DNA from: Flammeovirgaceae bacterium SG7u.111
GTDB lineage: Bacteria > Bacteroidota > Bacteroidia > Cytophagales > Flammeovirgaceae
Assembly (NCBI GenBank): GCA_034044135.1
Contig: CP139021.1
Span: 3,735,635-3,799,634 of the forward strand
Reading direction: 5' to 3'
DNA: 64,000 bases
Shown here in pieces: positions 1 to 64,000 of the stretch. The notes under the pieces were generated by a model that did not search any database, was not told the origin of the DNA, and worked only from the letters and a program-made list of their open reading frames with translations. Numbering within the stretch: the first letter of the stretch is position 1; every line of letters starts with the position of its first letter. Both the position numbers and the translations under genes were made by a program.

Positions 1-577
1 AAAGACTGCTCTTGGTCAAAACCTCAAATAGCTCACCCGTCATGAAAGTTGTGAAATCGGTGAACTTCCCTTGCTCATAAATAACATGCTTGCTGTGCGT
101 GCCTGGCAACAAAAGCGTTCCTTTTTGGTAAGTGGAAAGATGTTCTTCTAGCCCAATTGCTTGCACTTCTTCTCCTCGCATCATACCCGTTTCGCTTTTT
201 GCTCCAGAGATGAGCAACACTTCCAGCCCATTGTGCAAATTCAAATGCTCCCACAACAGATTTTCTCCGCTCAAGCCCAATGGCATACTAGCGTAGCCCA
301 ACTCGTGAAGACCAATATTGGACGAAGCCATACCCGCTGAAACCACCAAATGCTCCCGGTGTTCTTCTGGGAGCATTTGAATTTGTTCTTTCAGGTATGT
401 CGCAAAAAACTGGCCCTGATCTACCTCTTTTTGTTTTTGGAAAGCTTCGAAAAGAGCTTTGACTCCTTGGTTGGTCTTGTGCTCTGCCAGCACCTTCAGG
501 GAATTTGTTTCTACTACCCTCAACCTAAAGTTGGAAGTACCCCAATCGCAGCTTATAAAAAAATTAACCAAACTCAT
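1..577 (-). CDS. dgoK: 2-dehydro-3-deoxygalactonokinase, partial (C-terminus beyond window)
   Basis: I translated this gene by hand from the minus strand. It runs from an ATG at 577 to the left edge, so only about 192 N-terminal residues are present. The DgoK family phosphorylates 2-keto-3-deoxygalactonate (or a related keto-deoxy sugar acid) with ATP before aldol cleavage. Visible family features are the N-terminal nucleotide-binding motif CDWGTSNFRLR, the MRGEEVQ segment near residue 130, and LLPGTHSKHV followed by TTFMTGELFEVL. The start lies 5 bp after the aldehyde dehydrogenase stop, so the two genes are probably one transcript. Family assignment is firm. The exact sugar acid is inferred from the neighbours. 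Confidence 0.9.
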   Translation of the reverse strand, partial: MSLVNFFISCDWGTSNFRLRVVETNSLKVLAEHKTNQGVKALFEAFQKQKEVDQGQFFATYLKEQIQMLPEEHREHLVVSAGMASSNIGLHELGYASMPLGLSGENLLWEHLNLHNGLEVLLISGAKSETGMMRGEEVQAIGLEEHLSTYQKGTLLLPGTHSKHVIYEQGKFTDFTTFMTGELFEVLTKSSL

Positions 578-582
578 ATGTA

Positions 583-2019
583 TCAGACCAGTGCTAAAGT
601 TACTCTCTTTTTAATTAGATAATCATCTAGTGCGAAGGTAGAACAATCTACTCCAATTCCACTATTTTTTATACCTCCGTGGGGCAAATAAATATCAAAT
701 TTCAGCCCGTTGAGGTGGACTTCGCCAAATGCCAGCTTTTCAGTAAAATAAGCCAAAGTAGCTTTATCTGAAGAATAGACATAGGAAGCTAGCCCAGCAT
801 CGGTGTTGTTGGCCCATTCAATAACCTCTTCTTTTGTTTTGAAAGGTACTATGTTAGCCACAGGCCCAAATATTTCTTTCTGAAGAACAGGCGCATTCGG
901 GTCGTCGAGACGGATTGCTGTTGGTTGGAAATAAAACCCATCTCCTACCATTTCTTCTCCGCCAAACTTCACTTCGCCACCTTGGCTTACCGCTTCTTTC
1001 ACAATGCCAGAGACTTTTTCCACAGATCTTTTGTTGGTCAGCGGACCCATATCAGGTTTGTTCTCTTTCCCAAAACCAACCTTAGCAGCTTTGAACTTTT
1101 CTACGATACCTTCGGTAAAAGCGTCGATCACAGACTCGTGGATAAAGAACCTGTTAGGTGCTACACAAATTTGCCCAGAGTTCCCAAGCTTCAATGCAGC
1201 TCCGTGTGTAATTGCCACCTCCAAATCGGCATCGTCAAACACTATAAAAGGGGCATTTCCACCACATTCCATGCTATACCGTTTGATGGAAGTTTTGCTA
1301 CTTTGCTCTATCAACTTTTGGGCTGTTTCCGTTGAACCAATCATGGTAATCAACTTTGGTATTTTACTCTCACACAAGGGAATACCTACATTTTGTAAAT
1401 CTCCGCTTATGACTGTGATCACACCTTTGGGGAAATTAATTTCTGCACAAATCTCGCCTATAATATACGCCGAAAGAGGAGAGAATTCAGATGGTTTTAA
1501 CACGATGCTGCAACCTGCTGCCAATGCTGGCCCTAACTTGAAACCAAGGTTGAGCAACGGGAAATTGTACGCCAAAAAAGCAACGGCAACGCCCAAAGGT
1601 TGAGAAACTATTTTATGTTCATGCGTTCCTTCTTTATCTTCTATGGGAAAGTCTTCTCGCTTCTGAATCTCATCGGCATAATAAGCTAGGGAATTGGTAA
1701 TACTTGTAATATCCTCTTCTGTTCCTTCCCACACTTTGCCCATCTCGTGCATAATACTATTGCGAAGCAACTCTTCGTTTTCCAGAAGTTTGTCCCTAAG
1801 CTTATTTATCCACTCTACGCGCTCAGCTACCGGCAGCTTTGACCAATACTCAAACCCTGCTTGGGCGGAAGCCAATGCTCTTTCTGTATCTTCTTTGCTT
1901 GCCAATGCGACGCTTGCAACGGCTTTTTCGTCGGCAGGGCAGATCACCTCTTGCTTTGCATTTATAGACGAGTCGCAAAGCTCTCCATCTATGTATAATT
2001 TTTTATATCCGAAGTCCAT
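583..2019 (-). CDS. NAD(P)-dependent aldehyde dehydrogenase
   Basis: A 478-residue member of the aldehyde dehydrogenase superfamily, which oxidises an aldehyde to the acid. The core residues are present: Asn152 in AYNFP, Lys175 in VLKPSE for cofactor binding, general-base Glu251 in MECGGNAP, and nucleophile Cys285 in GQICVAP. Length is typical of the family. It lies between the enolase-superfamily dehydratase and dgoK in a sugar-acid cluster, so a lactaldehyde-, glycolaldehyde- or dioxovalerate-type substrate is plausible. Sequence alone does not decide between these. A copy of a dispersed repeat lies just upstream of the start. Confidence 0.92.
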   Translation of the reverse strand: MDFGYKKLYIDGELCDSSINAKQEVICPADEKAVASVALASKEDTERALASAQAGFEYWSKLPVAERVEWINKLRDKLLENEELLRNSIMHEMGKVWEGTEEDITSITNSLAYYADEIQKREDFPIEDKEGTHEHKIVSQPLGVAVAFLAYNFPLLNLGFKLGPALAAGCSIVLKPSEFSPLSAYIIGEICAEINFPKGVITVISGDLQNVGIPLCESKIPKLITMIGSTETAQKLIEQSSKTSIKRYSMECGGNAPFIVFDDADLEVAITHGAALKLGNSGQICVAPNRFFIHESVIDAFTEGIVEKFKAAKVGFGKENKPDMGPLTNKRSVEKVSGIVKEAVSQGGEVKFGGEEMVGDGFYFQPTAIRLDDPNAPVLQKEIFGPVANIVPFKTKEEVIEWANNTDAGLASYVYSSDKATLAYFTEKLAFGEVHLNGLKFDIYLPHGGIKNSGIGVDCSTFALDDYLIKKRVTLALV

Positions 2020-2044
2020 GATATTATCTAACTATGTTTTATGT

Positions 2045-2140
2045 TATTGAAGCACCAGTGCTATTTTACTAAAATGGTTTAGTAATGACAATCAATGCTT
2101 TGTTGAAAAATAGGTTATGCTTTTTTTGATCAAACACTTA
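2045..2140 (+). repeat. Dispersed intergenic repeat, copy A
   Basis: About 96 bp filling the spacer between the aldehyde dehydrogenase and the dehydratase gene. It shares both ends and much of the interior with two other copies at 6291-6393 (inverted) and 7206-7297. The left end reads AAGCACCAGTGCTATTTTA and contains the short palindrome AGCAC-CA-GTGCT. The right end reads TTGATCAAACACTTA. The stretch starting AATAGGTTATGCT is nearly identical to copy C. No coding potential was seen. Confidence 0.8.
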
Positions 2141-2166
2141 AAGACTAATAAAAACTACTATATGGG

Positions 2167-3300
2167 TTACTCTCTGAGGAGGTACTTGTGAAGAGCATCT
2201 TCATTGAATTCGAAGCCAAGCCCGGGCTTATCACTCACTTTTATTTCCCCATTTACTACCTTCATATCGCTACATGTCAACTCATCGCGTAAGCCATTTT
2301 CTGTTCGGTCATATTCCATAAAACAACCAGCTGACATCAACCGCCCAGGCATTGTATCTAAGTTACTAATAAAATGAGAGGCAGCGGCAATGGCTATCCC
2401 TGTACCCCATGTATGCGGCACTATTTCCACGCCATACACTGAACACAGTACTGCTATCCTTTTAGCCTCTGTAAGCCCTCCTGTAGCGCAAATATCTGGT
2501 TGCACAATATCAACCGAATTCGATTTTAGTAAAGTCTGGAAACCAAAACGTAGGTATTCGCATTCTCCACCCGAAATAGGAATATTGGTTTTTGACCTCA
2601 GCTCAGCGTACTGATCGTAATATTCGGGGGAAATAGGCTCTTCGAACCATGAGATATCATATTTTTCCACTGCTTGCGCAAGCTGAATAGCTTCCCTGAG
2701 GTTATAGGCATGGTTTGCATCTATCATCAGTTTCACATTTGGGCCAATCGCTTCCCTAATTTTTTGTACATTCTCGATGTCTTGCTCTATGGTAAGCCCA
2801 ACCTTCATTTTCATGGCTTTGTAGCCTTGTTTCACATATTGCTTGGCTTCGGCAGAAAGCTTTTCGCTCATTTCACCACCATTGGTAAAATACATTCCCG
2901 TGGCGTAAGGAGTGATAGAATCACGCTTTTTCCCTCCTAACAAAAGGTGGACGGGTTGCTCCAATATTTTCCCTTTCAAATCCCAAAGCGCTACGTCTAT
3001 AGCACTTATAGCCGAGACTAAAATACCACGCCTAGCAAAATCCAAGGTACGGCGGTACATCGTGCTCCATATCGTTTCTATTTGCAAAGGGTTTTGCCCA
3101 ACAACAAAAGGAGTGAGAAGATCAACCCCTGCTTTTATCACGTTAGCAGGTCCATATCCTTCACCCCAACCCACATGACCTGTATCGCTTGTTATCTTCA
3201 CAATGCAGATACGCCTTTCGGAATATTCCCACTGTGAAAAATAAAAGCTTTCTTTTAGTTTATCGGTTAAGATGAAACTTTCTATTGATTTGATTTTCAT
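2167..3300 (-). CDS. Mandelate racemase/muconate lactonizing enzyme family sugar-acid dehydratase
   Basis: A 377-residue enolase-superfamily protein, taking the ATG at 3300. A longer reading to 3429 would run into the permease gene. The mandelate-racemase subgroup signature is complete: the KMK motif (Lys164, Lys166), metal ligands Asp194 (MIDANH), Glu220 (WFEEP) and Glu246 (SGGE), and the Asp269/His296 dyad (QPDICATGG, PHTWG). These enzymes abstract the alpha proton of an acid sugar and usually dehydrate it to a 2-keto-3-deoxy acid. With RhaT-like transport upstream and dgoK downstream, a galactonate-, fuconate- or rhamnonate-type dehydratase is likely. The substrate is inference. Confidence 0.9.
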   Translation of the reverse strand: MKIKSIESFILTDKLKESFYFSQWEYSERRICIVKITSDTGHVGWGEGYGPANVIKAGVDLLTPFVVGQNPLQIETIWSTMYRRTLDFARRGILVSAISAIDVALWDLKGKILEQPVHLLLGGKKRDSITPYATGMYFTNGGEMSEKLSAEAKQYVKQGYKAMKMKVGLTIEQDIENVQKIREAIGPNVKLMIDANHAYNLREAIQLAQAVEKYDISWFEEPISPEYYDQYAELRSKTNIPISGGECEYLRFGFQTLLKSNSVDIVQPDICATGGLTEAKRIAVLCSVYGVEIVPHTWGTGIAIAAASHFISNLDTMPGRLMSAGCFMEYDRTENGLRDELTCSDMKVVNGEIKVSDKPGLGFEFNEDALHKYLLRE

Positions 3301-3329
3301 TTGATAAATCGGTTTCGGTATAAGATGAA

Positions 3330-4349
3330 TTAGGATACACCATTGGAATAACCTAAAATGATAGTCGCTACTATAAGCATAAACAAGCCAGCCAACAACC
3401 AAGCAAAAGGACCAGATGCGCCCTTCCATTCTTTATTAAGATAAGCCCATACGTTACTTACCACAAGGGAAACTCCTAGCAAAATTGGCCACCCAATTAC
3501 GGGACCCATATCTCCCATAAGTGTTGCGCCTTGCCCGTACACGCCAAGTGCGCCGAACCAAAGTAGCCCCGCTCCTATTGACCAAGCATAAGCTTTGGAA
3601 GAATTGGGCACTGAAAAGGAAGACCAAGTGTTGTTTTTGAAAAGCAAGAAGATGGCGTACCCAGCATTCATGATGTAAGCGCCCCAGAGCACAACTACCC
3701 AAATTGCTAAGCTACTATTTCGGGAAATAACTCCTGCAGCTTCGGCTGCCTGCCCTACTGGCTGCGCATTTACGAAACCTACATTGAGGAGCGCCGACAA
3801 CACACCACTTACAATTGCGATGATTAGGCCTGTTTTGAGATTACTAGAAGAAGTGCCTTTGTCTTGCTGGGTAAGCTTGTCTTTTTTGATGCCCGCATAG
3901 GCTGTAATTGCTACGCCAACGATCATGACAAAAACCCCGAACATCACATAGGGGAAAGCTGGTAGACTTGTTACATTATCTATTTGAAAAAAAGGAATGA
4001 GGCTACCTACCGCCGAGCAAACACCCATCACTATTCCGTAGGTTAGAGAGATACCGATGAAGGGGATACTTTTTCCAAACATGATCCCGCCTATGCCCCA
4101 AAGGAATCCAAATAACATACCCAGCCAGATGGCTTGCGAAGGGGCATCGGCAATTACGCTGAACAGATCGGGGACAACCATCATTGCCCAAACGGTGGGG
4201 ACAAGTACCATGGCGACTGTGGCGTGAACCAACCACCATGCTTCCCACTTGAGGGGGGACATAAATTTCATTCCAAGCCCAAAAGAACCTTGGAATATAC
4301 TGGCGAATAATACTAGTAGTAAGGGTAGAAATGCAAATTCCATAGTCAT
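3330..4349 (-). CDS. RhaT-type (L-rhamnose/H+ symporter family) permease
   Basis: A 339-residue protein with about ten hydrophobic segments over its whole length, resembling the L-rhamnose-proton symporter RhaT of the drug/metabolite transporter superfamily. Support comes from an N-terminal WEAWWLVHATVAM-like segment, the FLWGIGGIMFGKS segment near residue 90 (WGIGN in RhaT), and conserved glycine-rich helices. It would import a monosaccharide or sugar acid across the inner membrane. It is the first gene after the regulator and lies 29 bp before the dehydratase start, so it probably leads the operon. A second in-frame ATG lies two codons downstream. Rhamnose specificity cannot be asserted. 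Confidence 0.85.
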   Translation of the reverse strand: MTMEFAFLPLLLVLFASIFQGSFGLGMKFMSPLKWEAWWLVHATVAMVLVPTVWAMMVVPDLFSVIADAPSQAIWLGMLFGFLWGIGGIMFGKSIPFIGISLTYGIVMGVCSAVGSLIPFFQIDNVTSLPAFPYVMFGVFVMIVGVAITAYAGIKKDKLTQQDKGTSSSNLKTGLIIAIVSGVLSALLNVGFVNAQPVGQAAEAAGVISRNSSLAIWVVVLWGAYIMNAGYAIFLLFKNNTWSSFSVPNSSKAYAWSIGAGLLWFGALGVYGQGATLMGDMGPVIGWPILLGVSLVVSNVWAYLNKEWKGASGPFAWLLAGLFMLIVATIILGYSNGVS

Positions 4350-4401
4350 ATTTTTATTTCTTACAAAGAAAAGTCAATATGACAAAAACTGATTGGCTGA
4401 A

Positions 4402-4432
4402 TTTACCCTACACTTACGCTATTTTACCCTAC
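4402..4432. promoter_or_regulatory. Direct repeats TTTACCCTAC, candidate AraC-family operator
   Basis: Two exact copies of TTTACCCTAC start at 4402 and 4423, exactly 21 bp apart, or two helical turns. They lie between the AraC regulator stop and the permease start, about 55-85 bp before the permease ATG. Direct half-sites two turns apart are the usual binding arrangement of AraC-family activators. That the regulator at 4454-5353 binds here is inference. Confidence 0.55.
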
Positions 4433-4453
4433 TTGCAAAGCTTGGAAGGGCAA

Positions 4454-5353
4454 CTATAACGTACTGCGGTATCCCTGCGGGGTACTTCCCGTGATCTGCT
4501 TGAATTGTTTGTTGAAGTTGGTAATGGAGTTATAACCCACCCTATAGCAAATTTCGGATACGGGCAAATCGTCTTGTACCAACAAGCGCGAGGCATTCCT
4601 GACGCGCAGTTCGTTGAGGAACTGGGTAAAAGATTTGTTGGTCATTTTCTTGAAAAAACGGCAAAAGGAATTGGTTGTCATGCAGGCTACATCAGCCACA
4701 TCGTCAAGAGTAATATGGTTACTGTAATTATCCGACATGTACTTTAACACAGCATCGAAACGGTGGGAATGCTTGGTAGTGTATTGGCGCATATCTGTAG
4801 AAGAAAGCACTTGTTTATCTTGTGTAACTGAAAGGCGGCAAAGAACATCTAGCATCTTTACCAATTGCTCCGCAGGTGATAAATCGATCATATTGATCAA
4901 TTCTTTGTGCAGAGCTTTACTCATACTGTCACCAAAACTCAGCCCAAACTTAGATTCCTCTAGCATTTGGTTTATCCCCAGAAAAGCAGGATTATTAAAC
5001 GTGCCTTCTCCTATAAAGTCCTTTGTAAATTTTAAGATAATGGTCTTTACCTTATTTGTGTCTTCTTCTTCATAATATGAAGCATCGTTTCGCCAAAGGT
5101 GCGGCACATATGGACCAACTAATACTAAATCGCCCGGAAAAAAATGGGATACACTATCTCCTACAAAACGAACACCTTTGCTTTTGGAGATGTACAATAG
5201 CTCATATTCGGAATGATAATGCCAAGAAGAATCCAGACATGGAATTTCCTTCTTAGTTATATCAAGCTTTTTATTAACGGCGCTATCCGAATTCTTCAAA
5301 ATCAACTTCATGGGCACAAAACTAGTCTTTTTCTCATATTCACCATAAACCAT
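4454..5353 (-). CDS. AraC family transcriptional regulator with N-terminal cupin-like domain
   Basis: A 299-residue regulator. The N-terminal ~170 residues form a cupin-like sensor domain (HYHSEYELLYI and the FPGDLVLVGPYVPHLW segment). The C-terminal ~100 residues carry the double helix-turn-helix of AraC proteins, ending ISEICYRVGYNSITNFNKQFKQITGSTPQGYR. It probably senses a sugar or sugar acid and activates the downstream permease, dehydratase, dehydrogenase and kinase genes, since it is adjacent and co-oriented. An alternative start is Met15 at 5311. If that start is used, the palindrome at 5350-5375 would lie wholly upstream of the coding region. Confidence 0.92.
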   Translation of the reverse strand: MVYGEYEKKTSFVPMKLILKNSDSAVNKKLDITKKEIPCLDSSWHYHSEYELLYISKSKGVRFVGDSVSHFFPGDLVLVGPYVPHLWRNDASYYEEEDTNKVKTIILKFTKDFIGEGTFNNPAFLGINQMLEESKFGLSFGDSMSKALHKELINMIDLSPAEQLVKMLDVLCRLSVTQDKQVLSSTDMRQYTTKHSHRFDAVLKYMSDNYSNHITLDDVADVACMTTNSFCRFFKKMTNKSFTQFLNELRVRNASRLLVQDDLPVSEICYRVGYNSITNFNKQFKQITGSTPQGYRSTL

Positions 5354-5375
5354 TTTTAGGTACTTACCTAAATGG
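5350..5375. promoter_or_regulatory. Palindrome overlapping the AraC gene start, possible autoregulatory site
   Basis: The core TAGGTA-CT-TACCTA is a perfect inverted repeat, extended by CCATTT on one side and AAATGG on the other with two extra T residues in the left arm. It covers the ATG at 5353 or sits about 40 bp upstream of the alternative start at 5311. Its sequence is unlike the TTTACCCTAC repeats downstream. Confidence 0.35.
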
Positions 5376-5749
5376 ACTATGGTACAAAAACAGATTATGA
5401 AAGAATATGTTCCATAAAAATGGCTTCACCTCCCAAATGCCGGAAAGGTGAAACCCTATATTTTTTTTATCGGGTTTACTTTGTTGGTTAGTTAACTTCT
5501 ACCTGAGAACCGAGCTTTATAAATGTCGCCTTTTATTGTAAAACGAATATCCTCTTCCGAATAAGACATTTGGGCAAAGTGATCGTTTGCAGCGAAATAG
5601 ATAAAATTTAAACCTGCTCTAAACTCCCACCTCATTAAAATTCACTTTTATAAAATATTTTAAGAAAAGGGTGTAACTTTTTGGAAAGGGGGTAGTATCC
5701 TAATCAAATCAACGAAAAACCTCATACTCGACTTTTACTTTATGAAGCA
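5376..5749. other. Intergenic region between divergent AraC and sigma-factor genes
   Basis: About 370 bp between divergent transcription units, so it should hold both promoters. A short hairpin (TTCACCT at 5425, AGGTGAA at 5446) is followed nine bases later by eight T residues, but no gene reads into it. I saw no coding sequence and no confident promoter. Confidence 0.5.
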
Positions 5750-6292
5750 ATGACTGACGAAAATGCAATGAAAGCGGTCAGTGAAGGAGACTTGGACAAG
5801 GCGGCTATTCTATTTGAGCGATACCAGAAGAGCATGTTCAATTTCTTTTTGAAGCTAACCTACGACAGGGAGGCTAGTCAAGACATGACCCAAAATTTAT
5901 TTTACAGGATAATCCGCTATCGAAAAAGCTACAACAGTCAGATGCTTTTTAGACCTTGGATTTACCAGATGGCGAGGAACGTTCAAGCCGATCATTACCG
6001 CAAGGATAAAATAAAGAAATCGGAGTTTGCCGATATGGAGTCAATCTCGATAGAACTGATGGAAAGCCATGCCGAAGCAGACCAACAAGAGCGGGAAATC
6101 AATTTGCACAAGGCTCTAGCGAAGCTTGAAAAAGAGCAACGAGAAATATTGATCATGAACAAGTTTCAAAAGTTGAAATATGAGGAAATTGCCAAAATTT
6201 TGGACACCACGCCCGGTGCGGTGAAAGTGAAAGCCCACAGAGCAATCAAAAAATTGAAAGGTATTTATTTTATGGTCGAAAAATCAAAATAA
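5750..6292 (+). CDS. ECF-type RNA polymerase sigma factor
   Basis: A 180-residue sigma-70 family protein of ECF size. Region 2 lies around residues 20-90 (MTQNLFYRIIRYR and FRPWIYQMARNVQADHYRK). Region 4 lies around residues 120-175, with a helix-turn-helix in YEEIAKILDTTPGAVKVKAHRAIKKLK. It directs RNA polymerase to a stress or envelope regulon. The next gene encodes a membrane-anchored protein in the usual anti-sigma position, followed by two exported DUF4097-like proteins, so the four probably form one unit. The stop codon TAA is supplied by the first bases of an inserted repeat (copy B). Confidence 0.95.
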   Translation: MTDENAMKAVSEGDLDKAAILFERYQKSMFNFFLKLTYDREASQDMTQNLFYRIIRYRKSYNSQMLFRPWIYQMARNVQADHYRKDKIKKSEFADMESISIELMESHAEADQQEREINLHKALAKLEKEQREILIMNKFQKLKYEEIAKILDTTPGAVKVKAHRAIKKLKGIYFMVEKSK

Positions 6293-6393
6293 GTGTTTGA
6301 TCAACAACAAGCACTCCCTAGCATTCAATAAAGTATTGATTATCAATGCATAAGTTGTTTTATTAAAATAGCACTGGTGCTTAAGTTTCAATA
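6291..6393 (-). repeat. Dispersed intergenic repeat, copy B (inverted)
   Basis: About 103 bp, in reverse orientation relative to copies A and C. Its reverse complement carries the left end TTAAGCACCAGTGCTATTTTA and the right end GTTGATCAAACACTTA. It starts inside the sigma-factor stop codon and ends shortly before the anti-sigma start. With copy C it brackets the anti-sigma gene as an inverted pair. Confidence 0.8.
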
Positions 6394-6406
6394 AACGAAG
6401 TGAATT

Positions 6407-7207
6407 ATGGAAACTAAAAATATTAAAAACAAATTGCTGGACTACATTGAAGGTTCTCTTCCTGACAACGAAATGCTGGAAGTGAAGCAAGCGATAAAGC
6501 AAGACGATGCCCTCTTCAGGGAATACGACGAGCTACGGATTGTAATGGAAGGGATGGATAAAAGCCCGAAGCTGGATAGCCCCGAGGCAGTTGGGATGGA
6601 TTTTTATAAAATGCTGGAAGGGGAAAAAGAAAAGCAAAAACTTGGGGCATTAGGCAGCACTTTCCAAGTGATAAAAAACACATGGAACGGAAGCATCACA
6701 CTGAAAATAGCGGCATCTGTTGCGCTTTTCCTAATGGGCTATTTCATTGACAAGCAGATAGAAGTGAAGGATATTCAAACTACTGAAATTGCCCAGATGC
6801 GGGAGGAAATTGAGTCTACCAAAACTCTGGTGATGCTCACGCTCCTCAAGCAGCAATCTGCCAGCGAGCGGATAAAAGCAATTGGCTATACTTATGATTT
6901 TGAAAATGCCGACTCGAGGGTGGTAGATGCGCTGATCAGCACGCTTAAAGATGACAAAAATGTAAACGTTCGCTTGGCTGCAACCGAGGCTCTTGCGCAT
7001 TTTGCCCACAACCCAAAAGTAGTGAATGCACTGCTGGAAACCTTGCCAGAGCAAACGGATCCGGAGATCCAAATCATCATTATAGATCTGCTGGTGAAGA
7101 TGAACGAGACCCGAGCCCGGCAACCTATCGAAACACTTTTGAATGAACAAGAGCTGATCGACATAGTCCGCTCAAAAGCCCAAGAGGGAGTAAGTAAACT
7201 TTTATAA
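6407..7207 (+). CDS. Membrane-anchored anti-sigma-factor-like protein with HEAT repeats
   Basis: A 266-residue protein. The N-terminal ~95 residues are acidic and helical and begin with a LLDYIEGSLPDNEM segment typical of anti-sigma N-domains, though no zinc ligands are seen. One transmembrane helix lies near residues 98-116 (IAASVALFLMGYFI). The C-terminal ~110 residues form HEAT-like helical pairs (VNVRLAATEALAHFA, DPEIQIIIIDLLVKM) and would lie in the periplasm. Position just after an ECF sigma gene supports an anti-sigma role. That role is inference from context and topology. The HEAT domain may sense an envelope partner. The gene is flanked by inverted repeat copies B and C. Confidence 0.75.
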   Translation: METKNIKNKLLDYIEGSLPDNEMLEVKQAIKQDDALFREYDELRIVMEGMDKSPKLDSPEAVGMDFYKMLEGEKEKQKLGALGSTFQVIKNTWNGSITLKIAASVALFLMGYFIDKQIEVKDIQTTEIAQMREEIESTKTLVMLTLLKQQSASERIKAIGYTYDFENADSRVVDALISTLKDDKNVNVRLAATEALAHFAHNPKVVNALLETLPEQTDPEIQIIIIDLLVKMNETRARQPIETLLNEQELIDIVRSKAQEGVSKLL

Positions 7208-7297
7208 GCATCAATGCTATTTTAATAAAAAACTTGACATTGATAACCAGTACTTTATTTGAACAATAGGTTATACTCTTTTTTGATCGAACACTTA
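7206..7297 (+). repeat. Dispersed intergenic repeat, copy C
   Basis: About 92 bp. The left end TAAGCATCAATGCTATTTTA overlaps the anti-sigma stop codon. The right end is TTGATCGAACACTTA. The right half is nearly identical to copy A, while the middle (CATTGATAACCAGTACTTTATT) is closer to copy B. It lies directly before the DUF4097-like gene at 7334, so it may also shape that leader. Confidence 0.8.
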
Positions 7298-7333
7298 GAA
7301 AAATAAATCAACCAAAAATCATCATTTAACATC

Positions 7334-8107
7334 ATGAGAAAATTCATCGTCTTTTTGACTGTGGCATTGCTAACTAGTGCCTATTCTTTCGCCCAAGAGT
7401 TCAAAACCAGCTTCGGTTCTTCTAATGGGAATACGATTACCATCAATATCTTTGACTGTGACCTCATCGTGCAAGGACATGATTCAAAAGATGTGATCAT
7501 CACCGCCAAGGGCTATAAAGCCCCTCCCAAACGAGCCGAAGGCCTCAAGCCTCTCTACAATACGTTTTCTGACAATACCAACATTGGGCTTTCGGTGAAG
7601 GCTGAAGGCAGCAGTATTACGGTAGACAGGGCTAGCCGAGAAGATATTGACTACACCATAAAAGTACCTAAGGGCACCAATGTGATCATCAATGAGATGA
7701 ACTACTACGGAGATGGTTTTACCGTGAAGGATATTTCGGGAGAAATAGAGATCAACAGCAAAAGTTCCGACATCAAATTGGTAAATGTGACTGGCCCTGT
7801 GGTAGCTAGCTCTACCAATGGAAATTTTGAGGCAGTTTTCAGTAAATTGAACCAAAACAAACCGATTTCCATCAAGTGCATCAATGGCTATATAGACATC
7901 ACCTTGCCGGGCAATACCAAGGCAAATCTTGAAATGAAATCGATGAATGGGGAAGTTTACACCAACTTCGAAGTAGAGCAAGCTGCCGATGCGAATGACC
8001 CTCAATACAATACTGCCGCAAAGAAAATTGATGCCAAGATCAATGGTGGTGGAATACTTCTCAGTCTTTATGCTACCAACGACGATATTTATCTGAGGAA
8101 AAAATAA
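7334..8107 (+). CDS. Exported DUF4097-like beta-repeat protein
   Basis: A 257-residue protein with a clear signal peptide (about residues 1-20, ending SFAQ). The mature part is rich in short beta strands and resembles the DUF4097/DUF4098 adhesin-like fold, with recurring I.S.SS.I.L...G and INGYI.I..P segments. Such proteins are commonly encoded next to ECF sigma/anti-sigma pairs. The molecular role is unknown. It may be an envelope target or sensor of the sigma system. The next gene encodes a smaller paralogue. Confidence 0.7.
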   Translation: MRKFIVFLTVALLTSAYSFAQEFKTSFGSSNGNTITINIFDCDLIVQGHDSKDVIITAKGYKAPPKRAEGLKPLYNTFSDNTNIGLSVKAEGSSITVDRASREDIDYTIKVPKGTNVIINEMNYYGDGFTVKDISGEIEINSKSSDIKLVNVTGPVVASSTNGNFEAVFSKLNQNKPISIKCINGYIDITLPGNTKANLEMKSMNGEVYTNFEVEQAADANDPQYNTAAKKIDAKINGGGILLSLYATNDDIYLRKK

Positions 8108-8182
8108 CGTCTTTCATACAACCGCAGAAAATTAATTGCACACCTCTTTCTGCGGTCTCTTTTTACTTCTAACATCAGAAAA

Positions 8183-8884
8183 ATGAAAAACTATCTTTTC
8201 ATAGGTGTATTGCTTTGCCTTTTCCAACCTGCTATTGCCCAAAGAATAGTGGAAAAAACATTCCCAAGCGGAAAAATAAAGAAAGTAAAGCTAGACCTAA
8301 AAATGGCTCAGCTCATAACTGTAACAACTTGGGAGCAAGACGAGGTTTATTTCAAAGCGTCTATTGACTTGAACAATGGAAAACTAGATGACTCGCTGAA
8401 GCTTAGTTTTGAGAAAAACAACGATTTATTGTTCATTAGCTCAAAGGTTGATGTCAAATTCAACAATTGGATTAGCAAGGAGACTTTCGATAAATGGCAA
8501 AAGGAAAACAAGCCTTTTTACTGGGACGACAAGGAAAACTTTGTAGTTGCGGAATTGCTGTACGAGCTAAAAATCCCAAAAAACACTATTCTCGAAATTG
8601 CAAGCATCAATGCAGACGTGGAGTTGCGTGGAGTTAGCTCAGTTGCAAAGGTGAAAACCATCAACGGTTTTGTAGACATGGATTGGCTGGAAAAAGCAGG
8701 CGCCGATATAAGTCTCAAAACAATAAACGGAGAAGTTTATTCAGATATGGACATCTCCTTTCCTAACTTCAAAAAGTATCCCATAGTTGGTTATGAACTT
8801 CAGGGCAAATACAAGCAGGGTGGTACAAAGTTGCAACTCGAAACTATTAACGGAGATATATTCTTTAGAAAAGCTAAAAACTAG
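8183..8884 (+). CDS. Exported DUF4097-like protein, paralogue of preceding gene
   Basis: A 233-residue protein with a signal peptide (about residues 1-19, ending AIAQ). It shows the same beta-rich pattern as the protein at 7334: the KTINGFVDMDW, KTINGEVYSDM and ETINGDIFFRK segments repeat an INGx(V/I) motif about every 30 residues. It lies 75 bp downstream in the same direction, consistent with a tandem duplication within the sigma-factor operon. A bidirectional terminator follows. Function unknown. Confidence 0.7.
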   Translation: MKNYLFIGVLLCLFQPAIAQRIVEKTFPSGKIKKVKLDLKMAQLITVTTWEQDEVYFKASIDLNNGKLDDSLKLSFEKNNDLLFISSKVDVKFNNWISKETFDKWQKENKPFYWDDKENFVVAELLYELKIPKNTILEIASINADVELRGVSSVAKVKTINGFVDMDWLEKAGADISLKTINGEVYSDMDISFPNFKKYPIVGYELQGKYKQGGTKLQLETINGDIFFRKAKN

Positions 8885-8903
8885 TGTCACAATTAATTTC
8901 AAA

Positions 8904-8931
8904 AAAAGGCTGTCCACCATGGCAGCCTTTT
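8904..8931. terminator. Bidirectional terminator between convergent genes
   Basis: Inverted repeat AAAAGGCTG ... CAGCCTTTT with flanking A and T runs. It sits between the plus-strand DUF4097-like gene and the minus-strand gene at 8944. Confidence 0.75.
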
Positions 8932-8943
8932 GAATTTCCCTCT

Positions 8944-9315
8944 TTATTTCGGCACTCTTTTAATATGCTGTTTAACTATGTCATAGCCTGGATCAAAAAG
9001 CTTGCACGACTTCAAATAGTAATACAACATTTCTTCTAACAAGCTCTTTGTATATGTTTCCCTTAAGTATTTTGCCTTTTCATTGAAATATAAATCCTTC
9101 AAAAAGCTGCCAATCCATAAAATATTAGTTGTTTTTACCTGCCTAGCTTCAGCTAAGTTTCCCAACAATTCTAATGCTTGATTAAACTGCAAAGTAATCA
9201 TTAGCTCCTCAGCTACATGTTTTGCATAGTTGATATTATCAGTGGTATGTTTGCCACTTCTTATCTCTTCAATCGCTGTTTCTATTTGCACCTGATTTCT
9301 AGTATAGTTGCTCAA
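8944..9315 (-). CDS. Small hypothetical protein
   Basis: A 123-residue, largely helical, soluble protein with no signal peptide or membrane segment. I recognise no family. The alternating helices around residues 30-65 (AEELMITLQFNQALELLGNLAEA) could form a TPR-like pair, but this is weak. It stands alone between a terminator and a long non-coding stretch. Support for it being a real gene is codon-like composition, a proper ATG and a terminator just downstream. Confidence 0.55.
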   Translation of the reverse strand: MSNYTRNQVQIETAIEEIRSGKHTTDNINYAKHVAEELMITLQFNQALELLGNLAEARQVKTTNILWIGSFLKDLYFNEKAKYLRETYTKSLLEEMLYYYLKSCKLFDPGYDIVKQHIKRVPK

Positions 9316-9785
9316 AGCTGATAGGGTTTTGAGGTTATCATTTAGTTAAACATTCCATTCCTCTCTCTTTTTAAGAAAGCATTTTGCTAGTCATTAGTTT
9401 TGGAAAAAGTATTCATTAAAAGATGAATGCCATTTTCAATGCTCTTTATAAATTCAACAAAAATCCCTAGATAAAAAGAGGAGACAACTGCCGCTGCCTA
9501 AAAAAATGAAGGACTGATTGCGAGTAATGATGAATTGCCAAAGAAAACAACGAGCGGTAGTATTTTTTTTTAACATTACACTCTCACAAAACCAATTAAG
9601 CTTTTGCAAAAGAAATTGCAATTAATACTACAGCCTGCTAGCACTTATCCCTTATGGAACAAATATCGAAGGCAATTGTTGGGAGTAAGTTGTAATTGGG
9701 ACATGGCCAAGAGCAATAAATGCAATACAAGCCATGCGTTTTGTACACGTAAGCTTACGAATTTACTAATAAAATGAAATAAAAC
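9316..9785. other. Non-coding stretch before the sdh terminator
   Basis: About 470 bp, AT-rich, between the 8944-9315 gene and the sdh operon terminator. All reading frames are interrupted by stops within a few dozen codons. I see no tRNA-like or repeat structure and no convincing small gene. Confidence 0.5.
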
Positions 9786-9811
9786 AAAGCCTTCCCCTAG
9801 GGGAAGGCTTT
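9786..9811. terminator. Terminator of the sdhCAB operon
   Basis: A perfect 26-bp palindrome, AAAGCCTTCCCCT followed by its complement, then T-rich sequence in the minus direction. It lies 30 bp downstream of sdhB. Confidence 0.85.
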
Positions 9812-9840
9812 CAACATCCATCAGCTGTAGCTGAATAAAA

Positions 9841-10593
9841 TTATACGTTGTCAGAAGAAAGTTTCGCCGCGAAATATTCTCTGTTCATTCTTGCAATGTT
9901 GGTAATAGAAATCTCCTTAGGGCATTCAGCTTCGCAAGCACCTGTGTTGGTACAAGCACCAAAGCCTTCATCGTCCATTTGGGCTACCATAGCCTCTACC
10001 CTTTTTTGCCTTTCAGGCTTGCCTTGTGGCAAAAGAGCAAATTGAGAAACCTTAGCAGAAACAAATAGCATTGCTGAAGCATTTTTACAAGCCGCTACAC
10101 ATGCACCGCAACCAATACACTGCGCCGCATCCATTGCCAATTCAGCAATTTCCTTTGAGATGGGGATTTCATTGGCATCTGGAGCGTTGCCCGTATTGAT
10201 AGAAACATAGCCACCTGCCTGCTGGATTCTGTCAAAAGAACCACGGTCAACAACCAAGTCTCTTACAACTGGGAAAGCTTGTGCTCTAAATGGCTCGATG
10301 GTTACTGTATCACCATCTTTGAATTTTCTCATATGGAGCTGGCAAGTAGTAGTAGCCGCTTGTGGCCCGTGAGGTTGCCCATTGATATACATGCTACATG
10401 TACCGCAAATACCTTCCCTACAGTCATGGTCAAATGCTACTGGCTCTTCGCCTTTTTCTAGCAAATCCTCATTCAATACGTCGAGCATTTCGAGAAAAGA
10501 CATATCTGGGCTAACGTCTTTTACTGGGTAAGAGACCAATTCTCCTTTGGCGTCAGCATTTTTTTGTCTCCAAATTTTAAGTGTTATGTTCAT
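9841..10593 (-). CDS. sdhB: Succinate dehydrogenase/fumarate reductase iron-sulfur subunit
   Basis: A 250-residue subunit carrying the three iron-sulfur centres that pass electrons between the flavin subunit and the quinone. The [2Fe-2S] ligands are in CREGICGTC and TTCQLH (residues ~58-85). The [4Fe-4S] site is [13 protein letters not shown], and the remaining centre uses [14 protein letters not shown] near residue 220. It acts at the cytoplasmic face of the inner membrane in the TCA cycle and respiratory chain. It is the last gene of the sdhC-A-B operon, 77 bp after sdhA. Confidence 0.97.
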
Positions 10594-10670
10594 AACTTTA
10601 TTTCTTTTTTAGATAAAAACCTTGATGAATAAAAAGCAAGTTGGGCAAGGAAAAACCTCGCCCCTATCTC

Positions 10671-12584
10671 TTACTTATAACTTCTTTGCGTAAGCTTCAC
10701 ATTTTCGAATTTCAACTCTTCTTTGTGCAGTTCCGCTTGTTGGTTTTCACCTTTATATTCCCAAGCAGCTACATATGCAAAGTTTTCGTCGTCCCTCAAC
10801 GCTTCACCTTCTTCAGTTTGGTGCTCTTCACGGAAGTGACCACCGCACGACTCAGCTCTGTTGAGCGCATCGTCGATCATCAATTCTCCAAGCTCCATGA
10901 AGTCAGCTACTCGGTACGCTTTTTCCAAAGTAATATTCATCTCTTCACCAGTACCAATGGTTTTGAGGTCTTTCCAGTACTCGGCACGAAGTTCTTGAAC
11001 CATCACCTTCGCTTTTTTCAAGCCCTCAGCAGTTCTTGACATACCACAGTATTCCCACATGATCTTTCCAAGCTCTTTGTGGAACTGATCAACCGTTTTC
11101 TTACCGTTGATGCTCAATAATTTATCTATCTGAGCTTTTACCTCTTGCTCCGATTTTTTGAACTCAGGATGGTCAGTCGAAACTTTCTCGTTTGACATCT
11201 GGGCCAAGTAGTCACCTACAGTATAGGGAGCTACGAAGTAACCATCTGCCAAACCTTGCATAAGAGCACTAGCACCGAGCCTGTTAGCACCGTGGTCAGA
11301 GAAGTTTGCTTCTCCAAGAGCGTAAAGTCCTGGTACGTTTGTCATCAAGTTATAATCGACCCAAAGACCGCCCATGGTGTAGTGAACCGCTGGGTAAATC
11401 ATCATTGGCTCTTTGTATGGATTGGCATCGGTAATACGCTCGTACATTTCGAACAAGTTACCGTATTTAGCCCTGATCGTGTCTTCACCATCACGTTTGA
11501 TTGCATCTGCAAAGTCAAGGTACACAGCCAAACCAGTTGAACCTACACCTCTTCCTTCGTCACAAACATATTTAGCATTCCTAGATGCAACGTCCCTCGG
11601 TACAAGGTTACCAAACGAAGGGTATCTTCTTTCCAAGTAATAATCTCTTTCGCTTTCAGGAATTTCATTTGCATGGCGTTTGTCACCTACTTTCTTAGGC
11701 ACCCATACCCTACCGTCGTTTCTCAATGACTCTGACATCAAAGTCAATTTAGATTGGTATGTTCCGTGAACTGGAATACACGTTGGGTGAATTTGGGTGA
11801 AACATGGATTGGCAAACAAAGCTCCCTTTTTGTGGGCTCTCCAAGCAGCAGAACCGTTACAGCCCATTGCATTTGTAGAAAGAAAGAACACGTTTCCGTA
11901 TCCACCAGTACAAAGCATTACCGCATGACCTGAGTGAGAAGTGATTTTACCTGTTACCAAGTCTCTCACCACAACCCCTCTAGCTTTTCCATCAACCAAT
12001 ACCACGTCAAGAACTTCAGACCTTTCGTAAAGCTTTACTTTACCAGCAGCAACTTGGCGATTCAATGCACTATAAGCACCCAAAAGCAATTGTTGCCCCG
12101 TTTGACCACGCGCATAAAACGTCCGGGATACTTGAGCACCTCCAAATGAACGGTTAGAAAGCAACCCACCGTAATCACGGGCAAAAGGAACACCTTGTGC
12201 CACACATTGGTCAATAATATCTACACTCACCTCGGCAAGGCGATGTACGTTTCCTTCTCTTGAGCGATAGTCACCACCTTTTACCGTATCGTAGAAAAGC
12301 CTGTAAACACTATCTCCATCATTTTGGTAGTTTTTTGCAGCGTTGATACCACCTTGCGCAGCAATACTGTGCGCACGACGAGAGCTATCTTGGTAGCAAA
12401 ACGCTGTTACGTTGTAGCCAAGCTCCGCAAGCGATGCCGCAGCTGAAGCACCTGCCAAACCAGTACCAACTACGATGACATCGTATTTACGCTTGTTGGC
12501 AGGGTTGACAAGTTTCATGTCAAATTTATGTTTGCTCCATTTTTCAGCTAATGGGCCGTCAGGAATTTTTGATTCTAATTTCAT
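10671..12584 (-). CDS. sdhA: Succinate dehydrogenase/fumarate reductase flavoprotein subunit
   Basis: A 637-residue flavoprotein that oxidises succinate to fumarate. The N-terminal dinucleotide fold is [19 protein letters not shown]. The covalent-flavin region is [17 protein letters not shown], with His immediately before the SIAAQGG motif. Substrate-binding and catalytic segments include [18 protein letters not shown] and [15 protein letters not shown]. Length fits the Bacteroidota/epsilonproteobacterial type (larger than the enterobacterial ~590). It sits between sdhC and sdhB. Confidence 0.97.
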
Positions 12585-12641
12585 ATGTTTTTAATATCTA
12601 TATCAATGAATAATTCTTTATGCTTACTTACAACATTTTGT

Positions 12642-13322
12642 TTAAGCTAAGAGCAACACATAAATAGGCTGAATTGCAAACAAAAGTGGAATGATGATCG
12701 CAATGACAAGCCCAACACTCTTAATTAGCGGAGTGTATTTTTTGTGATTCATACCTAAAGTTTGAAAAGCACTAGCGATACCGTGCTGCAAGTGGAAGCC
12801 AAGGAAAATCATAGAAAGTGCATAAAAGGCGGTGTAAATAGGACTTTTAAAGGCTTCGATTACTAAAACATATAGGTTTTTGTACGATTCCCCTTCATAA
12901 TCTACCATTGGCACTGAACCAAATTTCATTTCAAACCAAAAGCTTTTGAGGTGGATAACCAAGAATACTAAAATGATGGCTCCCAAAAGGCCCATGTTAC
13001 GAGATGCCCAAGAGCTATTTCCCGCACTTTTTGTGTACTTATATCCGATTGGGCGAGCCGAACGGTTTTTCATTGTCAACATAATAGAGTCGATCACGTG
13101 AAGAATAATCGATCCATACAAAATAAAGGATACTGCTTTGATTAGAGGGTTTGTAGTCATAAACTTGGTGTACATGTTGAATGCCTGCCCACCGTCGTCT
13201 TTTAATAATTGCATATTGCCCGATGCATGGACAATTAAGAAAGTAACCAGGAAGATTCCTGTAAGGGACATTAGAACTTTACGCCCCAGCGTACTTGATA
13301 AGGTCTGTTTCACCCAGCTCAT
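12642..13322 (-). CDS. sdhC: Succinate dehydrogenase cytochrome b subunit (b558 type)
   Basis: A 226-residue membrane subunit, taking the ATG at 13322 (MSWVKQTLSSTLGRKVLMS), which matches the usual N-terminus of this family. An upstream ATG-like reading to 13361 is less likely. Five hydrophobic helices carry the haem-ligand histidines (LIVHASGNM, LHVIDS, LVIHLKSFW, FHLQHGIASAFQ). As in other Bacteroidota there is one membrane subunit and no separate sdhD. It anchors SdhAB and passes electrons to menaquinone. Confidence 0.93.
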   Translation of the reverse strand: MSWVKQTLSSTLGRKVLMSLTGIFLVTFLIVHASGNMQLLKDDGGQAFNMYTKFMTTNPLIKAVSFILYGSIILHVIDSIMLTMKNRSARPIGYKYTKSAGNSSWASRNMGLLGAIILVFLVIHLKSFWFEMKFGSVPMVDYEGESYKNLYVLVIEAFKSPIYTAFYALSMIFLGFHLQHGIASAFQTLGMNHKKYTPLIKSVGLVIAIIIPLLFAIQPIYVLLLA

Positions 13323-13818
13323 TTTTCTATCTTTTGTGTTTGATAAATGAATAATTTTCAATCAAATTTAGGTTGCCAAAACTTAGTTGTCAAGCAAAAA
13401 ACCTAAAGTGGCTTATTTGAACAGATTCTAAATAATTTATTCGGCACTTTACCATGAAAATTGATTTTTATCATTGATTGAACCTAATATATTTCCTGTT
13501 TTTTTTACAACTTTAGGTCTTGACAAAATTTTGCTCCTCACTTCACCTATATAGATTTCACTAATCATCTGTGAAAATCGAATGTTTAAAAAACCATTTT
13601 TGTTTAATTAGATACACTCTGACAATCTTGTCCGGTCGAGCTGCTGGGTTGTCAAAAACTAGCGGTGATGATAGTATAATAGATTGGGATGAAAAATACA
13701 GTGAGAGCCTTGCGGAAATTTATGGAGAAAAAGTGAAGCAATAAAAATGGGCACGGCTAAGATACCGCTTTCCTAAAATTCATTAGTTTTGCAAAACATC
13801 AAAAAAATCAGTTTAGTT
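13323..13818. other. Intergenic region upstream of divergent sdhC and ompH-like genes
   Basis: About 495 bp that must contain the promoters for both units. Apart from a small open frame at 13571-13744 (listed separately) I see no coding sequence. The part next to sdhC is very AT-rich. No confident regulatory motif was found. Confidence 0.5.
13571..13744 (+). CDS. Possible 57-residue ORF or gene remnant
   Basis: An open frame from GTG at 13571 to TAA ending at 13744. The second half has protein-like composition (SGDDSIIDWDEKYSESLAEI) and ends with a natural hydrophilic tail. The first third looks like translated non-coding DNA. There is no good ribosome-binding site. It may be the 3' end of a decayed gene or a short real gene. 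I do not recognise a family. Confidence 0.3.
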   Translation: MKIECLKNHFCLIRYTLTILSGRAAGLSKTSGDDSIIDWDEKYSESLAEIYGEKVKQ

Positions 13819-14343
13819 ATGAAAAACAAATTTTTGCTCCTTATAGCTTTTACTTTTTTAGCTTCAGCTTCGGTGAGCGCCCAGCAAATCAAAATAGCAT
13901 TTGTTAATCCTGATAGCGTATTGCTCTCTTTGCCAGAGTACAAAACGCAAGTGAAAATATTGGAATCTTATGGTAAACAGTTGAGGACTCAAATCACTAC
14001 AAAACAGACCACTCTTCAGAGCAAAGCTCAAGAGTATCAGCAACAACAGCCTACTTTGACTCCTCAGCAAAACCAAGACAACATGCTTGAATTGCAAAAA
14101 ATGGAGCTTGAGCTTCAGCAATTTGCCCAGCAAGCACAGCAAAACCTCGGCAAAAAGGAACAAGACCTTATGGAGCCTCTTTACGAGAAAATCCAAGAAG
14201 GGATTGATGCTACAGCAAAAGAACTGGGATATGACCTAGTGGTCCAAAGACAAGCCTTCATTTATGCTAAGCCAGAATACGATATCACAACGGCAGTAAT
14301 TAAGCAACTTGGTGGAACGCCAGGTGCTGGTTCGGCCGAATAA
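13819..14343 (+). CDS. OmpH/Skp-family periplasmic chaperone-like protein
   Basis: A 174-residue protein from the ATG at 13819. It has a signal peptide (ending VSAQQ), then IAFVNPDSVLLSLPEYK, a long glutamine-rich coiled coil (about residues 50-125), and a C-terminal GYDLVVQRQAFIYA-like strand. This is the OmpH/Skp architecture: a periplasmic holdase that carries unfolded outer-membrane proteins. A second, less similar family member is encoded at 34879-35496. It is monocistronic, closed by a strong terminator. Confidence 0.88.
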   Translation: MKNKFLLLIAFTFLASASVSAQQIKIAFVNPDSVLLSLPEYKTQVKILESYGKQLRTQITTKQTTLQSKAQEYQQQQPTLTPQQNQDNMLELQKMELELQQFAQQAQQNLGKKEQDLMEPLYEKIQEGIDATAKELGYDLVVQRQAFIYAKPEYDITTAVIKQLGGTPGAGSAE

Positions 14344-14360
14344 ATTATACATTTCAGCAT

Positions 14361-14398
14361 AAAAAAGGGTCTCAGAAATATTTCTGAGACCCTTTTTT
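14361..14398. terminator. Strong bidirectional terminator
   Basis: A perfect inverted repeat with 18-bp arms (14361-14378 and 14381-14398) ending in A6 and T6 runs. It lies between the convergent ompH-like and thioredoxin-like genes and serves both strands. Confidence 0.92.
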
Positions 14399-14419
14399 AT
14401 CTTTCTATATCGAGTTCGG

Positions 14420-15700
14420 TTACGCCTCTTCTGCCAAAAGCTTCTCGATAGTCAGGGTAAATTCATCAACAAACTTTTGGTAATACTCGCCTGTACCAGG
14501 CCCACTAAAACCAGTATGGATCTTTCTTACTTCACCCGTCTTATCTATAATAATGGTAGTAGGGAAAGACATAACATGGTTGAGCATAGGTAGCGATTTT
14601 GCCGCTTCAACTTTGCTGCTCACGCCAGCTATCAATACTTCGTAATCCACGCCAAGCTTATCTTTCATTACCGAAACTCGTTTCTTAGCTTCATTAAATT
14701 CTGGATTTCTCTCATATGCCAAACCAATTACCTCAAACCCTTTCGGCTGGTATTGTTGGTAGAAAGGTGCTAAAAACTTGGTTTCATCCATACAGTTTGG
14801 ACACCAAGAACCTAACAACTGAACTACTACTACTTTACCTTTATAGCGTTGGTCTTCCAAGCTAACTGGTTCGCCATCTAGGTTCGGGAAACTGAACGCT
14901 ACTTTATCGTACCCATCTTTAAGATAGGTCAACTTACCTGCATCTGGAAGGCTGGCATTTTCGTTTACGATTGCCGTCCAAGGCTGCTCCCAGTGCTTTC
15001 CAGAATAAAACATTCCGTCGGTAATCAAGCCATTATCCAGTTTGGCTGTGAACAAAAATGCATGCTCACCATCAAAACAAGATAGATGTAGCTCATTTCC
15101 AATAACACTTCCTTCCAAATATCTGTAATCGCCTGTGGTGGTCAAGAATGTGCCCAAAAGTTTACTTCCTTTCTGCTCAAATACGCCAATAGCTTGATCA
15201 GGATCACCTTCCTCATTCTCGAAGCTCACCTGCCATTTTCCAGTGATGTTCGCCATAGGTGCTATTCCTCCGTCGTCAAACCTGTGATTTACTCCAGCTA
15301 CTGCTTTGAAAGGAATTTCATAGGGCTTTTTGTAACTATGCTTCACCCATTTTCCAGTGATCTTGCCACCTTGCAATTTGCCTATTATTTCTGCATCAAA
15401 AATATGCATAGGAATCGAAATAGAATCCTTCCAAATCTTTACCTCATCCAGCGATAGTTTTTCCTCACCATTGATAATATCAATCTTGGGCTCTCCCTTT
15501 CCATCAAGAGCAACGGTAAAATTAAACGGTAATTCAATACCATTTTTCAATGTCAGAACCGCTCTCCAACTCCCTTCACTTATACTCGCTTTTGTTTCTA
15601 CTTTCGCTACTTCTTCTACCTTTTGTTCCGATCTTTCCGAAGGGGCACATGCCCATATTGAACAAGCAAAAAATACTAATAATGTGATTTTGGTTTTCAT
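14420..15700 (-). CDS. TlpA/ResA-like thioredoxin-fold lipoprotein
   Basis: A 426-residue protein from the ATG at 15700. The N-terminus is a lipoprotein signal (hydrophobic stretch ending SIWAC). The middle ~230 residues are beta-rich with repeated ITGKW motifs. The C-terminal ~150 residues form a thioredoxin fold with the redox site GSWCPNCMDE. It is probably an envelope thiol-disulfide reductase, which might serve cytochrome c maturation, since a cytochrome c gene follows upstream. The domain order (long beta-rich N-domain plus TlpA domain) is common in Bacteroidota. The exact substrate is unknown. Confidence 0.87.
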   Translation of the reverse strand: MKTKITLLVFFACSIWACAPSERSEQKVEEVAKVETKASISEGSWRAVLTLKNGIELPFNFTVALDGKGEPKIDIINGEEKLSLDEVKIWKDSISIPMHIFDAEIIGKLQGGKITGKWVKHSYKKPYEIPFKAVAGVNHRFDDGGIAPMANITGKWQVSFENEEGDPDQAIGVFEQKGSKLLGTFLTTTGDYRYLEGSVIGNELHLSCFDGEHAFLFTAKLDNGLITDGMFYSGKHWEQPWTAIVNENASLPDAGKLTYLKDGYDKVAFSFPNLDGEPVSLEDQRYKGKVVVVQLLGSWCPNCMDETKFLAPFYQQYQPKGFEVIGLAYERNPEFNEAKKRVSVMKDKLGVDYEVLIAGVSSKVEAAKSLPMLNHVMSFPTTIIIDKTGEVRKIHTGFSGPGTGEYYQKFVDEFTLTIEKLLAEEA

Positions 15701-15787
15701 AGCCAATCTATGTGTTTAATGTAATTGTGTGAGTGTGTATTTTCCCTTATGTAAATTAAAAATCAATACAATCCTAAATGCAACCTT

Positions 15788-16432
15788 TTATTGCTTAAGC
15801 GTTTGCACATAACTTGTAAGAGCTTGGAGTTCAGCTTCCGAGAAGTTCTCCTTGTACCCTTTCATGATCCCCTTTCCTTTCACAATTACCTCTGTAATTT
15901 CTGATTCAGAAAGCTCGCTTACCGAAAGATCGGCAGCACCAGACAATCCTAATTTGCCATCTGCGCCATGGCATGCTGCACAGTTTACTACAAACAATGC
16001 TTTCCCATGCAAGGACAAATCATAATTAGCTGCCGAAGGATCATCAATCACAGACTCCGCTAACGCTTTAGGTTTTGTAAGCTTTCCCTTGTTGGCTTCT
16101 GCCATTCCGTAGGCACTGATGATCAAAACAAAAGATAAAATTGCTAGTGCTTTGTTCTCCTTCTTAAAACCTATAACGGCTAAAGGGATAGAAATTATAA
16201 CAGCGCCTATTTTTATAATAAATAGTGTTGTATATTCTCCCAAAGAAAAAACCATCCAGACTCCTGTCAATAAAAAAACAAAGCTGATAATCATTTCAGG
16301 CACTTTTACCACCTTGGTGAATTTTGCTAAACCTGCCTTTTTATTGATTACCAATAAAATAGTTTTAACAAGGTAAATTAGCAAAAAAAGAGTAACCACT
16401 ACTACGTGAGTATGAAATAATGTTTTGTACAT
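15788..16432 (-). CDS. Membrane-anchored c-type cytochrome with four-helix N-terminal domain
   Basis: A 214-residue protein from the ATG at 16432. About 110 N-terminal residues form four hydrophobic helices resembling the SirB-like membrane family (FHTHVVVVTLFLLIYLVKT at the start). The C-terminal ~80 residues are a class I cytochrome c domain with the haem site CAACHG and a likely axial Met in GKGIMKGY. The fusion suggests a membrane-tethered periplasmic electron carrier. The redox partner is unknown. It is co-oriented with the TlpA-like gene 87 bp downstream. Confidence 0.85.
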   Translation of the reverse strand: MYKTLFHTHVVVVTLFLLIYLVKTILLVINKKAGLAKFTKVVKVPEMIISFVFLLTGVWMVFSLGEYTTLFIIKIGAVIISIPLAVIGFKKENKALAILSFVLIISAYGMAEANKGKLTKPKALAESVIDDPSAANYDLSLHGKALFVVNCAACHGADGKLGLSGAADLSVSELSESEITEVIVKGKGIMKGYKENFSEAELQALTSYVQTLKQ

Positions 16433-16812
16433 GATCAATAAATATTATTTTGAGGTTTATAAATTTGAAAGGATTATTAGTTAGTTTTGACCTAACAAAA
16501 GAAACAGGCTTCATTTTTTTATAGAGCAATGAATCACAAATGCTCTCTACAACTAGCTTCAAAATTATTAAAACTAATGTTAGTTCGATCTGTTTTCTTG
16601 ATTTATAACCATACAAAAATTAATCGGGAAAAATCCTATTGAAATACTTACTTCGGTTTACCGAAAAAATAGCGCGCTCCATTTTCAATTACTTCCAACC
16701 AGCTCACATAAATAGCAACCCTAACTACTTTTAGGGCAAACCCAAAGTAGAGATGTACTATTATACCCAAACCCTTAAACCCAGTAAGGCAACTTTTAAC
16801 TACGGAGCAAAC
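16433..16812. other. Intergenic region between divergent cytochrome and HPt genes
   Basis: About 380 bp, AT-rich, holding the promoter regions of two divergent genes. All frames are broken and no repeat or RNA structure stands out. An in-frame ATG at 16753 could extend the HPt gene, but the added residues look non-coding. Confidence 0.5.
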
Positions 16813-17145
16813 ATGGCAGATTTTTCTTTTATACAAGAGGCTTTTGGAGAGGACAACGAGATGAAAAGCTTGTTTTTAAACTCCTTAAAAGTAGAATTAG
16901 AAAAGTACGAGCAGGCAATTCTTACCTCTATTCAACAGTCAAACCAAGAGATGTTTGAAGAAACCATACATAAATTTAAGCCTCAGGCAATTCAGTTGGG
17001 CGAAAACGATTTTGTTTCTTTCTTGGGCGAATGTAAAAATAAGTTCAGCACAAATAGTAGCGATGGGCTAGCAGAGAAACTGCGGATGAAATTCGACAAA
17101 CTGACAACAGAAATAGCGGCGGAGATCGATAAGCTTTCTACCTGA
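16813..17145 (+). CDS. HPt (histidine phosphotransfer) domain protein
   Basis: A 110-residue, all-helical protein from the ATG at 16813 (MADFSFIQEAFGED). It matches single-domain HPt proteins: four-helix layout with a candidate phospho-accepting His in ETIHKFKPQAIQLG, where the family has HxLKG/P..LG. Such proteins relay phosphate between hybrid histidine kinases and response regulators. No kinase or regulator gene is adjacent, so its partners lie elsewhere. Its stop codon overlaps the end of the convergent gene at 17138 by 8 bp, leaving no room for a terminator. Confidence 0.75.
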   Translation: MADFSFIQEAFGEDNEMKSLFLNSLKVELEKYEQAILTSIQQSNQEMFEETIHKFKPQAIQLGENDFVSFLGECKNKFSTNSSDGLAEKLRMKFDKLTTEIAAEIDKLST

Positions 17146-19510
17146 TGAGCGTGATCCATCCCTTATATGTATCGCTTAGGCATTCACTTTTAATCAAGTA
17201 GAAATACAGCCCGTTGGGCTCAGTGCCTCCATCCCAATCATTTTGGTAACTTTCGGACTGGTAAATAAGGTCTCCCCAGCGGCTGAAAATATCTATTTGA
17301 GAACCCAATAGCCACTCGTCTATTTCAAAATACTGGTTATAGGCATCGTTGTTTGGGGAAAAAGCATTCGCCATCGACAAACCATCATTCCCTATGGCCG
17401 TTAACATGATTTGCCCCTCGGCCTCTCCACACTCATTGGAAACCTTCACCCAATAATTCCCTTCGCCCATCACCACTTTTTCGGCATCAGTCGAGCCATC
17501 AAACCACTCAAACCATTCCAAATCCTCGCCAGTAGCAGTCAACGTTATTTCTTCGTTCACACAGACAACCCTATCTTTTCCCAAGTTTATTTCTTCGGGA
17601 GATTTCTTAAACGCCACTTCTATTTCATCTTCTTGGATACACCCGCCTAGCTTTGTCCTTACCTTGTACAAACCCGATTCTTTCACGGTCAAAAACTGCC
17701 CATTTTGTTCATCGCCCCAATCGTACCATTCAAACCCTTCTCCAGCATCAAGCACCAGCTCTTCATCATCGCAAATGGTCAAGTCATTCCCTAAGAACAA
17801 ATCTGGCCGAGGTGTAGCTACCAAGCTAACGGTGTCGGTATATGTGCCACATGGGTTGCTGACCGTTACGGTGTATGTCCCTTCTTTTTGGGCAAATACC
17901 CCTGGAGTATTTTTGTTGAATGTGCTGTCTTCGAGCATCCCCCAGTCATATGTATCAAATTCTTGAGGCTTCAACAAGAAGCTTTCACCTTCACAAAATA
18001 GCGTATCTGGTCCCAAATCAACCGAGGTGGGGGCGAAAAACACATTGAAAGTATCGGTAGCGGAGCAGTTGTCAAAAGTGACCATTAGCGTATAAGTGCC
18101 TTCTTGTTTTACCTCCAAAAACCTATCGGTACTTCCCGTGCTCCACAAATAACTATCAAACTGAGGTCCCGGGTCTAGTACCGTAGCCCCTCCTGGGCAG
18201 AGCTTCACATTACTACCCGAATAAGTATTGTAGTTGGAAAAATAACCATACACCGAACTTAGCCCCAGTTCGTGCAAAATCCCCATGTGGAAAAACCCTT
18301 CGGTATTTGTGAGCAAATGTGCCCCCAAATTGAGCCTCTGCGTGCTCATGTCGGTAGAGCTATAATACCACACATCTCCGGTACCTGGCACAGCCCTAAA
18401 ATTGAGAGTAATAGGATTGCCATCTAGCAAAAAAGAGTTTCTATTCTCTTTTTGGGTAAGAAGAACCAAGTTAAAATCTTGACTGCTAGACCGGACAAAG
18501 CCTACCTGCCCTGACCCTGTACAGTTGATTGGGGGTAAAATCGCATCACCTATTTCTCCCCTATGACCGGTAAGCTGGTACACATAAACAGGCTTATTGC
18601 TTTCTATCAAAAGCACATTGGATGACATGACAACTTGCCTACTTTCCCCTTTTCCTAAATTAATCTTCGTCGTAGAACCGTCTACCGAATACTGAGTTCC
18701 TTCGGCTACGCCCATCACCATCACTACTTCGTCATAAGCCTCTCCCCGCACAGCAATATATTCCGTTCCCAAAAAGTCAATGGGCACCAGTTGGTCACCC
18801 ACCAAATCGTAATTCCCCCTGTTATAAATGGAATCATCGCTCATGGTCACGGCTATTTTTTTTGATGCTACAATGTGAGTTCCGAGCAGTTTATCATACA
18901 CACTTTGCCCTTGTGCCCTTGCTGCAAAAGTTTCCCCTTTGTTGAGCATAATGGAGAAAGACTCATTTGCTACCCGCCCTCCTTCCAAATCGTTGGTGGG
19001 TATTATAGTCACCAACGTACTGTCCTCCGTTGCCACTATGTCAATGGAGTTTTTGCCCAGCTGGTTATGAAACAAGCGTTGCCCCGGTACATAAAACTCG
19101 TAACCCAAGGCATTTTCTCCTTTCAAAGGAAAAATCTCAGGATTATTGGAGTGGGAAACTTCATAATACGCCGTAATGGGCGCTAAAGAAGTTACAAAAA
19201 TTCCTTTTGCATTTACCGAATTTGAAGGCGAATTCTCAATATCACTTACGAAAGAAGTAAGGTCAATCGAGCTGGTACTTTGGGAATCGAGTTCGATGAT
19301 AATGGGCAGGAAATCTGGATTGGCGGGTTGGCTCACCCGCACCCTTGTAGGCTGATCAACGGTAGAAAGCCGAAGGTAAATAGGCCTGTCCCCATGAGCA
19401 CTGGCAACCTCGGGGGCAACAAACCAAAATTCAGTACCAACCTGAGCACGCACCTCCATAAAAGAAAGTGCACACAAAAAAATCATTGTGAGTAGTTTTT
19501 TCATCTTCAT
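17138..19510 (-). CDS. Secreted IgGFc-binding-like surface protein with CHU_C gliding-motility tail
   Basis: A 790-residue protein with an N-terminal signal peptide (ending VRA). Residues ~25-330 resemble the IgGFc-binding N-terminal domain (GTEFWFVAPEV, SDDSIYNRGNYDLVGDQLVPIDFLGTEYI pattern). Then come about four PKD/Ig-like modules, each with a GPD..FCxGE or CxxE-type opening (LCPGG, LFCEGE, TICDDE, VVCVNE). The last ~90 residues are the gliding-motility-associated C-terminal domain (NAFSPNNDAYNQYF, IFSRWGDLIYQS, NDWDGG, NGLYFYLI) that directs type IX secretion. It probably acts as a cell-surface adhesin. The gene is single, with a second possible start two codons in. Confidence 0.88.
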   Translation of the reverse strand: MKMKKLLTMIFLCALSFMEVRAQVGTEFWFVAPEVASAHGDRPIYLRLSTVDQPTRVRVSQPANPDFLPIIIELDSQSTSSIDLTSFVSDIENSPSNSVNAKGIFVTSLAPITAYYEVSHSNNPEIFPLKGENALGYEFYVPGQRLFHNQLGKNSIDIVATEDSTLVTIIPTNDLEGGRVANESFSIMLNKGETFAARAQGQSVYDKLLGTHIVASKKIAVTMSDDSIYNRGNYDLVGDQLVPIDFLGTEYIAVRGEAYDEVVMVMGVAEGTQYSVDGSTTKINLGKGESRQVVMSSNVLLIESNKPVYVYQLTGHRGEIGDAILPPINCTGSGQVGFVRSSSQDFNLVLLTQKENRNSFLLDGNPITLNFRAVPGTGDVWYYSSTDMSTQRLNLGAHLLTNTEGFFHMGILHELGLSSVYGYFSNYNTYSGSNVKLCPGGATVLDPGPQFDSYLWSTGSTDRFLEVKQEGTYTLMVTFDNCSATDTFNVFFAPTSVDLGPDTLFCEGESFLLKPQEFDTYDWGMLEDSTFNKNTPGVFAQKEGTYTVTVSNPCGTYTDTVSLVATPRPDLFLGNDLTICDDEELVLDAGEGFEWYDWGDEQNGQFLTVKESGLYKVRTKLGGCIQEDEIEVAFKKSPEEINLGKDRVVCVNEEITLTATGEDLEWFEWFDGSTDAEKVVMGEGNYWVKVSNECGEAEGQIMLTAIGNDGLSMANAFSPNNDAYNQYFEIDEWLLGSQIDIFSRWGDLIYQSESYQNDWDGGTEPNGLYFYLIKSECLSDTYKGWITLIR

Positions 19511-19664
19511 ATCAAAATTGCCAACTGATAGGCAGTTGTGTTGCTAGTAAATAAGTGTCGTCGATTTTTCCTTTGATGGAGAGGAATTAGTTTTGTAGGA
19601 TTCTAAACAACTAGGCATCTAAAGATAGAGAATTAGGATTAATTACTAATAAAAAAAATATTTT

Positions 19665-20210
19665 CTAATTCTGAATATCAAACCGCCCCCTTTCAATTTC
19701 TACCTTCTCGCCTTTACCATTTTCAAGTTCAACTTCAAATGTACCAGACACAATCCATTCCGTCGTGTCAAACTTAGTAATTATTAATTCGCTCGAATTT
19801 GAATCTTTCAATTTATAAGCAAGCAAACATTTATCATCTATGTTAAAAAAGCATGTACTGTCTATACAAGATGAACTTTTCGAATTCCATATTTCAGAAA
19901 ACTTATACACCCCTTCTGATTCAACACCCTCGACATAAAGGTTGATCCGCTCACGAGAAGAACTTCTATAGGCTGATATTTTCAATAATCCCTTCTCTTG
20001 GTAATAATGAAAATAAACATCTTTTATAAGAGGAGGCATAATATTGACTCCTCCATCAGCAATCCATTTTTTCCCATCTACCAGCATACCAAATGTACCC
20101 TTTCCTACTGTTGTTTCTTCTGGAAACTCATAACACCCTGACAAAAAACCTAACGCAGTTAGTGAAAGCACATGAATGACCAAGGGTGTGAATTTCAGTA
20201 AATTCTTCAT
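19665..20210 (-). CDS. Small lipoprotein, DUF6252-like
   Basis: A 181-residue protein with a lipoprotein signal (hydrophobic stretch ending GFLSGC). The mature part begins with a FGMLVDGKKWIADGG segment typical of Bacteroidota DUF6252-type lipoproteins, followed by beta-rich sequence with two cysteine pairs (SSSCIDSTCFF, DDKCLLAY). Function is unknown. It would be anchored in the outer or inner membrane. It is monocistronic, between the CHU_C protein and the CtlX gene in the same direction. Confidence 0.7.
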   Translation of the reverse strand: MKNLLKFTPLVIHVLSLTALGFLSGCYEFPEETTVGKGTFGMLVDGKKWIADGGVNIMPPLIKDVYFHYYQEKGLLKISAYRSSSRERINLYVEGVESEGVYKFSEIWNSKSSSCIDSTCFFNIDDKCLLAYKLKDSNSSELIITKFDTTEWIVSGTFEVELENGKGEKVEIERGRFDIQN

Positions 20211-20326
20211 TTCAAAAACCTTTCATTTGAACAGAATGCATTCATAAAAACAATATTCTAATTTAACTACTGAGCATGTTAATTCAAAAAAAACACAGAC
20301 ATGCACTTCAGTAGTTCACTATAAAA

Positions 20327-20363
20327 AAGCAAAAGCCCCGGTCGAAAACCGAGGCTTTTGCTT
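20327..20363. terminator. Terminator downstream of ctlX
   Basis: Inverted repeat AAGCAAAAGCC ... GGCTTTTGCTT with further inner pairing (CGGT/ACCG). It is 24 bp past the ctlX stop. Confidence 0.85.
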
Positions 20364-20386
20364 AACTTTTGATGAAAATACAAGCA

Positions 20387-21352
20387 TCAACTCGCGATAG
20401 CTTCTTCTTCCTCTTGGAGAGGCTTGGTTTTGAGCGGCAAGTACAGCTCCGCTATCATGCAACGGGCACTTCCCCCACCCGCTTGCTCAATTGTATATAG
20501 GGGCGAATGGACTATTTTTGAATAACGGTTGATCACTTCTAACTGAGCTGGTGTAAATGCTTTATAAGCTTGCTCCGACATTGCTAAAATGCTTTCGCCC
20601 ACTTGGCTGCCTATTTCCAACACATTTCCCGCAAACTGCCCCATCTGCTCCCTCGTAATCGCAATAATCTCTTTCCCCGTAGCGGCCAGGCTTTCAATTA
20701 CCCGTTGCCTTTCATTTTCATTTTCGATAGACTCCAAACAAACAACAGCGTAGTGTTGGGCAACTGAAAACATCACGTTGGTATGATAAACTGGTGTTCC
20801 GTGCGCATCGGTAGAGGTAAAGCCTATGGTTTTATACCCTGTTTTTTCTTCAAACAACTTGAGCAGTTCTGGATGGGTACGTTCGGCAAAGCAGGCATAG
20901 CAAATCTTATTACACCTATCCAAAATCAAACTTCCCGTGCCTTCCAAATACATCCCATCTTCTTCATAATGGCTCATATCGACTTCTTGGCTGATAGTAT
21001 ATTGCGTAGCAAGCAGTTCCAAAACCCCTCTCCTTCGCTCTATCCGGCGGTTGAGCGCACACATAGGATACAAAATAACCGTCCCGTCTTCGTGGGTCGA
21101 AATCCAGTTATTAGGAAACACTGCATCGGGCTTTGCCGGCTCTTCTGTGTCAAATACCACATTTACTTCTACTCCCGCAGCTTTTAGCTTCTCTACAAAA
21201 GCATCAAATTCTTCCTTGGCTTTTTCGGTAAGTTCTTCTTGCTTTTTTTTAAGCGAAGGGTCTTGAAAAGCGTTTGTCAGAGCAGTTTGAGGGTTGAACC
21301 CAAAGCGGGCTGGGCGAACCATCAGAATGTGGGAAGTGAAACTGTTTATCAT
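20387..21352 (-). CDS. ctlX: CtlX-type citrulline/arginine deiminase-superfamily hydrolase
   Basis: A 321-residue guanidino-modifying enzyme of the amidinotransferase/arginine deiminase superfamily. The N-terminus MVRPARFGFNPQTA, the acidic segment MYLEGTGSLILD, the His-containing DAHGTPVYHTNV and the C-terminal nucleophile in GGGSARCMIAEL (Cys near 298) match the CtlX family linked to citrulline use. It probably hydrolyses citrulline or a related ureido/guanidino compound in the cytoplasm. No arginine-pathway gene is adjacent. Family is clear, substrate moderately so. Confidence 0.85.
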   Translation of the reverse strand: MINSFTSHILMVRPARFGFNPQTALTNAFQDPSLKKKQEELTEKAKEEFDAFVEKLKAAGVEVNVVFDTEEPAKPDAVFPNNWISTHEDGTVILYPMCALNRRIERRRGVLELLATQYTISQEVDMSHYEEDGMYLEGTGSLILDRCNKICYACFAERTHPELLKLFEEKTGYKTIGFTSTDAHGTPVYHTNVMFSVAQHYAVVCLESIENENERQRVIESLAATGKEIIAITREQMGQFAGNVLEIGSQVGESILAMSEQAYKAFTPAQLEVINRYSKIVHSPLYTIEQAGGGSARCMIAELYLPLKTKPLQEEEEAIAS

Positions 21353-21702
21353 TGGCTGATTTGGGTTAAAATGGTTGTTGGGTCAATGGGCGAAAATATA
21401 GTTTAAAATGATAATTTCTACTCATTTGTTTAGAAATATTCGCTCTTTTAAAATTTCATTATTTGGAAAGGCAAATGCGATATTTTAAAAAAAGCTCAAG
21501 CTTTCCCTATAAAACATGAAATCTCAAAAATTAGCTCCTATATTTTGAAATATTCATTTTTTACAATAGTTTAAAGAACACAAACCTTATTCCATACCTA
21601 AGCCAAGCCTTAGGAGGCACATAGCTTCCATCAAGGACAAAGAATTTGCAAGACACCACGACTTGCTCGCTAATAATCTTTCAATCTAAAACCACTATCT
21701 CT
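21353..21702. other. Intergenic region upstream of ctlX and the 21703 gene
   Basis: About 350 bp between divergent genes, strongly AT-rich. I see no coding sequence, repeat or clear promoter. An in-frame ATG at 21646 exists, but its extension looks non-coding. Confidence 0.5.
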
Positions 21703-22422
21703 ATGGAAAAACTTCAGAACAACTGGCTCACCGAAGGACTGATCGATTTTGAATACAAAAAGTATTTGCTCCTCGCCTATTTGCAAAATGCCAAGAAAAA
21801 ACTTTCCCAAAAAAAGCTCTATCCACTCCTTAGCGACCTGATTTTCCACTACCAAAACCTTCAAAAAATAAAGGAGAACAAACAGGTGCTCTACGAAAAT
21901 TTTCCCAAGCAGATCACCAAGGCGGATTTCCAAAAGCTGAAACTTACCTACGAAAAAATAGTGGAAGACGATGAGAGCATGAAAGAGCTAGAAGACATTA
22001 TTCTGTACGCCATGCCCCGCATAAAGGCCATGATGGAAAATGGGAAAGAGATTTATGAATACATAGACACAAACCTGGAGCTGACAACTGTTGGGATTTT
22101 CCCGCTCTACACCGACGAAGGGTACTTTTTTTTGGAGCAGTACAATTCAAAAACCACTTTAGTGTTCAAGTACCAAATAACAATATTCACCCAAGCCCAA
22201 GAGAAATTCAGGGGTATAAGCACCACTCACATAGAAAGCGTGAGAAGAGGCTTGGGGCAAACGTTTGAGAGCCTAAAACTTGACCTCATAAAGCGGTATA
22301 AACACCTACCAAACCCAGGTACATTTGCCGCTATCAGCAAAGTCCCCTGCCCGCTCGAAGAATCTCTCCTGCCCGTAGCCCAGCGCAAACTGGTGAGGGA
22401 AATAAGCAATTTGGCTGCTTAA
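21703..22422 (+). CDS. Conserved-looking hypothetical cytoplasmic protein
   Basis: A 239-residue protein from the ATG at 21703 (MEKLQNNWLTEGLIDFEYK). It is charged, without signal peptide or membrane segments. The first ~110 residues are helical and lysine-rich. The second half is mixed (LTTVGIFPLYTDEGYFFLEQY, TLVFKYQITIF). It ends with a proline-containing motif (CPLEESLLPVAQRKLVREI). I do not recognise a family. The long, well-composed frame with a terminator right after the stop supports a real gene. Confidence 0.7.
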   Translation: MEKLQNNWLTEGLIDFEYKKYLLLAYLQNAKKKLSQKKLYPLLSDLIFHYQNLQKIKENKQVLYENFPKQITKADFQKLKLTYEKIVEDDESMKELEDIILYAMPRIKAMMENGKEIYEYIDTNLELTTVGIFPLYTDEGYFFLEQYNSKTTLVFKYQITIFTQAQEKFRGISTTHIESVRRGLGQTFESLKLDLIKRYKHLPNPGTFAAISKVPCPLEESLLPVAQRKLVREISNLAA

Positions 22423-22431
22423 AACATTCAG

Positions 22432-22462
22432 AAACCTCCAGCCCTTCCACGGGCAGGAGGTT
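22432..22462 (+). terminator. Terminator of the 21703-22422 gene
   Basis: Inverted repeat AAACCTCC-GCCC ... GGGC-GGAGGTTT, followed by TTACTT, 10 bp after the stop. Confidence 0.8.
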
Positions 22463-23024
22463 TTACTTCCCCTTAAGCCTAGCCTTCGCCAACAGCTCAA
22501 TTCCCTAAGAAAGATGGTTCACCCTTTCTTATATCAAAGGCGTCCATTCCCCAAAAGCCTCTCGCCCCAGCCCTGTTTGAAATAACTTTCCATAAGCAAA
22601 CAGAACAAGCTAGCAGCCAAGTATTTCTAGACATAGTTTCATGTGATTGAATGTTATAAGAAGACGACAAACATCCTAAATCTCTGCACAATTACCTGAA
22701 AAAACAATTCTTTTCCCTCTCATTTGGGCGCACTTTTCCCAGTCCTGAAAAAAGGAGCTGGGAAAGCCCCGTCCCGGGCTGCCAAGGAACATGTAAAGAG
22801 TAAGTTATGGCAAAGTTGAGGAATTATTTTTTCTTTAATCAACGCAGAAAACGGAGGCAATGCAGCGCATTGGCGAGTATTTATAAGGAAGAGTAAAGGA
22901 AAAAGAAACCTCAAACTGCTATAAGTTATTTTTTACATGTTCCTAAACCTCCCCACGCACCAACCCATTTCGGTCTTGGCACTGCCCTCTTTCCTCAGTG
23001 CGCAAAAACTGCCCATAGCAAGCA
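22463..23024. other. Non-coding stretch at the edge of the metal-resistance region
   Basis: About 560 bp in which no frame on either strand shows protein-like composition. A short GC-rich inverted segment (AAAGCCCCGTCCCGGGCT near 22765) stands out slightly from the AT-rich background. No other structure seen. Confidence 0.5.
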
Positions 23025-23156
23025 TCACCCCCTCAAAATCTCAATTGCCAATAGCCCGACTACAGCCGCAACCACAACCAAATACACCACCCTTTTCAAC
23101 CATTTCCTCCAACTTGGCACTGGGTTTTCATCTCCAACTTTACAACACTTTTTCAT
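23025..23156 (-). CDS. 43-residue Cys-Cys single-pass membrane peptide
   Basis: Translated by hand from the ATG at 23156 to a TGA ending at 23025. The peptide begins MKKCCKVGDENPVPSW, continues with a basic amphipathic stretch (RKWLKR), one hydrophobic helix of about 20 residues (VVYLVVVAAVVGLLAIEIL), and ends at RG. It has a sensible protein layout: a cytoplasmic vicinal Cys pair, positive residues before the helix, then the helix. It lies on the same strand as the copper-efflux operon, 196 bp after cusB. The CC motif suggests metal or thiol chemistry, which is inference. Confidence 0.6.
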   Translation of the reverse strand: MKKCCKVGDENPVPSWRKWLKRVVYLVVVAAVVGLLAIEILRG

Positions 23157-23290
23157 AATCTATACTACTTCAGAAAAGTGGTTTATGCACTCACGGATTG
23201 GGGCGTTTCTATAAATATTACATGCCTTCGGGATTAATACAAAGTTAATGGCAAGCTTGCAAAGCACCATTAAACATCATTTTTTAATCC

Positions 23291-23346
23291 TCTCATTAGC
23301 ACATCAGCACATTCCCCCATTAGCAAATTAACCAATCAGCGCATCA
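23291..23346 (+). repeat. Degenerate short-word array (CATTAGCACATCAG type)
   Basis: The spacer just after cusB is built from variants of one short word: CTCATTAGCACATCAGCACA, then CATTAGCAAATTAACCAATC, then AGCGCATCA. The same words appear in reverse orientation at 56110-56136. There is no coding frame. It resembles the arrays that flank the two four-helix-bundle genes, but uses a different word. Confidence 0.55.
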
Positions 23347-23352
23347 AAAAAA

Positions 23353-25062
23353 TCAATGTATCACTTTTTTCACTTCTCCGCAGTTCAGCATCATATCCCC
23401 AAAATACGGGTTCAAGATCTCTTTTTCCAGACTGAGCCAATCAGCTCCCCTGTCATTATCCGCCATGGGGCATCGCTGCACATAAACCGTTTCGGAAAGA
23501 GGCTGGAAAGATTCTGCCAAGACTATCATCGCATTGGAAATTGGCATGAAAACCTTTCTTAATTCATCAATTTCATTGAAGTGACTCACATGAACCAAAC
23601 CTTTTTTCAATTGATCAGCCTGCTCCATCCAGAGTTTATGAGCGTCACCTTCAAACAGCTTCATATCCACATTCACCAGTTCCACTTTCATTGTTCCCCC
23701 AGCCTCTTTAGCCTTGCCAAAATCATCTGCCGCTAAGGCTTTTTTCAATTCAAAATAAGACCTAAACAATGGCAAAAGGGCTGTTTTTGCATCTTCCCCA
23801 ACGTCTACCTTCTCCTCCAAGCTCATCATGCTCGGTTTGCCTGCCAACTGCGCGGCGGCATCAATGCTAAACGTTCCGTTCACGGCCACTTCCTCACCCA
23901 ATTGCAACCCTTTTTCAATAACAAATCCTTCCCCAAGGGTAGCTCCTAGCGATACTTCCCGCAACAAAAAACTCACACCTTGGGAAGTAGTATTTTTCAC
24001 ATACACCACCGACCTTTTCCCCGTCCACATCACCGCAGATTTCGGGACAACTACCTGTTGTTCCTTTCCACCAACTTCAGAAGAAACTATTCCACTGGCA
24101 AACATCTCTGGTTTAAGCTTCAGCTCTTTGTTCACTACTTCAACCCGCGCCTTGGCAACTCTTGTAACAGGATCAATACTTGGGTCTATGTAAGTTATTT
24201 CCCCTTCAAAAGTCTCACTAGTCAATGATTGAACAGTATAAGAAACCTTATCTCCTTTTTTTATCCAAGATAAATCACTTTCATACACCTCAAAAAGCAC
24301 CCATACTTTTGAAAGATCCATTATTTCATAAATAGGCTGGCCAAGCTTTATATAATCACCCAAATTGACCAGCTTTTTGGAAACATAGCCCGACACATTA
24401 GCTAACACCGGGAACTTGCTTTTAGCCTTTCCAGATGATAAAATCTGATCAATTTGCACATCTGTCAATTTCCAATTTTTCAACTTTTCCTTTGCTGCAT
24501 TGAAAAGCCCAGGCTGCGTATCTTTGATTTTCTGAGCCTCAAACAATTCCTCTTGGGCATTGACTAATTCTGGCGAGTAGATATAAGCAATCGCCTGCCC
24601 TTCTTTCACATAATCACCTGTAAAATTGGCAGTTAACTGTTCTATCCGCCCAGGAATATGCGAAGACTGGGTAAATACCTTTCGCTCATCTGCTTGTACT
24701 TTTCCATTTAAGCGGACAGCTTTTTCCGTATCTCCATATCCTACTACCATCGTTTGCACTTGTGCCAGCTGCATAGCAGTTGCCGACATACTCACCGCCA
24801 TTGGGTCAACCTCGACATCTGTTTCACTTTCCAACGGGATCAAATCCATTCCGCAAATGGGGCAGTCTCCCGGCTCATTTTTTCTAATTTGTGGATGCAT
24901 CGAACAAGTCCATTCTTGATGGTTTGATGGTTCGATGATATGATGATGCGATGATGGTTTGATGATAGAATTATTTGATGATTTGATTACCCACCCAATG
25001 ACAACACCTACAAAAAGAGCGATTCCAACCAGTAGAATTTTATTTTCAAATAGTTTTTTCAT
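23353..25062 (-). CDS. cusB: CusB/CzcB-type heavy-metal RND efflux periplasmic adaptor
   Basis: A 569-residue membrane-fusion protein. One N-terminal membrane helix (ILLVGIALFVGVVIGWVI) is followed by a low-complexity His-containing linker, then a heavy-metal-binding domain with WTCSMHPQIRKNEPGDCPICGMDLIP (residues ~52-78). Next come barrel-sandwich and beta-barrel domains (GYVSKKLVNLGDYIKLGQPIYEIMDLSKVWV). The C-terminal ~170 residues resemble DUF3347. It bridges the CusA pump and the TolC channel for Cu/Ag or related ions. Its ATG overlaps the stop of the four-helix-bundle gene upstream (ATGA), so translation is probably coupled. Confidence 0.92.
   Translation of the reverse strand: MKKLFENKILLVGIALFVGVVIGWVIKSSNNSIIKPSSHHHIIEPSNHQEWTCSMHPQIRKNEPGDCPICGMDLIPLESETDVEVDPMAVSMSATAMQLAQVQTMVVGYGDTEKAVRLNGKVQADERKVFTQSSHIPGRIEQLTANFTGDYVKEGQAIAYIYSPELVNAQEELFEAQKIKDTQPGLFNAAKEKLKNWKLTDVQIDQILSSGKAKSKFPVLANVSGYVSKKLVNLGDYIKLGQPIYEIMDLSKVWVLFEVYESDLSWIKKGDKVSYTVQSLTSETFEGEITYIDPSIDPVTRVAKARVEVVNKELKLKPEMFASGIVSSEVGGKEQQVVVPKSAVMWTGKRSVVYVKNTTSQGVSFLLREVSLGATLGEGFVIEKGLQLGEEVAVNGTFSIDAAAQLAGKPSMMSLEEKVDVGEDAKTALLPLFRSYFELKKALAADDFGKAKEAGGTMKVELVNVDMKLFEGDAHKLWMEQADQLKKGLVHVSHFNEIDELRKVFMPISNAMIVLAESFQPLSETVYVQRCPMADNDRGADWLSLEKEILNPYFGDMMLNCGEVKKVIH
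24917..24989 (+). repeat. Degenerate GATGATTTGAT word array inside cusB
   Basis: About 73 bp made of variants of GATGATTTGAT/GATGGTTCGAT. On the minus strand it is translated within cusB as the Asn/Ser/His-rich linker (KPSSHHHIIEPSNHQ). The complementary words (CCATCGAATCATCTCATCATT) occur upstream of the four-helix-bundle gene at 25428-25465, so the two arrays form a degenerate inverted repeat around that gene. Confidence 0.65.
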
Positions 25063-25409
25063 GAGCTTAATTTCTTTCGTGAAGTAGAAATAATCTTTGC
25101 AAGAAGTTTCTTTATCGAAACAATTGTCGTCAAAAGCCTATCGGGATTCGGATAGCTTTTACTTTTTTCACAAAGCAAAAGCCAATACTCCGTTTCATCA
25201 GCTTCTTTCATTGCGATGATACACTTTGCAACAAAATCTTTAAGGCTATGAACATTTTGTGCTTCTCTGATATTTGCCCCAATCGATGTACCTGATTTTA
25301 AAAGTTGCCTTGCTATTACATACTTTCTTTTTTCTTCAAGCAAATCGACATATTCGATAACATCCAGTGCAAATTGAAAACTTAGATCAAGTATCTCATT
25401 TTTTTTCAT
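25059..25409 (-). CDS. Four-helix bundle protein (S23/IVS family), copy 2
   Basis: A 116-residue all-helical protein of the four-helix bundle family first known from open frames in 23S rRNA intervening sequences. Hallmarks are the LLKSGTSIGANIREAQ motif between helices 1-2 (family pattern SxGANIxE), a KDFVAKCIIAMKEADETEYWLLL helix and a C-terminal LLAKIISTSRKKL helix. Cellular role unknown. Related folds include Avd of diversity-generating retroelements. No reverse transcriptase or rRNA is nearby. It overlaps the cusB start by ATGA and lies between inverted short-word arrays. Confidence 0.88.
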   Translation of the reverse strand: MKKNEILDLSFQFALDVIEYVDLLEEKRKYVIARQLLKSGTSIGANIREAQNVHSLKDFVAKCIIAMKEADETEYWLLLCEKSKSYPNPDRLLTTIVSIKKLLAKIISTSRKKLSS

Positions 25410-25427
25410 GGTTACATTTTTTTATTT

Positions 25428-25465
25428 ACCATCGAATCATCTCATCATTAAATGATTAAAAATCA
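25428..25465 (+). repeat. Short-word array upstream of four-helix-bundle copy 2
   Basis: CCATCGAATCATCTCATCAT followed by TAAATGATTAAAAATCA. These words are the reverse complement of those in the array at 24917-24989, on the other side of the gene. Confidence 0.55.
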
Positions 25466-25470
25466 GTAAA

Positions 25471-26724
25471 TTACTTTGCTGTTATATAATCTAGCTCAGC
25501 CAAGGCTATGTGGTATTCTGCCAAAGCAGTAGCCCTCATTTTTTGATACTTCAATAGTTGCTGTTGCATTCGCAGTACCTCTTCAAAGTCCTTTCCCGAA
25601 TTGCTATACGCTGAAAAGAGAAGATTCAACATTTGGTTTGAAGTCTGGATCTGCTGGGTGTAAAGCGTGATAAAATCCGCCTGCTTTTGAATCTCGAACC
25701 AAACCATGTCATAGGAACTGGAAAGGCGGTCGGACATATCTTCTTTTTGCAAAGCAAAAGACTCTTGCATGAGTTGAGCTTCTCTCTTCGCAGCTCTGTT
25801 CTTACCGCCATAAATAGGAAGGTTCAACGTAACCATTGGCATAAAAACATCTTTGCCATTATCTGGCAAATCAATATCTGTGCGTTGCCCAACCACCACA
25901 TAATCCAAGCCTACGCCAAATTTTGGAAGTGCTTGTTTAATAGCAACTTGTTCACTTGCCTCACTTGCTTTCATTTTCAGCTCCAACTCATTTATCAAAG
26001 GATTGTCTGCCAACAAAGAATCCCTCCGATAGCCCAGTAGCAAATTTTTGACAGAAAGAGAATCCTGAACCGTAATCGGCTCGGTATCTTCCAGATGCAC
26101 AAGTGCTTTGAATCGGGTTTCAAGTGGCTTTTTCTTTTGCTTCAGAATAGAAAGATTTGTGCGTGCCTCTTTCAGCATTATATCGGTCCGCAACACATCC
26201 ACCATTTCCACTTTTCCATTTTGAAACTTAACTGTTGCAATGTCTTTGTAAGACGATAATACACGCAAGTTTTCCTCTTCTAATACCATCAATCTATTTA
26301 GCTCGAACAAAGGATAATAAAAAGCAGCGACCTGATAAAACAACTTATTCCTTGCCTCTAAAAACTCTTGGTATTTAGCTTCGGCAATTAAAGAAGCAGC
26401 TTCTTCCTGCGCCCTCAGCGTACCGAACCAAGGAAACATCTGCGTAAGCGAAAACTTAGACCGCTGAGGACCAACTCTTGTTTCTACGGGCGATACAAAA
26501 TAGCCAAAAGAAAGATTTGGATCTGGCAAACCACCTACTTGTGCCACCTTTTCCATAGATGCTTCAAATGTTTTGTATTTGGCTTTCAAGCCGGGATTGT
26601 TCATCGCTGCCGAGTCGAGGTATGCTTCCAATGTTTGAGAATAGGAAATGGATAGAAAAAAAGTAGATATAAATAGAAGTAAAGCCGAAATACGTGGAAA
26701 TAAATAGAAATAGACAGTTTTCAT
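25471..26724 (-). CDS. cusC: TolC-family outer-membrane efflux channel (CusC-like)
   Basis: A 417-residue outer-membrane efflux protein. The signal peptide covers about residues 1-29 (ending SISYSQ). Two long helical repeats of the TolC fold follow, with typical segments AYLDSAAMNNPGLKAKYKTFEAS near the N-terminus, PDPNLSFGYFVSP, and the MPMVTLNLPIYGGKNRAAKREA strand-helix junction. It forms the exit duct of the CusA-CusB pump. It lies between the pump and adaptor genes. The start overlaps the upstream four-helix-bundle stop by ATGA, and the signal-peptide codons coincide with a degenerate short-word array. Confidence 0.9.
   Translation of the reverse strand: MKTVYFYLFPRISALLLFISTFFLSISYSQTLEAYLDSAAMNNPGLKAKYKTFEASMEKVAQVGGLPDPNLSFGYFVSPVETRVGPQRSKFSLTQMFPWFGTLRAQEEAASLIAEAKYQEFLEARNKLFYQVAAFYYPLFELNRLMVLEEENLRVLSSYKDIATVKFQNGKVEMVDVLRTDIMLKEARTNLSILKQKKKPLETRFKALVHLEDTEPITVQDSLSVKNLLLGYRRDSLLADNPLINELELKMKASEASEQVAIKQALPKFGVGLDYVVVGQRTDIDLPDNGKDVFMPMVTLNLPIYGGKNRAAKREAQLMQESFALQKEDMSDRLSSSYDMVWFEIQKQADFITLYTQQIQTSNQMLNLLFSAYSNSGKDFEEVLRMQQQLLKYQKMRATALAEYHIALAELDYITAK
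26641..26720 (-). repeat. Short-word array (TATTTC type) in the cusC signal-peptide region
   Basis: Read on the minus strand this is a run of TATTTC-based words (CTATTTCTATTTATTTCC, ACTTCTATTTATATCTAC, CTATCCATTTCCTAT). The same word family, on the opposite strand, fills 27105-27215 on the other side of the four-helix-bundle gene. Here it is translated as the Phe/Leu-rich signal peptide of cusC. Confidence 0.6.
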
Positions 26725-27104
26725 TTTTTAGCATTTTTCAGGGTTACAGAAATAAAATTATTGAGCTTGATTTCTAGTGGCTCATGTATTTGAGCCAGTT
26801 CATCAAACGTGTTCTGGGAAATAATTTCCCTTTCCAACATGAGTTCTGCCCAATGGTGGCAAGTTTCCGATAACGACCCTCTTGAAACATGATAAAATCG
26901 AACCTTATCTAGGTAATGGTATCGTGCATATCCTTCGGCTATATTTGCCCCAACCGAATCAGCTGATCTGATAAATTGGTCACCTATGATTTTCTTTTGC
27001 TCAAAGGTTAAGCCTGAATAAATCCCCCAAGCCAACGCAGATAATTTCCGAGAAAGCCGATAAACTTCTAAATCCTTCAAGACTATATAATTCGTGCTTT
27101 TCAT
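26721..27104 (-). CDS. Four-helix bundle protein (S23/IVS family), copy 1
   Basis: A 127-residue paralogue of the protein at 25059-25409. The family motif is IRSADSVGANIAEGYAR at residues ~47-63, preceded by YRLSRKLSALAWGIY (helix 1) and followed by a tyrosine-rich turn (RYHYLDKVRFYHVSRGSLSE) usual for this family. The two copies are clearly divergent, so they are not a recent tandem duplication. It sits between cusA and cusC, overlaps the cusC start by ATGA, and has inverted TATTTC-word arrays on both sides. Function unknown. Confidence 0.88.
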   Translation of the reverse strand: MKSTNYIVLKDLEVYRLSRKLSALAWGIYSGLTFEQKKIIGDQFIRSADSVGANIAEGYARYHYLDKVRFYHVSRGSLSETCHHWAELMLEREIISQNTFDELAQIHEPLEIKLNNFISVTLKNAKK

Positions 27105-27215
27105 AGTATTTTGACTATTTCCTTTCTTATATTTCTATATATTTCCCTATCTCCCCTTTCTGATATTTCTACCTATTTCGCTTTTTTATTTCCATTTCAT
27201 TCCCCTTCTCTTAGT
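27105..27215 (+). repeat. Short-word array (TATTTC type) upstream of four-helix-bundle copy 1
   Basis: Words such as GACTATTTCCTTTC, TATATTTCTATATATTTCC, GATATTTCTACCTATTTCGC and TATTTCCATTTCATTCC fill the spacer and run into the last codons of cusA. They match, in inverted orientation, the array at 26641-26720. Confidence 0.6.
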
Positions 27216-30200
27216 TCAACATCTATCCTTTTTTCCTCCCTCCAACAATACAAAACAGGAACTACGAAGTACGTAATAGCAGCTACGAGCATGCCTCCAA
27301 AAGCAGGGATAGCCATTGGTATCATAATATCTGAACCTCGCCCTTGGGAAGTGAGGATGGGCAGCAAGGCAATAATGGTAGTTGCAGAAGTCATCACTGC
27401 GGGTTTGATTCTACGCTGACCTGCTTCCACTACTGCCTCACTTATTCCCTTCAAACTGTCTGTTGTATTGCGCTTAAAACTTTGGTCCAGATAGGTCGCC
27501 ATCAATACACCATCGTCGGTGGCAATTCCGAAAAGAGCTATGAACCCTACCCAAACCGCCACACTCAAATTGATGGTATGAACTTGAAACAAGTCACGGA
27601 AGTTTGTTCCAAACAAATTGAAATCACCAAACCAAGTTTGCCCATAAAGCCAGAGCATGATAAAGCCCCCGCTAAACGCCATGGCAATGCCCGTGAACAC
27701 CATGAGGGAGGTAGAAATGGAGTTGAATTGGAAATAGAGGATGAGAAATACAATGACCAAAACAAGAGGGACAATGATGGATAAGCGCTTCTCCGCCCGA
27801 ACTTGGTTTTCATAACTTCCAGAGAATTTATAGCTGACGCCAGCAGGTACGATCAACACTCCAGAATCAATGTTATCTTGAATTGTTTGTTGGGCTGCGT
27901 TTACCACCGTGACTTCTGAAAACCCATCTCGCTTATCAAAAAGAACATAACCCACAAGAAAGGTTTCCTCGCTCTTTATGGCTTGTGATCCTCTTATATA
28001 CTCAAAATCTATTATTTGTGACAATGGAATTTGAGCACCCGTTGGTGTCGGCATCAGAATATTGCCTAGGGTTTCTGGGTCATCTCTGAGTTCTCGTGGA
28101 TACCGTACCCTTACAGGAAAGCGTTCTCGACCTTCTACTGTGGAAGTTATTTTCATACCACCAATCGCCGTTTCAATAGCCTGCTGAACGTCTTCTATGT
28201 TCAAGCCATATCGAGAAATTTCATCCCTGTTTATATTGAGATGGATGTATGGCTTGCCCACAATTCTATCGGCAAACACAGCCTCTGCTTTTACAGAAGG
28301 AACTTCTTTCAGAATGTTTTCTAGCCGTAAGCCAAAATTCTCTATAGTTTTGAGATCTGGTCCGTACACCTTGATACCCATTGGGGCACGCATCCCTGTT
28401 TGAAGCATAACCAATCGGGTTTCAATTGGTTGAAGCTTTGGTGCGGAAGTGACTCCTGGCAATTTAGTGACTTTTACAATCTCATTCCAAATGTCATCAG
28501 GCGAATGGATATGGTCTCTCCAATTGCGATAATACTCGCCATTATCGTCTGCAACGAGTTCGTTTGGCTCAATACCTTTGCTTAACCCTTCTTGATTGGT
28601 TAATGAATCGCCCGAAAGTGTGATGAATCGATTGTCATTATCCACTTTAAACCTTTGCCGGTGTCCCTTCTTGTTGAGCACATACTCAGGCTTGTAATTG
28701 ATGACATTTTCAAACATGGAAATAGGTGCTGGATCGAGCGCTGATTCAACTCTTCCCAACTTGCCAACTGTCAGCTCTACTTCTGGAATATTGGTCACAA
28801 GCATATCCAACTGCCCCAGCACTTTCCTATTAAACTCCATTCCCGAATGAGGCATGGATGTGGGCATCAGTAAGAAACTACCTTCATCCAAAGAAGGCAT
28901 AAATTCCTTGCCTATTCCGGGGAAAGCCTCTGCCATAGTTGACCAGACCGAGGTTTCGCCAATGTTCCAACCAATCTTTTCAAACCCTCTGGAAACAAGC
29001 CCAAAAACAGTATTGAAGCCCAACCAAATATTGGTTCCTAAGAGGATAAGTAGCGTTGGGAATAGTAAAAAAGCCATTTTATTCGCCAAACACCACGTAA
29101 GGATTCTTTTGTATTGAACTTCTAAAAACCTAAAAACGCCAAGGATGAAGCCCACTAATAAGGCTACAAAAATGAAGTTAAGAGCAAAAGACTTGGAAGC
29201 GCCTAAGGGTAACCAATACGTAGCCAGCAACCAAACCACACCAAGAAGTACTGCAATTAACTCGGCGTATTTCAACAAGAATTTGATGGCAGGCAGAGTT
29301 ACGCTTTTTGCTTTTACAAAACGTTTAACCAAGCCTATCAACCCAAAGAAAAGCAGTAAAACACTTGCCCAAACATGAGCGAAAAAGAGACCGATAACCC
29401 CGATCAATATCAAGCCAAAGTGACCGTATTTCTTCAGCAATTTACTTTTGACCTGAAAACCAAAAAATAGGTGGGCAAGGGTTGGTAGGATCAGCAAGGA
29501 AACCAAAAGAGCCGCCAACAGAGCAAAAGTTTTGGTAAATGCCAGTGGTCCAAAAAGCTTCCCTTCGGCAGCCTCCATAGTAAAAACAGGAATAAAACTG
29601 ACAATGGTGGTTGCCACTGCCGTCAAAATAGCGGTGGCAACTTCTGAAGCACCATTATAAATAGTATCGACCAGTTTTTGACCTGGAGGTGCTTCATCAA
29701 TGTGTTTGATGATATTTTCAGAGAGAATAATCCCCAAATCCACCATGGTGCCAATGGCGATGGCAATACCAGAAAGCGCCACAATATTTGCATCTACCCC
29801 AACGTAGCGCATGGCAATAAAAACCATTAGAACAGAGATAGGCAACAAACTGGATATCAGAAAAGAAGCCCTCAGGTTATACACCATCACGATAACGACC
29901 AAAATGGTGATAAGAATCTCTAAAGACAAGGCTTCTTCAAGTGTACCCAGTGTCTCATAAATGAGCTCAGAACGGTCATAAAATGGAACAATGGTCAATT
30001 GGCTTTCACGCCCATCAGGAAGGATTTTCTTCGGAAGCCCTGGGGAGATTTCCTCTATTTTATCTTTTACATTATTAATAACTTGCAAAGGATTTGCCCC
30101 ATAGCGGGCAACCACTACGCCACCCACCACTTCTGCACCATCTTTGTCCAACAGTCCCCTCCGAGTGGCTGGTCCCAAGCTGACAACGGCTACATCTTTG

Positions 30201-31027
30201 ATACGAATGGGCACATTATCCTGCACAGCCACCACAGCTTTTTCAATGTCTTCTACTTTCTTTACGTAGCCCAAACCACGCACTAAGTATTCCGCTTGGT
30301 TTATTTCGATGGTCTTCGCCCCTACGTCCTTGTTCGACTTTTGTACCGCCCTCATCACTCCTGACAAAGAAATGTTATAAGCCTTTAGCGCATCGGGATT
30401 TACATCAACCTGATATTCCTTCACAAACCCTCCAATAGAAGCCACTTCCGAAACCCCTTCGGTAGCATTTAGCCCGTATTTCACATAAAAATCTTGCACC
30501 GTACGGATCTCATGCAAATCCCAACCTCCAGTAGGATTTCCCTCTTTGTCACGTCCTTCTATGGTGTACCAATATACCTGCCCCAGTGCTGTAGCATCAG
30601 GGCCCAAAGCGGGCTGAATCCCATCGGGCAACAAGCCAGAGGGCAAGGAATTGAGTTTTTCAAGAATCCTCGATCGGGACCAATAAAACTCTACGTCTTC
30701 CGAGAAAATGATATAGATACTGGAAAACCCAAAGATGGATGAACTCCTGATTGATTTCACACCAGGAATCCCTAATAAATAGGTTGTTAACGGATAAGAT
30801 ATTTGATCTTCAATATCCTGTGGAGACCGTCCAGACCACTGTGTAAAAACGATTTGTTGATTCTCCCCTATGTCGGGAATAGCATCGACAGGGACAGGAT
30901 CGGAAGGAAGCGCACCGACTTGCCAGCCAAACGGAGCGGTAACAATTCCCCAAGCAACAAGTCCGGTAAGAAGGAGAATAGTAACTAACTTATTCTCTAG
31001 GAAATATTTGATGATTTTATTAAGCAT
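27197..31027 (-). CDS. cusA: CusA/CzcA-type heavy-metal RND efflux pump
   Basis: A 1276-residue RND transporter that exports Cu/Ag or divalent metals using the proton gradient. The N-terminus has the heavy-metal-RND start (VTILLLTGLVAWGI) and DAIPDIGENQQIVFTQWSGRSPQDIEDQI. Helix 4 carries the proton-relay acidic motif region (VDANIVALSGIAIAIGTMVDLGII). The second periplasmic domain has metal-site-type methionines (LQTGMRAPMGIKVYG). The family is usually ~1040 residues. The extra ~200 include an insertion of several hydrophobic helices around residues 520-640. It is the first efflux gene in transcription order. Confidence 0.94.
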   Translation of the reverse strand: MLNKIIKYFLENKLVTILLLTGLVAWGIVTAPFGWQVGALPSDPVPVDAIPDIGENQQIVFTQWSGRSPQDIEDQISYPLTTYLLGIPGVKSIRSSSIFGFSSIYIIFSEDVEFYWSRSRILEKLNSLPSGLLPDGIQPALGPDATALGQVYWYTIEGRDKEGNPTGGWDLHEIRTVQDFYVKYGLNATEGVSEVASIGGFVKEYQVDVNPDALKAYNISLSGVMRAVQKSNKDVGAKTIEINQAEYLVRGLGYVKKVEDIEKAVVAVQDNVPIRIKDVAVVSLGPATRRGLLDKDGAEVVGGVVVARYGANPLQVINNVKDKIEEISPGLPKKILPDGRESQLTIVPFYDRSELIYETLGTLEEALSLEILITILVVIVMVYNLRASFLISSLLPISVLMVFIAMRYVGVDANIVALSGIAIAIGTMVDLGIILSENIIKHIDEAPPGQKLVDTIYNGASEVATAILTAVATTIVSFIPVFTMEAAEGKLFGPLAFTKTFALLAALLVSLLILPTLAHLFFGFQVKSKLLKKYGHFGLILIGVIGLFFAHVWASVLLLFFGLIGLVKRFVKAKSVTLPAIKFLLKYAELIAVLLGVVWLLATYWLPLGASKSFALNFIFVALLVGFILGVFRFLEVQYKRILTWCLANKMAFLLFPTLLILLGTNIWLGFNTVFGLVSRGFEKIGWNIGETSVWSTMAEAFPGIGKEFMPSLDEGSFLLMPTSMPHSGMEFNRKVLGQLDMLVTNIPEVELTVGKLGRVESALDPAPISMFENVINYKPEYVLNKKGHRQRFKVDNDNRFITLSGDSLTNQEGLSKGIEPNELVADDNGEYYRNWRDHIHSPDDIWNEIVKVTKLPGVTSAPKLQPIETRLVMLQTGMRAPMGIKVYGPDLKTIENFGLRLENILKEVPSVKAEAVFADRIVGKPYIHLNINRDEISRYGLNIEDVQQAIETAIGGMKITSTVEGRERFPVRVRYPRELRDDPETLGNILMPTPTGAQIPLSQIIDFEYIRGSQAIKSEETFLVGYVLFDKRDGFSEVTVVNAAQQTIQDNIDSGVLIVPAGVSYKFSGSYENQVRAEKRLSIIVPLVLVIVFLILYFQFNSISTSLMVFTGIAMAFSGGFIMLWLYGQTWFGDFNLFGTNFRDLFQVHTINLSVAVWVGFIALFGIATDDGVLMATYLDQSFKRNTTDSLKGISEAVVEAGQRRIKPAVMTSATTIIALLPILTSQGRGSDIMIPMAIPAFGGMLVAAITYFVVPVLYCWREEKRIDVELREGE

Positions 31028-31124
31028 AATTCAGTAATAATTGAGATAAAGTGCTCCAAAACAAGCATAAAAAGATCAGGCTATCTTAAAACAAAAGGCA
31101 GCCAAAGCTCAATTATTCAATGGA

Positions 31125-31541
31125 TTACAACAAGAAGGATTGAAAAAGGACGTAGTAGTCCTGCGCTACCGAAAGTGGTGGAGAATAAGAAGTAAATGAT
31201 GTATAAGTTTCCTCAGAAGGGAAATATATTTTGAGGAAAGAATAGACAAAAGTAAGGGTGACCTTGTGATCAAAAGTAAGCTTTTGCAGCGATTGTTTGA
31301 ACTCGTCTCCATTGTCAACAGAGATTACTTCATCGTCACAACAGCTCTTTTCAGAAATAGCCTCTTTTTCGCAGCCACTTGCCTTGGCAGAAGGCTCAGA
31401 CATGCCGCAAGCCAACTCATGCACCCCTATAGCCAGCTCCGTCTCTACCGCTTGCCCACCGCAAAAGTGCGTGGCAAGCGTAAAGCCCATGTTGCCCATC
31501 AGGATGAGCGAAGCCAAGAATATGGAGATCAGTTGTTTCAC
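31125..31541 (-). CDS. HYC_CC_PP family protein
   Basis: A 138-residue protein, taking the GTG at 31541 because it gives a standard signal peptide (MKQLISIFLASLILMGNMGFTLA). An upstream start at 31586 would add a Cys-rich N-terminus. Family marks are HFCGG just after the signal peptide, a central EKSCCDDE motif, and a C-terminal SPPLS segment. These small exported proteins are found in Bacteroidota next to copper and heavy-metal efflux genes and probably handle metal in the periplasm, but the mechanism is unknown. It lies between the HMA chaperone and cusA in the same direction. Confidence 0.8.
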   Translation of the reverse strand: MKQLISIFLASLILMGNMGFTLATHFCGGQAVETELAIGVHELACGMSEPSAKASGCEKEAISEKSCCDDEVISVDNGDEFKQSLQKLTFDHKVTLTFVYSFLKIYFPSEETYTSFTSYSPPLSVAQDYYVLFQSFLL

Positions 31542-31632
31542 GGTGTAAAGATAACGAGAAATGCTTTTACAAAAGCAACAAACCATGCTAAATCATACTT
31601 TAAGTGTTATTTGCTCTTTAACAATCAACCTG

Positions 31633-31842
31633 TTAAAGTCGTTCAATGTCGAATCCAGCTTTTTTTACTGCTTGAACCACCGCTTCTTTAAAATCACTTT
31701 TTAGATTAACCGTAAGGATTTTATCAGAGTTTTCCAAGTCAACGTCCCAACTTTCAAGATCTTCTAGTTCATTGAGATGCGGTGTTACCGTTTTTAAACA
31801 TCCCTGGCAATTAATATTCGTTTTAAACTTAAAATTTTCCAT
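31633..31842 (-). CDS. Heavy-metal-associated (HMA) domain chaperone, CopZ-like
   Basis: A 69-residue single HMA domain with a ferredoxin-like fold. The metal-binding loop is TNINCQGC (Cys12 and Cys15), followed by the usual helix, and it ends with AGFDIERL, where the family has AGY/AGF. It should bind Cu(I) and deliver it to the ATPase encoded 22 bp upstream. The last codons contain a 23-bp sequence found again, in another frame, in the regulator gene at 34617-34639. Confidence 0.88.
   Translation of the reverse strand: MENFKFKTNINCQGCLKTVTPHLNELEDLESWDVDLENSDKILTVNLKSDFKEAVVQAVKKAGFDIERL
31638..31660. repeat. 23-bp exact repeat, copy 1
   Basis: Begins GTCGTTCAATGTCGAATCC on the plus strand and is identical to 34617-34639. 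Here it encodes the C-terminal AGFDIER of the HMA chaperone. Confidence 0.85.
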
Positions 31843-31864
31843 TGCTAAATTATTTGATTTGTTC

Positions 31865-34099
31865 TTACAATTTTATTGATTTCAACCTTAAACTATTGAG
31901 CACTACCGAAACAGAACTAAGCGCCATAGCCGCTCCTGCAACCATCGGGTTTAGTAAAAAACCGTTAAAAGAATATAACACTCCTGCAGCTATGGGAATT
32001 CCGATTACATTATAGATAAATGCCCAAAATAGGTTTTGATGGATACTCTGTACCGTTTTGGTGGAAAGATGAAATGCTTTAGGGATCGATGCTAGGTCAG
32101 AAGTAATCAAAGTCATTTTTGCCACATCCATCGCTATATCTGTTCCATGCCCCATTGCTATGCTCACATCTGCTTGGGCTAGGGCTTGAGAGTCGTTAAT
32201 ACCATCACCCACCATTGCCACTGTTTCCCCTTTTCGTTGGAGCTCTTCAACAAAAGCTGCTTTGTCGGCAGGCAACACCTCTCCTTTGTACGCTGTGAGC
32301 CCTACTTGTTCCGATACTACTTTTGCGGTTTTGCAGTTATCCCCAGTAAGCATATACACTTTTATCCCTTTCTTTTTGAGCTTTTCAATGGCAGGTTTAG
32401 AAGTTGCTTTAATTTTATCGGCAATAGCTATAATGGTCATCACGTTTGTTTTATTGGCAAAATACACCACTGTTTTCGCTTGTTCCTGCCATTCACTTGC
32501 CTGTGATTGAAGGTCAGAGCTTACAGTGATTTTATACTCATGAATAAGTGCTAAATTCCCCACAAAGAAACTCTCCCCCGCTAAGTTATTTCCTTTTACA
32601 CCTTTCCCTGTGATACTTTCAAAATAGTCAAGTGCTATGGGCTGAACCCCATCTCGTTCCAATTTCTGAACCACAGCCCCTGCCAAAGGGTGTTCCGATT
32701 GTGATTCCAATGAAAGCAGCAATCCGGCATGTCGGTAGTTATTTTTACCTTCCCAAACCATATCTGTAAGCATCGGCTTTCCCTCTGTAATCGTCCCAGT
32801 TTTGTCAAGCACAACCGCACTGACCTTATGCCCCAATTCCAAACTGATAGCATCTTTGATAAGGATATGATTTTCAGCCCCTTTGCCTATGCCAACCATA
32901 ATTGCCGTGGGAGTTGCTAAACCCAATGCACAAGGGCAAGCTATAACTAGCACCGTAACAGAGGTCAAGAGGGCATGGGAAAAAGCATTTTCACCTCCAA
33001 CCAACATCCAAATAACAAACGTAAGCAAGGAAACACTCATGACTATGGGCACGAAAACTCCCGCAATTTTATCAACCATTTTCTGAACTGGCGCTTTACT
33101 TCCTTGGGCTTGCTGCACCATTTTTATGATTTGAGAAAGTAAGGTTTCCTCCCCTATTTTTTCGGCAATGAACTGAAAACCTCCTTTTTGATTTACTGTT
33201 CCTGCAAAAACTTTTTCTCCTTTCACTTTTGCCACTGGCACTGGCTCGCCAGTGATCATGCTTTCATCTACATACGAACTTCCCGAAGCGACAGTACCAT
33301 CCACAGGGATCTTCTCCCCAGGTCTCACCATAAGTGTAAACCCTTTTTGCACAGCTAAAATTGGCATTTCTTGTTCTTTGCCATCAAGAATTACCTTCAC
33401 CGTTTTGACTTGAAGCCCCATCAGTTTCTTAAGCGCAGATGATGTGCTGGACTTTGCTTTTTCTTCCAATAATTTCCCAAAAGAAATAAAGGTAATAATC
33501 ACCGTAGCAGCTTCATAGTACACATGTGGCTCAATCCCCTTGGCAAACCAAAAATCAGGAAATAATGTGTTGAAAACGCTGAAAAGAAAAGCAATACTCG
33601 TACTCAGCGCAACCAATGTGTCCATATTTGCCTTCCCATGTTTTGCTTGGTTAAGCGCATTGGTAAAAAAACTCTTTCCAAAGTAAAACAGTACCGGAAC
33701 AGAAAGTCCCATGGAAACCCATTTGCCTGTCTCCCAATCCATAAAGAACATACCCAAAACAAATACGGGCAAGGTGAAAAGAGCCGCCCAAAGGGTTCTC
33801 TTTTTTACACTTTCATACTGTTTTCGTTGCAACGCTTCCTGCGTTCTTACTGGATCTTCGGTCTCAATTATGAGGTCATACCCAATTTCTCTCAACGCAT
33901 TTTGTAAACCTTCTTTGGATGTAGTCTCTTCATACTCTACCAAAACCGAACTGGAAGCAAAATTCACGCTCGCCTTCAATACACCTTCCGTACTAGACAA
34001 AATAGACTCAACGCTGCTAGCGCACACCGCACAAGACATCCCTGTTACGGGAAATTGTTCTATCTTGATTTTTTTATTATCTGAAACTAAGGCATCCAT
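31865..34099 (-). CDS. copA: Copper-translocating P1B-type ATPase
   Basis: A 744-residue P-type ATPase that pumps Cu(I)/Ag(I) out of the cytoplasm. The N-terminal HMA domain has GMSCAVCA (Cys23, Cys26). The transport site is CPC in [14 protein letters not shown]. The phosphorylation motif is DKTGTITEG, the nucleotide-binding HP motif is SEHPLA, and the hinge is [12 protein letters not shown]. Eight hydrophobic helices are visible. Length and architecture are normal for CopA. The HMA chaperone gene follows at 22 bp and the regulator precedes it, so the three probably form one copper-responsive unit. Confidence 0.96.
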
Positions 34100-34187
34100 A
34101 ACTTTCTTTTTTAGCTATGGTACAAAGTAGGGGGATAGCCCAGAAATTAGTGTTACAGTATTTTGCGTATGTTTTATGATATTTTGA

Positions 34188-34760
34188 TCAAATACTATCC
34201 AAGTTCCGGTGTCCAGGCTTATGCATCTTTTTAAATGCAGTGGGAGTCATACCTGTTTCCTTTTTAAATTGGGTTGAAAGATAGGCCACACTGCTATAGT
34301 CCATCTGAAATGCGATTTCGGAAAGGGTCAGCTCATTGTAAAAAAGCAATTCTTTCACTTTTTCTATCTTCTGTGCTGCAATGAATTTTTCGATAGTAAC
34401 TCCTTCAACTGAAGAAAAAAGTCTGCTCATATACGAATATTCATGATGAAGCTGCTCTGCTAAAAAAGTGGAGAAATTTTCGGTCAACGCCTTTTCTTTG
34501 TGATGGACTTGCTTAATGATGAGCGTTTTTATTTTAGAAATAAGAGTAGATTTGCCCGGCTCGAGTAATTCAAACCCAAAAGCCTCTAATTTCTCTTCAA
34601 ATACATTTTTTTGCTGGTCGTTCAATGTCGAATCCAGCTGCACTCGCCCCAGTTCCACCTTAAAATAAGGCACCTGCATTTCTTTCAAAACACCCTCCAC
34701 TGCCAATACACACCGAGGGCAAACCATGTTTTTAATGTAAAGTATATTCTTGCTCATCAT
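34188..34760 (-). CDS. AraC-type regulator with N-terminal CxxC metal-binding-like domain
   Basis: A 190-residue protein from ATG 34760 (or 34757, since the start is ATGATG preceded by AAAAGG). Residues 1-75 resemble an HMA domain: ILYIKNMVCPRCVLAVEGVLKEM with Cys14 and Cys17 in the metal-loop position. Residues ~90-185 are an AraC double helix-turn-helix (LTLSEIAFQMDYSSVAYLSTQFKKETGMTPTAFKK). It is shorter than classical AraC proteins and lacks a cupin. It probably senses Cu(I) directly and controls copA and the efflux genes downstream. The sensor role is inference from the CxxC domain and gene order. Confidence 0.85.
   Translation of the reverse strand: MMSKNILYIKNMVCPRCVLAVEGVLKEMQVPYFKVELGRVQLDSTLNDQQKNVFEEKLEAFGFELLEPGKSTLISKIKTLIIKQVHHKEKALTENFSTFLAEQLHHEYSYMSRLFSSVEGVTIEKFIAAQKIEKVKELLFYNELTLSEIAFQMDYSSVAYLSTQFKKETGMTPTAFKKMHKPGHRNLDSI
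34617..34639. repeat. 23-bp exact repeat, copy 2
   Basis: Identical to 31638-31660 but read in a different frame, encoding QLDSTLND within the CxxC domain of the regulator. Confidence 0.85.
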
Positions 34761-34822
34761 CCTTTTATTTACGCTAAAAATTCGAAACAAAAATGACAAA
34801 AACTTTAACTCTCTGGCAAAAA

Positions 34823-34854
34823 AAAGAGATACCTATCGTGATAGATATCTCTTT
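34823..34854 (-). terminator. Terminator downstream of the 34879 ompH-like gene
   Basis: Inverted repeat AAAGAGATA ... TATCTCTTT with inner pairing CTATC/GATAG, followed by a T run in the minus direction. It separates the ompH-like gene from the copper regulator. Confidence 0.8.
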
Positions 34855-34878
34855 GCAACTATAATTTGTTCAACTAAC

Positions 34879-35496
34879 CTACTCAGCTGGCTCAGCAGCC
34901 TTCTCAGCTTCGTATTTAGCGTTCAAGCCATCAATCACTTGTTGAGTGATATCAATTACGTTATTCTCAGCTCTCCAGAACACTGTACCCGGTACGTAGT
35001 TGATGATCAGGTCGTACTTTGAGTCCATGTTCATGCTGTCAAGATAAGAGTTTATATTCTCAAAAATCTCCTCGTTCAACTTTTGCTCTTCAGCCATCAA
35101 ACCAGCAGAAACAGTTTGTTGGTACTGCTGCAAATCTTGCTGTTTTTTCATGAGGTCTTGCTCAGCAGCAGCAATATCGTTACGAGACATTAGACCCGCT
35201 TGCGCTCTTTGCTCAACGTTTCTAACTTCGTATTGAAGTTTAGTACCTCTTGTTTCCAACTGCTTTCTGATTTTATCACGGTTAACGTTCAGTTTTTCAG
35301 AAGCATCCTCATAAAACTTATAGTAAGTAACAAGGCTGTCGTTGTTGATATAAGCAATTTTCACACTTCCAGCAGGTGTGTCAACACTTCCTGCCGATGC
35401 TGCTTCTCCTTCACTTTTCCCACCAAATACTGTAACATAAAGAGGGATAATTGCTAGCAATACAATTGCACTAAGTATAATTGGTAAATTTTTCAC
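34879..35496 (-). CDS. OmpH/Skp-family periplasmic chaperone-like protein
   Basis: A 205-residue protein with one N-terminal hydrophobic segment (LPIILSAIVLLAIIPLYVTVF) that may be a signal anchor, then VKIAYINNDSLVTYYKFYEDA, a long coiled coil rich in Gln and Lys (residues ~70-150), and a C-terminal KYDLIINYVPGTVFW strand. It shows the OmpH fold seen also at 13819-14343, but with an Ala/Glu-rich tail. It probably holds outer-membrane proteins in the periplasm. The gene is monocistronic with its own terminator. Confidence 0.86.
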   Translation of the reverse strand: MKNLPIILSAIVLLAIIPLYVTVFGGKSEGEAASAGSVDTPAGSVKIAYINNDSLVTYYKFYEDASEKLNVNRDKIRKQLETRGTKLQYEVRNVEQRAQAGLMSRNDIAAAEQDLMKKQQDLQQYQQTVSAGLMAEEQKLNEEIFENINSYLDSMNMDSKYDLIINYVPGTVFWRAENNVIDITQQVIDGLNAKYEAEKAAEPAE

Positions 35497-35596
35497 TTTA
35501 GTTTTCTTTTATTTTCAATATGATAAAATGTGAACAACATAAGTTGTACTAATGATGTAGTACAATATGCAAATCTAATATATTTTCCTCTATTCT

Positions 35597-36949
35597 TTAA
35601 AGGAGGTTGATACCTGTATAGTTAAATGGGCTCACCTTTTTGAGTTCAGCCTTTATTTCTTCCGAAACATTTAGGGTCTCAATGAACTCATGTATGGTTT
35701 TCTCCGTCATTTTCTCGTTTTTCCTCGTCAAGTTTTTCAAGGCCTCATAAGGTTTAGGATATCCTTCCCTTCTCAAAATAGTCTGGATAGCCTCTGCAAC
35801 TACCGCCCAGTTTTCTTCTAGGTCATGGGCAAACTGTGCCTCGTTTATTTGTAACTTGCCCAGCCCTTTTTGCAAAGACTTGATGGCGATGAGTAAATGT
35901 GCATACGGAGAGCCAATGTTCCTCAAAACGGTTGAATCTGTCAAATCTCGTTGAAGCCTAGAGATAGGAAGCTTCGCCGAAAGGTGCTCGAAAATAGCGA
36001 TGGCAAGTCCCAAATTCCCTTCTGCATTTTCAAAGTCGATTGGGTTTACTTTATGGGGCATAGCCGAAGAACCCACTTCGTTTTTGTTAATTTTCTGTTT
36101 GAAATACCTCATGGCAACATATTGCCACACATCCCTGCTAAGGTCGATTAGAATGGTAGAGATACGTTTCAAGTTATCGAACCTTGCTGCTAGATAGTCG
36201 TAGTTTTCAATTTGGGTGGTAAGCCTTGAGCGCTTTAGCCCTAAGCTATCTTTCAAAAAAGCATTGCCAAATTCTTCCCAGTTTACTTCTGGGTAAGCCA
36301 CAAAATGAGCATTGAAGTTACCTGTAGCGCCACCAAACTTGCCTGGGTAAGGAATTTCCGCCAAGGTTTTCAATTGCTCTTCTAGGCGATAAACAAATAC
36401 CCCTATTTCTTTTCCTAGCCTAGTAGGCGAAGCAGGCTGCCCGTGCGTATACGCCAACATCGAAATATTTTTCCAGTCGGAAGCCAAGCCTGACAAGGTT
36501 TTTACTAATTCTGCCAACGCAGGATTTATCACATCTTCAGAAGCCTTTTTCATGCTCAAAGGCACCGATGTATTATTGATATCTTGAGATGTTAGGCCAA
36601 AGTGGATAAACTCTGAATAACCTGGGATATCTAGCTCCTCAAACTTTTCTTTGATGAAATATTCAACCGATTTCACATCGTGGTTGGTCACTTTTTCGTG
36701 CGCCTTCACTTTTTCAGCATCTTCCAAGGTAAAGTTTTCATAAATAGCCCTTAGGGGATGGTAAACCGACTTATCGATGTGCTGGAGCTGTGGAAGTGGA
36801 ACTTCGCAAAGCGCAATAAAATATTCGATTTCGACCAATACTCTGTAACGAATAAGGGCAAATTCTGAAAAATAAGCTCCTAGCTCATTGGTTTTGTTCT
36901 GGTAACGTCCATCAATTGGAGAGATAGCGGTAAGCGCGTTGAGTTCCAT
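35597..36949 (-). CDS. purB: Adenylosuccinate lyase
   Basis: A 450-residue enzyme of the fumarase/aspartase superfamily, from the ATG at 36949 (MELNALTAISPIDGRY). It catalyses two steps of purine synthesis, releasing fumarate from SAICAR and from adenylosuccinate. The superfamily signature is GSSAMPHKVNPIDFENAEG. Active-site His segments are THGQPASPT and EKVTNHDVKSVE. Length and N-terminus match the E. coli-type PurB. It stands alone in the same direction as its neighbours. Confidence 0.96.
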   Translation of the reverse strand: MELNALTAISPIDGRYQNKTNELGAYFSEFALIRYRVLVEIEYFIALCEVPLPQLQHIDKSVYHPLRAIYENFTLEDAEKVKAHEKVTNHDVKSVEYFIKEKFEELDIPGYSEFIHFGLTSQDINNTSVPLSMKKASEDVINPALAELVKTLSGLASDWKNISMLAYTHGQPASPTRLGKEIGVFVYRLEEQLKTLAEIPYPGKFGGATGNFNAHFVAYPEVNWEEFGNAFLKDSLGLKRSRLTTQIENYDYLAARFDNLKRISTILIDLSRDVWQYVAMRYFKQKINKNEVGSSAMPHKVNPIDFENAEGNLGLAIAIFEHLSAKLPISRLQRDLTDSTVLRNIGSPYAHLLIAIKSLQKGLGKLQINEAQFAHDLEENWAVVAEAIQTILRREGYPKPYEALKNLTRKNEKMTEKTIHEFIETLNVSEEIKAELKKVSPFNYTGINLL

Positions 36950-37141
36950 TTCTTTTTTGTTCAAACTGAAATTTTGATTTAAAAGCCCTCGGCAATTTCC
37001 TAAAGTCAAAGGCGAGCTTTGGGTAAAAAATAAAAAAGTCTGGGGTTGCCAGACTCTAATTTTCCACAAAAATACGAAGACTCATTGAATATTTGAGACT
37101 AGAGTTTGTTTAAAATCATGTTAATCGATAAAAAAGCGTTT

Positions 37142-38461
37142 CTATTCGTCCTCCACCCCAAAAAGCCTCTCTATAAAATTCCGTTGCTCACCCCAATAGC
37201 TGTGCTGATAGGTCGCAATCGCATTTATTTTTCTGTAGAATGAGTTTTCTACCTCAGAGCCTCTCGCATTTTTAACCGACCCAATCAACTCTTCCTTGTT
37301 GCCATTTTCAAGAGCTGAATAATGGAATTCATGCCCTTTTATTTCCAAATCTCCCACTTTAAATTCCCTATAACCCAAATGAAGCTTAGGTTTTTTCATG
37401 GAAGTGCTAAACCCAAAAACATCCGCCATTTCATGCTTCTCTCCTTCCCCATCTTCTATTTCTTTTCCCATATACATAAGCCCTCCGCATTCTGCCAAAA
37501 GCTTTCCTCCATTCTCACAAAAGGCACGAACCGAAGCCAACATCGTTTTATTTGCAGCCAACTCTTTTACATACAGCTCTGGGTAGCCCCCCGCCAAGTA
37601 CACCAAATCGGCAGCAGGAAGCTTTTCGTCTTTTAAAGGACTGAAAAAAGTGACTTCCCCAAGCTCTTCAAAAGCATCTAGGTTTTCTTTGTAAAAGAAA
37701 TAAAAGGCTGCATCCTGAGCGATGACAATTCTAAAAGAGGACTTTTTATCTCTTTTAACTAACGTTACTTCAGGCGTTGGTAGCTCGACCTGTGTAACGG
37801 CAAGCAAGCGGTCGATATCCACCGTTTTTTCGATATGGGCAGCGGCTTTTTCAAAAAGAGATTCATATTCAGCCTTTCTTTGGGTATCCAAGCCCAAATG
37901 ACGCGAAGGGATATTTAGTTCTGAGTTTGGAGGAACATAGCCAAGAGCCTCTACGCCTACATCTTCGCAAGCAGCTTTCAAAAAATTGTAATGACTTTCA
38001 GACTTTACAAAATTGAAGACCACCCCTACCAAATTGAGATCGGGATGAAAGTTTTTGAAACCATAGATAATAGGCGCAGCAGAATAAGCCATGGCTCTGG
38101 CATCCATCACCAGTACTACCGGCAGCCCTAACCATAATGAAATCTCGGCACTGCTACCGTTCATGCGCTCAGCTCCATCGAACAAGCCCATCACGCCTTC
38201 GGCTATGGCAACATCGGCAGAGGAACTATACTTGCCCAGCAAATGCTCCAAGTGTTTCTTGCTCGACATGTAACCATCGAGGTTGATGCTTGTTCGCCTG
38301 GCTGCCCTTGAATGATGGATAGTATCCAAATAATCAGGGCCACATTTGAACGGCTGAACTTCCAGCCCTTTATTTTTTAGAAGGCGGAGCAAGCCTAGGG
38401 TAAAAGTAGTTTTACCAGAGTTACTTGATGGCGCAGCCACCAAAAAAGCAGGTTTTGTCAT
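37142..38461 (-). CDS. cobB: Cobyrinate a,c-diamide synthase
   Basis: A 439-residue glutamine-dependent amidase (CobB/CbiA family) that converts cobyrinate to its a,c-diamide in corrinoid synthesis. The N-terminal P-loop is AAPSSNSGKTTFTLGLLR. Lys and Asp residues for ATP use follow in FKCGPDYLDTIHH. The C-terminal half is a class I glutamine amidotransferase with nucleophile Cys in LLAECGGLMYMG and partner His in TYQHSYWG. No other cobalamin gene is present in the window, so it may serve salvage or be part of a scattered pathway. Confidence 0.93.
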   Translation of the reverse strand: MTKPAFLVAAPSSNSGKTTFTLGLLRLLKNKGLEVQPFKCGPDYLDTIHHSRAARRTSINLDGYMSSKKHLEHLLGKYSSSADVAIAEGVMGLFDGAERMNGSSAEISLWLGLPVVLVMDARAMAYSAAPIIYGFKNFHPDLNLVGVVFNFVKSESHYNFLKAACEDVGVEALGYVPPNSELNIPSRHLGLDTQRKAEYESLFEKAAAHIEKTVDIDRLLAVTQVELPTPEVTLVKRDKKSSFRIVIAQDAAFYFFYKENLDAFEELGEVTFFSPLKDEKLPAADLVYLAGGYPELYVKELAANKTMLASVRAFCENGGKLLAECGGLMYMGKEIEDGEGEKHEMADVFGFSTSMKKPKLHLGYREFKVGDLEIKGHEFHYSALENGNKEELIGSVKNARGSEVENSFYRKINAIATYQHSYWGEQRNFIERLFGVEDE

Positions 38462-38498
38462 GTGTTTAGTTCAAATCAGGTTTGCCTTTTCCAACTAA

Positions 38499-39314
38499 TT
38501 ATTGATGGAAAACCATGATTGGCAACTGAGCCAAAAGGGTCATTTTTTTACTTAGGCTTTCGTGGAAAAGGTTATAAAAAAAGTTATGGTGATACGTAAG
38601 CATCGCCAGCAAATCTACATCTTTCTTTCTAATATATTCCTTCAGCGCTTCCTCTACTCCTGAACCTTTTACTTGCTTAAACTTCACATCCACCGAAGTC
38701 CCAAATTGCTTGGAAATACTTGCTCGGAAATCTTTAATCAAGTTCACGTCTTCAACAATAGAACCGTGGGCTACATGTAAAACGGTCACCCTTGCTCCTA
38801 CATGCTGGGCATATCCTACCAATTGCATTATGCTAGCCTTTTCACCTTTCTTATGCTCACTTGCAAATACAATATGCTTCTGGACAGTATCATAATAATC
38901 TGAAGGAACAGAAAGAATTGGGATATCACAATCTTCCATAATGTTGCTTGTGTTGCTTCCAAACAGATAGTCCCCTAGGCCAGAAGTACCATCTGTCCCC
39001 ATCACCAGCAGGTCGTACTCTTTTTTAGTAGCAATTTTTACAATATCATCCATCTCGGCTTTCCTCACCAAAGCATCACAGCTTATACCAAAAGATTTTT
39101 CTGTCTCCTCACAAATATTTTCAATTTGAGCAATGGCTGCCGCTTTGGTTTGAAGCATTTCATCTGTAGCAAAATCTTCGGTTTCCATAGCTGGCAAACC
39201 AGGTTCTAAATGGAGCAAGGTTAAGAAACCATTGGTTTTTTGGATGATATTCGCAGCAAAGTTGATAGCATTCAACGACGCTTCACCGAGATCTATAGGG
39301 CATATGATTCTCAT
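38499..39314 (-). CDS. Universal stress protein with two tandem UspA domains
   Basis: A 271-residue cytoplasmic protein from the ATG at 39314 (MRIICPIDLGEASLN). Two UspA domains of ~140 residues each are visible. The first ends with the nucleotide-binding pattern VMGTDGTSGLGDYLFGSNTSNI (G2xG9xG type). The second starts at KHIVFASEHKKGEKA and keeps the fold but lacks a clear glycine loop (LLAMLTYHHNFFYNLFHES), so it may not bind ATP. Such tandem proteins respond to starvation and other stress. It is a single gene. Confidence 0.9.
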   Translation of the reverse strand: MRIICPIDLGEASLNAINFAANIIQKTNGFLTLLHLEPGLPAMETEDFATDEMLQTKAAAIAQIENICEETEKSFGISCDALVRKAEMDDIVKIATKKEYDLLVMGTDGTSGLGDYLFGSNTSNIMEDCDIPILSVPSDYYDTVQKHIVFASEHKKGEKASIMQLVGYAQHVGARVTVLHVAHGSIVEDVNLIKDFRASISKQFGTSVDVKFKQVKGSGVEEALKEYIRKKDVDLLAMLTYHHNFFYNLFHESLSKKMTLLAQLPIMVFHQ

Positions 39315-39477
39315 GGTTGTAGAGTTAAGGTAAAAAATGGAGTTACGTTTACTTACTTCAATATAAGGAACACCTACTTCCAAAACAATTAAAGTTGGTA
39401 CTCGGTTGGGTATCGCAAAAAATCATTTTTAAACCCTAAATCTTTTGCCATACTAAAGGTTATTCCCAAACAGCTTC

Positions 39478-41121
39478 TTACAAAACCAATCTTTTTTCAT
39501 CTAGTAGATCTAAGATAAACTGATCTCTATCATACACATCCTCTTTAAAATACACTTGCCCGTTGCTTTCCACCCCTGCTGTCCAGTAGAGCAAAAGCAC
39601 GTCGAGAGGTTTGGGAAGGCGTACATTTGTCAGGTCACCTTTCGCTATCACTTTATTAATCTCTTCTTCCGACCATTTTGCATCATCTGCCAATAAATGT
39701 TTTGCCAACATAAGCGGATCTTTTACTCTTATACATCCATGGCTAAAAGCTCTTGATGCCCTAGAAAACAGGCTCTTACTTGGAGTATCATGAAGGTAGA
39801 CCGAATGTGAGTTGGGAAATATGAATTTGACCCTACCCAAAGCATTATGCGGACCTGGAGTTTGAACTACTTGGTAAGGCAAGTAGTTTTTTTGCAATTG
39901 GCTAGGCGTAAGCACCGACTGCGGATATTTTTTGCCCGAATTGTCCATCAACACCATATTGTTTTTAGCTAAATAGCCAGGATCTTTCCTCATTTTGGGA
40001 ATAGTTTCATTCGCCAAAATACCCGAAGGAATCGTCCAAGTAGGGTTCAAAACCAAATAGCTCATTTTACCTCTAAAAACAGGCGTTTTATGGTATGGCT
40101 TTCCTACCATTACTTCTGTTCGCCAAACCTCTTTGTTATCTTTGGTAAGAAAAAGCTCAAAACCTGCGATATTTACCAACAGAAAATCATTGCCCAAGTT
40201 ACCTGTCACCCACCTTGCCCTCTCCAAATTCACCCTAATCTGATTGACACGCTGTATGGCAGTAACATTCAACGAAGCCAAAGTTCCTTTACCTACGGCG
40301 CTGTCCAGATCTAGTCCGTACACTTGCTGGAACTTCACTACTCCTTGGGCTAACTTCTTATCGAAGTAAGTAGTGGGCACATCGCTTTCCATGAGCGTAT
40401 CAAGTACAAACCCTTCCACAAAAAGCCTTCTTCGCACTGCTGGAACTCGTTTATCGTCCATGCCCGGCTTCAAGGTCTCTCCATCTTCTATCTGTTGCCA
40501 ACCACCTTTATCTACAATCACCCTATAGTGTTCCAACTGCTTTTTTAGATTTGTATAAACTGGTGTTTGTGGTTTAAGACCATCTAATTTTTCCGTAATA
40601 CCCCCTTTTGCAATCACATCGTCCAACCTGTTAAGGGTATCTGCCCCAAAGCGTTTCTTTTCCAAGTTCCAATCAGAATCTAACGATACAGGGTCAACCT
40701 TACCATTGTAAAGATGGCTAGCGTACAACAATACCCCATCAGTTAACAAAATATCCAAAAACACAGCGTCTTTTGCCGTATTGTTTTGCCTTGACCTGTA
40801 CTTCAGTATTTTTGAAAGATGATAGTCCTCAGGATTGAGCCCTTCCTTATATGCACCTTTGATAGAAGCAATTGCTTGGGCAACTGTATTTGGGTCCGTC
40901 CATGCCGGGACATATTCTCTAAAAGCATAAAAAGCGGGAATTACTTTTTTGGAAAACAAGTGAGTCCCTGCTACGGCAATAGAATCACTTTTTTCATATG
41001 CTTTCAACACACTTTTCATCTGAGCAACTAACTCATCCTGTCCCAACATTCGATCTTGTGCATGTATATTTGGAAGAATGGAAATACTAAAAAACAAGAT
41101 AAAGAAAATTAATCGTTTCAT
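39478..41121 (-). CDS. L,D-transpeptidase, YcbB/LdtD type
   Basis: A 547-residue exported enzyme from the ATG at 41121, giving a signal peptide (MKRLIFFILFFSISILPNIHA). Layout: an N-terminal scaffold domain, a peptidoglycan-binding domain (DKRVPAVRRRLFVEGFV ... FQQVYGLDLDSAVGKGTLASLN), and a YkuD catalytic domain with the nucleophile motif FSHGCIRVKDP. It forms 3-3 cross-links in peptidoglycan. Domain order and size match YcbB. The reading extends upstream to 41178, but the signal peptide fixes the start. Confidence 0.92.
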   Translation of the reverse strand: MKRLIFFILFFSISILPNIHAQDRMLGQDELVAQMKSVLKAYEKSDSIAVAGTHLFSKKVIPAFYAFREYVPAWTDPNTVAQAIASIKGAYKEGLNPEDYHLSKILKYRSRQNNTAKDAVFLDILLTDGVLLYASHLYNGKVDPVSLDSDWNLEKKRFGADTLNRLDDVIAKGGITEKLDGLKPQTPVYTNLKKQLEHYRVIVDKGGWQQIEDGETLKPGMDDKRVPAVRRRLFVEGFVLDTLMESDVPTTYFDKKLAQGVVKFQQVYGLDLDSAVGKGTLASLNVTAIQRVNQIRVNLERARWVTGNLGNDFLLVNIAGFELFLTKDNKEVWRTEVMVGKPYHKTPVFRGKMSYLVLNPTWTIPSGILANETIPKMRKDPGYLAKNNMVLMDNSGKKYPQSVLTPSQLQKNYLPYQVVQTPGPHNALGRVKFIFPNSHSVYLHDTPSKSLFSRASRAFSHGCIRVKDPLMLAKHLLADDAKWSEEEINKVIAKGDLTNVRLPKPLDVLLLYWTAGVESNGQVYFKEDVYDRDQFILDLLDEKRLVL

Positions 41122-41844
41122 AAATTTTATACAGCTTTTCACAAAAGCATTCTTCTTATATTTATTTAAATATTTCACTGATAATCAAACACTAAACTAC
41201 TTAAAAAGCTTGCTTTTAATAGTGTTCTGAAGGTATGGGAAAATAGTAATTTTAAAATTCAACAGGTTAAGAAATTATGAATAATCAAAATAAAGATATT
41301 AACTTTGCACTATTGAGTAAGTCTAGCATAATAGTTTAAAAGGAATAGATATGTAGATATGGTTTGAGAATAAAACTTTTCACAACTATCTACTCCTGAA
41401 TTGAGTTATTTTGTTATAATTACAATTGAGAGTCAAAAATACAATCATCAACTCTCTTAAGTGGTTTTAAAAACTAGTCTTAATTGACAGTTTAATGTAA
41501 CTTAAGCAAAATGGCAATTGACTTTTTTTGTTTTTAAGCAATTCGCCAATCAAATCTACCACTCTATTTGGTTAGCAACCTTTTGGCTAACACAAAAAAA
41601 CGTAACTCAGCTTTTTTTCAGGAATTTTATCTACTTTTTCCAAAATAAACAGGAGATAAAAAGTTAAATAAATATACCATTTTTAAAATTCCATGAAAGA
41701 CAGAAAAACTAACTCTAATACTAATATTCTACTAACAAAAATATCAAGAACAAACTTGCGCAAGATAATTTATCTAGACTTTATCGACGCAGCTTTTATT
41801 TATAAGCAAAAGGGGTTACTTTAACACTGTTAAAAGATTAAACT
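41122..41844. other. Long AT-rich intergenic region between divergent genes
   Basis: About 720 bp, among the most AT-rich DNA in the window, between the L,D-transpeptidase and the small 41845 gene. No frame looks coding. I found no tRNA, repeat family member or clear hairpin. It could hold long untranslated leaders or a small RNA. Confidence 0.5.
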
Positions 41845-42039
41845 ATGGATCCAGAGAAAAGAGTTGCGGAAAAATATAAAGGAATCAGCATGGATGACGT
41901 AAATGTTGACAAACTTGAAAAAGATATCCGTGAAGTAGTGAAGGAAAGAAAATTAGGGCTTGTTCGTGAAATGCTTGCATCCATGGGCTCGGTACCCAAA
42001 GAAGTATATAACTTCCTCAAAAAAGTAAAAATAGACTAG
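41845..42039 (+). CDS. Small hypothetical cytoplasmic protein (64 residues)
   Basis: A highly charged, helical 64-residue protein: MDPEKRVAEKYKGISMDD, then a Lys/Glu helix and a C-terminal EVYNFLKKVKID. It has no Cys, signal peptide or membrane segment. I know no family for it. Support for a real gene is a clean amphipathic composition and a perfect 44-bp palindromic terminator 27 bp after its stop. It could be a small regulatory or binding protein. Confidence 0.7.
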   Translation: MDPEKRVAEKYKGISMDDVNVDKLEKDIREVVKERKLGLVREMLASMGSVPKEVYNFLKKVKID

Positions 42040-42066
42040 ATTTAAGCCTAATAAAATCAAGTTTTT

Positions 42067-42110
42067 AACAAAGACAAGCGCACTTTCTAGAAAGTGCGCT
42101 TGTCTTTGTT
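42067..42110. terminator. Perfect 44-bp palindromic terminator
   Basis: Two 22-bp arms with no loop (42067-42088 and 42089-42110), starting AACAAAGACAAGCGCACTTT. It lies between the convergent genes at 41845 and 42128 and probably serves both. Confidence 0.9.
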
Positions 42111-42127
42111 TGTGACGATATATTTCC

Positions 42128-42745
42128 TTATTTGCCTCCCCCTTTTTCCTTTAGAAAAATAACTTTCATAAGCTCTTCAAAATCCAAGGCTTTTGTGTAA
42201 AGCCTATCAGAATAGATATTGGCCATAAAACGGATATAACTTGGCTTATCGTCAATAAGCACATGTTCAATAATAATATTCCCATACACTTGATCTAGCA
42301 AGCCCGAGGATTCGTAGCTCTTTCTGGCAGGTGGCTTCAAATAGTATTTTTCTACAGTTTCCACATAATTTGGGCGGTCGTAGATTTTTCTGTCCGACAC
42401 ACACAACCTGTACCCGATGTTTAATACTTGATCTTTAAAATAATCGAACAAGTGTTGGAAATCGTGGGTAGTATAAAGTTGGTTGAACGTTATGGCAAAC
42501 CCATTGGCATATTTTGATGAAAGTACATGCACCCACCAGTTTTTGGTGAGCTGTTGCTTCTTCAACTGATAGTTCTCATAAATTTCATAAAGAACAGACT
42601 TATAGGTAGATTGGTTGAGCCATTTAAAGTACCTACCTTTTTCGTTCATACTCCTGATGAGCGCTTCAGATACCAAAGGCTCTTTCGAAGTTGCTACCTC
42701 CGGCTCTGGAAACAATTGCTTAACTAATTTACTGAAGTAACTCAT
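42128..42745 (-). CDS. Hypothetical protein, 205 residues
   Basis: A soluble 205-residue protein with aromatic-rich sequence (YFKWLNQSTYKSVLYEIYENYQ, NWWVHVLSSKYANGFAITF) and a closing Lys/Gly tail. It has no signal peptide, membrane segment or known motif. It lies downstream of nqrE on the same strand, but a terminator separates them, so it is probably transcribed on its own. Not recognised. Confidence 0.65.
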   Translation of the reverse strand: MSYFSKLVKQLFPEPEVATSKEPLVSEALIRSMNEKGRYFKWLNQSTYKSVLYEIYENYQLKKQQLTKNWWVHVLSSKYANGFAITFNQLYTTHDFQHLFDYFKDQVLNIGYRLCVSDRKIYDRPNYVETVEKYYLKPPARKSYESSGLLDQVYGNIIIEHVLIDDKPSYIRFMANIYSDRLYTKALDFEELMKVIFLKEKGGGK

Positions 42746-42881
42746 TAATTAAATACTGCTTAGTGAATAAAACTTGGCGAAAAATCTCTTTTCAGATACT
42801 ACTCGCAACATTAATCAACCATCAAGTACCTAATTTTACAATTCAATTCAAAGTAAATGGTTCAAATAAATTAATAAAAAA

Positions 42882-42908
42882 AAGGCATCGCAATAAACAC
42901 GATGCCTT
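42882..42908 (-). terminator. Terminator of the nqrABCDE operon
   Basis: Inverted repeat AAGGCATCG ... CGATGCCTT followed by a T-rich run on the minus strand, 26 bp past the nqrE stop. Confidence 0.85.
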
Positions 42909-42933
42909 CCTTAAAAATATTGTAATCAATTCC

Positions 42934-43557
42934 TTAGATAGAAATCCCCATAAACGACATAAACGCCAAGCCCATAAGACCTGTAATAATGAACGTTATA
43001 CCCAATCCTCTTAAAGGGGCAGGTACATTTGAATATTTCATTTTCTCACGAATTGCTGCAAGAGCGATAATGGCTAATAACCATCCTATTCCAGATGAAA
43101 ATCCAAAAACAGTTGCTTCTGAGAAAGAGTAGCCTCTTGGTACCATAAAAAGAGAAGAACCAAGAATAGCACAGTTTACAGCGATAAGTGGCAAGAAGAT
43201 ACCCAAAGAACCATAAAGAGCTGGTGAAAACTTCTCAATACTCATTTCTACAAGCTGAACCATTGCTGCAATAACTGCAATGAACATGATGTATTGCAGG
43301 AAGCTCAAATCAACTCTTGCAAATTGCTCCCCTACGCCAGGCAACCAACGCAAAGCGCCTTCTTTCAAAATTAATTCGTAGATCAACCAGTTTACAGGCA
43401 CTGTGATTGTCAATACGAAAATCACTGCTATACCAAGCCCCATAGCAGTCGATACTTTCTTAGAAACGGCAAGGTAAGAACACATTCCCAAGAAGTAGGC
43501 AAATACCATGTTCTCGATGAAAATTGATTTTATTCCTAGGTTGAATAACTCTAACAT
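42934..43557 (-). CDS. nqrE: Na+-translocating NADH:quinone reductase subunit E
   Basis: A 207-residue membrane subunit with six helices. The conserved cysteines in half-membrane helices ([13 protein letters not shown] near residue 26, [11 protein letters not shown] near residue 120) supply, with those of NqrD, the intramembrane iron-sulfur ligands. It starts 52 bp after nqrD and ends the operon. It resembles NqrD, consistent with the known pseudo-symmetry of the pair. Confidence 0.96.
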
Positions 43558-43609
43558 GACCTAATGTTTTATTGATTGTAAATCTTATCTATTTCTTACT
43601 TCGGTTATT

Positions 43610-44284
43610 CTAATTATGCTCAACATAACCATTTCTCCATCTCTGTACCCATATAATGATACCGATAAGGATAAATGCACCTACCGGAGAGGTCATCAAA
43701 CCGTTAGTTGGGAAGTTATCAATTCCAATAGCTTCAAACACTTTGAAATCGAACAATGACCCAGAACCTAGCAATTCCCTGAAGAAAGCTACTGCCAAGA
43801 TCACCCAAGCATAACCAAATGAACTTCCAAAACCATCAAGTACCGAATCGTAAGGTTTATTTGCCATGGCAAACGCTTCCAAACGGCCCATTACTATACA
43901 GTTGGTTATAATAAGACCAACATATACACCTACTACTTTAGATACTTCATAAAGATAGGCTTTCAATATTTGGTCAACCAATACTACCAATGATGCAACA
44001 ATGGCCAACTGAACAATGATCCTGATTCGCTGAGGAATAAGGTTCCTTATGGCAGAGATGATCAAGTTAGAGAAAACTACCACAAACATTACAGCGATGG
44101 ACATTACCAAGGTAGGCTCTAGTTTGGCTGTTACCGCCAAGGCAGAACAAATACCCAATACCTGCACTGTAATGGGGTTATCGTCATCTAGAGGATCCGA
44201 TACAATTTTCCTTCTTCTTTTGGAGAATAAGGCTTCGGACTGTTTTTGAACCTTTACTTCCGTATCTAGGGCTTCTGTACTCAT
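43610..44284 (-). CDS. nqrD: Na+-translocating NADH:quinone reductase subunit D
   Basis: A 224-residue membrane subunit. A basic N-terminal extension of ~35 residues precedes six helices. Conserved cysteines occur in VQVLGICSALAVT and GLIITNCIVMGR, matching the iron-sulfur ligands shared with NqrE. It lies 67 bp downstream of nqrC. Part of the sodium pump that oxidises NADH and reduces quinone. Confidence 0.95.
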   Translation of the reverse strand: MSTEALDTEVKVQKQSEALFSKRRRKIVSDPLDDDNPITVQVLGICSALAVTAKLEPTLVMSIAVMFVVVFSNLIISAIRNLIPQRIRIIVQLAIVASLVVLVDQILKAYLYEVSKVVGVYVGLIITNCIVMGRLEAFAMANKPYDSVLDGFGSSFGYAWVILAVAFFRELLGSGSLFDFKVFEAIGIDNFPTNGLMTSPVGAFILIGIIIWVQRWRNGYVEHN

Positions 44285-44351
44285 TTCAGATTCGAGATTT
44301 AGGATTAATTATTTTAATATCTTAAAAATGGGAAAACCAAGATTAAGAAGC

Positions 44352-45086
44352 TTACTTCAAGCTCTTAAAGAATGAGGTATAATAGCTCATATAGTTTGTC
44401 ACCATGTCGTTCACACCTTTACCAGTAATGGTTGCACCTGACATGCCATCCACTTCGTGTTCGCCAAGACCTGTGTGGTTTTCACCTTTCACCATCATTA
44501 CAGACTTAAGCTCTCCACTTACGTCAAAAAGCTTTTTTCCTTGGTAGCGCTGCTGCACCTCTGCCGTGGTGATTCTTGCACCCAAACCAGGAGTTTCACC
44601 TACGTGGTCAAAAGAAACACCAGCTACTGTATTTAGGTCAGATTGTACTGAGATATATCCCCAGATGTCATTCCAAAGCCCTGATCCGTACATTGGCAAA
44701 ATATAAGCCTCTACCTTGTTTGGGTCAGACTCGCTCATGTATTTGAACACAGGAAAAGTTCTTTCTTCAGAAGCTTTACTGTATTCGTTTTTGATATTAA
44801 CTTTATCAGGAGTTACAGAATCACCAAATTTATCTTTTGGCTCAATTTCCTCTCCATCTATATTCACCGCTACCGCTTTGATCCTATTGTTATAAATAAC
44901 CTCAAGCTCACTTTTAGCCACTCCTTCAGTTTTCATAACTGCACTGAGGATTTGCTTTTTAGTTTCTAGCTCAACCTCTCTCTGCTGCCTATCTTTTAAA
45001 GATACAGCTACAAATGCCAGTAGGCCACCTAATACTACCGTCAAGATAGCAGAAAAACCAATGATATATCCGTTAGACTGTTGCAC
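44352..45086 (-). CDS. nqrC: Na+-translocating NADH:quinone reductase subunit C
   Basis: A 244-residue subunit with one N-terminal helix (GYIIGFSAILTVVLGGLLAFVA) and a periplasmic domain. The covalent FMN site is the SGAT motif in DGMSGATITGKG near residue 217. Other family segments are GLGARITTAEVQQRYQGKKL and GSGLWNDIWGYI. Its start overlaps the end of nqrB by 14 bp, indicating coupled translation. Confidence 0.96.
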   Translation of the reverse strand: MQQSNGYIIGFSAILTVVLGGLLAFVAVSLKDRQQREVELETKKQILSAVMKTEGVAKSELEVIYNNRIKAVAVNIDGEEIEPKDKFGDSVTPDKVNIKNEYSKASEERTFPVFKYMSESDPNKVEAYILPMYGSGLWNDIWGYISVQSDLNTVAGVSFDHVGETPGLGARITTAEVQQRYQGKKLFDVSGELKSVMMVKGENHTGLGEHEVDGMSGATITGKGVNDMVTNYMSYYTSFFKSLK

Positions 45087-46275
45087 GTTGTAACCTCCTT
45101 TTTTTGTTTGCTTGAATTACGTAAAAATCAATTAGTGGAGCGAAGACGTTCATAAGTAGAACTGCCAACATAATTCCTTCTGGGTATGCAGGGTTAAACA
45201 CCCTTATAATTACGGTAAGCATACCGATCATAATACCATAAATCCACTTGCCAGTTGCTGTTTGTGTACAAGTAACTGGATCAGTTGCCATAAATACAGC
45301 ACCGAAAGCCAAACCTCCAATCACTAGGTGATAGTGGGCAGGAATTTTCATAAATTCATTAGCACTGATGAGGTTGAAAAGCAAGCCCATCAAATAAGCG
45401 CCAACAAACACACTGAATATAACTCTTCCACTTGCCACTCTTGTAAGAACCAAGACCGCTGCACCTATCAAGCACATCAACACAGATGTTTCACCAATTG
45501 AACCTGGTATAAAACCCATAAATAGATTTGGGAGGTCGTACATTCCGGCAGCCCAAGACGACGTAGCTTCTGTTACAGCCTGAGCAACTGGTATTCCTTC
45601 GGAGCTAGCTGTTGCAGCCAACCCTAGGAAAGTAGCTCCTGAAAAACCTTCAACGGTCGAAGCATCTCCTAAATAAGTCCATATTTCACCAGAGATTTCT
45701 GTAGGGTAGGCAAAGTATAAGAATGCTCTAGCAGTCATTGCCACGTTCAATATATTCATCCCTGTTCCACCAAATACTTCCTTACCGATCACTACGGCAA
45801 AAATGGCCGCTAAAGCAACTTGCCAAAGCGGGATAGTAGCAGGAACAATCAATGGAATAAGCAAACCAGTCACCAAGAAGCCCTCATTAATTGGGTGCTT
45901 TCTTATAAGACCAAATGCAACTTCAACCAAACCTCCTGCTGTGTAGGAAACTAAGATAATAGGAATAACTTGGATAAGCCCCACTGTCATCATATCCACT
46001 GCTGAGGCATCAGCCTGACCAAGAGCCAAATAGTGCTGATAACCTACATTGTAGATACCAAATAGCAGACATGGCACCAAAGCTACCACTACAGTGATCA
46101 TCAACCTTTTCAAATCGATAGCATCTCTGATTTGTGCACCTTTTTTACCTGCAACTGTAGGCGGGGTAAAAAGAAAAGTCTCACCAGCTTCGAATAAGTA
46201 GTGAAGCTTTTCAAGCTTCCCTCCCTTCTCGAACATAGGCTTTTGCTTATTTAATAAATCCTCGAGGAACTTCAT
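45073..46275 (-). CDS. nqrB: Na+-translocating NADH:quinone reductase subunit B
   Basis: A 400-residue membrane subunit with about ten helices. It carries the second covalent FMN at the SGAT motif in VEGFSGATFLGLAA, and the family segment FGGTGMNILNVAMTARAFLYFAYP. It forms the main Na+ channel of the complex. It lies 49 bp after nqrA and overlaps nqrC. Confidence 0.96.
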   Translation of the reverse strand: MKFLEDLLNKQKPMFEKGGKLEKLHYLFEAGETFLFTPPTVAGKKGAQIRDAIDLKRLMITVVVALVPCLLFGIYNVGYQHYLALGQADASAVDMMTVGLIQVIPIILVSYTAGGLVEVAFGLIRKHPINEGFLVTGLLIPLIVPATIPLWQVALAAIFAVVIGKEVFGGTGMNILNVAMTARAFLYFAYPTEISGEIWTYLGDASTVEGFSGATFLGLAATASSEGIPVAQAVTEATSSWAAGMYDLPNLFMGFIPGSIGETSVLMCLIGAAVLVLTRVASGRVIFSVFVGAYLMGLLFNLISANEFMKIPAHYHLVIGGLAFGAVFMATDPVTCTQTATGKWIYGIMIGMLTVIIRVFNPAYPEGIMLAVLLMNVFAPLIDFYVIQANKKRRLQRATV

Positions 46276-46324
46276 GTTTATTTTTTATTAACTAAACTAT
46301 ATTTTCTTGATTGAATAGTTTCGA

Positions 46325-47701
46325 TTATACTTCACGCATTAGCTCGATGCCCTGACGAACTATCTTTTGGACTTCGTGCTTGGAAACATCTACAAATTCG
46401 CAAAGAGCCAAATCTTCTTCAGCTACTTCATAAATACCTAGTGCTTCCATTTCATCATAATCTTCAGCCATTATAGCTTTGATCAGGTGCGTAGGCAAAA
46501 TATCCATTGGAACTACCTTTTCGAAAGAACCTGACACTACAAATGCCCTTTCTTCACCATTCAAGCTCGAATCCAACTTGTATTCTTTGCTAGAGCTGTT
46601 CATAAACGAAAGCAGACCGATAGCCCTGTGCATACTCAATCTATTCTTGATAGGGCTTAACCAACCTCCCCCAAAAATAAACCTTGGCTTATCACCTTCG
46701 GGAATTACGCTCAACAAATGATCGTAAAAACCTATGTATCCATCTGTATCTATTTTTTCTCCTGAAAGCACATTCCCAGAGATAACCCTTACATGGTCGC
46801 TGTTCAAGTTATTTTCCAAGAAACCTTCCACACAAGCTCCAGTATAAGTCTTGTAGTATTGAGGAGCTTTCACTTCAGAACCTGCTACCGCAATAATCTT
46901 TGAAGCATCGTAAACTCCTTCGGCGAATAATTTACCCAACTGGATCACACCAAATGGGTTTATCGTCCAAGCCACCTCTCCTTTATTGATAGGGTCAAGG
47001 TGGTGGATTTGAACACCTACGTTTCCTACAGGATGCTTTCCGCTGAATTTATTAACCGTGATGCTTTTAGGAGCGATAAACAACTGGCTCACTTCCGCTT
47101 GACCATCTATATTTACATGAACAGGCCCAGAAGTCAGTTTCGAAAGAATTTCAACACCTAGCTCGAAATGCCTTCCCTGCTCTTTGAAGATAAAATCGTA
47201 ATCTGGAGCGAGTGGACTAGAATCGAAAGCAGAGATAAATATTGCTTTAGGGGTATCTTCTGGGTTGGCAACTACAGCGAACGGACGCTGAATAATGTTT
47301 GGCCATACACCTCCTTTCAACATGATATCCTTTATCTCAGCAGGTTTTAGATTAGCTATATCAGAAACCGAGTATTTCGGGAATTCTTCGTAGCTCATTT
47401 CGCCATCAGCTTTGATAATGATTTCCAAAAGCTTGCGCTTGTCCCCACGTTTGATCTCCACTATCTCGCCACTTACAGGCGATGCATACTGAACATCAGG
47501 AACTTTTTTGTCAACCATGATTGGAGTACCCGCCTTCACTTTTTCGCCTTCTTTCAACAAAACCTTTGGTCTTTCCATTGCTGGAAAGTCTGTTGGTTTA
47601 ATCGCATAAGTTTTGGCTTGTCCGGCATTCCCAATCTTTTTCTCTGCCTTACCAGCCAAATTGATCGTAAAACCCTTATTTAGTTTGATGCTTTTCGACA
47701 T
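46325..47701 (-). CDS. nqrA: Na+-translocating NADH:quinone reductase subunit A
   Basis: A 458-residue cytoplasmic subunit, the first gene of the operon. The N-terminus has the barrel-sandwich segment (FPAMERPKVLLKEGEKVKAGTPIMVDK) also seen in RnfC-like proteins. Later segments GKHPVGNVGVQIHHLDPINKGEVAWTINP and RFIFGGGWLSPIKNRLSMHRAIGLLSFMNSS are typical of NqrA. It associates with the membrane subunits near the quinone site. The nqrF gene, for the NADH-oxidising flavoprotein, is not in this window. Confidence 0.96.
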   Translation of the reverse strand: MSKSIKLNKGFTINLAGKAEKKIGNAGQAKTYAIKPTDFPAMERPKVLLKEGEKVKAGTPIMVDKKVPDVQYASPVSGEIVEIKRGDKRKLLEIIIKADGEMSYEEFPKYSVSDIANLKPAEIKDIMLKGGVWPNIIQRPFAVVANPEDTPKAIFISAFDSSPLAPDYDFIFKEQGRHFELGVEILSKLTSGPVHVNIDGQAEVSQLFIAPKSITVNKFSGKHPVGNVGVQIHHLDPINKGEVAWTINPFGVIQLGKLFAEGVYDASKIIAVAGSEVKAPQYYKTYTGACVEGFLENNLNSDHVRVISGNVLSGEKIDTDGYIGFYDHLLSVIPEGDKPRFIFGGGWLSPIKNRLSMHRAIGLLSFMNSSSKEYKLDSSLNGEERAFVVSGSFEKVVPMDILPTHLIKAIMAEDYDEMEALGIYEVAEEDLALCEFVDVSKHEVQKIVRQGIELMREV

Positions 47702-47885
47702 TTTCTTAGCCTAATACTTTGAGTTATTTATTTTGCCCTGCGAAATTATGAAAATACTATATTATTAAAAACTTCAAGCCTACTTTAGACTAATAATTAA
47801 TTGTTTTTTTTCAAAACCACCTGTGAATACTAGGTGTTCTAACATTCTAGCACTTTTTTATATGGTTTACACTGTGCTTTGAAGA

Positions 47886-49031
47886 TCAGCCCTTTGCACC
47901 TTTTTCTTCCCTCCAAAAAAGCCAAAATATGCCTACCCTAGACCAATCGAAAAAGAAAAGGTAACAAAAGACCCATGGGTTCACAAAAGAGCCTACCCCA
48001 ACGGTTAAAACCGTCCCGATATGAAACATAGCCCCAAATGGCAAATAAAAATACCGAAGGCGGGGAAAGACCAAGATGACAGGAAAAGTAAGTTGGAGGG
48101 CAACCGCACCCATCGCCATCAGGGGATTTAACAAGCTGTTCAGAAAAGAATTTTCTCCATAAGAAGTCCCATGCGATTGGGCATAATGTAAAATACTGCT
48201 TCCATCCAGCCAATCAACTCCCGAAGTCAGCACTTTTTCCAACCCGGCAAAGAAATAGGCAAACACTATGGCAAGCTGGATCAGTTTCAATGCCCATCCC
48301 TCTTGTATCTTCTCCCCACTTGCTACAGCTTTCTTTTGTTGAAAAAAAAGAAAGGGCATGAGCATAGCAGCGTAACCAAACGCAGCATAAGCATGACTGA
48401 TTTTCTCGAAGCTTTGCAAATATCCGTGGAACAGGAAAAACAGCCCCGCCGCTACAGAGGAACTTACCCACGATTTTATATCTAAAAATGTAAGCAAAAT
48501 TGCCAGCCAGTAAACCACCCACCATACCTTTATATATATGGGTGAAGGATAGGGCAAATGGAGTAGCTTGAAAAGCAACACAGGTTTGTAAAAAGCCGAA
48601 GCAGCTCCATATTCATTTAAGTAGGTGTACCAATCGAACGTAAACCCCAACATTGCCAAGAAAAAAACTATCCTCAAAAAATGGACATTGGCAACCGAAG
48701 TATCCCCATTCCACCACTTGCCCGCCTTTTTCTTTAAAGAAGGAAACTTTTGAGGGAGGTAGAAGAACAAAGCCAAAAGCAGGGCTGACAAATTGAACCG
48801 CCAACAGACCTGTTCAGCTTTTTGGATGAAAAACTCAGCGGGAAAGCGATGCCGCTCCACTTCGAACCGTGGATAGGCAACATGCACCAATTTCGAAAGC
48901 AAACTATCAGAACCCGACCCATCGAACAAGCTGGGCAGGGCTGGATAAATCAGGAAAAAAAATACCAAGTCAAAAAGAAAGGCTGCGCCCAAGATGAGCA
49001 ATAGCCATTGGTTGTGCTTAAAAAATCTCAT
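47886..49031 (-). CDS. HTTM-like multi-pass membrane protein
   Basis: A 381-residue protein with about nine hydrophobic helices and conserved aromatic and acidic positions (FDWYTYLNEYGAASAFYKPVLLFKLLHLPYP, FAYFFAGLEKVLTSGVDWLDGSSILHYA). This pattern resembles HTTM-domain proteins, the membrane domain related to vitamin K-dependent gamma-carboxylase. No carboxylase C-domain is present. Its start overlaps the stop of the upstream gene by 4 bp. Function in bacteria is largely unknown. Confidence 0.7.
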   Translation of the reverse strand: MRFFKHNQWLLLILGAAFLFDLVFFFLIYPALPSLFDGSGSDSLLSKLVHVAYPRFEVERHRFPAEFFIQKAEQVCWRFNLSALLLALFFYLPQKFPSLKKKAGKWWNGDTSVANVHFLRIVFFLAMLGFTFDWYTYLNEYGAASAFYKPVLLFKLLHLPYPSPIYIKVWWVVYWLAILLTFLDIKSWVSSSVAAGLFFLFHGYLQSFEKISHAYAAFGYAAMLMPFLFFQQKKAVASGEKIQEGWALKLIQLAIVFAYFFAGLEKVLTSGVDWLDGSSILHYAQSHGTSYGENSFLNSLLNPLMAMGAVALQLTFPVILVFPRLRYFYLPFGAMFHIGTVLTVGVGSFVNPWVFCYLFFFDWSRVGIFWLFWREEKGAKG

Positions 49032-49408
49032 GGCAAACTAATTGAATCGAGCGTATCGGCAGGTTGGAAATCTTGTTGGCGCAAATGCACAAGCGTCCAG
49101 TTGTTGGTCTCGCCCTCGTACAAGCCGCTCACCACCTCCAGCAACTTCTCCCCTTCCCCTCGGTAATAATAATTCCGCTTGAGGTACTCGAAACTACGGG
49201 CGTTCAGCCCCACATCAGGTGCATAAAAAAGTTGCAACTCCCCTTCCCCATCCTTATACGTGATTTCAAACTTCTCTTCAAACGCTTCCCCTTTCACCGG
49301 CTCGGCAAACATCCCAAACCGATAGAACGGGAACAAGGTACGCATAAAAATAAACGGGACAAGAAAACCCGCTACCATCACAGCAACTACTATTTTTCGG
49401 GCGATCAT
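49028..49408 (-). CDS. Small membrane-anchored hypothetical protein, partner of the HTTM-like protein
   Basis: A 126-residue protein with one N-terminal helix (VVAVMVAGFLVPFIFMRTLFPFY) and an acidic exported domain (FEITYKDGEGELQLFYAPDVGLNARSFEYLKRNYYY). It overlaps the HTTM-like gene by ATGA, so the two are translationally coupled and probably act together in the membrane. I recognise no family. Confidence 0.7.
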   Translation of the reverse strand: MIARKIVVAVMVAGFLVPFIFMRTLFPFYRFGMFAEPVKGEAFEEKFEITYKDGEGELQLFYAPDVGLNARSFEYLKRNYYYRGEGEKLLEVVSGLYEGETNNWTLVHLRQQDFQPADTLDSISLP

Positions 49409-49608
49409 GCCGATAGGTTTTGGTTTGTGGAAAAGTAAATAAAAAGGAAGAGAATTTGAACTTTGTGCTAATTTAGAATTCAGATCAGTTGGAGTTTTAT
49501 AAATTCTGCGACTTGACAGAAAGTAGAGCTAGCTCAAAAGAATTTATCACTGAAAGCTGATTCTGGGAATACTTCGATACAAATTTAAAACACTACATTT
49601 TTTAACCA

Positions 49609-50193
49609 ATGAGCTACGAGATTCACATAGGGCGCTTCTCTGAAGATTTAGAAGAAGAAGTATCTATCGTTACAAAAGAATGGATTGAAAGTACTGAAAT
49701 AATTGAAGATATTCAATACAATCAACTTGGGCATCAGGAGTTAATAGAAGCATTCTCAGAACAACTCAACAAATGGATACCTATATTTTGGTTAACTAAG
49801 AGAGGTGGGTCAATGCGAGCTTCTGCTTTTTTTAATAATCCAATTTGCTATGAAAAAGCAATTGAAATCGCCCAACATTTTCAAGCATTCATTTATGGGG
49901 ACGAAGGTGAAATCTATTTCCTTCCTGAATATGGCATCGTATATGACGACGTTGAAAAAATTAACCCATCAATCACTCTTGATGAATTGATAAAATATAG
50001 AGACGTATGTGGCAACGACTATCAAAAAATAATAGATGTATTGGAAAGTAGAACACTAACTCATTCAGCTTCAACTGAAGTTAAGCGTCCTAAAAACAAA
50101 ACGAAGTTGAACACGCAAACCTTTTGGATATTTTTCATTCCCTTCTTATTCATCCTTTACCTATTCTTCCGACTAATAAAACTCTTTTTATAA
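49609..50193 (+). CDS. Hypothetical protein with C-terminal membrane anchor
   Basis: A 194-residue protein. The first ~150 residues look soluble and acidic (MSYEIHIGRFSEDLEEEVSI start, GDEGEIYFLPEYGIVYDDVE). A Lys-rich linker is followed by a single C-terminal hydrophobic helix (WIFFIPFLFILYLFFRLIKLFL), so it may be tail-anchored. No known motif. Its stop overlaps the next start by one base (TAATG), so the pair is coupled. Confidence 0.7.
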   Translation: MSYEIHIGRFSEDLEEEVSIVTKEWIESTEIIEDIQYNQLGHQELIEAFSEQLNKWIPIFWLTKRGGSMRASAFFNNPICYEKAIEIAQHFQAFIYGDEGEIYFLPEYGIVYDDVEKINPSITLDELIKYRDVCGNDYQKIIDVLESRTLTHSASTEVKRPKNKTKLNTQTFWIFFIPFLFILYLFFRLIKLFL

Positions 50194-50747
50194 TGCAAAA
50201 ACTAAACTCAATCTACAAAGACTTTACCTCTATAAAAGGAGTCGCCCTATTGGTTTATGCAGTGGTTGTATATGCAGACCTGATTGTTTATTCAAGAAGC
50301 TTTTCCTACGTCATCACGGCTGAAGCTGTTCTTTTTGGGATGTACCTTGCTGCCATCAATAATGAGCGACCTTTCCGTATTTGTACTTGGCAGATCATGT
50401 TTAGTGTAGGGCAGATTGCGCTTTTCCTCTTTCTCCTTTATTTCTTCAACGACTACCGCGGCTATTACAGCAATTTTATGACAATCAAATTCTGGGGAGG
50501 AATCCAAGTAGTCTTTTTAGGACTTTTTTACCTATTCATGCTCCAACAGAATAAAAAGACGCTCATCATTTTCATCTCCCTGCTGCTTGGTGCTGTAGCC
50601 ATTTCCGCTTTCTCCATAGCCAATGAAACAATCTACGGAAACAACAGGCATTTATACCTTCCTCTCACTGGCTTTGGACTACTATACTGCGCTACGGCGT
50701 ACTTTTTTGGGCGGCTGTCTAAATCAGAATTGGAAACGGAGGAATAA
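50193..50747 (+). CDS. Hypothetical integral membrane protein
   Basis: A 184-residue protein from the ATG at 50193 with about five hydrophobic helices and a short charged C-terminus (GRLSKSELETEE). The sequence is rich in Phe, Tyr and Leu (ALFLFLLYFFNDYRGYYSNF). The start overlaps the stop of the preceding gene. No family recognised. A terminator follows within 70 bp. Confidence 0.7.
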   Translation: MQKLNSIYKDFTSIKGVALLVYAVVVYADLIVYSRSFSYVITAEAVLFGMYLAAINNERPFRICTWQIMFSVGQIALFLFLLYFFNDYRGYYSNFMTIKFWGGIQVVFLGLFYLFMLQQNKKTLIIFISLLLGAVAISAFSIANETIYGNNRHLYLPLTGFGLLYCATAYFFGRLSKSELETEE

Positions 50748-50813
50748 TTCTACCAACTGCCAGAAATCACAAATCCGTATTGTACAAAGTACTTAACCCT
50801 TAAAAACACAAAA

Positions 50814-50839
50814 AAACCTCAAGCCATCGCTTGAGGTTT
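50814..50839. terminator. Bidirectional terminator
   Basis: Inverted repeat AAACCTCAAGC ... GCTTGAGGTTT with A and T runs, between convergent genes at 50747 and 50867. Confidence 0.85.
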
Positions 50840-50866
50840 ACATATCTTCGATTTCTTATAAGAATT

Positions 50867-52408
50867 CTAGTTCGCTTCCGCAGTGCTTTTCAACTCACCT
50901 TTCTCGTATTTCTCTGTTTTCAAAAGCTTGCCTTCCTCGTCAAAATACTGCCAGTCTCCCCACTTCTTTTCCCCATACATCTTGCCTTGGCTTTCCACTT
51001 GCCCCGACTCGTAGTAGTTTTTTACTATCCCATACACCACTCCCTTATTAGTATAAGGCACTTCCGACTTCAACTTGCCCGATTCGTGGTAATGTTTGCT
51101 CACACCTCTGATCTTCCCTTTGTAAAACAACTCTTCCAGCTTCACCACCCCGTTTTCGTGGTATTGCTTTTTCACCCCTTCCAATACGCCCTCTGCATAA
51201 GGCTCTTCCATTTTCACGTTGCCATTTTCGTGGTAATATTTCCACGTACCAAAAGGCAGCTTTTCCTTAATTTCCTTTTCAGACTCAACCTTTCCGCTTT
51301 TATAATACGTCTTTGCCTTGTAGTCAATCTCTCCATTTTTGTAGTTGTACAACTGCTGCACCTCACCGCTCTCGTAGTAATCGTAGTTTGTGCCTACTTT
51401 CTTGCCTTCGTTGTACGTATAGCGATGCTTTACTTCTCCGCTAGGATAATAGCCAATATTTTCTCCTTGCATCACCCCATTGAGCATCGTTCCTTCCAGC
51501 GCAAGCGCACCGCTGCGGTCATAGCGCTTGAAAGAGCTTTTAGAAGAACCACCTATCGTTTTAAGCGCTGTTTCCAGCTGTCCATTGTCAAAATAGCTTT
51601 CGTAGTTCCCGTTCATTTTCCCCTCCACAAACTGTGCTTTGGTTTTCAACTGCCCGCTCGGATAATACGTAAGCACCAAACCATGCTCTACTCCGCTCAC
51701 ATAATCCGTCTCTTCCATCAGTTTTCCATCAGGATAGTATTTCTTAGTTTTTCCATCCAAAGAATCCGCTTTGAAACTGCTTTCTGTACTTACTTTTTCA
51801 TCGGCAAAATAGATGTAGAAAACCCCTTCTTTCTTATCGTCAACATAACTTCCTTTCTGCGTCACTTTTCCGTCTTCCGTATAGGTAATCACTTCTCCAT
51901 GGCGCTTGTCGTCCATAAACTCATGCACCGACATCAACTTGCCACTTGGGTAATATTGCTTCATTTGCCCTTGCCTCAATCCATTTTCAAAGTTCACTTC
52001 CGACTCCACCGAACCATCTTCGTAATATTTCATCATTTTCCCTTCAATCTTCCCCTTCACGTACGTACAAGTCACCAACTCACCGCCGTTGATGTTATAT
52101 TTCTTATAATCACCAATAATTTTCCCGTTGTCATACGAGTATTCCACCTTCACGTTTCCATTCTCAAAATACTCCTTGTACACACCGTCTTTTATTCCAT
52201 CCTTATAGTTCGCCTCCACTTCTAGGCTGTGCGAACTGGCATAGTACTGCTTGTACAAACCATCTATTCTATTGCTATCTTCGCCCTTTATATAGTACTC
52301 CGCTTTGAGTACATTCGGGTCATGATAGACCAATACTTTCTGGAGGTCTTGCGAAAATGCGGAAAATTGGATACAGGCTAATGAAAAAAGAACCGAAAAT
52401 CTAATCAT
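50867..52408 (-). CDS. Exported MORN-repeat (YwqK-like) protein
   Basis: A 513-residue protein with a signal peptide (ending AFSQ) and about twenty MORN-2 type repeats of ~22-24 residues, each of the form YY.sG.....Y.nG...G (for example YYPSGKLMSVHEFMDDKRHG, YYESGQVESQGKMYGEKKWG). Such proteins are often labelled YwqK-family antitoxin in databases, but no toxin gene is adjacent and the export signal argues against that role. It is probably an envelope or secreted binding protein. The high repeat content produces long open frames on the other strand that are not genes. Confidence 0.85.
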   Translation of the reverse strand: MIRFSVLFSLACIQFSAFSQDLQKVLVYHDPNVLKAEYYIKGEDSNRIDGLYKQYYASSHSLEVEANYKDGIKDGVYKEYFENGNVKVEYSYDNGKIIGDYKKYNINGGELVTCTYVKGKIEGKMMKYYEDGSVESEVNFENGLRQGQMKQYYPSGKLMSVHEFMDDKRHGEVITYTEDGKVTQKGSYVDDKKEGVFYIYFADEKVSTESSFKADSLDGKTKKYYPDGKLMEETDYVSGVEHGLVLTYYPSGQLKTKAQFVEGKMNGNYESYFDNGQLETALKTIGGSSKSSFKRYDRSGALALEGTMLNGVMQGENIGYYPSGEVKHRYTYNEGKKVGTNYDYYESGEVQQLYNYKNGEIDYKAKTYYKSGKVESEKEIKEKLPFGTWKYYHENGNVKMEEPYAEGVLEGVKKQYHENGVVKLEELFYKGKIRGVSKHYHESGKLKSEVPYTNKGVVYGIVKNYYESGQVESQGKMYGEKKWGDWQYFDEEGKLLKTEKYEKGELKSTAEAN

Positions 52409-52634
52409 TATACATTGGTTTAGTGATCGATATAATAATATCTATAAAAAAACAGGAAGGTTTGTAAAATACAAGCTCACACAATGAGGCGGGCTTCTGA
52501 AGTTTAGTTTTCAATATTCATACCTAAAATGGTAAGCTTGAAAACAAAGTGAAAGCCCATTTTAGATAGAAGTTTGATAGTCAGTAATATAAAAATATCT
52601 CAACGGATATTTTGGTTGGAAAAATCACTCACTT

Positions 52635-53744
52635 ATGTCATATCTCAACATAAATAACAAACGGCTTAGTTTCGAAGAACTCAAAAAACTGCCACTTGGC
52701 GCAGAGAGCGACTTTGAAACTAAAACACTCAAATACTGCAAAAATTGGTTGCTAGGTAAGAAAGAATTCGAAATTTCTACCTCAGGTTCTACGGGAACAC
52801 CCAAAATCATCAAACTCCAACGAGCACAAATGGAAGCCTCCGCCCACATGACCATCCAGACTTTTGGGCTTGATGCAAATGACCATTTGCTCGTTAACCT
52901 CCACCCAAGTTTCATAGCAGGGCTGATGATGTTGGTACGAGGGCTGGAAAGCCGTGCAGAAATTACCGTGATAGAGCCTACTGCAAATCCATTGGAAAAC
53001 TTCTCCCCAGAGGCATCCTTTTCCTTCCTTGCCCTCGTCCCGATGCAGCTCCAAAACATCATTTCCAACCCTCAAACAAAAACCATTTTTGAAAAGGCAA
53101 AAGCAGCCATCATTGGCGGGGCAGCCGTTGGGTCAAGTTTGATGAAAGAAATCAAAAACCTAAAGCCTGCCCTCTACAGCACCTACGGCATGACCGAAAC
53201 CGTCACCCACATTGCTATAAAGCGAATAAACGGAACACAGCCCGACCAATATTTCCAAGCCCTACCTGGCATTCAACTTTCGCAAGACAAGGAAAGCTGT
53301 CTTTGCATAAAAGGAAAAGTCACAAGTGGAGAAACCATCGTCACCAACGATGTGGTGGAGCTTTTTGAAGGTACAAAATTCAATTGGACTGGCAGGCGTG
53401 ACAACATCATCAACTCAGGTGGGATCAAAATCCAGCTGGAAAAAGTGGAAGCCGAAGCAGAGTCGATTTTGGCAAAACTTGGCTATGAAGGAAAACCCGT
53501 CGCACTCGCTATGCCCGATGAAAAACTTGGGGAAAAACTGGTGCTGGCAATTGAGCAAAAAAAAGAAGCGCTAGACCTCGAACAATTCAAAACGCAATTG
53601 AAAGAAGCCCTTCCCTCCTACCATTCCCCGAAAGAATATTTCTTTGTAGATCAAATTCCACTAACGCCTACGCAGAAGGTGGATAGGATTGGGTTGAGGA
53701 AAACACTTAGAAAAAACAGACAGCAATTGAATAGATTTGGATAA
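52635..53744 (+). CDS. AMP-binding acyl-CoA synthetase, MenE-like
   Basis: A 369-residue adenylate-forming enzyme. The ATP loop is STSGSTGTPKIIKL. Further core motifs are YSTYGMTETVTHIA and the hinge region WTGRRDNIINSGGIKIQLEKVEAE, ending with PTPTQKVDR-type segment LTPTQKVDRIGLRK. It is shorter than most acyl-CoA ligases, as is usual for Bacteroidota o-succinylbenzoate-CoA ligases of menaquinone synthesis. No other men gene is in the window, so MenE is likely but not certain. Confidence 0.82.
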   Translation: MSYLNINNKRLSFEELKKLPLGAESDFETKTLKYCKNWLLGKKEFEISTSGSTGTPKIIKLQRAQMEASAHMTIQTFGLDANDHLLVNLHPSFIAGLMMLVRGLESRAEITVIEPTANPLENFSPEASFSFLALVPMQLQNIISNPQTKTIFEKAKAAIIGGAAVGSSLMKEIKNLKPALYSTYGMTETVTHIAIKRINGTQPDQYFQALPGIQLSQDKESCLCIKGKVTSGETIVTNDVVELFEGTKFNWTGRRDNIINSGGIKIQLEKVEAEAESILAKLGYEGKPVALAMPDEKLGEKLVLAIEQKKEALDLEQFKTQLKEALPSYHSPKEYFFVDQIPLTPTQKVDRIGLRKTLRKNRQQLNRFG

Positions 53745-53840
53745 ATACAGACTCCTCAAAGCTTTTACTGTTAAATTGATTAACTTTCTGTAGACAATAC
53801 ATGTATTCAAATAGAAGCTGCTCTCATAAATAAATTTCGT

Positions 53841-54356
53841 ATGAAAAAAATCATATTATTGAATCTAATGCTACTTATTAGTTTGGTATCCCTCAGTCAA
53901 ACCTTAAAGCAAAATGAAATAGATGAGTTTACTAATAACTCTATTAAAAGAACTTCATGGGAAACATTAAATATGACAATGAAATTTGCTGCTTATTTTA
54001 GGCTTTCAAATATAAACGGCGAATCATATTTTGACCTTAAAATGATGATTGGATCAAAAGTTTTTTCTATCGATAAGAATCAAGAATTGATGATAAAGTT
54101 ATCTGATGGAGAAATTGTAAAGCTCCCGAATTTAAAATTTGCAACAACATGTAAAGGGTGTGGAGCAAAAGGAATTTCTGGGAGTGGTGCTCAAGGCATT
54201 CAGGTTTCATATCCCATCACTAAAAATCAGATCGAGAAATTGAAAACTGGAAAAGGGAACAAAATTAGAATTTATACAAATGATGGATATGTAGAAAATG
54301 ATATGAAGATGAATATCTACAAAAAAATTGTAAAAGCTTTAGCTCTTATTGAATAA
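53841..54356 (+). CDS. Exported hypothetical protein
   Basis: A 171-residue protein with a signal peptide (MKKIILLNLMLLISLVSLSQ). The mature part is beta-rich, with one vicinal Cys motif (FATTCKGCGAKGISGSG) near residue 100 that may bind metal or form a disulfide. The C-terminus is Lys-rich. No family recognised. A terminator follows directly. Confidence 0.7.
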   Translation: MKKIILLNLMLLISLVSLSQTLKQNEIDEFTNNSIKRTSWETLNMTMKFAAYFRLSNINGESYFDLKMMIGSKVFSIDKNQELMIKLSDGEIVKLPNLKFATTCKGCGAKGISGSGAQGIQVSYPITKNQIEKLKTGKGNKIRIYTNDGYVENDMKMNIYKKIVKALALIE

Positions 54357-54378
54357 TACAACTTACTACCTATAAAAA

Positions 54379-54411
54379 ATTAACGCCATTACTCCAAGTA
54401 ACGGCGTTAAT
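54379..54411. terminator. Bidirectional terminator
   Basis: Arms ATTAACGCCATTACT and AGTAACGGCGTTAAT around CCA, with one mismatch. It sits between convergent genes. Confidence 0.85.
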
Positions 54412-54434
54412 TCAGCTCTGGTTTTCACATAAAC

Positions 54435-54827
54435 CTAAAACGGCAATTCGTCCTCAGGAGCTTCCGAAAAACTCATCCCCGTCATGTCATCTCCACCAGC
54501 AGAGCCTTGTGCAGGAGCAGCATCGGCACTTGGTGCTTGAGACCCACCGCCAGCTTTTTCTATCCTCCAAGCATCCAAGTTGGTGAAATAGGTAGTCGTT
54601 CCGTTTTTGGTATAAGGCCTGCCTTTTAGATTGAAATGTACGTTTACCTCATCGCCAGCACCCAATCCATCTAGCATGTTGCACTTATCTTGCACCGACT
54701 GAAACTTCACGAATTCCGCATAGTTCCCATCTTTTACCTCTATTACGAACTCTCTCTTTTTAAATCTTTCCGTCACCTGTACCGTATCGTATACCTCCAC
54801 TATTTTCCCCTGAACCTGAAATGCCAT
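54435..54827 (-). CDS. DUF3127 family protein
   Basis: A 130-residue protein from the ATG at 54827 (MAFQVQGKIVEVYDTVQVTERF). It resembles the DUF3127 family of small OB-fold-like proteins: KREFVIEVKDGNYAEFVKFQ and VNVHFNLKGRPYTKNGTTTYFTNLDAW are characteristic. The tail is Ala/Gly/Pro-rich and ends with an acidic DELPF motif as in single-strand DNA-binding proteins. A nucleic-acid-binding role is plausible but unproven. The reading extends upstream, but this start gives the family N-terminus. Confidence 0.85.
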   Translation of the reverse strand: MAFQVQGKIVEVYDTVQVTERFKKREFVIEVKDGNYAEFVKFQSVQDKCNMLDGLGAGDEVNVHFNLKGRPYTKNGTTTYFTNLDAWRIEKAGGGSQAPSADAAPAQGSAGGDDMTGMSFSEAPEDELPF

Positions 54828-54973
54828 GTTTTGTATATTTTTATATAAATGAAAATTAATTTTTGGCGAAATTACCAATTTCCTTGGCTTTATCTAGCCA
54901 TCCCTATCGATTAATAATCAAATCCATTAATTTTCGATAAAGAACTAAAAAAACACGAAGCTTTTCCACAAAT

Positions 54974-56107
54974 ATGAATAATGAAATATGGGTAATGAGC
55001 TCGGCATTTGATACGCTAACGCTACCCGAAGTACTCGATAAAACAAAAGAAATAGGAGCGCAAGGTGTAGATCTGTGCGTATTCCGCAGGGATGGCCTTC
55101 GCCAAGACCATGTAGCCACCCACCTCGACTACGAGGACTTCAACTTAGAAGAAGCCAAAAAAACTCTTGAGCTTTTTAACCAACATCAACTCCATATTTC
55201 CATTGGGGCATTTGAAAACCTCATTGGCGGACCAGAAGCCGAGCGGATCAATAACCAAAACCACTTGCTCAGGCTCATACGCATGGCACACCTCATGGGC
55301 GGAACTGAAAATGACGTGACCGTGGGCACATTTGTAGGCTACAACCACGAGCTGGGCGTGCAAGACGGAGGCTTTGAAAAGAACCTAGAAGAATACCAAA
55401 AAGTCTTTACCCCCATCATCCAATATGCGGAAGACCTCGGGGTAAAAGTACTGTACGAAAACTGCCCGATGGAAGGCTGGCAAGCCGCTTCTTTCCCCAC
55501 CACGTTTAACAATCTTTCTGGAGTATTGGCAGCCCGAAAGCTTATGTACGCCCTCATCCCGAGCAAAGCCCATGGGGAAATATACGATCCTTCTCACGAC
55601 GTTTGGCAGCACACCAATCCATCGGAGGTAATCAGGGCGACCGACCCCGAGCGCCTGCACCGCATCCATGTAAAGGCGACAAGAAACCTCCAAAACAGCA
55701 CCCGAACGCACTGGGGAGGCATGTATCCCGCCCAGCTCGTCAACAAGGAGCTTGCCCAGAAAGCAGGAGTACCCCTTTGCAACGGAGAATGGGACAGGCA
55801 CAATTACGAAGCAATGCTACCAGGCTTTGGCGGCTCCGACAGCATGGACTGGCGAGACTTTGTAGACACCTTGAAGGAAAAAGGGTTTGAAGGTGTATTC
55901 GAAATAGAAAACGAGGCCATGCTCTCCAAAGGAACGGGCAACATGGGCGCAAACATCCAAGGCTTCAAAGCCACCGTAATGAACCTCGCTCCCATGCTCT
56001 GGAACTTGGGCGAAAATGGCTACGCCTTCGACCACTCTTCCTTCCGCGAACTCAAAGAAACTGTTTCAAAAGATATACCTTTGAAAAAAATGAAAGATTT
56101 AGTGTAA
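54974..56107 (+). CDS. Sugar phosphate isomerase/epimerase-like TIM-barrel protein
   Basis: A 377-residue protein of the xylose-isomerase-like TIM-barrel family. Metal-ligand positions are visible as Glu in VLYENCPMEGW, Asp/His in YDPSHDVWQH, His in HRIHVKATRN and Glu in GVFEIENEAML. Family members isomerise or epimerise keto-sugars or act on related small polyols. The exact substrate cannot be told. It is followed by hemF after 82 bp of repeat-like spacer, so co-transcription is uncertain. Confidence 0.85.
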   Translation: MNNEIWVMSSAFDTLTLPEVLDKTKEIGAQGVDLCVFRRDGLRQDHVATHLDYEDFNLEEAKKTLELFNQHQLHISIGAFENLIGGPEAERINNQNHLLRLIRMAHLMGGTENDVTVGTFVGYNHELGVQDGGFEKNLEEYQKVFTPIIQYAEDLGVKVLYENCPMEGWQAASFPTTFNNLSGVLAARKLMYALIPSKAHGEIYDPSHDVWQHTNPSEVIRATDPERLHRIHVKATRNLQNSTRTHWGGMYPAQLVNKELAQKAGVPLCNGEWDRHNYEAMLPGFGGSDSMDWRDFVDTLKEKGFEGVFEIENEAMLSKGTGNMGANIQGFKATVMNLAPMLWNLGENGYAFDHSSFRELKETVSKDIPLKKMKDLV

Positions 56108-56109
56108 TG

Positions 56110-56188
56110 AGTTGATGTGCTAATATGCTAATGAGGGGATAGAAAAATATAGAACTAGCAACTAGCACCCAGAAACAAGTAACTAGAA
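56110..56188 (+). repeat. Short-word arrays between the isomerase-like gene and hemF
   Basis: The spacer consists of two word types: GATGTGCTAATATGCTAATG at 56114-56133, the reverse complement of the words at 23291-23346, and then AACTAGCAACTAGCACCCAG followed by AACAAGTAACTAGAA. No coding frame. Structurally similar to the arrays around the four-helix-bundle genes, but with no such gene here. Confidence 0.55.
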
Positions 56189-56189
56189 C

Positions 56190-57083
56190 ATGACCAAAGA
56201 AGAAATAGCAGAATGGTTTAAAGGCTTGCAAAACCGCATTTGCCACAGCCTAGAAACCACCGATGGAAAAGGAACATTCAAAGAAGACGCTTGGGACAGA
56301 GAAGGCGGCGGAGGCGGCAGAGCCCGCGTGATAGAAAACGGCAACATCATAGAAAAAGGTGGCGTGAATTTTTCAGCCGTTCATGGGCAAACTCCTGCCA
56401 AAATCACCCAAGCCTTAGGTGTACCCGAAAACTCAGAGTTCTTCGCCACGGGCGTTTCCATCGTGATGCACCCTCAAAGCCCGATGGTGCCCATCATCCA
56501 CATGAATGTGCGCTACTTCGAGATGAGCAGCGGGCACAAATGGTTCGGCGGTGGCATCGACCTCACACCGCATTACATCGACCAAGCCGATGCCGAGCAT
56601 TTCCATTCTCAGTTAAAAACCGTTTGCGACAAGCATCACGAAAGTTATTACCCCAAATTCAAACCTTGGGCAGACGAGTATTTCTACATCAAACACCGAA
56701 ACGAAACCCGTGGCATTGGCGGAATATTTTTCGATAGGCTATCGGAAAGTGAAGAATTTAGTTTGGAACAACGATTTGCTTTTGTGAAAGACGTTGGGGA
56801 AGCTTTTGCCCCCATCTACACCCATTTCATGAAGAAAAACAGCCAACTCCCTTTTGAGAAAAAGCACAAAGAGTGGCAACGAATTAGGCGGGGACGCTAC
56901 GTGGAATTCAATTTGGTATGGGACAAGGGAACAAAGTTTGGCTTGGACACCAACGGGCGTACAGAATCCATCTTGATGAGCCTCCCACCCCAAGCCAACT
57001 GGCTCTACAATCACCAGCCCGAAGTTGGTAGCGAAGAGGCGAAAACGCTAGCGCTTCTTCAAAAAGGGATTGATTGGGCTTGA
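56190..57083 (+). CDS. hemF: Oxygen-dependent coproporphyrinogen III oxidase
   Basis: A 297-residue enzyme that decarboxylates coproporphyrinogen III to protoporphyrinogen IX with O2 in haem synthesis. Family signatures are WDREGGGGGRARVIENG, GVNFSAVHG, IIHMNVRYFEM, WFGGGIDLTPHYI and VEFNLVWDKGTKFGLDTNGRTESILMSLPP. Length is normal. Its presence indicates at least micro-aerobic growth. It stands beside an isomerase-like gene without other haem genes. Confidence 0.97.
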   Translation: MTKEEIAEWFKGLQNRICHSLETTDGKGTFKEDAWDREGGGGGRARVIENGNIIEKGGVNFSAVHGQTPAKITQALGVPENSEFFATGVSIVMHPQSPMVPIIHMNVRYFEMSSGHKWFGGGIDLTPHYIDQADAEHFHSQLKTVCDKHHESYYPKFKPWADEYFYIKHRNETRGIGGIFFDRLSESEEFSLEQRFAFVKDVGEAFAPIYTHFMKKNSQLPFEKKHKEWQRIRRGRYVEFNLVWDKGTKFGLDTNGRTESILMSLPPQANWLYNHQPEVGSEEAKTLALLQKGIDWA

Positions 57084-57091
57084 TCTGAGTC

Positions 57092-57130
57092 AACAAACGT
57101 CCGGGATGCTTTGAGCGCCCCGGACATTTG
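57092..57130. terminator. Bidirectional terminator after hemF
   Basis: Arms ACAAACGTCCGGG and CCCGGACATTTGT around a 13-base loop, with a T run downstream. It serves hemF and the convergent gene at 57159. Confidence 0.85.
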
Positions 57131-57158
57131 TTTTAAAACCCATCTAAAAAGTCTTCCT

Positions 57159-59108
57159 TCACTCCAACCCACCCTCAAATATATCAGCTCCTGAGCCTAA
57201 GCGTATTTTGCCATTTTCTATCCAAATATCGTCTCCTTGGTAAATGGGGGCTTTCTTTTTGAAGCTGACTTTTTTTCCATTCACTTTTGCCTTGGGTATC
57301 CGACCATGATGCTCGCCCTTAGGCCATTCGGGTTGCTCAAATGGTGGAGCAGTAGCCATTACCACAGGAACTTGCACGCCCCAACCTCCATCTACCATCG
57401 GCTCTATAAAAGTCCCGTCCACCCCAAACGTTACTTCTATTTTTTCTCTGTCCTGCGTTTCGTACAGAATCGTATGCTCATCTTTTTGTACCAACTGAGC
57501 TTTTGCATTCTGGGTAAATTCCTGTAAGCTGGCAAACCTATTTTTTTCAAAAGCTTCCATCACGAATCCGCAAAGCAAGCCCGCCTCAGCTTCATCTACG
57601 TACACAAACCGCTTCCCTTTTTCCATGATTTTTACATGAGGAGAGCTGTGCACAAAACTGATCAGCAGCCAAGCATTTTCAAGCCCAACATACAGCGCTG
57701 GCCCTACCATTTTAATCTCTGTCCTTGGCAAGTTTATGTAACTTGTATTTTTATTGATCACCTTTCCCCCAAAGCTCACCGCATCTTCCTTATTGGTCTC
57801 ATGCGGGTACCTACTTTTAAAATCTCGCCCCCATTTTTTAGCCCACTTTTTTACCATATCTCTCATTTCCAAGACAATATGATCACCTTCATAAGGAGTT
57901 TGGGTAAGCTGAACCAGTATGTTTTTGTATTGAAAATGTTGCGTCCAAGGATTGCGGGTCTTTCCCGACCAATCATTGTAAAAACGACCGTTTCCACTGA
58001 CCACATCGGGCATTGCCCCTTCTTTTTTCACTACCAATTTCCAATTCACCAGCTCAGAAGAAGCCTCCGTCCAGCCACCGTAAGGACTTTGCGCCGAACC
58101 TAAGGTAAATCCTTGTCCAACATAAAACTGCTGATTGACAAACCCTCTTTCTTCAAACAAGTAAGAGGGCTTTGCACCTTGGTAAAGCTTAGTGATCCCG
58201 ATGTTTTTCTTGGCAATAGAAAGCAACTGTGAAGGAGGGCGATAACTGCTAGTGGCCGCATGCACTACATGAACATATTCACTACCCAACCAACCTTGCA
58301 ACGGGGGGCTACCTCCTTCGGAAAACCAAAACCAGCAGAAGTAGGCAATTGCCCCATCATCTATTTTACCCACACCATTTCCTCTCATTTCCGCACCGCC
58401 ATATGCCCCATAGCTGTAGTGCAAAGCCATTTCGGCAGCGTAATAATCAAGCACAGCCTTGGCTATTTTTTTGATTTCTTCCGACTTGGCAAAATCATAC
58501 ACATTCAACCAACCAATCAAACTATAACCCCCATATTTCCCCGAGTTCCATTCACCTGCACCATAGGTAAGCAGTTGTTCAGCCCAAGATTTCATCCAGC
58601 CTTCCATCTGCTCAAGCTTGCCTTCTGCTTGCGGAAACACATCGGGAAAAGCCATGGCTTCTTGGGCAAGAATATACCCACTTGTGCGGGACATACTTAC
58701 CTCGCTTTCCGTCCCTTCACCCATCCAAGCATTGTAGCTATCCCTTCGTTCAAATACCTTTTTCAGCAGTTTTACTTTATTTTTTTTCAGAGAAGGCGCA
58801 GTGGGGTATTTCGACAGCAACCTAGCCATTCCTACCAAAGAAATCTGTTTGGGGTAATCCCCCACCCTTGCTGCTACCCATTCATTTCCCGCCTTGTCCT
58901 CCTCTCCATATTGCTCAAACCGCGCAATCACTTTTGACCAAAAATACCTTTCAATACTGGCAGCACTTTGGTTGGGCAGGCGATACTTATTGGCAACTTG
59001 TTCCAGAAGTATATCAGCCCTATTATCAATTTCTTGTTCATAAAGTTGCCCCTTGGCGCTTGCTATGCTCAAGCCCCCTAACAGCAAGAATATATATTTC
59101 AACATCAT
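57159..59108 (-). CDS. Large secreted protein of unknown function, possibly carbohydrate-active
   Basis: A 649-residue protein with a signal peptide (LLGGLSIASAKG). The first ~380 residues are helical with many Trp/Tyr/Gly motifs (GAGEWNSGKYGGYSLIGWLNVYDFA), consistent with an alpha-toroid. The second half is beta-rich (TEIKMVGPALYVGLENAWLLISFVHS). This two-part layout occurs in several polysaccharide lyases, and a pectin-degrading enzyme is encoded nearby. I see no catalytic signature of a named family, so this is a guess from architecture only. Confidence 0.65.
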   Translation of the reverse strand: MMLKYIFLLLGGLSIASAKGQLYEQEIDNRADILLEQVANKYRLPNQSAASIERYFWSKVIARFEQYGEEDKAGNEWVAARVGDYPKQISLVGMARLLSKYPTAPSLKKNKVKLLKKVFERRDSYNAWMGEGTESEVSMSRTSGYILAQEAMAFPDVFPQAEGKLEQMEGWMKSWAEQLLTYGAGEWNSGKYGGYSLIGWLNVYDFAKSEEIKKIAKAVLDYYAAEMALHYSYGAYGGAEMRGNGVGKIDDGAIAYFCWFWFSEGGSPPLQGWLGSEYVHVVHAATSSYRPPSQLLSIAKKNIGITKLYQGAKPSYLFEERGFVNQQFYVGQGFTLGSAQSPYGGWTEASSELVNWKLVVKKEGAMPDVVSGNGRFYNDWSGKTRNPWTQHFQYKNILVQLTQTPYEGDHIVLEMRDMVKKWAKKWGRDFKSRYPHETNKEDAVSFGGKVINKNTSYINLPRTEIKMVGPALYVGLENAWLLISFVHSSPHVKIMEKGKRFVYVDEAEAGLLCGFVMEAFEKNRFASLQEFTQNAKAQLVQKDEHTILYETQDREKIEVTFGVDGTFIEPMVDGGWGVQVPVVMATAPPFEQPEWPKGEHHGRIPKAKVNGKKVSFKKKAPIYQGDDIWIENGKIRLGSGADIFEGGLE

Positions 59109-59180
59109 TGTCCTTTCTTAGTTTGAGGATGCATATTAGCTAAGATGTCGAAAAAAAACACTTTTCTGGCCTATGTAAAA

Positions 59181-59441
59181 TCAACTTTCTTTACGTTCGA
59201 TTTTCTCCTCCCCTTCGGGTACGGGAATGCTGTCTAATTCCAAGTACCAGTCGGCATGGGGCGAAAGTTGCGAACAGGCTGGGCATTGGGTCGTTTTGTG
59301 AACATGCCCACAAGCCGGGCATTTCCCATACGTATTAAAGGTATTCCAAACGTGCATACAGTGGCATTGCCAATAATCTCCTCCATCGGGCTCCCAAGTG
59401 CATTTGGGGCACATGATTTTTTCCTCTTTATTTTCTGACAT
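59181..59441 (-). CDS. Small cysteine-rich zinc-ribbon protein
   Basis: An 86-residue protein with four CxxC-type or CxC pairs: MCPKC, QCHC, KCPAC and QCPAC, plus His residues (CMHVW, GHVHKT). The spacing suggests two zinc ribbons packed together, followed by an acidic tail (PVPEGEEKIERKES). No known family name, and partners are unknown. It is monocistronic. Confidence 0.75.
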   Translation of the reverse strand: MSENKEEKIMCPKCTWEPDGGDYWQCHCMHVWNTFNTYGKCPACGHVHKTTQCPACSQLSPHADWYLELDSIPVPEGEEKIERKES

Positions 59442-59655
59442 TTTATGTTGGATAAGGTTGGTGTTAATCTCGAAGCGATTTAGCTTCTGAGAAGCCGTTT
59501 GGTTACTTAAGAAACATCCCCAAGCAACTTCTTACAGAAAAATAAAAAAAATATGCATCAAATCCGAGAATAATGGTTCGCTAACCTTCCACTGACACCT
59601 AACTTTATACAAAAATATAACTGTTCATTTTTACTCTTCCTTTGTAAAAAAATAA

Positions 59656-59690
59656 AACCTCCAAGAGCTTTAAAACAGCCCTTGGAGGTT
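59656..59690 (-). terminator. Terminator of the pectin-degrading fusion gene
   Basis: Arms AACCTCCAAG and CTTGGAGGTT around a 15-base loop, followed on the minus strand by TTATTTTTTT. It is 24 bp past the stop of the large gene. Confidence 0.82.
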
Positions 59691-59713
59691 CTTTGATATT
59701 CTGATTTGAATGC

Positions 59714-62700
59714 TTACTTCCCAACTGCCACGCTATAAGCGATGCTTGCATCTTTTGTTTGTATTTGCAAAATATACAAACCATTTGGAAGGCTAGAAGT
59801 ATTGATGGTTTTGGAGAAGTTTTGAGCAGTTTTAGTAAACTGATCGTGGAAATGTTTTCTGCCATCTACTCCATACAATCCCAACTCGATTAGCCCGCTA
59901 TACGAATTATTGATCTCTACTTTGAAATTGCCTTGGTTCGGGTTCGGGTAAATTAAGGACGATTGCTTAAAGAGTTCATCTTCCACTCCTGTTGGCGTTG
60001 GCTCGCTTACTTCCAGCACAAAGCTATCGCTCGCTATTTCACCATTGCCATCGTCGACTGTCACTACAATAGTGAGCGAGCCAACATTTCCTACTACTGG
60101 AGTGCCTACAAATCGGTTGCCTTGTGTATAAAAGCTTAACCATATGGGCAATGCAGCACCTCCATCTAAGGCAGCGCTATAAGTAAGCTGATCTCCATTT
60201 GCATCTGAAAATGTATTCCCTGGAATACTGAATTCAAAAGCTTCTCCAACAATAGCTTGCTGATCTGGAATTTCATTAACCAATACGGGCGCAGTGTTTT
60301 CAGCAACTTCTCCATCTACATAATTTGGGACGCCATCTTTATTTTGGCTATTCGTAACCGCTGCCACCAAACTGTTCAAATAAACTTCCACGTTTGTATA
60401 GTTCGTGTTCAGCGTGAAGGTTATTCCATCTGCAGGACCGTTCTTATCCAAACTGTTCGCATCTTCCCAAGAATCAGGCATTCCGTCGCCATCGGTATCC
60501 GTAGGTGCTGTAGTGGATGCATATTCAGGCCACCCACCTACATCGTTTTGGGTGTCAATCAACCCATTTGAGCTTCCATTCGAACCAGAAAACGTATAAG
60601 TCCCATCTCGGGTTTCTTGTACAACTCTACCATCAACCGTATCTCGAACTAAGCTAGCTCCCACGTAAGACAACACCCTTTCATAAGCCATTTCTGCATC
60701 GTGGGTGGTGATTTCCCCTTGATCGATAGGCGCTGCCAACTTGAGCTCAGCCTTATCTTTGGAAGAAGGATTCGGGTCAATGCCCAACCAGTTATCTGTG
60801 GTAACCGCATTGCTGCCTACCATGTAATTCCCATTGACATAAAAACTTCCCCAAACTTCTGCTGCTTGAGAATTAGAGCCGTCATCTGGATTAGGGGCAA
60901 AAATCCTATCCGCTTTGCTTGAAGATGTTGCTGGACCTGGCTTGTAATAATTATTCACGAGGTTGTAAGAACCACCTTCTCCTCCATATCCGCTATTTCC
61001 ACCCCAGTTATAAATCACATTGTTTCTAAAGTCTACATTTTCCAAGTCAGCCGTATTGGTAAAACGACTACCCGAAAAGCGTGGGTTTCTGCTGTCGTGA
61101 TGAGCAAGGAGGTTGTGGTGGAAACTTGCCGGCTGACCACCCCAAATGCCTCCATAACCATGCGTTCCTTTGCCATGAACCGAAACCCGTAAGCTCTCGG
61201 AAAGAAGAGACCACTGCAAGGTGAAGTTTTCATTGTGATAAAATGAAGCACATTCATCGGTACTCCAACTCATGGAGCAGTGGTCGATAATGATGTTTTT
61301 GTGGTACCTGCCCCAAAGCGCATCTCCCTCGTTTTGAGCCGTATCACCCATACGGAAGCGCATGTACCGAATAATTACATTATCAGCATCTATGTTCACC
61401 GAGTAATTCCTTATCGCTATTCCATCACCCGGAGCAGATTGCCCGGCAATGGTCACATCTCCATTTTTGATAGAAAGATTTGAATTCAAATTGATAACCC
61501 CAGATACCTTGAACATGATAGTTCTTTTTCCACTGGTGTTGATCGCAGCTCGGAGACTTCCCGTCCCTGAGTCGTTCAGGTTGGTCACATAAATCACCTG
61601 ACCTCCACGACCACCTGTTGTATAGCGTCCAAAGCCTTCTGCTCCGGGAAAAGCTACTTGCTTGGTAATTACCGTTGTATTTTCTGTAATGGTGAATGTT
61701 CCGTTTTTAACCGCATTGGTTTCAGACCCTACGGTGGTAATTGTATAATCAAAAACACCTTCTTCGGAGGGAGTTCCACTGAACGTAACCGTTTTTGCCA
61801 CATTATCAATTGCAGCACCGATCCCATCAGGAAGCCCTGAAACAATTACCGTTGAAGCATTTGCCCAACTATAAGAAAACTCCGTGATGGCAGAGCCAAC
61901 TTCTACCGTTTGAGACGAACTTCCTGCTCCTTGTTTGGTAAGAACTGCCGGCTCGGGATTTAGCTCTCCACCTGCACTCACCACCAAGCTCCCTCCACCT
62001 GAAATCTGTGTCGGATTTGTACTGGCTGTATACACTCCTGCCTCCATCTCCAAACCGTTCAATATAAATTTATCAACAGCTACTTCCGAAGCCAGTTCCA
62101 TGAAACCGCCTTCTTCCAGCACGACAGACAAAGTATCACCTGCACTTTTTGCATGGCTAAAAATCGCCTTGTTTCCAGCTCCAACTTTGATCGTGCTATT
62201 TCCAAAAGCGTTTGCCGCAGTGCCATTGATAGCGGTAAAAGAAGCTGCATTGTAACTTGGCGTAGCAATATCCCAAGTGCCAGTGAAGTTGCTGTTATCA
62301 CCACTCAACACCACCGTTGCATCACATTCGCAATCCCTTACATTTTGGGCGAAAATAGAAGATGAACCAGTAAACGTTCCGGGCAAAGTCATGCTGCTTC
62401 CAGCAACATTTGAACTATTCAATTTAAGATAAATATTACCTGTTATGGCAATAGGCGCATCAAGGGTAAAACCGGCTCCACTTGTAGCATACCTTAACGC
62501 TGAACCTTCTTGCATTTCAATCTGCCCAGTTGCTGAATGTGTTCCTCTCAAGCGGATGCCTCCAGTGCCCTTCACCGTCAAATTTGCAGGGAAAACCCAA
62601 GAAGTGGTTTCCATTTCAATTTCTGTAATTACTTGTTCGCCTTCTTCTGGCAAAAGCTGTGGCGAATAATGTTCGGCAACATCCCAGTTACCATTTTCCC

Positions 62701-64000
62701 CTCCTACAAAAGCAAATACATCAGGTCTACCAATAGTGATTTTGCCTGTCCCGCTGATCAAACTAGGGTTCGATGTAGCAGTGTATTCGCCCAAACCTTG
62801 GAGCACACCATCAATATAAAATTCGGAAAGGACTATATCTGCATTCAAAATCAGAGAAGAGCCCGCTACAACTTCTAGTTTCGATTCTGGATGAAAAACT
62901 TCGCTATTTCCCACCAAAAAAGTAGCCCTGTTGGCAACAGACACATCACCTTTTCCAAGCGAATGGGCTACCGCAGCACTCAATGTTCCTTCTTCCACAC
63001 TAAAAGCCCCTGAATAATCAGCATTATCTGTATTGAGCACCAAACTTCCTGAACCGCTTTTTGTTAGCGTATGAACTCCTGTGATAACAGCATCGAGCGT
63101 TAGCGCATTTTCAGTAAAAACAGTCACCGCCCCTTTGGTTGATATTTTCCCTTCTAAAGAAGCTGTTGCAGTTGCACCGATAGTGGAGCCGCCAATAGCC
63201 AAATAAGCAAGCGTGCTATTTGAAGAAACACTCAATGTAGCTCCGTTGCTCAGTGCCAAATCGGCATCAAACGAACCTCCATCAGCATCTACCACAAAAC
63301 TTCCGTCCACGGTAGCAGCTTCACCTGTTGCCGGCACTCCTGCCGGATTCCAGTTTGCAGCAGCTAACCAGCTACCTGAAGCATCGTTTCCTGTCCAAGT
63401 ATAACTCGCTACCAAAGGAGCTTCTGCCGTTGGATCCCAATTATCATTTCCTCCCAATACAGCCTGAACTGTGTAACCAGAAGCTTCTTCATCTGTCAAC
63501 GCTCTTATTCCAACCCAGTTGGCACGACCGCTCATATCGGCACCGCCACCTGTATTTTGATATTCATACAATTCTAAATTAGCACTCGTATCCGCATAAT
63601 CCATATTCCAAGTAGTTGGCCAGCCAAGCGGATCTATTTTGTCGGTCATGTCGCATTTCAGCCACGTAACTTTCGGATAATTATGCCAAGGTCTTCCTAG
63701 GGCAATGGTATTCCCATCGTCGCCAGCACGTGGGCTGTCTTCCACATACGTCACGTCGCATTCGCTAAAAACAAACCCATATTTTTGAGCTAAATCGGTA
63801 GAAGGTGCGGTAATCCAACCACCTCCCCAACTTCTAATTTCGCATTTGTCGAAGAAAGCAATGCCTCCTCCATAAATATAATCGGTACGACCTAGTACCA
63901 AACAGTTTTGAAAGTACGAGCGCTTGCCCACTGACCAAAAATAAATGGTATCTTGATAGCCTTTAAGGTTGCAGTTGACGAAAACAACTTTGTCTGATCT
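59714..64000 (-). CDS. Secreted pectinesterase-pectate lyase fusion with T9SS tail, 5' partial
   Basis: The frame is open to the right edge, so about 1428 residues are visible and the N-terminus is missing. Order of domains: C-terminal part of a CE8 pectin methylesterase (GYQDTIY, catalytic Asp in [19 protein letters not shown]); about 500 residues of beta-solenoid-like repeats resembling autotransporter-associated strands ([33 protein letters not shown]); an Ig-like module; a PL1 pectate lyase ([44 protein letters not shown]); a [13 protein letters not shown] linker; a cadherin-like module; and a T9SS sorting domain (YPNPNQGNF ... GLYILQI). It would de-esterify and cleave pectin at the cell surface. 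Confidence 0.93.

Follow-up and report, generated by a model that had tools for sequence, protein, structure and literature searches.

A TA-flanked MITE family dispersed in Flammeovirgaceae and its probable mobilization in trans by an IS630-type transposase

The window analysed here, a stretch of 64,000 nucleotides from Flammeovirgaceae bacterium SG7u.111, harbors three look-alike sequences of roughly 90 bp within 5.2 kb, two of which supply the stop codon of the ORF before them. This arrangement raises the question of what these sequences are, how they reached their present sites and why they coincide with stop codons. In line with a first-pass annotation, all three are located in short spacers, have their ends and much of the middle in common (78% mean column identity) and contain no ORF of their own. 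The sites indicated by this annotation were correct as well, whereas the exact ends were a few bases off. The features are as follows, the bounds of copies A, B and C taking in one flanking TA per end.

2049 to 2140, forward strand: MITE copy A, core between flanking dinucleotides; the left TA has decayed to GA
6290 to 6383, reverse strand: MITE copy B, inverted, separating a sigma-factor-like ORF from the ORF that follows; the former terminates at the first TAA of the copy
7205 to 7297, forward strand: MITE copy C, whose TAA terminates the 266-aa ORF before it; prior to insertion, this stop is predicted to have been TAG
2049 to 2062, forward strand: left-end palindrome of copy A, GAAGCACCAGTGCT (in intact copies TAAGCACCAGTGCT); the stem pairs covary across subfamilies
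6370 to 6383, reverse strand: left-end palindrome of copy B, TAAGCACCAGTGCT
7205 to 7218, forward strand: left-end palindrome of copy C, TAAGCATCAATGCT, a compensated variant
2117 to 2140, forward strand: right end of copy A, on the reverse strand TAAGTGTTTGATCAAAAA..., resembling the left end of the resident IS630-family element
5750 to 6292, forward strand: host ORF of 180 aa, RNA polymerase sigma-factor-like by eye; stop codon in common with copy B
6407 to 7207, forward strand: host ORF of 266 aa, anti-sigma/HEAT-repeat-like by eye; stop codon in common with copy C

The first base of copy A is a G, where the other copies contain a T. A single local duplication as the origin of the three copies is ruled out by their pairwise identities: identity among A, B and C is 74-76%, and every one of them has equally close or closer counterparts outside the cluster, as exemplified by copy C and a copy at 2.63 Mb (82% identity). 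Since the three are no closer to one another than to distant copies, the cluster does not stem from local duplication. When approximately 24 copies are placed at random, about 0.003 triples are expected within 5.2 kb, a rough estimate made for a window that was chosen for the cluster.

How widely is the element dispersed? A BLAST search of the organism's own 7.7-Mb genome with copy B yielded 12 full-length copies with E values from 1e-43 to 4e-9, including A (9e-15), C (2e-13) and nine more full-length copies (3e-20 to 4e-9), plus weaker matches. Chance does not account for similarities of this strength. A covariance model built from these 12 strong copies detected 24 full-length copies at E<0.01. 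Besides the 12 strong copies, the family in this genome includes about 12 full-length copies of greater divergence, and it is dispersed as the first-pass annotation had assumed. The mean identity of the 12 strong copies is 76% (maximum 85%), indicating that they are old.

The same covariance model revealed relatives in two genomes belonging to a single further genus of the family. Moreover, when named genomes were scanned with a pattern, these sequences turned up again in Flexithrix dorotheae DSM 6795 and Flammeovirgaceae MAG.050, and a MAG labelled Draconibacterium was matched as well. Using a broader model built on all subfamilies with a match threshold of E<=0.01, we obtained 21 matches in the own genome, at least 144 in Flexithrix, at least 150 in MAG.050 (an assembly that is 84% complete) and at least 115 in the Draconibacterium-labelled MAG, where 67 matches are found at E<=0.001. 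One further genome of the order contains 14 matches. The model search detected no element in the other genera of the family and in nearly all of the 241 genomes of the order, and a wide scan of the class with the left-end pattern stayed at about background level in the 394 other genomes sampled, which indicates a patchy distribution. A match in a Prevotella MAG (L176) from an early class-wide scan looks like chance. The copies also differ in age: 14 copies of one MAG.050 subfamily show a mean identity of 97%, some being identical, compared to 76% among the own-genome copies, suggesting that a helper acted there recently. The commonest Flexithrix subfamily, with a mean identity of 83%, would be fitting for a relic.

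The element is 92-94 bp long in the own family and 89-94 bp in most copies, below the limit of about 600 bp used for MITEs; its length remains near 93 bp across subfamilies and reaches 103 bp in the Draconibacterium-labelled MAG. The core of about 90 bp begins with AGYACC..GTRCT and ends with ..YACT, and together with the flanking TA the ends read TAAG...CTTA. Full inversion of the ends is limited to this TAAG...CTTA, positions further in being imperfect. The subfamilies differ in their middles and keep the left end TAAGYACNNGTRCT as well as the right end ...ACTTA. In the left hairpin AGYACNNGTRCT, pairing is present in 95% of the cells and 12 cells are changed on both sides, a value reached by none of 500 shuffles, with such counts inflated by kinship among the copies. 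Beyond this hairpin, no helix with clear covariation was detected, the right end included, and folding of the element RNA is weak. It is possible that the left palindrome serves as a dyad for a dimeric protein or forms a single-strand hairpin.

Comparison of filled and empty sites reveals how the element enters the DNA. TA is present at both ends of 75 of the 91 collected copies, 53 of which have the same length within 1 bp, and bases beside the target display a mild, roughly symmetric preference of the form T-TA-A. In MAG.050, IS200-like paralogues differ by one element copy, the empty site reading GAGTAAATATCGTAAATT and the filled site GAGTAAATA[...]TATCGTAAATT. An orthologous locus is filled in MAG.050 (L188) and empty in Flexithrix (L068), and at another site within this locus the situation is reversed, with Flexithrix filled and MAG.050 empty. 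In addition, we observed two nested insertions, in L070 (Flexithrix) and L177 (MAG.050), where one subfamily lies inside the right end of another and splits GAATTACTACTTA at its central TA (GAATTAC|TA|CTTA). Each of these cases fits insertion at a TA with duplication of that TA. The element is thus demonstrably mobile and dispersed, with defined ends and a TA repeat. The exact ends, TAAG...CTTA, and the 2-bp duplicated target that the first-pass annotation had proposed to define could accordingly be determined.

The nature of the target also bears on the stop codons. As noted before, the TAA of the element terminates the preceding ORF for copies B and C, which had been taken to suggest insertion at gene ends. 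Removal of the element in silico restores a TAA at the site of copy B and a TAG at that of copy C. With genes called by ORF length only, 10 of 72 non-coding insertions are situated in the TA of a stop codon, the corresponding share of all non-coding TAs being 2.1% in these loci and 4.5% in the window. After insertion into such a TA, TA+A, a stop, always remains; joined to the AG of the element it would rebuild TAA, and the insertion would be harmless. The TAA stops seemingly supplied by B and C arise because the element can use the TA of a stop codon as its target, TA+AG then rebuilding TAA. Insertion at gene ends is real, but it is not separate from the TA target: the enrichment is explained by the target together with tolerance, and a real preference for stop codons may be superimposed on it.

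Which enzyme moves the element? The own genome harbors an IS630-family element (PF13358, E 3e-28) in six complete or partial copies. The four full copies are about 1.07 kb long with TA at both ends, the left end reading TA-AGTAAGTGGACAAAAGAAACC and the right end, on the reverse strand, TA-AGTACCTACCCAAAAGAAATC (in short form TA-AGTAAGTGGACAAAAG and TA-AGTACCTACCCAAAAG). This resident family, which is of the Tc1/mariner type, resembles the MITE in having TA on both sides, TAAGTA...TACTTA termini and a left end that matches the MITE right end (TAAGTAAGTGGACAAAAG). When placed on the profile of the MITE right end, the IS630 left end scores 13.7 bits, a value that none of the 127,952 positions in the window attains outside the three MITE copies. 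The MITE right end in genome G486, TAAGTAAGGGTACAAAA, is identical to the resident IS630 left end at 15 of 17 positions, and candidate ends of IS630 relatives elsewhere in the family (G015, G017) are similar, e.g. TAAGTACTAGGACAAAAG. As the transposase with matching ends that the first-pass annotation suggested looking for, the resident IS630 is a candidate at one end; its right end corresponds to the MITE left end only in TAAGTACC.

The resident IS differs from the MITE in its transposase ORFs and its length, and since its inner sequence is unrelated, the MITE is no mere deletion derivative of it; judged from the sequences, the element rather appears to belong to the IS630 sphere. We found no autonomous element with both MITE ends. 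The resemblance of a stretch of a MAG.050 IS630, AGTGATTGAACA, to the MITE right-end consensus was discarded, as the homology runs on upstream in two copies, which makes this an inner stretch. Left-end motifs not followed by a MITE, considered as traces of a parent, proved in the loci searched to be divergent or truncated MITEs, G429 or G486 subfamily members, copies fetched after the search, or chance. The DDE_3 catalytic domain yielded no match at E<=0.1 in Flexithrix or in the Draconibacterium-labelled MAG (G429), each with about 100 or more copies, and the copies in these genomes therefore look like relics. Some IS630-bearing relatives (G002, G015, G017) contain no MITE, and the IS630 genes of MAG.050 are broken or located at contig ends, their guessable ends being of another type.

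Taken together, these results argue that A, B and C represent old copies of a TA-inserting MITE, probably moved in trans by an IS630-type transposase, a reading to which we assign a probability of about 0.78. A non-coding core of approximately 90 bp inserts at a TA, which then stands on both sides, and an IS630-family DDE transposase would move it in trans by cut-and-paste. The copies in the own genome would represent relics of past activity, and one subfamily in the related MAG may have jumped recently. Two further points speak against this helper: an ordinary IS630 end does not explain the one-sided covarying hairpin, and a TA repeat is also expected from a single-strand transposase that cuts after TA.

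It is conceivable, albeit unlikely, that the family represents a self-contained class of about 93 bp with a strict covarying left hairpin, TAAGCACNNGTGCT, free middles and a patchy occurrence over several families and probably two orders of Bacteroidota, served by an unrecognised enzyme outside IS630. Somewhat less probable is mobilization by a single-strand HUH/Y1 (IS200/IS605-type) transposase that recognises the left hairpin and cleaves 3′ of TA, in which case the TA repeat would arise without true duplication. The position of the hairpin directly at the left end, its compensatory changes and the lack of a covarying hairpin at the right end would agree with such an enzyme, and G000, G003 and G009 encode Y1 transposases. 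However, the target is conserved only at the TA, with its mild and symmetric T/A preference; IS200/IS605 enzymes usually require 4-5 target bases. Moreover, the ends are inverted, the right end matches that of an IS630, and no examined Y1 gene locus has the element as its own end. The single adjacency, with an IS200-like gene at L079, was rejected as evidence of a parent, since the element is inserted into this gene and the empty paralogue is known.

We give still less credence to a TA-duplicating DDE transposase other than IS630, e.g. of the TA-type IS5 group or of an undescribed family. The failure to recognise a DDE_3 domain in two MITE-rich genomes and to find an autonomous parent is compatible with this idea; the specific match of the right end to own-genome IS630 ends, together with the similar candidate ends in G015 and G017 and the MITE end in G486, disagrees with it. 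A spread of REP/BIME elements by a RAYT transposase is highly improbable. The element is short, intergenic and abundant and contains the tetranucleotide TAAG beside a hairpin, and RAYT-like genes exist in Flexithrix and the own genome. These genes, however, are not flanked by the element and by eye have other palindromes in their flanks, and a REP is a palindrome of 20-40 bp, in contrast to the present element, which measures about 93 bp, has two defined ends that differ and shows a TA repeat. Of the original proposal of a MITE- or REP-like element, the first half is hence borne out by dispersed copies, defined ends, TA repeat and empty sites, and a REP/RAYT origin is largely refuted.

Equally improbable is a conserved cis-acting element (promoter, terminator, RNA switch or protein-binding site) multiplied by selection and not by transposition, since despite the covarying left palindrome and a Bacteroidota -7-like TAnnTTTG near the right end of 48 of 91 copies (about 2% expected), a TTG at promoter spacing from it occurs in only 5 of 91, gene starts face the right and the left end 50 times each, an unbiased orientation that argues against a directional regulatory role, Rfam contains no family matching in the window, only the left hairpin clearly covaries, and filled and empty sites as well as nesting reveal insertion. 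This origin is refuted, though individual copies could have been co-opted.

Returning to the TA-inserting MITE, its closest counterpart in kind is RUP, the repeat unit of pneumococcus, which is about 107 bp long, has ends like those of IS630-Spn1 and is proposed to be moved in trans by it (PMC2229807, PMC3049150). Both are A+T-rich, gene-free and about 100 bp long, with TA termini, 100 or more copies per genome and ends similar to a resident IS630; phylum and sequence are different, and the likeness is one of type. Unlike RUP, the present element has a covarying palindrome at its left end and a short inverted repeat (TAAG plus a few positions, 9 bp being listed for RUP), and its family occurs in several genera and probably two orders, some of its hosts lacking the helper IS. 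Correia/NEMIS and ERIC elements (PMC2229807) are likewise small and non-autonomous with TA termini and a duplicated target, but they have other inverted repeats and strong RNA folding, whereas our element folds weakly, with an RNA consensus limited to the left hairpin. Among MITEs in Bacteroidota, BrickBuilt is an intergenic one of Porphyromonas gingivalis with a 23-nt minisatellite (PMC4596501), and the Cardinium MITE derives from IS982, is confined to one strain and is proposed to depend on its parental IS (PMC9769881). In contrast to both, the family described here is TA-targeted and IS630-like. In the literature searched, we found neither the MITE end sequence nor a study pairing MITE, IS630 and Bacteroidetes. 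The family is new and of a known type; its size, copy number, TA repeat and empty sites are those of a MITE.

The finding raises the question of how the hairpin at one end stays almost unchanged across orders while the middles diverge and the helper transposases vanish. For annotation, it means that such insertions are to be expected inside stop codons, with the gene left intact. Bacteroidota thereby gain a MITE family that is TA-targeted and IS630-linked, numbers hundreds of copies and displays filled and empty sites, nesting, and both recent and relic subfamilies.

Copies B and C of the MITE occupy two spacers in a row of consecutive ORFs (window 5750-8884), which encode sigma-factor-like, anti-sigma-like and two related secreted-protein-like products. 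Approximately 12 bp from its right end, the element carries the string TAnnTTTG, resembling the Bacteroidota -7 box, which is retained in half of the copies across all lineages. The string is not accompanied there by a well-placed -33 box.

A variant of the element occurs at L177:2324 (Flammeovirgaceae MAG.050), L070:1675 (Flexithrix dorotheae), L179:4951 and L165:2987. Its hairpin at the left end, TAAGCACC..GTGCTCCACACCGGGTACTATTAT, is enlarged in a way that resembles a duplication or nesting of one end.

In addition, an IS630-like transposase gene of MAG.050 (locus L200, contig C74, reverse strand, about 500-650) is broken by an A+T-rich insert of ~140 bp with inverted ends, AGGTTAAACGCAT...ATGCGTTTAACCT, and an apparent direct repeat of ~10 bp, CAAAGCTATT. 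This insert looks like a member of another MITE-like family, unrelated to the ~93-bp MITE.

Finally, a sister family of the MITE, ~103 bp in length, is present in >60 copies in the DZBP01 MAG (loci L161, L162 and L198). This MAG is labelled Draconibacterium orientale, by name a different order, and either horizontal spread or a wrong name of the MAG could account for the presence of the family.
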